20,978 nucleotides of DNA from a virus. The stretch's first letter is position 1. Each line of letters starts with the position of its first letter. The stretch covers positions 1-20,978 of the IMG/VR virus record IMGVR_UViG_3300044715_001341; one strand, given 5' to 3'. Shown one piece after another: positions 1 through 20,978 of this stretch. The notes beneath the pieces were generated by a model, which was not told where the DNA came from, did not search any database, and saw only the letters and a list, made by a program, of their open reading frames with translations. Made by a program: the position numbers and the translations under genes.

Positions 1-1105
1 ATTCAATCTTGCCCGCGGCTAAGAATTCTTTTAGCTGCACCTCTGGCTTACGTAAAGTTTTTTGTACGCTTGTAGACTCGTTAAAACCTGTTATAGCAGT
101 ACCTTTAACACCAAGTGCACCACCCATATCTTCTGCTATGTATTTGCCTAGTTTACGTGTCTTAATATTGTAGACCCAAAGCTCGGTGGCGCCTATGATG
201 TCAACTGGGTTGATTGATACTAGTTTATTAGTAGTATCGTTTTTAGCATACTTGAGTTTAGCAATAAGTTTTTCTTTTTGCGGAGGCTTACGCACTGCCG
301 CTTTCTTAGTTGCTTTCTTAACCTGTCCATACTGTGCAATGCCGTCAAACAATCGAGTATAGAAAGCATCATAACGTTTCCAGTCTGCCGCTTTCATATA
401 GCTGTATGCTTCTTTTAAGTCTTCGTCGCTTGTTGACTTAGCTTCTGTAATTTCAGCATAACGACGTTCAAACACAGCCTGTATTTTACCTAGCATTGCC
501 TGTGGTACGCCTTTACCACTTAGGTATTCGTATGCTTTAGGTTCTACAGTCTTACCTTCGTACAAACTATCTTCAAGTTCTTCGAAGTGCAAGATATGAG
601 TTTTCATAATCTCATTCATACGGTCCTGAATAGTAGGCACCTTAACTGCTGGTTTGGTTTTATCTGTTATTTCTTCAAGTACCTTAACATCGTTATCATC
701 CAATGCTAATGCTTTAGTTACGGCACCAATAATGTACTTGATTTCACGTTCACGCAATGGCATACCCTTACTGTGTGCTTTAATCAGCGCAGGCGCAGTT
801 AACGGAGTGTAACCGTCTGTGCTTTTAGCAAAACGTGTAATAGTTACAGCATCTAGTTTATGAGCAACGCCTGCTGTCTGTTTTAACCACTCGACCAAAT
901 ACTTTTTAAGCTCTTTGCTAGAATAGAAATAGTTGTAATAGCGCAAGCTCTTGCGCATCTCGTGATCAAACTCTTCATCTGTAAACTTTAACGCACGTTC
1001 GGTATCCCAAACTGGCTCACTACCAACAGCTTTCTCATCTGCAAAAATTGGATCACGTGTTGCTGTCTTAGCTTTTTTCTTTGCTCCGTCAATTTTAATA
1101 GCCAT
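1..1105 (-). CDS. Conserved phage protein of unknown function, 3' end outside window
   Basis: The reading frame is open from ATG at 1105 to the window edge, giving 368 codons with no stop, so the C-terminus is missing. The start is supported by an AAGGAAG-type ribosome site about 8 bases upstream and a consensus promoter at 1138-1166. The protein is hydrophilic and Lys/Glu-rich, with no signal peptide or membrane segment. The first 20 residues are basic (MAIKIDGAKKKAK). The middle is predicted mostly helical by eye, with a long charged stretch around residues 120-250. A Lys-rich linker follows near 265-285, then a more beta-like part containing the phrase IIGATELWVYN. This looks like an intracellular protein, possibly nucleic-acid binding from its basic patches, but I recognise no catalytic motif. 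The sigma-70 promoter suggests early expression. I give no function. Confidence 0.8.
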   Translation of the reverse strand, partial: MAIKIDGAKKKAKTATRDPIFADEKAVGSEPVWDTERALKFTDEEFDHEMRKSLRYYNYFYSSKELKKYLVEWLKQTAGVAHKLDAVTITRFAKSTDGYTPLTAPALIKAHSKGMPLREREIKYIIGAVTKALALDDNDVKVLEEITDKTKPAVKVPTIQDRMNEIMKTHILHFEELEDSLYEGKTVEPKAYEYLSGKGVPQAMLGKIQAVFERRYAEITEAKSTSDEDLKEAYSYMKAADWKRYDAFYTRLFDGIAQYGQVKKATKKAAVRKPPQKEKLIAKLKYAKNDTTNKLVSINPVDIIGATELWVYNIKTRKLGKYIAEDMGGALGVKGTAITGFNESTSVQKTLRKPEVQLKEFLAAGKIE

Positions 1106-1137
1106 CTGTTCTTCCTTGTTAATAGTTTATATATAGC

Positions 1138-1166
1138 ATTATACAGCCATTTGTTGTATTTGTCAA
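1138..1166 (-). promoter_or_regulatory. Consensus sigma-70 promoter for the partial unknown gene
   Basis: On the minus strand a perfect TTGACA (1166-1161) and a perfect TATAAT (1143-1138) are separated by exactly 17 bases. The predicted start of transcription is near 1131, leaving a leader of about 26 bases that carries an AAGGAAG ribosome site. The -35 box begins 2 bases past the stop codon of the upstream 88-aa gene, so the promoter fills the whole intergenic gap. Confidence 0.85.
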
Positions 1167-1168
1167 GC

Positions 1169-1435
1169 TCATCCTGCCAGTAGAACTGCAAACGTTATCA
1201 TACGTTCATAGTTTGCTATCTCTTCATTGACTTTGTCAACTAATTCTTTATGTAGTCTAGTCTGCTTTTGGTGTCTGCGACAATTGATTTCTTCTTTACT
1301 TATATCTTTAACCATTAGTCCAATATTATGACTGATGTTCCACATTTCGTGCGTGTACTTTTTCATTTTATGTAATGGCGCTTCTAATGCAGTCTGCACT
1401 TCTGGCCAATCTAAACTTGATTGTATTTCATTCAT
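1169..1435 (-). CDS. Small unknown early protein, 88 aa, likely leaderless
   Basis: Small charged protein with no recognised family. It contains helix-compatible stretches, for example around residues 45-75 (Lys/Glu/Arg/His-rich), and one Cys in a CRRHQK segment near residue 52; the last 12 residues are hydrophobic. No signal peptide. The ATG at 1435 lies 6 bases past the -10 box of a consensus promoter, so the predicted first transcribed base is the A of the start codon, and no Shine-Dalgarno sequence exists for this start. The next in-frame Met (residue 24) also lacks a ribosome site. The gene sits just upstream of, and on the same strand as, the partial gene, and is divergent from gp14. 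Position and promoter type suggest a host-takeover or other early accessory gene; that is inference. Confidence 0.7.
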   Translation of the reverse strand: MNEIQSSLDWPEVQTALEAPLHKMKKYTHEMWNISHNIGLMVKDISKEEINCRRHQKQTRLHKELVDKVNEEIANYERMITFAVLLAG

Positions 1436-1441
1436 AAAGCA

Positions 1442-1470
1442 AGTATAGCATCTATTTGCAGCTATGTCAA
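1442..1470 (-). promoter_or_regulatory. Near-perfect sigma-70 promoter giving a leaderless start
   Basis: Minus strand TTGACA (1470-1465), 17-base spacer, TATACT (1447-1442, one mismatch to TATAAT). Six bases separate the -10 box from the ATG at 1435, so the usual +1 position coincides with the start codon. It lies back to back with the late promoter of gp14, only 5 bases from it. Confidence 0.82.
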
Positions 1471-1475
1471 TCTAA

Positions 1476-1483
1476 GCTAAATA
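1476..1483 (+). promoter_or_regulatory. T4-type late promoter for gp14-gp15
   Basis: GCTAAATA resembles the T4 late octamer TATAAATA (two mismatches at the first two positions, the pattern shared with other sites in this window). Predicted start is near 1489. It is followed by an AGGA ribosome site at 1494-1497 and the ATG at 1505. Confidence 0.6.
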
Positions 1484-1504
1484 TTAGATATACAGGACTA
1501 TGTA

Positions 1505-3046
1505 ATGCCAAGATTAAGCATGTACCGCCCAAATAAGGGAAATGATTATAAATTCTTCGACCGCAGAATCAGTGAGATGTTTACTGTTGGCGGCGTTGAT
1601 ATTAATATTCACAAGTATCTTGGTCCAATCGAACAAGGCACCAGCATTACTACTTCGGCAGCGCAGGGCACGCCTGGCACTGAATTGGTATTTGCTAATA
1701 CATCGGCTGTAACCCGTGGTATGTTTGTTGCTGGTACTAATATTCCGGCTGGTACTACTGTTATTGCAAAAACAAGTACGACTATTACCCTATCAGCAAG
1801 CACTACAGCTATTGTTGGATCCGGTGCGACGATTGCTGTCTATTCCGATGCAACACAGCCAAGTTATGCTAATGAAAGTGTGAAAAATATACAAGACCTA
1901 TTGTTTTTAGAAAATAGAGATCGTAAGTACGACACTAGTGTTTATACTATGCGCAGTGTTTATCGTATGAATGACAATGATTTTGATCTAAGTCAATTTG
2001 GTTTGTTCTTAACTGGCGATACTATGTTTATGGTGTTCCACTTAAATGATATGGTTGAAACACTAGGTCGTAAGATTATGGTAGGCGATGTAATGGAACT
2101 ACCGCATCTTAAAGACTTTTATCCGTTAGACGATGATTTGCCCAGTGCGCTAAAACGTTATTACGTTGTACAAGATGCTACACGTGCAGCAGAAGGATTT
2201 AGTCAAACATGGTATCCGCATTTATGGCGTGTTAAAGTTGCTCCGCTAGTCGATAGTCAAGAATACAAAGACATTACACAAAACATCAGCAGTGGTGATG
2301 ATAACAATACACCAATCGGTGACTTGTTAAGTACTTACGACAAGTACACTGCGGTTAACGATGCTATTATCGCTCGAGCAGAATCTGAAGTGCCACTAAG
2401 TGGATATGATACTAGTACCATTTATACACTACCGGTTGGTACCGATAATTTACCAAATGTAGCTATTACCTCTACTGCTAAAGTACAAGGATACCTAACA
2501 AGCACAGGCTTGCCGCCAAACGGATTGGCGGTTAGTGCAGGTATTGCGTTTCCATCCACTCCGGCAGTCGGCGATTACTATCTACGCTTAGATTATGTAC
2601 CTAATAGACTATTCCGTTATGATTCAAAACGTTGGATTAAAATTGAGGATTCTGTGCGCACTAACTTAACACAGGGATTAGATAATACAACTCAACGCAG
2701 TGGCTTTGTTAACAACATAAATGCTACATATAGTGGCGGACTTGGTTGGGACGCAATTCGTGTTGCTACCTCTTACACTCCGGCGGGCAACGCAAAAACA
2801 TTATCATTTAATATGTCAACTAAGACAGTTGTAACGAAAATTGCGTATGTTAGCACACACGGCGTAAAAACTACCTTAAATGGCACACATATTACTAATA
2901 CTGTGGCAAATACTGCTGGAAATGTGTCATTTACCATCACAAATACCTTAGCAACTAACGATATGCTAGAATATACGGTTTACAGTAAAGTAACACCGGA
3001 ACGTCAGGGTTTATCTGACATACTTTCACCTTTGGCGGATAACTAA
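1505..3046 (+). CDS. 14: gp14-like neck protein with inserted beta domain and C-terminal extension
   Basis: Likely the T4 gp14-type head-completion/neck protein that joins the DNA-filled head to the tail. T4 gp14 is about 256 aa; this one is 513 aa. The gp14-like pattern is split. Residues 20-41 (ISEMFTVGGVDINIHKYLG) match the T4 segment leading to its VECYYVPREY. Residues 128-200 match the following part, including DLLFLENRDRKYD, LSQFGLF and GRKIMVGDVMELP (T4: EGDLIYFP). Between them, residues 43-115 form a Thr/Ser/Gly-rich beta insertion (GMFVAGTNIPAGTTV). The part after about residue 260 is an additional C-terminal region with a GDYYLRLDYVPNRLFRYD phrase. The start has an AGGA site 7 bases upstream. 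The stop overlaps the next start as TAATG. The adjacent gp15-like gene preserves the T4 14-15 order. The assignment is from remembered family sequence and synteny, not a search. Confidence 0.72.
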   Translation: MPRLSMYRPNKGNDYKFFDRRISEMFTVGGVDINIHKYLGPIEQGTSITTSAAQGTPGTELVFANTSAVTRGMFVAGTNIPAGTTVIAKTSTTITLSASTTAIVGSGATIAVYSDATQPSYANESVKNIQDLLFLENRDRKYDTSVYTMRSVYRMNDNDFDLSQFGLFLTGDTMFMVFHLNDMVETLGRKIMVGDVMELPHLKDFYPLDDDLPSALKRYYVVQDATRAAEGFSQTWYPHLWRVKVAPLVDSQEYKDITQNISSGDDNNTPIGDLLSTYDKYTAVNDAIIARAESEVPLSGYDTSTIYTLPVGTDNLPNVAITSTAKVQGYLTSTGLPPNGLAVSAGIAFPSTPAVGDYYLRLDYVPNRLFRYDSKRWIKIEDSVRTNLTQGLDNTTQRSGFVNNINATYSGGLGWDAIRVATSYTPAGNAKTLSFNMSTKTVVTKIAYVSTHGVKTTLNGTHITNTVANTAGNVSFTITNTLATNDMLEYTVYSKVTPERQGLSDILSPLADN

Positions 3047-4461
3047 TGAGCAGTCAATATTTTTATGATGGTCAAATTGAACGGTTTGTAGTACAATTCA
3101 TTAGAATAATGAGTGGCTACGAAGTTGAATTTGGACAGGATCGCACAGGCAGTAAAACTCTACAACGTGTGCCAATTTATTATGCAGATGGTAGCAAACA
3201 AGTTGCGGCTATTTTAGCAAATAATAGTGAGAACGCTATGCAGACTGTGCCAGCGATGGCTGTGTATATCAGCGGATTAACCTACGACAGAGAACGTGTG
3301 CAAAGTCCAACGTATGTTAATAATATGAGCATACGTCAACGTAAATATGATGCTGATACAGATACCTACGAACAAACACAAGGTAATGCATTTACTATTG
3401 AACGCATAATGCCTGTACCATATACATTAGAATTAAAGTTAGATATATGGACCAGCAACACTAAACAAAAATTACAATTAGTCGAACAGATATTACCATT
3501 GTTTAATCCCGGCTTAGAAATACAAAGTACAGACAATTATATTGACTGGACAAGTTTAAGTGTTATATATTTAGATAGCCCTAATTGGTCAAGTCGCGCG
3601 ATACCTGTGGGCACTGAAAATCCAATTGATGTTGCTACACTTACATTTAAATTGCCAATTTGGATTAGTCCACCTGCTAAAGTTAAAAAACTTGGCGTTA
3701 TTCAAAAAATTATTGCCGGTATACATGATGCTCAAGGTGATTTAAATGCCGCTGCATACACCGAAGCTAATTTAATGGGCACTCGTATGTATTATACTCC
3801 CATGGATTATGGAGTTTTACTATTAAGAAGTGGTAGCAACTCATACACATTGACATTATTAAAAGTAAGCGAAATTGAAGACCCTCGAGAGCCCACATTA
3901 AGTACCCCAACTAAAATTGGTACACGTGATAACTGGCATAATTTAGTTAATGTATATGGCGCATTAGTCGACGGTATCAGTCAAATTAGATTGTTAGCAG
4001 ACGACGGAGAGTCAGAGATTGTAGGCACTGTTACATATCATCCAACAGATGATAGTTTGTTAATTTTTAATGCAGACATTGATACCTATCCAGCTAACAC
4101 GTTAGCAGCAATTGATGCTATTATTGACCCTCGTAAAAATACTGCTGTGGCATTAGCGCAAGGTGCAGTTAATGGCACTCGTTATTTAATATTAAATTCA
4201 ATCGGTAGCAGTGACAATGGCGCTCTTGACGGGCCTAGTGCGTGGCGTGGTTCCAACAATGTAGATTTAATTGCAGGCGCAAATGATATTATCGAATATA
4301 ACGGCACACATTGGGCTGTTGTATTTGACAGTTCGGCTGCAACTGTGTTACAATATGTGTCAAATTTGAATACCGGAACGCAGTATAAATGGAATCTCAA
4401 TCAGTGGGTGAAAAGCTTCGAAGGTGAATATAAGAATGGTCTCTGGACATTAGTCCTTTAG
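3046..4461 (+). CDS. 15: gp15-like proximal tail sheath stabilizer/terminator
   Basis: Matches T4 gp15, which forms the ring capping the contractile sheath and tail tube at the head-proximal end. Residues 5-45 (YFYDGQIERFVVQFIRIMSG and then RVPIYYAD) parallel T4 YFYNSSFRRYATLMGDLFSN and RVPITYAS. Further parallels are VQSPTYVNNM, PVPYTLELKLDIWT, QLVEQILPLFNPGLEI (T4: QIVEQILPYFQPHF), and a final FKLPIWISPPAKV near residue 210 (T4: FEVNGWMYPPV). T4 gp15 is 272 aa; here residues from about 245 to 471 are an added domain. It ends in a beta-rich module with IIEYNGTHWAVVFD and a C-terminal GLWTLVL. Translation is coupled to gp14 by the TAATG overlap, with a GGCGGA sequence as possible ribosome site. 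Late-expressed from the promoter upstream of gp14. Confidence 0.85.
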   Translation: MSSQYFYDGQIERFVVQFIRIMSGYEVEFGQDRTGSKTLQRVPIYYADGSKQVAAILANNSENAMQTVPAMAVYISGLTYDRERVQSPTYVNNMSIRQRKYDADTDTYEQTQGNAFTIERIMPVPYTLELKLDIWTSNTKQKLQLVEQILPLFNPGLEIQSTDNYIDWTSLSVIYLDSPNWSSRAIPVGTENPIDVATLTFKLPIWISPPAKVKKLGVIQKIIAGIHDAQGDLNAAAYTEANLMGTRMYYTPMDYGVLLLRSGSNSYTLTLLKVSEIEDPREPTLSTPTKIGTRDNWHNLVNVYGALVDGISQIRLLADDGESEIVGTVTYHPTDDSLLIFNADIDTYPANTLAAIDAIIDPRKNTAVALAQGAVNGTRYLILNSIGSSDNGALDGPSAWRGSNNVDLIAGANDIIEYNGTHWAVVFDSSAATVLQYVSNLNTGTQYKWNLNQWVKSFEGEYKNGLWTLVL

Positions 4462-4490
4462 TTGACATTTATCAGTTAGTGTAGTATAAT
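4462..4490 (+). promoter_or_regulatory. Perfect consensus sigma-70 promoter for NUDIX gene
   Basis: TTGACA (4462-4467), exactly 17 bases, TATAAT (4485-4490), all twelve consensus bases present. The -35 box starts at the base directly after the gp15 stop codon. The ATG at 4498 is 7 bases past the -10 box, so the predicted transcript has zero to one leader base. Confidence 0.9.
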
Positions 4491-4497
4491 AGTTAAT

Positions 4498-4950
4498 ATG
4501 TTAACTAAAATAAAAGAATTAATATCAAATAAGTCTATAGAAGGAGTAGGTACGTTTATCTACTGTGTGACTACACATCGATATCTTTTTCTATTACGTA
4601 ATTCAAGCAAGTATTCTGGTACATGGGGATTAGCCGGCGGTAAGATTGATAGTGGCGAACAGTTACTCGAATCGTTGCATCGCGAACTTACTGAAGAATT
4701 AGGTATAGATTTTTCCTCTGCTAGAGTAATACCTATTGAAAAATTCACCAGTGACAAAAACAATTTTTCCTATCATACATTTTTATTACCTGTCAATGAA
4801 GAATTTGTGCCTGAGTTAAATTACGAGCATAGAGGTTATTGTTGGGTAGAACTAGGGGATTACCCCAAACCCCTACATCCCGGAGTTTGGCGCACTGTTA
4901 ACTTTAAAGAAGTTGTTGCTAAGATTAAAACGTTAGAATCTGTATTATAG
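4498..4950 (+). CDS. NUDIX hydrolase, leaderless
   Basis: A 150-aa NUDIX-fold pyrophosphohydrolase, an enzyme class that hydrolyses nucleoside diphosphates linked to another moiety. The complete NUDIX box (G-x5-E-x7-REUxEExGU) lies at residues 48-70: G48, E54, then RELTEELGI at 62-70, with the Mg-binding glutamates 63, 66 and 67 all present. The preceding GTWGLAGG is typical of MutT-like members, and length is normal for the family, so the enzyme should be active; the substrate cannot be told. It has its own perfect promoter and no Shine-Dalgarno sequence; the ATG sits at the predicted +1. It may also be reached by read-through from gp15. Its stop codon overlaps the end of the convergent 245-aa gene by 6 bases. 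The promoter implies early expression, unlike the late genes on both sides, suggesting an inserted accessory cassette. Confidence 0.93.
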   Translation: MLTKIKELISNKSIEGVGTFIYCVTTHRYLFLLRNSSKYSGTWGLAGGKIDSGEQLLESLHRELTEELGIDFSSARVIPIEKFTSDKNNFSYHTFLLPVNEEFVPELNYEHRGYCWVELGDYPKPLHPGVWRTVNFKEVVAKIKTLESVL

Positions 4951-5682
4951 ATTTGCTTCTAAAACAAATGCTCTAAATGATATTTGTCTAAAGTTTACAC
5001 ATGTTTTCCATTCGTCTGGCGTTGTTACTCTTCCTGCATTAGTTACCCATACAAAATCAACATCATCATATGTGTTAAATATTAATGCACGCTCTGCAAT
5101 CCATTTTTGAGATGAACTATCACTTCTAGTTTCTCCGTATCCAGCAGTATCTGCATAAACATTATAATTATAGCCCGGAGTATCTTGATTATCAAATCCT
5201 AATAGGAATATTTTTTTATGTCCATCAAATGCCGCAATATATGCTGCAGTAGTACCTGCATCAGTATACGGATCTCGTGGTATTAAATAGAATTTATTCG
5301 GATATTCAAGTAAGTGAATTGAACTTGTATATACAATATTATCTGTAGGATAATCGCTACTTGCCAGTTCTGCAATAATATCATTGCCGCGTGCTATTAA
5401 AAAGTCCGGAGTATAATCTCTATAAAGTGCATTACATCCATAAGTCTGTAATGTATCTGCTCCTAATAATCCGCCTCTATGCTCAAAAATTGCTCGCATA
5501 TCGAAGTCTAATCTAGACGGACCGTTACCAATAACAACAGCCTGATTAGATATTTGCGTATTAGTGACAGCATTTGGCAAATGTTCTGTTGTATCATGCC
5601 AAACACCATCAGTATAATTACGCTCTACTACAATATCTTCACCGGTATAATCTGTTCTATATAATTTATTAATTTTTAACAT
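4945..5682 (-). CDS. Probable glycosyltransferase-like protein (GT42/DUF115-type fold)
   Basis: A 245-aa protein with a Rossmann-type phrase VVIGNGPS at residues 49-56, close to the AGNGPS motif of GT42 sialyltransferases (Cst-II type) and of DUF115/MAF-type proteins. It continues with YGCNALYRDYTPDFLI (81-96), corresponding to the CN region after the first strand. Then come DAGTTAAYIAAF (141-152) and KIFLLGFDNQ (157-166), matching the SGxxA...LLGFD pattern of those families. No signal peptide or membrane helix. Residues 1-45 look like an added N-terminal piece. The start follows the giant fibre stop by 3 bases, and the AAGGTG ribosome site lies in the end of that gene, so translation is coupled to the fibre. 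A role in decorating the fibre or a host-surface sugar is inference; substrate and activity are unknown. A divergent non-enzymatic structural role is possible. Confidence 0.55.
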   Translation of the reverse strand: MLKINKLYRTDYTGEDIVVERNYTDGVWHDTTEHLPNAVTNTQISNQAVVIGNGPSRLDFDMRAIFEHRGGLLGADTLQTYGCNALYRDYTPDFLIARGNDIIAELASSDYPTDNIVYTSSIHLLEYPNKFYLIPRDPYTDAGTTAAYIAAFDGHKKIFLLGFDNQDTPGYNYNVYADTAGYGETRSDSSSQKWIAERALIFNTYDDVDFVWVTNAGRVTTPDEWKTCVNFRQISFRAFVLEANL

Positions 5683-5685
5683 TAA

Positions 5686-8600
5686 TTACACCTTAATATA
5701 TGATACGCTAAGTTTTACTGCATTACCAATTGCTGCACCTGTATAGCTTAATTCAACGTTTGCACCATTTACTGCTACAGATACAGTGCCCAATGCAGCG
5801 ACTCCTGTACTTATTGTTGCATATTGTGTACGTGTTGCTGTTGTACCATTATGTATTACCAACACTTCTGTAGTTTCATACTCGCCTGTACCGCTGTTTG
5901 ATATATTTACAATGTATTTTGCAGAGCGGTAAGTTGCTTTAGCAAAACTATCAATAACCACGGCACTTGTGCCTACTGTAACTGCTGTTTGGTCGTATGC
6001 AATCTTAGTACCATTTGTGTATGTTACTGAACTTGCATTAATTACAACATTGTCACTAGATGCATCACCAATATTAATTGTTCCGTTCGAATCACCGTTA
6101 ACAGTTAAGTTACCAACAATTGTTACATCATGGTTGAATGTTGCATTACCGTTAACATCTATGAAGAATCGTTTAGTTGTTGAAGATGAACCTGTCCATA
6201 TTTGCGCTTCGGTATTATTTGTAATAAATTGGGTCAACCCGTTAGCACTTGTAAGCGCAGCCACTGTAGTTGTGGTTGCTAACAGACGTACATCAATTAT
6301 ATCACCCAATGCCGGAGCTTCTGTAAATGTTAATACATCTGCACTAATATCATACGCAAGTGCTGGCATTTGTAACACACCATTGATACTAACAATAGCA
6401 GCCGCTGTTGTCGATGAGGCCTGTACAGTAAACGTAACGTTTGTTCCATCAACATTACCATTTGGGTTGCCCGATGCTGCTGAAAACTGTCTATCACTAA
6501 TTACAGTAAATATAGAACCTGCAGTTTGCCATTGACTGCCATCATAGAACTCCATATTATTAATGGTACTATTAAATCGCATCATACCGCCAACATCAAC
6601 ATTACCACTGTTACTCGGACGTTGCGCTGTTGACCCAACTGGTAGCAACATTGTATCAGTTGCATCAATTTTTAATGTTACACCACCTTGTACAGTTGTA
6701 TTACCACCACTACCTTGATAATGCCCACCACCTATAATAACTGAATCTGTATTACTATTTGCGTAAATTAATGCAGTTGAGTTTGCACCTTTAACTAAGA
6801 AGTTTTCTGCGCTTTGTGTATTATTAATTGTAGCGCCGTTGGCTACATATATATTTGTAGCAAACCCTGCGCCGCCTGAAACTTGCAGTGCACCAGTTGT
6901 TGTTGATGTTGCTGCTGTAGTTGCCGAAATAGTTGCATTGCCTACTATGTTAGTTGTTGCATTGCGGATATTTGTTGTACCAGTAGTAGCACCTAAGTTG
7001 AATGTAGTTGCAGAACCACCAACATTTAATGTTGTTACGTTTACGTTTGCAATATCAAGTGTTGTTTGTCCACTGTAAATTGTAGTTGCGTTTGGTAGGT
7101 ACACGTTTGCATTACGTATATTAAATGTACCTGTAGTTGCACCTGTTACTACAGAAGTAGCAGCACCTGCAAAGTTCATTGTAGTTGCTACTGAATTGTA
7201 CAATGCTTGCGTTGCTTGTTGACCAACTAATGTTGGGTTGTTGATAGTAATAGTACCACTACCAGCACCAATATTTGCTGTGGTTGCTGATGTAAATGCA
7301 CTTACTGTTGTTGCGTTTTGCGTTAACAAGCTAACTGTTGTTTGCGCACCATCAATAGTTGTTGCATTTGGTACCCATACGTTTGCATTATTAGCAGTAA
7401 GTATACCAGTTGCAGCACCTATGTTAAGTGCAGTAGCAGCACCTGCAAAGTTCATTGTAGTTGCTACAGTATTATATAATGCTTGCGTTGCTTGTTGTCC
7501 AACTAATGTTGGGTTGTTGATAGTAATAGTACCACTACCAGCACCAATATTTGCCGTAGTTGCTGATGTAAATGCACTTACAGTTGTTGCGTTTTGTGTT
7601 AATAGTGAAACTGTTGTTTGCGCACCATCAATAGTTGTTGCATTTGGTACCCATACGTTTGCATTATTAGCAGTAAGTGTACCAGTTGCAGCACCAATAT
7701 TAAGTGCAGTAGCAGCACCAAATGCATTTACTGTTGTAGCATTTACATTTAATAATGCAACAGTAGTTTGTGCACCATCAATAGTTGTTGCATTTGGTAC
7801 CCATACGTTTGCATTATTAGCAGTAAGTGTACCAGTTGCAGCACCAATATTAAGTGCAGTAGCAGCACCGCCTAAGTTTAATGTTGTTGCAGTTGTGTTA
7901 TATAAATCTTGTGATGCTTGCGTACCAACTACAGTTGGATTGCCAATAGTAATTGTACCACTGTTTGCACCAATTGCAAGTGCAGTTGCTGCGCCACCTA
8001 AGTTTAATGTTGTTGCAGTTGTATTATATAATGCTTGCGTTGCTTGAGTACCAACTACAGTTGGGTTATTAATAGTTAATGTACCTGTTGTAGCACCAAA
8101 CTCTAAATCAGTTGCAGCTTTAAATGCATCAACAGTAGTTGCATTTGTGTTGAATACAGTAGCAGTAGCACTTGTAGTAGTTATATCACCACCATTAACA
8201 GCTAAATCACCAGTTAAAGTAACATCACCAGTAATACCTAATGTTCCCCCAACAGTTGCATTACCAATAATGTTAGTAGTTGCATTGCGGATATTTGCTA
8301 CACCAGTAGTTGCACCTAATATCATTGTAGATGCAGCACCAAATGCGTTTACAGTAGTTGCAGTTGTATTGTAAACATTTTGTGTTGTTTGTGTACCAAC
8401 TAATGTTGGGTTACCAATAGTAATTGTACCACTATTAGCACCAACTGCGACAGTAGTTGCTCCACCGGCTAAGTTTAATGTAGTTGCTGTTGCATTTACT
8501 AAGTTAAATGTACCTGCAGATGTAGTTAAATCACCACCATTAACTGCTAAGTCATCTGTTAAAGTTGCTGCACCAGTTACCGCTAATGTTCCACCAACTG

Positions 8601-11600
8601 TTGCATTACCAATAATGTTAGTGGTTGCATTTCGAATGTTTGCTGCACCGGTTGTTGCACCAACAATTAATGTTGCCGCTGCACCAAATGCGTTTACCGT
8701 GGTTGCAGTTGTATTGAATACATCTTGTGCTGTTTGAGTACCGACTACAGTTGGGTTATTAATAGTTAATGTACCACTTGTTGCACCAAATTCTAAGTCA
8801 GTTGCAGCTTTAAATGCATCTACTGTAATTGCATTTGCATTTAATAGATTAAATGTACTTGCACTTGTAGTTAAATCACCACCGTTAACAGCTAAGTTAG
8901 CAGTTAATGTAGTATCACCAGTTACACCAAGTGTTGTACTAAATTGTGCAGATGTACCGATTAAATGTTTATTTAAATTCCAACTAGTTGTTGCGTGTGT
9001 GTAAAGTATTGTTGCACCAGCACCATCAACTGTTAGTCCAGCGCCGTTTGCCGCTGCAGAATCTACAGCACCTTTAGCTACTGTAATATTTAAATCTTCA
9101 ACATCTAATGTCGCTGTATTAAGAGTTGTTACATTACCGTTAACTGTTAAATCACCAGTAACTACAACATTACCACCAACATTTAAGTTTTTAGCAACAC
9201 CAACGCCGCCTAATAATACCAATGCTCCAGATGTAGTATTTGTACTTTCTGTTGTTGCACTAATATTTAAATTACCAGTTGTTATTAAGTTATTTTGTAC
9301 AGTAGTATTGCCTGTTGATGCGCCAACGTTAAGTGCAGTAGCAGCACCAAATGCGTTTACTGTTGTTGCTACTGTATTATAAACAGCTTGCGTTGTTTGT
9401 GTACCAACTAAAGTTGGGTTGTTAATTGTTATTGTACCACTTGTAGCACCTACATCAATTGCAGTTGCTGCACCAGCAAAATTAACTGTTGTAGCGGTTG
9501 CATCAATTAAATTAAATGTGCCAGCAGATGTAGTTAAATCACCACCGTTAACTGCTAAATCACCAGCTAATGTAACATCACCAGTTAAACCAAGAGTTCC
9601 GCCAACTGTTGCATTACCAATAATGTTAGTAGTTGCATTGCGGATATTTGCTACACCAGTAGTTGCACCTAATATCATTGTAGATGCAGCACCAAATGCG
9701 TTTACTGTAGTTGCTACAGTATCGTAAACATTTTGCGTTGTTTGTGTACCAACTAATGTTGGGTTGTTAATTGTTATTGTACCACTCGTAGCACCCACAT
9801 CAATTGCAGTTGCTGCACCAGCAAAATTAACTGTTGTGGCATTTGCATCTATTAAATTAAATGTGCCAGCAGATGTAGTTAAATCACCACCGTTAACTGC
9901 TAAATCATCTGTTAATGTTGCTACTCCAGTTACAGCTAATGTACCACCAACTGTAGCATTTCCGATAACATTAGTAGTTGCGTTGCGGATATTTGCTACA
10001 CCAGTAGTTGCACCAACTATAAGTGTTGTTGCAGCGCCAAATGCGTTTACAGTTGTGGCAGTTGTATTATATAAGTCTTGTGTTGTTTGTGTACCCACTA
10101 CTGTTGGGTTATTAATTGTTAATGTACCACTAGTAGCACCAAACTCTAAATCAGTAGCTGCTTTAAACGCATCCACTGTAGTAGCATTTGCGTTAAACAC
10201 TGTAGCAGTTGTAGCTGTAGTGGTAATGTCACCGCCATTTACTGATAGGTCACCTGTTAGTGTAATATTAGCTAATGTTAAATCTAAGCTATATGTAACT
10301 TCTTTAGTAGTGCTGTTATATTGTAGTGTGCCAACGTTACCTGTGGCATTTCTAATTGGAGCCACATAGAAACTGTCTGTCTGTGCTGATACTCCGTTAA
10401 CGTTAGCGCCAGTGGCATTAAGAATAATAGTATTTGCGGCTTGAGATACTGCGCCTGCACCTTTACCTAATGCTAACGAGTTGTCTCCTTGACTGCTGTA
10501 TCCTGCAAAATTACCTATTGCGACAGCATTTCCACTTTGATTTACTCCGCCCGCCCAGTCGCCAATAGCCACTGAAAAATCGCCTTGGCTGCTAGCTCCA
10601 GCAAGATGTCCAACTGCTACTGAATAATCACCTTGACTAGTTTGTCCTGCCTGAGGGCCTATTGCTGTTGCTTGGAACCCACTGCTTTCGCCGGCACCAG
10701 ATCCAACAGCAACCGATTCAAATCCTTGGCTATTAGACCCTGCATAATTACCTATAGCTACTGCCCTAGTAGCTTGGCTACCAAAGCCGGCATTTTGACC
10801 GAATGCTATCGCATCATCAGCATTGTCTTTAATTACAGCGCCGTTAGGTAATGTAATCGTTCCGCCGATCGTTGCGTTGCCTAAAATATTAGTAGTCGCA
10901 TTACGGATATTTGCCGCACCAGTAGTTGCACCAACTATAAGTGTTGTTGCAGCACCTGCAAAGTTCATTGTAGTTGCGGCTGTATTATACAAGTTTTGTG
11001 TTGATTGCGTACCAACTAATGTTGGATTATTAATTGTTGCTGTACCTGATGTTGCACCAACATTTAATGTTGTTGCAGCACCTGCAAAGTTCATAGTAGT
11101 TGCGTTTGTGTTGTATAATGCTTGCGTTGCTTGTTGTCCAACTACAGTTGGGTTGTTAATTGTAAATGTACCTGTTCCTGCGCCAACGTTTGCTGTAGTT
11201 GCTGATGTAAATGCACTTACAGTTGTTGCGTTTTGTGTTAGCAATGATACAGTAGTTTGCGCACCGTCGATTGTAGTTGCATTTGGAACCCATACATTTG
11301 CATTATTAGCAGTAAGTATACCAGTTGCAGCACCAATATTAAGTGCAGTAGCAGCACCCGCAAAGTTCATTGTAGTTGCGTTTGTATTATACAATGCTTG
11401 CGTTGCTTGTTGCCCAACTACTGTCGGGTTGTTAATTGTAAATGTACCTGTTCCGGCACCAACGTTTGCTGTTGTAACTGCTCCGCCGAAGTTTAATGTA
11501 GTTACTGTAGAATTTAATAAATCAAACGTTGCAGTGTTCGCAGTTAATGCGCCGCCACCAATTAATAAGTTACCACTTAATGTACCGTACCATGCACTCA

Positions 11601-12042
11601 AATTACCTAGTGTCGACGTAGCAGCTACAGTTAAGTTACCAACTTTTAAGTTAGCATACCCACTGTTGTTAATTGCACCATAACTTGTACCGGTATCTGA
11701 TGTGAATGTAAGTTCAAACTGTTTGTTTGCTTCTTTCCATATAAATGCTGTGGTTGTTTGATCACCGCGATTAATTAACAATCCAATATCGTAGGTGTTA
11801 GTACCACTAAACGCATTGTTTAATACAATTAACGGATCGTTAACGTAAGTGTTAGTAGAAGCTACTGTTAGATATGTACTCGACCCCTGTACTGTCAAGT
11901 TACCAGTAATAGTAACATCACTGGTCATTGTTAGGTTGCTGTTAAATAAACTACCTACGATAGATCCCGGAACAATCTTGGTGTTAGCAAGGATTGTTGA
12001 GTCCGTAATCTGATTATTCTTAATTCTGGTTAAATTTGCCAT
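5686..12042 (-). CDS. Giant repetitive tail-fibre/adhesin protein, 2118 aa, with YadA-like head
   Basis: Largest gene here, built almost entirely of Thr, Ala, Asn, Gly and Val with few charged or aromatic residues and no Cys that I can see. Residues 1-125 form an attachment-type domain (VTITGNLTVQG, then DPLIVLNN and LINRGDQTTTAFIW) that resembles the 193-aa protein upstream. Residues about 125-400 and 560-1790 are beta repeats with a 42-aa unit (NNPTLVGTQ...YNT.ATT..FGAAT...GATTG), plus 50-aa and 115-aa higher-order versions. Residues 411-545 are eight YadA-head-type repeats. A different segment with LTVDGAGATILY lies near 1000. The C-terminus carries two modules shared with neighbouring fibres (RPSN...MRFN...MEFYDG.QW, about 1797-1842; VSINGVLQ...TFTEAP..GD, about 1857-1920) and a beta-rich end. 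No S74 chaperone motif is seen. It probably forms a long trimeric beta fibre for host recognition. GGAG lies 11 bases before the start. Confidence 0.85.
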   Translation of the reverse strand: MANLTRIKNNQITDSTILANTKIVPGSIVGSLFNSNLTMTSDVTITGNLTVQGSSTYLTVASTNTYVNDPLIVLNNAFSGTNTYDIGLLINRGDQTTTAFIWKEANKQFELTFTSDTGTSYGAINNSGYANLKVGNLTVAATSTLGNLSAWYGTLSGNLLIGGGALTANTATFDLLNSTVTTLNFGGAVTTANVGAGTGTFTINNPTVVGQQATQALYNTNATTMNFAGAATALNIGAATGILTANNANVWVPNATTIDGAQTTVSLLTQNATTVSAFTSATTANVGAGTGTFTINNPTVVGQQATQALYNTNATTMNFAGAATTLNVGATSGTATINNPTLVGTQSTQNLYNTAATTMNFAGAATTLIVGATTGAANIRNATTNILGNATIGGTITLPNGAVIKDNADDAIAFGQNAGFGSQATRAVAIGNYAGSNSQGFESVAVGSGAGESSGFQATAIGPQAGQTSQGDYSVAVGHLAGASSQGDFSVAIGDWAGGVNQSGNAVAIGNFAGYSSQGDNSLALGKGAGAVSQAANTIILNATGANVNGVSAQTDSFYVAPIRNATGNVGTLQYNSTTKEVTYSLDLTLANITLTGDLSVNGGDITTTATTATVFNANATTVDAFKAATDLEFGATSGTLTINNPTVVGTQTTQDLYNTTATTVNAFGAATTLIVGATTGVANIRNATTNVIGNATVGGTLAVTGVATLTDDLAVNGGDLTTSAGTFNLIDANATTVNFAGAATAIDVGATSGTITINNPTLVGTQTTQNVYDTVATTVNAFGAASTMILGATTGVANIRNATTNIIGNATVGGTLGLTGDVTLAGDLAVNGGDLTTSAGTFNLIDATATTVNFAGAATAIDVGATSGTITINNPTLVGTQTTQAVYNTVATTVNAFGAATALNVGASTGNTTVQNNLITTGNLNISATTESTNTTSGALVLLGGVGVAKNLNVGGNVVVTGDLTVNGNVTTLNTATLDVEDLNITVAKGAVDSAAANGAGLTVDGAGATILYTHATTSWNLNKHLIGTSAQFSTTLGVTGDTTLTANLAVNGGDLTTSASTFNLLNANAITVDAFKAATDLEFGATSGTLTINNPTVVGTQTAQDVFNTTATTVNAFGAAATLIVGATTGAANIRNATTNIIGNATVGGTLAVTGAATLTDDLAVNGGDLTTSAGTFNLVNATATTLNLAGGATTVAVGANSGTITIGNPTLVGTQTTQNVYNTTATTVNAFGAASTMILGATTGVANIRNATTNIIGNATVGGTLGITGDVTLTGDLAVNGGDITTTSATATVFNTNATTVDAFKAATDLEFGATTGTLTINNPTVVGTQATQALYNTTATTLNLGGAATALAIGANSGTITIGNPTVVGTQASQDLYNTTATTLNLGGAATALNIGAATGTLTANNANVWVPNATTIDGAQTTVALLNVNATTVNAFGAATALNIGAATGTLTANNANVWVPNATTIDGAQTTVSLLTQNATTVSAFTSATTANIGAGSGTITINNPTLVGQQATQALYNTVATTMNFAGAATALNIGAATGILTANNANVWVPNATTIDGAQTTVSLLTQNATTVSAFTSATTANIGAGSGTITINNPTLVGQQATQALYNSVATTMNFAGAATSVVTGATTGTFNIRNANVYLPNATTIYSGQTTLDIANVNVTTLNVGGSATTFNLGATTGTTNIRNATTNIVGNATISATTAATSTTTGALQVSGGAGFATNIYVANGATINNTQSAENFLVKGANSTALIYANSNTDSVIIGGGHYQGSGGNTTVQGGVTLKIDATDTMLLPVGSTAQRPSNSGNVDVGGMMRFNSTINNMEFYDGSQWQTAGSIFTVISDRQFSAASGNPNGNVDGTNVTFTVQASSTTAAAIVSINGVLQMPALAYDISADVLTFTEAPALGDIIDVRLLATTTTVAALTSANGLTQFITNNTEAQIWTGSSSTTKRFFIDVNGNATFNHDVTIVGNLTVNGDSNGTINIGDASSDNVVINASSVTYTNGTKIAYDQTAVTVGTSAVVIDSFAKATYRSAKYIVNISNSGTGEYETTEVLVIHNGTTATRTQYATISTGVAALGTVSVAVNGANVELSYTGAAIGNAVKLSVSYIKV
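7622..7869 (-). repeat. 98-bp exact direct repeat pair, 150-bp period
   Basis: Bases 7622-7719 and 7772-7869 are identical over 98 bp and offset by 150 bp, matching a 50-residue protein unit (NNANVWVPNATTIDGAQTT plus flanks). Diverged copies start near 7347 and 11263. The frame is kept, so gain or loss of units leaves the fibre gene open. Confidence 0.95.
8017..8706 (-). repeat. Tandem pair of 345-bp (115-aa) units, second doublet
   Basis: Two consecutive 345-bp units, 8706-8362 and 8361-8017. Each encodes ATTVNAFGAA..., then NIRNATTNIIGNATVGGTL, LAVNGGD, and a unit ending in NNPT/GNPT..VGTQ.TQ..YNT. The doublet repeats the arrangement of 9370-10059 at a spacing of 1353 bp. Bases 8255-8352 are identical to 9608-9705 (98 bp). 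Confidence 0.9.
9370..10059 (-). repeat. Tandem pair of 345-bp (115-aa) units, first doublet
   Basis: Units at 10059-9715 and 9714-9370, each 115 codons, encode nearly the same protein. The alternating second half (LAVTG.ATLTDDLAVNGGD against LG.TGDVTL.GDLAVNGGD) follows the same order as in the doublet at 8017-8706, so the doublet was probably duplicated as a unit. Confidence 0.9.
10408..10812 (-). repeat. YadA-head-like repeats inside the giant fibre (residues 411-545)
   Basis: Eight repeats of about 14-16 residues with the pattern [A/S]-[V/I/L]-A-[I/V/F/L]-G-x-x-A-G-x-x-x-Q, for example AVAIGNYAGSNSQG and SVAVGHLAGASSQG. They close with NTIILNATG and are followed by a FYVAPIRNATG stretch. 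This is the AIG...AG signature of the left-handed beta-roll in YadA/Hep_Hag trimeric adhesin heads. The DNA here is much less repetitive than on either side. Confidence 0.8.
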
Positions 12043-12147
12043 CTGGTGTAATGCTCCGCATATTGTTGTTAGTTTAGTATTCTATTGCGTAAACTGAATG
12101 GTAGCGGCGGTTCCATATTCCCCTGGGCTGGTGCAGTTTGTTATATG
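12043..12147 (-). other. Leader region of the giant fibre gene
   Basis: About 100 untranslated bases lie between the late promoter and the start of the giant fibre gene. It contains GGAG 11 bases before the ATG and a possible long-range pairing of AAACTG with CAGTTT around a C/G-rich stretch. No open reading frame or recognised riboswitch is seen. Confidence 0.5.
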
Positions 12148-12155
12148 TATTTAGC
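12148..12155 (-). promoter_or_regulatory. T4-type late promoter for the giant fibre gene
   Basis: Minus-strand GCTAAATA followed by CATAT, identical in its octamer to the site before gp14. It lies just after the end of the 585-aa fibre gene and predicts a leader of about 100 bases. Confidence 0.55.
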
Positions 12156-12183
12156 GTTTAGATAAAAAAGCTAACTGAGTGTT

Positions 12184-13941
12184 TTAGATAATACCTGTAC
12201 CGGTTAGCATCCATATATTGGATTCTACCTTAAGTAGAGTAGCCATTCCGTAACTAGTTATAGTTCTATTAGATGAAGTTGCATTACCAGCCAAATATAA
12301 ATTTGCCTCAACTTGTTTGGCTATTGTAATATTGCCAGTACCCCTATTAACCACCATAATAGTAGTACCTGTAGGAAGTGCTACGTTAGCATGACTTGGT
12401 ACAGTCAGTGTAATTGGTGCTGCTGATGTAGAATAATAATGTTTGCCGCCATCAGTAATCGACAAAGTTACATTTGCAGCATTTATTTGAGGTAAGTCTT
12501 TGTAGCCAATTGTATATCCGTTAGTAGTACCAGTAATATTTCCTGCAACTATTTCGTATCCCGGAGACATAACTAAATTACCAATGGCAGTAATATTTCC
12601 GGTTGTAGAGTTGGTCGTTAACCTTATTGCACCGTCGTTGATAGTAGGAATCGACACTAGGTTCATTGCAATTGCTCTAACTTCAATTACATCAGATGAT
12701 AGTGGAGTTTCTGTAAAGGTAATAACATTACCCGACACCGTATAAGCAGTTGTTGGCTGTTGTAAAGTACCGTTAATACTAACTAATACACTGTCCGTAG
12801 TTGCATCGGCTATCAACGTGTAATTATTAGTAGCACCCGTAGGATAAATTGTTTCTGATGATAGATATCCAGATATATTTAAATTATTTTCCCAGGCCGA
12901 ACCATTATAATATTCAATAGTTACAAGATCAGTATTATATCGTAAATACCCCGAGCTAACATTAGTTGGACGAGTAGCTGTATTGCCAGTTGGTATCGCA
13001 AATGCATCATTACCCATAATTTGTACTATACCAGTACCGTTAGCATTTAGTGTAATATTGCCATTGTTTGCTGAATTTAATGTAATGCCACTTGTAGTTG
13101 ATATTGTTGTATTTGTAAATGTAACATTACCAACCTGAGTTAGTGTTACGTTTGCTATGTTTGTAATCCGACCTTTACTATCTACGGTTATTTTTGGGAT
13201 ACGATCTGCATATTCGTCATCTGCAGAACCGTAGATACCGGCAATTACTCCTGTATTCGCTAGTGTTAATGCAATATTAGAAATGTTGCCACTACCAGTT
13301 GCATCACCAGTAACATTAATTGTTGTACTAGTATCTACTACCGGACGACCATTTTGAATAATTGCATCTGCAGTTATTGTACCTGAAATTGTTGTATTTC
13401 CTAAATTGCCCAAGCCTTTATTGCCGACATATCGAGCCCCTGAGACAAATATACGTTTACCAGTAAATGTAACACTAGGTAAACTAGTGCCAATAAAGTT
13501 TAATACCCCAGATGCGTAATCAAAGAACCATTCGTCACTACCTGTGCCGTCAGCAAACAATTGTGTACCAGTTGTTTGAGGCGCAGTGTTACCAGCAGTA
13601 TCAAGATATACTTTAACTTGATACGTGGACCCAAAACTAGGATCAATCCAATCAGTTAAATTAGTTAACCATGTCCTGTTTGCGCTAGCAGTACCGTCGT
13701 TGGTAGTTTGCACTGTTGATGTTACTGAGTCTTTATACAATGAAACTACACTGGAATTGCTTGCAGGAATAGTTGATGGTATATTATCGCTATTAGTCCA
13801 AATACTACCACCACGAATAACTAGTGGACTAGCTATGCTTTCATTGCTAGGACTTTTAACCGATGAAGTATCTGTCTTAGCTACACTGTAGCCAACTTTT
13901 TTAAATAGGTAATCTACCTTTTGACTATCGGTTATTGCCAT
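12184..13941 (-). CDS. Tail-fibre protein, 585 aa, MAITDSQKVDYLFKK family
   Basis: Structural fibre protein. The N-terminus (MAITDSQKVDYLFKKVGYSV, then SPLVIRGGSIWTNSDNIP) is of a kind I recall from aquatic T4-like phages and is probably the virion-attachment part. Around residues 225-260 is the phage-fibre phrase YGSADDEYADRIPKITVD, followed by SKGRIT. Residues about 315-350 carry the RPTN...LRYN...IEYYNGSAW module. Residues about 365-430 carry VSINGTLQQP...ITFTETPLSSDVIEVR. Both modules recur in the 139-aa and 2118-aa proteins. The C-terminal 90 residues (GGKHYYSTSAAPITLTVP to NIWMLTGTGI) form a knob-type end typical of fibre tips. No signal peptide or enzyme motif. The start overlaps the upstream stop (TAATG), so translation is coupled to the 664-aa gene; the ribosome site is weak (AAGG, about 12 bases away). 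Exact virion position is unknown. Confidence 0.82.
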   Translation of the reverse strand: MAITDSQKVDYLFKKVGYSVAKTDTSSVKSPSNESIASPLVIRGGSIWTNSDNIPSTIPASNSSVVSLYKDSVTSTVQTTNDGTASANRTWLTNLTDWIDPSFGSTYQVKVYLDTAGNTAPQTTGTQLFADGTGSDEWFFDYASGVLNFIGTSLPSVTFTGKRIFVSGARYVGNKGLGNLGNTTISGTITADAIIQNGRPVVDTSTTINVTGDATGSGNISNIALTLANTGVIAGIYGSADDEYADRIPKITVDSKGRITNIANVTLTQVGNVTFTNTTISTTSGITLNSANNGNITLNANGTGIVQIMGNDAFAIPTGNTATRPTNVSSGYLRYNTDLVTIEYYNGSAWENNLNISGYLSSETIYPTGATNNYTLIADATTDSVLVSINGTLQQPTTAYTVSGNVITFTETPLSSDVIEVRAIAMNLVSIPTINDGAIRLTTNSTTGNITAIGNLVMSPGYEIVAGNITGTTNGYTIGYKDLPQINAANVTLSITDGGKHYYSTSAAPITLTVPSHANVALPTGTTIMVVNRGTGNITIAKQVEANLYLAGNATSSNRTITSYGMATLLKVESNIWMLTGTGII

Positions 13942-15935
13942 TAGTTGCTAGCCGCCTTAAAGCTCAATGCAGATACTGTTTGTCCGCTTGTTAGTTTAAT
14001 TCTTACATATATTTCATTTGTTGCTGTGCTACTTGAACTTACTGTACCAAAGGTAGCAGTAACACTCTTATTTGTTTGCGTAGAATTTAATGGTGCCACA
14101 CCACCTAGAGATGCTCCGTTTGATCCATTACCACCAGCACCTGTATTTGCTCCGGGAACACCTGCTCCAGCATACGCTATACTTAAATCTACCCAACCAT
14201 TTAAAGTTGACGTGCTATCTATTGTACTTCCTGGTAATGCTACCCATAGCCCGGCAATATTACCAGTCCATGTAACATCAAATTTACTTACCACAGTACG
14301 AGTAAACTTCATTGTAAAGTATTGTGATCCGCTACGTCCAGAGCTTAAATTAGGTCCGGCAGGCAAATAGCCGGTTGAATAGTTTATTTGATCATGTTTT
14401 AATATGGCCGCTACTACTGTAGCATCGTATGTTTGTAAGGTACTACTTGTACTGTTGAATGCGCTGGCGCTTGGACTGTATGCAGGGGTATCTGCACTTC
14501 CCGGGTTAATGATTCTTAGGGCGTTACCGCTACCCGTACCTACGCTAGTAACAACTATACTAGTTTCTTCAATGACCGTACTTGTGCCTGTTTTATATAG
14601 TACCGTAGCACCTGGACTAAATGATGCTGTACCTGTATTATAACTGTTACTTACACTTACACTAGGGCCGCTACTGCTAGATCCAAATCCACTAATGATT
14701 GAAGTAGTAGTTGCTACGGTGGCATTACCTGAACTTACATATAAGTTACGTGCTAGCGGAGTTGTCACACTTGCTGTAGCATAGGTAACCCCGGTTGGTG
14801 CCGCAAATGCACCCCCAGCAGTTCCAGTAACAAATGTATCACTTGTTGGATACATGTCACCACTTAATCTGTTAACATTAAAGCTAATATTAGCAGTAGT
14901 ACTACTATTATAGTGTGGTATAGTGCTCGAGTATGTTAATGATGCTGATAGTATAGCGATATTTGTTGAAAAGAATGTAGGTGTGCCCGGAGCACTGCTA
15001 TCGTAATACCAACCCGCTGTATTTGTTCCAGCCGGTACGCCTGTATGCCAAATGTTTACTTCATTCCAACCAGGTGGCACATTGCCGCCTGCACTAGCAC
15101 TAAATGAATACCAAAATCCCGCAGCTACGTTTGCTACTACATTACGATAGTCTTGATTAGCACTGATAATTAAATTACCGTAGGTTCCATTACTAGAGCC
15201 TGTCAAGGCAACATTACCTGCATCTGCATTATTTAAGTATGCTCTGACTGTACCTGTGTCTCCAGGGCCAACGTTGGCAACTGTATTTGTTGTGTAACTT
15301 GCAGCCCTACGAACACTAGTAACAGTTGAGCCGCCAGCTACGTTTCTAGTGTTGGCTGTGTTGTCTGTTTGTGTAAAGTTTGTCATACGGTATGTAGACA
15401 AACTGCTTATTGCTATTGATGTCGCGTTAGGAAAAGACGGCGGGGCTGGTGGTACTAGTTTGCCTAGTACTTCGTTTAATAATGCAATGCCATTAGTTAC
15501 TGTGGTTGTTGTAGTTAATGATGTAGCATTACTAGCAAGTTTTCCTGCTGTATTTGATCCTAACTGAACAGTGTTACCTAAGATGCCGCCCATGGCCGCA
15601 ATGTCACCGATAGTTGACCAACGCAAATTACCGGCACCATCTGTTGTAATTAAGTTATAATTTGATCCACCAGAAAGTTTTATATTTGCATTAGATCCAA
15701 GATCAATTATGCCATAGCTACTTGATAAAGTAACATTAGAAATTGTTATTGCACCTAATCTAACATTACCTGTAACATCTAATGGATACTGCGGAGAGGC
15801 CGTGTTGATACCAAGACGAAAATTAGAAAAATCTAACTGTAATAACGTATCACTGTTGGTAGTAAACCCTAGATCGAGACCTTGTCTATCTAAATTACCT
15901 AACAGTGCCGCTCCGGGTACACGACCTATTGCCAT
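13941..15935 (-). CDS. Tail-fibre/structural protein, 664 aa, MAIGRVPGAALL family
   Basis: Fibre-type virion protein. The N-terminus has the recurring form MAIGRVPGAALLGNLDRQGL, then LQLDFSNFRLGINTASPQYP and LDVTGNVRLG, a fibre shaft/attachment motif (NFRxGIN.ASP...LDV.GN) also seen in many phage and trimeric fibre proteins. After a linker (VPPAPPSFPNAT, near 162) come long Ser/Thr/Gly/Asn-rich beta regions. Near residues 525-590 is a distinct domain (AAILKHDQINYSTGYLPAGP, SGSQYFTMKFTRTVVSKFDV, GLWVALPG), then a Gly-rich loop (GAGGNGSNGASLGG) near 615. The start is firm: AGGAGT lies 6 bases upstream and a late promoter about 20 bases upstream. It is the first gene after that promoter and is coupled to the 585-aa fibre gene. 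Position in the virion is not known; no enzymatic motif is seen. Confidence 0.8.
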   Translation of the reverse strand: MAIGRVPGAALLGNLDRQGLDLGFTTNSDTLLQLDFSNFRLGINTASPQYPLDVTGNVRLGAITISNVTLSSSYGIIDLGSNANIKLSGGSNYNLITTDGAGNLRWSTIGDIAAMGGILGNTVQLGSNTAGKLASNATSLTTTTTVTNGIALLNEVLGKLVPPAPPSFPNATSIAISSLSTYRMTNFTQTDNTANTRNVAGGSTVTSVRRAASYTTNTVANVGPGDTGTVRAYLNNADAGNVALTGSSNGTYGNLIISANQDYRNVVANVAAGFWYSFSASAGGNVPPGWNEVNIWHTGVPAGTNTAGWYYDSSAPGTPTFFSTNIAILSASLTYSSTIPHYNSSTTANISFNVNRLSGDMYPTSDTFVTGTAGGAFAAPTGVTYATASVTTPLARNLYVSSGNATVATTTSIISGFGSSSSGPSVSVSNSYNTGTASFSPGATVLYKTGTSTVIEETSIVVTSVGTGSGNALRIINPGSADTPAYSPSASAFNSTSSTLQTYDATVVAAILKHDQINYSTGYLPAGPNLSSGRSGSQYFTMKFTRTVVSKFDVTWTGNIAGLWVALPGSTIDSTSTLNGWVDLSIAYAGAGVPGANTGAGGNGSNGASLGGVAPLNSTQTNKSVTATFGTVSSSSTATNEIYVRIKLTSGQTVSALSFKAASN

Positions 15936-15954
15936 TCACTGACTCCTATTTTAA

Positions 15955-15962
15955 TATTTATC
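15955..15962 (-). promoter_or_regulatory. T4-type late promoter for the 664-aa fibre gene
   Basis: Minus-strand GATAAATA, one mismatch to TATAAATA, lying 19 bases before the ATG at 15935, with AGGAGT between. It occupies the 34-base gap after the 139-aa gene. Confidence 0.7.
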
Positions 15963-15969
15963 GCAAGAG

Positions 15970-16389
15970 TTAGGCTGCGGTTGTGCTACCAATACCATGC
16001 AGTACTAATACAACTGCGGCAGCGCCTGGGGCACTAGTAAAAGTTATAGTTGTTGTTCCGTTGAACGTATAATTTACACCCGGGTTTTGATAAACTGTAT
16101 TTAAAAATACCAATACCTGTGGTTCTTGACCACTGTTATAACTCTGTGTCATTGTAAAAGTTGTAGCAACGTTGTTACCTGTAAATGAGTCTTTGGTAAT
16201 AGTAGCAGTTCCTTCTTTAGCCACAGCATTCCACACACTACTGTTATAAAATTCTAATTTACCTGTAGAAGTGTTATATCGTGTTTGCCCAATAACTGGA
16301 AATTCTGGTGCAATTGTACTTGATCCAACAGGAACACCTAGTGCGTAACTACCAGTTTTAAATACTGTATTTTTAAGTAAGCGTCCCAT
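15970..16389 (-). CDS. Small fibre-connector structural protein, 139 aa, MGRLLKNT family
   Basis: Short beta-rich virion protein. Its opening (MGRLLKNTVFKTGSYALGVP) is of a type I recall as strongly conserved in aquatic T4-like phages. Residues 18-56 hold the module GVPVGSS...GQTRYNTSTGKLEFYNSSVW, and residues about 65-135 the beta sandwich VFLNTVYQNPGVNYTF...TITFTSAPGAAA. The 585-aa and 2118-aa fibre proteins carry the same two modules in the same order, so this may be the minimal form. Its start follows the upstream stop directly (TAAATG), with AGGA in the end of that gene, so it is translationally coupled. A role as adaptor or base for fibres is inference from shared modules and position. 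Confidence 0.78.
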   Translation of the reverse strand: MGRLLKNTVFKTGSYALGVPVGSSTIAPEFPVIGQTRYNTSTGKLEFYNSSVWNAVAKEGTATITKDSFTGNNVATTFTMTQSYNSGQEPQVLVFLNTVYQNPGVNYTFNGTTTITFTSAPGAAAVVLVLHGIGSTTAA

Positions 16390-16701
16390 TTACATTCCTA
16401 CATAACTAACTGTTGTTGTTATCGATGAATTTGCTGATGCATTGGCTCGTAATGTGTCACCATTGGCTAATACAATTTTTTCCATGTCTACAACAAATGT
16501 ATCGTTGCTTTGTATTTGTACACTTTTGTAAATTTGTACGTTACTGTTAATTGTTGCTGTACCGCTAGGTACTGCATATAGATCAAATGTTTTAGCAGTA
16601 GTATCTGTATTGCAAAAGTATATAACAGATACCACAGTGTTACCTGAACTGACGTATACGTTTGATACCACTGTTGTTAATAAGGTGTTAGAAATTGCCA
16701 T
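16390..16701 (-). CDS. Small beta-rich structural protein, 103 aa
   Basis: Probable minor virion protein: MAISNTLLTTVVSNVYVSSG, then VSVIYFCNTDTTAKTFDLYA and VPSG, then a segment with FVVDMEKIVLANGDTLRA. The alternating hydrophobic pattern indicates a single beta sandwich; proteins of this form (start, VYVSSGN, VIYFCN, VPSG, LANGD) occur in the fibre loci of aquatic T4-like phages as I recall. I place the start at 16701 rather than the ATG at 16734, because 16701 has TAGGAT 8 bases upstream and matches the MAIS opening used by neighbouring genes, whereas 16734 would overlap the preceding gene by 23 bases and add an atypical leader. No signal peptide. It may decorate the fibre base or capsid; unproven. 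Confidence 0.7.
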   Translation of the reverse strand: MAISNTLLTTVVSNVYVSSGNTVVSVIYFCNTDTTAKTFDLYAVPSGTATINSNVQIYKSVQIQSNDTFVVDMEKIVLANGDTLRANASANSSITTTVSYVGM

Positions 16702-16711
16702 TGTGTTAATC

Positions 16712-17293
16712 CTATAATAGTATCGAAAAAGCAAATGCTCGCTTTTTCGTAATTAGTTCTTCGTTAACAGCTTCACCGTTAACAACATATACTCCACTTG
16801 CGCCTGAATTTGGTGCGGCAGCATATACCACTGTGGCTCCTGTAATTGCCGTTGGTACAACTAGAGTATTGTTAATTTGTATGTTGCCATTAAATTTTAA
16901 ATTGCCAACATTTGATGATAAGGTGTAGCTATTAGTATTTAAATTGCCGCCTAATGCCGGTGCAGTATCTTCAATAATTGCAGTTAACCCAGTAGATGAT
17001 GCTACTAAATTCGAGTACGTTGTTCCGTCATTGGTAACTTGCCATTTATCAACTGCTTCGTTCCATCGTAATGCAACATTTGCCAATGATCCTCGAGCAA
17101 CAGCAATACCAGCAGTACCTAGTGTTACACCTGCACCAACTTCACCATCGTTAAGAACAATAATATTGTCCTTTAATGTAGTATTAGTAGTTTGAATTGC
17201 AGTTTGTGAACCTTGTACCGTTAGGTTACCTGTGATGATAACATCAGTAGTGTCAATTGTATACGAGGTGTTGAGTTTTTTAACAGCAGCCAT
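16712..17293 (-). CDS. Fibre-attachment/structural protein, 193 aa
   Basis: Virion protein with the module VIITGNLTVQGSQT (residues 18-31), DNIIVLNDGE, GTAGIAVARGSL and NVALRWNEAVDKWQVTNDG, a combination common in fibre loci of aquatic T4-like phages. The same module in diverged form opens the 2118-aa giant fibre, suggesting a shared docking or shaft-start domain. A second part (residues 105-165) has IIEDTAPALGGNLNTNSYTL, another frequent fibre phrase. The C-terminus (NEELITKKRAFAFSILL) is hydrophobic and conserved-looking. It is the first gene after a late promoter; the ribosome site (GGGAT, about 8 bases upstream) is moderate. It probably starts the transcript that continues through the 103-aa and 139-aa genes. 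No enzymatic residues are apparent. Confidence 0.75.
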   Translation of the reverse strand: MAAVKKLNTSYTIDTTDVIITGNLTVQGSQTAIQTTNTTLKDNIIVLNDGEVGAGVTLGTAGIAVARGSLANVALRWNEAVDKWQVTNDGTTYSNLVASSTGLTAIIEDTAPALGGNLNTNSYTLSSNVGNLKFNGNIQINNTLVVPTAITGATVVYAAAPNSGASGVYVVNGEAVNEELITKKRAFAFSILL

Positions 17294-17313
17294 CTAAATA
17301 TCCCAGTTTCTAT

Positions 17314-17321
17314 TATTTATG
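17314..17321 (-). promoter_or_regulatory. T4-type late promoter for the 193-aa gene
   Basis: Minus-strand CATAAATA (one mismatch to TATAAATA), 20 bases before the ATG at 17293. It lies just downstream of the terminator at 17338-17382, so the fibre cluster starts a new transcription unit. Confidence 0.7.
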
Positions 17322-17337
17322 CTAATTGTAGATAGTA

Positions 17338-17382
17338 TAGTCAAAAAAATAACAGCCGAAGCTGTTATTTTTAGTTTGACTA
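17338..17382 (-). terminator. Factor-independent terminator after the 315-aa gene, TTCG loop
   Basis: On the minus strand AAAAATAACAGC - TTCG - GCTGTTATTTTTTT forms a 12-bp stem with a run of T. Flanking TAGTCAAA and TTTGACTA arms extend the pairing. It begins 3 bases after the stop codon at 17386. The near symmetry means it could also act on the other strand. Confidence 0.93.
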
Positions 17383-17385
17383 AAA

Positions 17386-18333
17386 TTAGTCGTTTGTTGC
17401 TAGTTTAACTGTTGTATTTACAACTGCTGAACCAGTTGAAGTCCAAATAGCATGGCTATTAGCCGCAAATTGTGTACCTGCTGTGTATCCATCGATATCT
17501 GCCGGGAATAACAATGCTGTACGTGATTCAAGTTTACCGACTACATAACTACCGTTGTCAGAATCAAACGCTGTTAGTGTCATTTCGCCTGCGGCTGTTG
17601 GGCCACCTGCAGCAACAACTTGCGCTACTGTTGGGCTGTTAACACCGTTAACACCTGTTGGAACTAAACGAACTACATCAGTACCATCAGCATTAGTTAC
17701 GCGATAACGACGTGAACTACGTTGACTAACGATATCAGCTTGTTTACCAATTGTGCCACCGGTAATCCGTGCGTTAGCTCTAATTGTATTAGCTGTAACT
17801 GTTGAAGCTGCTAACACTGCTGTTAATGAGCCTGCTGAACCGATATCACCAAAACCAATTATTGTTGTGTTTGTTGCACTAGTGTTAGCGGCACTCATTG
17901 TAACATTACCTGTACCGATAGCTGTAATTTTAGTAGTTGCTGCAAACGCTGTATTTGCAGCCATACCAACAAATAAACCTACAGTAGTTGAAACTGTTAG
18001 TACATTTGAAGCACTAATTGCTCCGCCAGTTACAACAACGTTGGCTGGTTTAACTAAAGTAATATCTGGTGCAGTTGTGTAACCAGTACCTGCTGTTGTA
18101 ACTGTTGCTGTATCAATACGACCGTTGGCTGTACTAACTGCAGCGATATTAATAACTGCACGTGTACCACCAATTGGGCTAACTGCTGCGGTTGCTGTTA
18201 AACCTTGTGAATAATTTGTGCCGCGGTTTGTGTAAGTAATGCTTGATACGCCTTCACCGCCTGGGGCTGTGTAGGTTAAACCATCATTAACATTATCTGA
18301 ACCAAAAAACTTTTTCTTAATAGGACGTCCCAT
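17386..18333 (-). CDS. Structural protein of unknown role, 315 aa, MGRPIKKKFFG family
   Basis: Probable virion (head or fibre) protein; the opening MGRPIKKKFFG is one I recall from T4-like aquatic phages. Residues 28-92 contain two copies of a beta phrase (ITYTNRGTNYSQG; VTTAGTGYTTAPDITL). Residues 105-160 form a beta module (LFVGMAANTAFAATTKIT, VTMSAANTSATNTTI) resembling the domain inserted in the gp14-like protein. Residues 187-250 (ARITGGTIGKQADIVSQRSS, RRYRVTNADGTDVVRLVP) form a separate and more charged domain. The remainder includes LTAFDSDNGSYVVGKLESRT. AAGGAG lies 6 bases before the ATG, so the start is firm. It has its own late promoter and terminator, making a one-gene unit between the GT10-like gene and the fibre cluster, which suggests abundant independent expression. 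Head decoration is a guess. Confidence 0.7.
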   Translation of the reverse strand: MGRPIKKKFFGSDNVNDGLTYTAPGGEGVSSITYTNRGTNYSQGLTATAAVSPIGGTRAVINIAAVSTANGRIDTATVTTAGTGYTTAPDITLVKPANVVVTGGAISASNVLTVSTTVGLFVGMAANTAFAATTKITAIGTGNVTMSAANTSATNTTIIGFGDIGSAGSLTAVLAASTVTANTIRANARITGGTIGKQADIVSQRSSRRYRVTNADGTDVVRLVPTGVNGVNSPTVAQVVAAGGPTAAGEMTLTAFDSDNGSYVVGKLESRTALLFPADIDGYTAGTQFAANSHAIWTSTGSAVVNTTVKLATND

Positions 18334-18409
18334 TTGTTTCTCCTTGTATAATTAGCGTTCTAACGCCTACGCAGTGGGTTACTGCATAAACTCTCATTCA
18401 AGAGCGAAC
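18334..18409 (-). other. Structured 5' leader with tandem short hairpins
   Basis: About 75 untranslated bases before the 315-aa gene contain, in minus-strand order, CTCT-6-AGAG, GCAGT-5-ACTGC (18385-18371) and GCGT-4-ACGC (18366-18355), ending in an unpaired AAGGAG (18345-18340). These could stabilise the mRNA; no known riboswitch is recognised. Confidence 0.5.
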
Positions 18410-18414
18410 TATAG

Positions 18415-18422
18415 TATTTATG
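18415..18422 (-). promoter_or_regulatory. T4-type late promoter for the 315-aa gene
   Basis: Minus-strand CATAAATA followed by CTAT, the same octamer as before the 193-aa gene. It overlaps the stop codon of the upstream GT10-like gene (18420-18418). Confidence 0.72.
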
Positions 18423-19563
18423 TATGTTTAACAATTGTTGTAACCATTTGTTCTAGTTCGGACACAAACTTTTTCTCAAAAGTTAAATCTAAGAGCAGTT
18501 GTCTATTTTTTTTACGACGTTCAACAGTATCAGTGTATATTTTTTTCCAGTCATAATATTGCATATATCTTAATAATTTATGTACTGCTTGTATACGAGT
18601 ATCATCGGGCTCGTTATCATATATGTCATGATCAATTATATCATCATATGTATCAAATCCCATTTCTCTAAGCGCGGCTATCGATCCTTTGCCTGCAATA
18701 ATTACAAAAAATTGATTAGCTAACATAGGTTTAAATGTTTTTTCACTGAAAAATATATCTTCGTATACACTTTCAACTATTATATTAACATAACTGTCAG
18801 CATACGCTGCATTATTATAATTAAACACTATATCATCGCTTATTACGCCATTAGCTAATGTTATATTATCATTAAGCGAAGTTGATGTGTTAATTGGCAG
18901 GGTTGGTATTATTTGTTTAAATCTTGTGGCATGCATCGGCCACTTCCCCTTCATTTCCCATTCCCAAAAAATTTTGTCGCTTGATGGTTTATTAGGAGTA
19001 TTGACTAGTATCAATGATTTATTATAATACTTAGATTTTTGAAATTCTACTAGATTGACTAATCTAAATCCATATATTATATTTGATAAACTAGAGTACA
19101 AATATTTTTTATGTGTAGATGTTATGTCAATGTCTGAAAAATAAATGTATTCATTATTGTTAATACGATGTTTATATTCAGCACACAACGTTGACCAAAT
19201 TGGATATTTAATTTGATATTGTGCATGTTGATCTTTAATATAATTCCACCCAATATAAATTATTGGTTTATTAATTGCTGTTATAATCTTGTATAATTTA
19301 GATCCTAAGTTTTCCGGAGGATAACAATATCTATGATCAGATATTAAAAAGAAAATTATATCAATATCGGAATTGTTAATATCCGTAGTTGTTTTGACAA
19401 TATCTAGATTATCCCAATTAGTGCTATCACAACACAAATCTATTAAACATATATTATAATTTAAATTTAAAAGTGGTAACTTATTATATAGATATGGACC
19501 TTGCCATGATTTTAAATCATTGACTGGATTTATTTCTTTTAACTCTATATTATATAGTTTCAT
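18418..19563 (-). CDS. GT10-like (fucosyltransferase-type) glycosyltransferase
   Basis: A 381-aa protein. Its C-terminal half has the GT10/fucosyltransferase-like pattern: YADSYVNIIVES (254-265), FSEKTFKPMLANQFFVIIAG (272-291), a Gly/Ser loop, then LREMGFDTYDD (298-308), YDNEPDDTRI (315-324). This is the SEKT.KP...G.P..I......L...GF.TF...D..YD pattern of nucleotide-sugar-dependent transferases, where the SEKTFKP stretch belongs to the donor-binding domain. The N-terminal half is less recognisable (LISDHRYCYPP, PIIYIGWNY). No membrane helix or signal peptide. I choose ATG 19563; an upstream GTG frame start at 19605 lies inside a terminator hairpin. No ribosome site precedes 19563, and the late octamer predicts transcription starting at the ATG. 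It is visibly more A/T-rich than both neighbours, with many ATA and TTA codons, consistent with recent acquisition. Substrate unknown. Confidence 0.65.
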   Translation of the reverse strand: MKLYNIELKEINPVNDLKSWQGPYLYNKLPLLNLNYNICLIDLCCDSTNWDNLDIVKTTTDINNSDIDIIFFLISDHRYCYPPENLGSKLYKIITAINKPIIYIGWNYIKDQHAQYQIKYPIWSTLCAEYKHRINNNEYIYFSDIDITSTHKKYLYSSLSNIIYGFRLVNLVEFQKSKYYNKSLILVNTPNKPSSDKIFWEWEMKGKWPMHATRFKQIIPTLPINTSTSLNDNITLANGVISDDIVFNYNNAAYADSYVNIIVESVYEDIFFSEKTFKPMLANQFFVIIAGKGSIAALREMGFDTYDDIIDHDIYDNEPDDTRIQAVHKLLRYMQYYDWKKIYTDTVERRKKNRQLLLDLTFEKKFVSELEQMVTTIVKHT

Positions 19564-19568
19564 TAAAA

Positions 19569-19576
19569 TATTTAGT
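19569..19576 (-). promoter_or_regulatory. Late-type promoter directly in front of the GT10-like gene
   Basis: Minus-strand ACTAAATA, two mismatches to TATAAATA, is followed by five bases and then the ATG at 19563. With T4 geometry (octamer at -13 to -6) transcription would begin at the A of the start codon. Confidence 0.5.
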
Positions 19577-19595
19577 GACTTAACCCTGAGACATA

Positions 19596-19623
19596 AAAAA
19601 AGCACTCCGAAGAGTGCTTTTTT
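19596..19623 (-). terminator. 23: Factor-independent terminator of the gp23 unit, TTCG loop
   Basis: Minus strand AAAAAAGCACTC - TTCG - GAGTGCTTTTTT, a 12-bp perfect stem with a TTCG tetraloop and a T run. It starts 28 bases after the gp23 stop codon and separates the capsid genes from the GT10-like gene. Confidence 0.95.
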
Positions 19624-19650
19624 ATTTTCATATCCTACTAAGAATAAATC

Positions 19651-20829
19651 TTATTGGAATGATAAGTTTGCTACAGTGATTTTTTCTAAGTAGTCAGCTG
19701 CATTACCAAGAGATGATGCAGTGTTACTTAATTCAACATAACCATAACGTGTCATAAAGCCCACTACTGGTTCGAATGTTGATGGATCTAACACAACACC
19801 AGAACTCATTAATGGAACGTATGGGCAGTAGAACGCTGCTGCGTCTGATTCTGAAGAACCTTTGTAACCAACCAACACTGTATCGTTTGAAGCGTATGTG
19901 TTAACATAGATCTTCATAGCACTGTTTAAAGTACCAACGAATTTAGTGTTTGTAGGAGCTTCAAATGTACCTTCTGTACTACGAGCAAAAGCTGAAGTAG
20001 TTGCAGATTGTAACACTGTTAAAGCTGATGGACTTACAACTGCCCAGTTACCAGCGCCACGACGTGTACGTTGTGCAATTTTGTTAGCACTACGGTTGAT
20101 TAAAACAGCTAAAGCAGCGTGTTCGTCACCAACGAATGTAGCAGTACCAGAAACAGTAGCTTGGTTGTAGTTGTCAGTTGCTGTAGAAGCTAATGCTGCC
20201 AATGAACCTAGAACTTCTTGGTCAATTTCAACAGTAATTTCTTGAGCTAAAGCTGCCATGATTTCTGCTTCAACATCTAAACCGTGCATAGATTGTGCAT
20301 CTTGCGCAGCTTCAAATGTCCAACGTGCAGACAATTTACGTGTTTTAGCTTCAACAACTTGTTTCAAGATTTGAACGTTAATACGGTTACCTGGAACACC
20401 TTCTAGTGAACTAGTTGATGCTGCAAGACCTGTTGAGGTTTTGCTTGAGTAAGCTGTAGCAATGTTGAATGGGCTTAATGCTTCTTGACCTGGAGTTGCT
20501 GCATCACCGCCTAATGAACCAGCAGCTTGTGAATCTGCATAACGCACACGTAGAGTGTGAATTTGTGCAACTGGGCCAGTCATTGGTTGTACGCCAACGA
20601 TTTCGTTAGCGATAACTGTTGGCATTACACGACGAATTACTGGAAGAATTACGCGGTTTAGTGTAGCAACGTTACCTACTGCTGTTGCACCAGCTGAAGC
20701 GTTTTCTGTTAAGTGCTTACGTGTGTTTTCTAAGATTACAGCCATAGTAGAACGTTTTGAACCTTGTAGACCTTCTAACAGGGCATCCTTAGTTTCGTTC
20801 CAACGGCCTTCTAATAGTTGGGTTGTCAT
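19651..20829 (-). CDS. 23: Major capsid protein gp23
   Basis: T4-type major capsid protein (HK97 fold), building the hexamers of the head. The strongest match is residues 62-96 (LPVIRRVMPTVIANEIVGVQ, PMTGPVAQIHTLRVRY), equivalent to T4 LLRRVLPTVLANELVGVQPM. Further matches are VEAKTRKLSARWTFEAAQDA, MHGLDVEAE, FVGTLNSAMKIYVNTYA, VLVGYKG and DPSTFEPVVGFMTRYGY near the C-terminus. It is 392 aa, against 521 in T4 and, as I recall, 450-480 in cyanophages; the region between residues 100 and 160, where T4 has its insertion domain, is clearly shorter. A prohead-protease-type site (L/I-x-E) is visible at L40-T41-E42, so the mature form may start at N43. The ribosome site AAGGAAA precedes ATG 20829. 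It is followed by a strong terminator, as expected for a highly expressed gene. Confidence 0.96.
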   Translation of the reverse strand: MTTQLLEGRWNETKDALLEGLQGSKRSTMAVILENTRKHLTENASAGATAVGNVATLNRVILPVIRRVMPTVIANEIVGVQPMTGPVAQIHTLRVRYADSQAAGSLGGDAATPGQEALSPFNIATAYSSKTSTGLAASTSSLEGVPGNRINVQILKQVVEAKTRKLSARWTFEAAQDAQSMHGLDVEAEIMAALAQEITVEIDQEVLGSLAALASTATDNYNQATVSGTATFVGDEHAALAVLINRSANKIAQRTRRGAGNWAVVSPSALTVLQSATTSAFARSTEGTFEAPTNTKFVGTLNSAMKIYVNTYASNDTVLVGYKGSSESDAAAFYCPYVPLMSSGVVLDPSTFEPVVGFMTRYGYVELSNTASSLGNAADYLEKITVANLSFQ

Positions 20830-20858
20830 TTCTTTATTTTCCTTTTATAAGTTTTGTA

Positions 20859-20978
20859 TTACTTTAGCCCTGCTAAACGTTTTAGTTCAACAACGTTGTT
20901 GTTGGTTTCTAAATTTACTGTTTTAGCAGATTTATCACCAGTTACTTCTACACGACTCTCAGCTAGTACAGACTTTTC
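20859..20978 (-). CDS. 22: Probable prohead scaffold gp22, C-terminal end only
   Basis: The last 39 codons of a gene whose 5' part lies beyond the window, ending at TAA 20861-20859. The visible residues are hydrophilic (EKSVLAESRVEVTGDK), then ETNNNVVELKRLAGLK at the terminus. In T4-like phages the scaffold core protein gp22 sits immediately upstream of gp23 on the same strand and ends in a charged helix; the VELKRLAGL ending fits. Only 29 bases separate it from gp23. The identification rests mainly on synteny, since too little sequence is present to test the family; another prohead protein is possible. Confidence 0.5.
   Translation of the reverse strand, partial: EKSVLAESRVEVTGDKSAKTVNLETNNNVVELKRLAGLK

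Follow-up and report, generated by a model that had tools for sequence, protein, structure and literature searches.

In the DNA analysed here (the window: 20,978 nucleotides, the whole of IMG/VR virus record IMGVR_UViG_3300044715_001341), a predicted NUDIX hydrolase gene starts seven bases after a perfect sigma-70-type promoter, which itself starts directly after the stop codon of a gp15-like tail gene. In relatives the same gene is present at the same place and the promoter is mostly absent. We consider it quite probable that a resident NUDIX gene was recruited by a short promoter-start element to independent, leaderless expression, and that it is one member of a class of phage genes organised in this way.

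The NUDIX gene and its promoter

The capsid and gp15 proteins place the window, which is of freshwater origin, among the jumbo T4-related phages; no DNA similarity to cultured phages was found. The features of the region are:

1476-1483 (+): T4-type late-promoter-like motif GCTAAATA, upstream of the gene at the gp14 position
1505-3046 (+): virion structural protein, gp14 position (PHROG 11591, E 5.7e-90)
3046-4461 (+): gp15-like tail sheath stabiliser (PF16724, E 1e-31; PHROG 11196), stop codon TAG at 4459-4461
4462-4467 (+): -35 box TTGACA, the same hexamer in every promoter-bearing allele
4485-4490 (+): -10 box TATAAT, spacer of 17 from the -35 box
4491-4497 (+): discriminator; transcript start predicted at 4497-4498 from its position relative to the -10 box
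4498-4950 (+): predicted NUDIX hydrolase, 150 aa (PF00293)
4945-5682 (-): convergent gene, 245 aa (PHROG 30607)

The product of the 4498-4950 gene matches PF00293 with 55.6 bits (E 7.5e-15; cut-off 21.1), and its NUDIX box, G48-X5-E54-X7-R62-E63-L-X-E66-E67-X-G69-I, is complete. In an alignment of 37 homologues G48, E54, R62, E63, E66 and E67 are invariant and G69 is nearly so. An AlphaFold2 model (mean pLDDT 87; residues 1-10 of low confidence, about 49) matches NUDIX structures with E about 1e-9. By its GX5EX7REUXEEXGU box and modelled fold the protein is thus predicted to be a NUDIX hydrolase. Box and fold are shared with the MutT/NudG/RppH neighbourhood, to which profiles and folds point generically. 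The NCBIfam equivalogs MutT, NudG, RppH and NudE scored 16-39 bits vs cut-offs of 95-409; none was reached. Attempts to name the substrate from profiles or structure returned generic NUDIX matches. A role in nucleotide clean-up, or a function at RNA 5' ends, is possible.

The first-pass annotation, made from the letters of the window, had described the junction accurately. There are zero bases between the gp15 stop and the -35 box, and the promoter scores 12/12 against TTGACA-17-TATAAT, conforming in sequence to the sigma-70 consensus. Seven bases separate the -10 box from the ATG (4498-4500); with +1 set at the seventh base past the -10 box, the A of this ATG is +2. In sister alleles, which are one base shorter (the discriminator has 6 or 7 bases among alleles), it is exactly +1. 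No Shine-Dalgarno (SD)-like sequence was found upstream of the ATG at 4498. With a start codon at the predicted +1/+2 and no SD, the gene has the layout expected of a leaderless gene. The transcript would begin at the ATG or one base before it, and the mRNA would be translated from a 5'-terminal AUG. The 6-base overlap with the convergent neighbour (4945-4950) was likewise as described.

That the promoter match is due to chance or is a by-product, its distance to the ATG a coincidence, is hardly credible. AT-rich phage genomes are indeed rich in promoter-like sites, and the window has 84 sites scoring at least 9/12 vs 70 expected. However, the number of 12/12 promoters with a 17-base spacer expected per window, both strands counted, is only 0.007 by Markov resampling and 0.012 by composition, and two are observed, at 4462 (+) and 1166 (-), some 170-300 times the expectation. 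The hexamers are moreover unchanged across diverged alleles whose spacers and discriminators differ, an indel among the differences; the L039 allele keeps the -35 hexamer though its spacer differs at several positions. The same promoter-to-start spacing also recurs in unrelated genes, as described below.

The surroundings are of a late type. GCTAAATA is a variant of ATAAATA and resembles the late motif of phage CBB, for which RpoD-like early and ATAAATA late promoters have been reported (PMC5259590). Within the window's clade ATAAATA occurs in 98 of 534 upstream regions vs 24 in shuffles, and CTAAATA in 31 of the same regions vs 6. The motif at 1476-1483 probably drives a late operon of gp14 and gp15 that may extend to NUDIX. 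The annotation's picture of a gene within a late structural region that has a host-type consensus promoter stands. Likeness to the host consensus suggests that this promoter would act early.

The gp15-NUDIX junction in relatives

As in the window, the tail sheath stabiliser gene is immediately followed by a NUDIX gene in Escherichia phage 121Q, Salmonella phage Munch, Klebsiella phage RaK2, Vibrio phage 2.275.O and Pseudomonas phages Paride/PA5oct. Unlike in the window, SD-like sites precede the NUDIX gene of 121Q, Munch and RaK2, and the annotation of Paride has it overlap the tail gene. NUDIX also adjoins gp15 in nearly all IMG/VR relatives examined, down to about 50% gp15 identity. These contigs are metagenomic and partial, and the counts of loci below refer to the matches listed.

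Among the matches listed, NUDIX starts inside gp15 in 95 distinct metagenomic junctions. Counted back 19 bases from the end of the gp15 stop, the codon in the NUDIX frame is ATG in 44 of these, GTG in 28, TTG in 20 and CTG in 3, so that ATG, GTG or TTG stands at exactly -19 in 92/95. The TG of this overlap start is that of a conserved tryptophan codon in gp15. The window differs by one insertion:

4462-4540 (+): lineage-specific element of 79 bases, comprising the promoter, a new start and 13 additional codons at the N-terminus

Where the element is absent, the gp15 stop sits within the NUDIX codons ATA GAA. Six distinct junction haplotypes carry it, including that of the window, on at least 19 IMG/VR contigs; it is 78 bases long in alleles with the shorter discriminator, and L039 also lacks five codons. 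All promoter junctions fall inside one fully supported 18-tip clade, where they are mixed with overlap alleles. With 95 overlap junctions vs 6 promoter junctions confined to this clade, the promoter state is derived. Shuffling gave no support (p 0.12-0.42) to the idea that the 13 new codons arose by duplication and decay of the end of gp15.

These junctions bear on the annotation's proposal of a self-contained accessory cassette (a moron), gene plus promoter, inserted as 4462-4950 between gp15 and the fibre cluster, with presence or absence of exactly that segment in related phages. The gene does have its own promoter, and a segment of about 3900-4950 can move between phages (see below). But NUDIX stands at this position in cultured jumbo phages and in nearly all IMG/VR relatives, and there are relatives that keep it without the promoter; no recognisable terminator-like site was found near 4950, where the gene ends; and the unit that varies is only the 79 bases of 4462-4540. 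For the gene as a whole the cassette is refuted by the relatives with a promoterless gene, and we regard the cassette reading as very improbable.

A weaker form of portability is real. Over about 2551-3900 L294 matches the window at 100% identity, and just after 4951 at 99% or more; between these, over about 3900-4950, it differs by up to 18% and carries a promoterless allele. Since near-identical flanks enclose a different allele, promoter and promoterless alleles are exchanged by recombination. The junction thus displays an evolutionary step, with and without promoter segregating among near-identical phages.

The preferred reading, recruitment of a resident gene, would run as follows. NUDIX would be a resident of the late gp14-gp15 operon with its ancestral start inside the gp15 end, and the overlap allele would be expressed late, coupled to gp15. 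The 79-base element would have removed the overlap and brought the consensus promoter, releasing the gene from its late, coupled mode so that host RNA polymerase could express it independently. In element-bearing alleles a stop lies in the NUDIX frame between gp15 and the new ATG, closing the old overlap start. Strong purifying selection acts on the NUDIX core in these alleles (dN/dS 0.03-0.07; 0.01-0.06 in overlap alleles); with the old start closed, the new start must work.

It could be argued that the promoter is real but minor, adding only some early expression to operon readthrough, and that NUDIX is made mainly from a gp14-gp15-NUDIX late mRNA by re-initiation 36 bases past the gp15 stop. 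The ancestral mode is operonic, NUDIX directly follows gp15 and a late-type motif lies upstream of the operon. Such re-initiation would, however, have to proceed with no SD-like site before the ATG and with the ancestral overlap start closed, and the perfect retention of both promoter boxes also speaks against a minor part. We consider this unlikely, and return to recruitment for leaderless expression as the probable course.

Other forms of the junction were seen. In L329 a stable hairpin (about -14 kcal/mol) follows gp15, and then a TGCTATACT box stands 5 bases before the NUDIX ATG with a weak -35 box; this looks like a possible terminator followed by a putative independent promoter of leaderless type. 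In L304 an insert of ~0.7 kb separates gp15 and NUDIX, and the NUDIX start region is still like a gp15 3' end. L062, L328 and L335 have short spacers. On the other side of NUDIX, DNA identity in the convergent gene (4951-5700) can be as low as ~63% and as high as 100% between phages whose identity elsewhere is ~80-100%. Its sequence divergence suggests that the fibre cluster beside NUDIX is a recombination hotspot. Beyond it, 5686-12042 (-) encodes a 2118-aa fibre-like protein of many degenerate repeats (NATTVNAFGAATALNIGA and similar).

Leaderless-type starts in related phages

The IMG/VR record holds the 20,978-base window only, and contigs of relatives were therefore used for a promoter survey. 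In five contigs of relatives, 718 kb in all, 106 promoters had a 17-base spacer and no more than one mismatch; as start codons we counted ATGs downstream of the -10 box that open an ORF of at least 40 aa. The distances are bimodal: the ATG lies 5-7 bases from the -10 box at 19 promoters, 8-22 bases at 3 and 23-44 bases at 62. An SD is lacking in the near group and present in most of the far group. An ATG at 6-7 bases follows 18/106 promoters vs 6/963 -10 boxes that lack a -35 box (Fisher p 2e-14), where some of the 106 are orthologues on different contigs and so non-independent, the leaderless set comprising about 13 families. A separate IMG/VR pattern sample, in which an ATG was required 4-9 bases after TATAAT, gave 8, 11, 38, 16, 5 and 4 cases at distances 4 to 9, peaking at 6 (38/82).

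Both kinds of start are present in the window itself:

1435-1470 (-): second leaderless-type promoter, TTGACA-17-TATACT, then 6 bases and the ATG (1435)
1169-1435 (-): 88-aa gene with a leaderless-type start, no family match
1138-1166 (-): contrasting 12/12 promoter of the SD-led class, with SD AAGGA and the ATG (1105) 32 bases past the -10 box

Orthologues of the 88-aa gene in L086, L107, L119 and L120 have the same leaderless layout. Besides this gene and NUDIX, the leaderless-type set includes two 79-aa families, thymidylate synthase, primase, DnaJ, a kinase and a desaturase-like protein, names that for the most part we take from recognised sequence motifs; for primase and thymidylate synthase there are matches to annotated phage genes as well. 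Among the matches listed, 38 of 43 distinct primase upstream regions combine a promoter score of at least 9/12 with spacer 17 and a start 6-7 bases on, and no SD was found in the primase regions of this layout. For thymidylate synthase 26 of the 71 upstream regions listed are leaderless-type, most of them, not all, with exactly those spacings.

NUDIX would then be one case of a leaderless-type class (-10 box 6-7 bases before the ATG, no SD) that stands beside an SD-led class. More broadly, and with less assurance than the account of NUDIX itself, we lean towards the view that a large group of T4-related, mostly aquatic phages uses leaderless mRNAs of fixed promoter-to-start spacing for a number of early genes (primase, thymidylate synthase, nucleases, DnaJ, NUDIX and small proteins), as a second translation class, and recruits existing late genes to it by promoter-start insertion. 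The class is not universal in jumbo phages, since none of 68 near-consensus promoters in 121Q and none of 77 in Munch has an ATG at 5-7 bases. In PA5oct the primase (MK797984.1, 145855-145892) has a 12/12 promoter with a GTG 6 bases after TATAAT, and this GTG directly after the -10 box is the annotated start; two further PA5oct candidates disagree with their annotated starts, and PA5oct is hence only a lead. The bimodal start spacing, conserved in primase, provides a set of putative leaderless phage genes that can be tested directly, and it implies that gene finders reliant on SD sites may misplace starts.

Comparison with known leaderless genes

Outside certain hosts, leaderless translation is generally regarded as rare. 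The lambda cI repressor, a single gene, has a leaderless mRNA, and mycobacterial hosts use leaderless genes routinely. Predicted leaderless SigA promoters have been described in Cluster O mycobacteriophages (PMC4351075). These and lambda cI resemble the window in a promoter position that puts the predicted +1 at the start codon, and in having no SD. They differ in that the layout described here is shared by several kinds of gene (replication, nucleotide, accessory) in T4-like phages, which also have a strong SD-led class. No report of a leaderless class in T4-like phages was found in a literature search that was thin on subscription journals, and the text of the CBB paper (PMC5259590) makes no mention of leaderless starts. 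In its two-class transcription CBB, a related phage, is like the window's clade, in which RpoD-like and ATAAATA motifs are enriched too.
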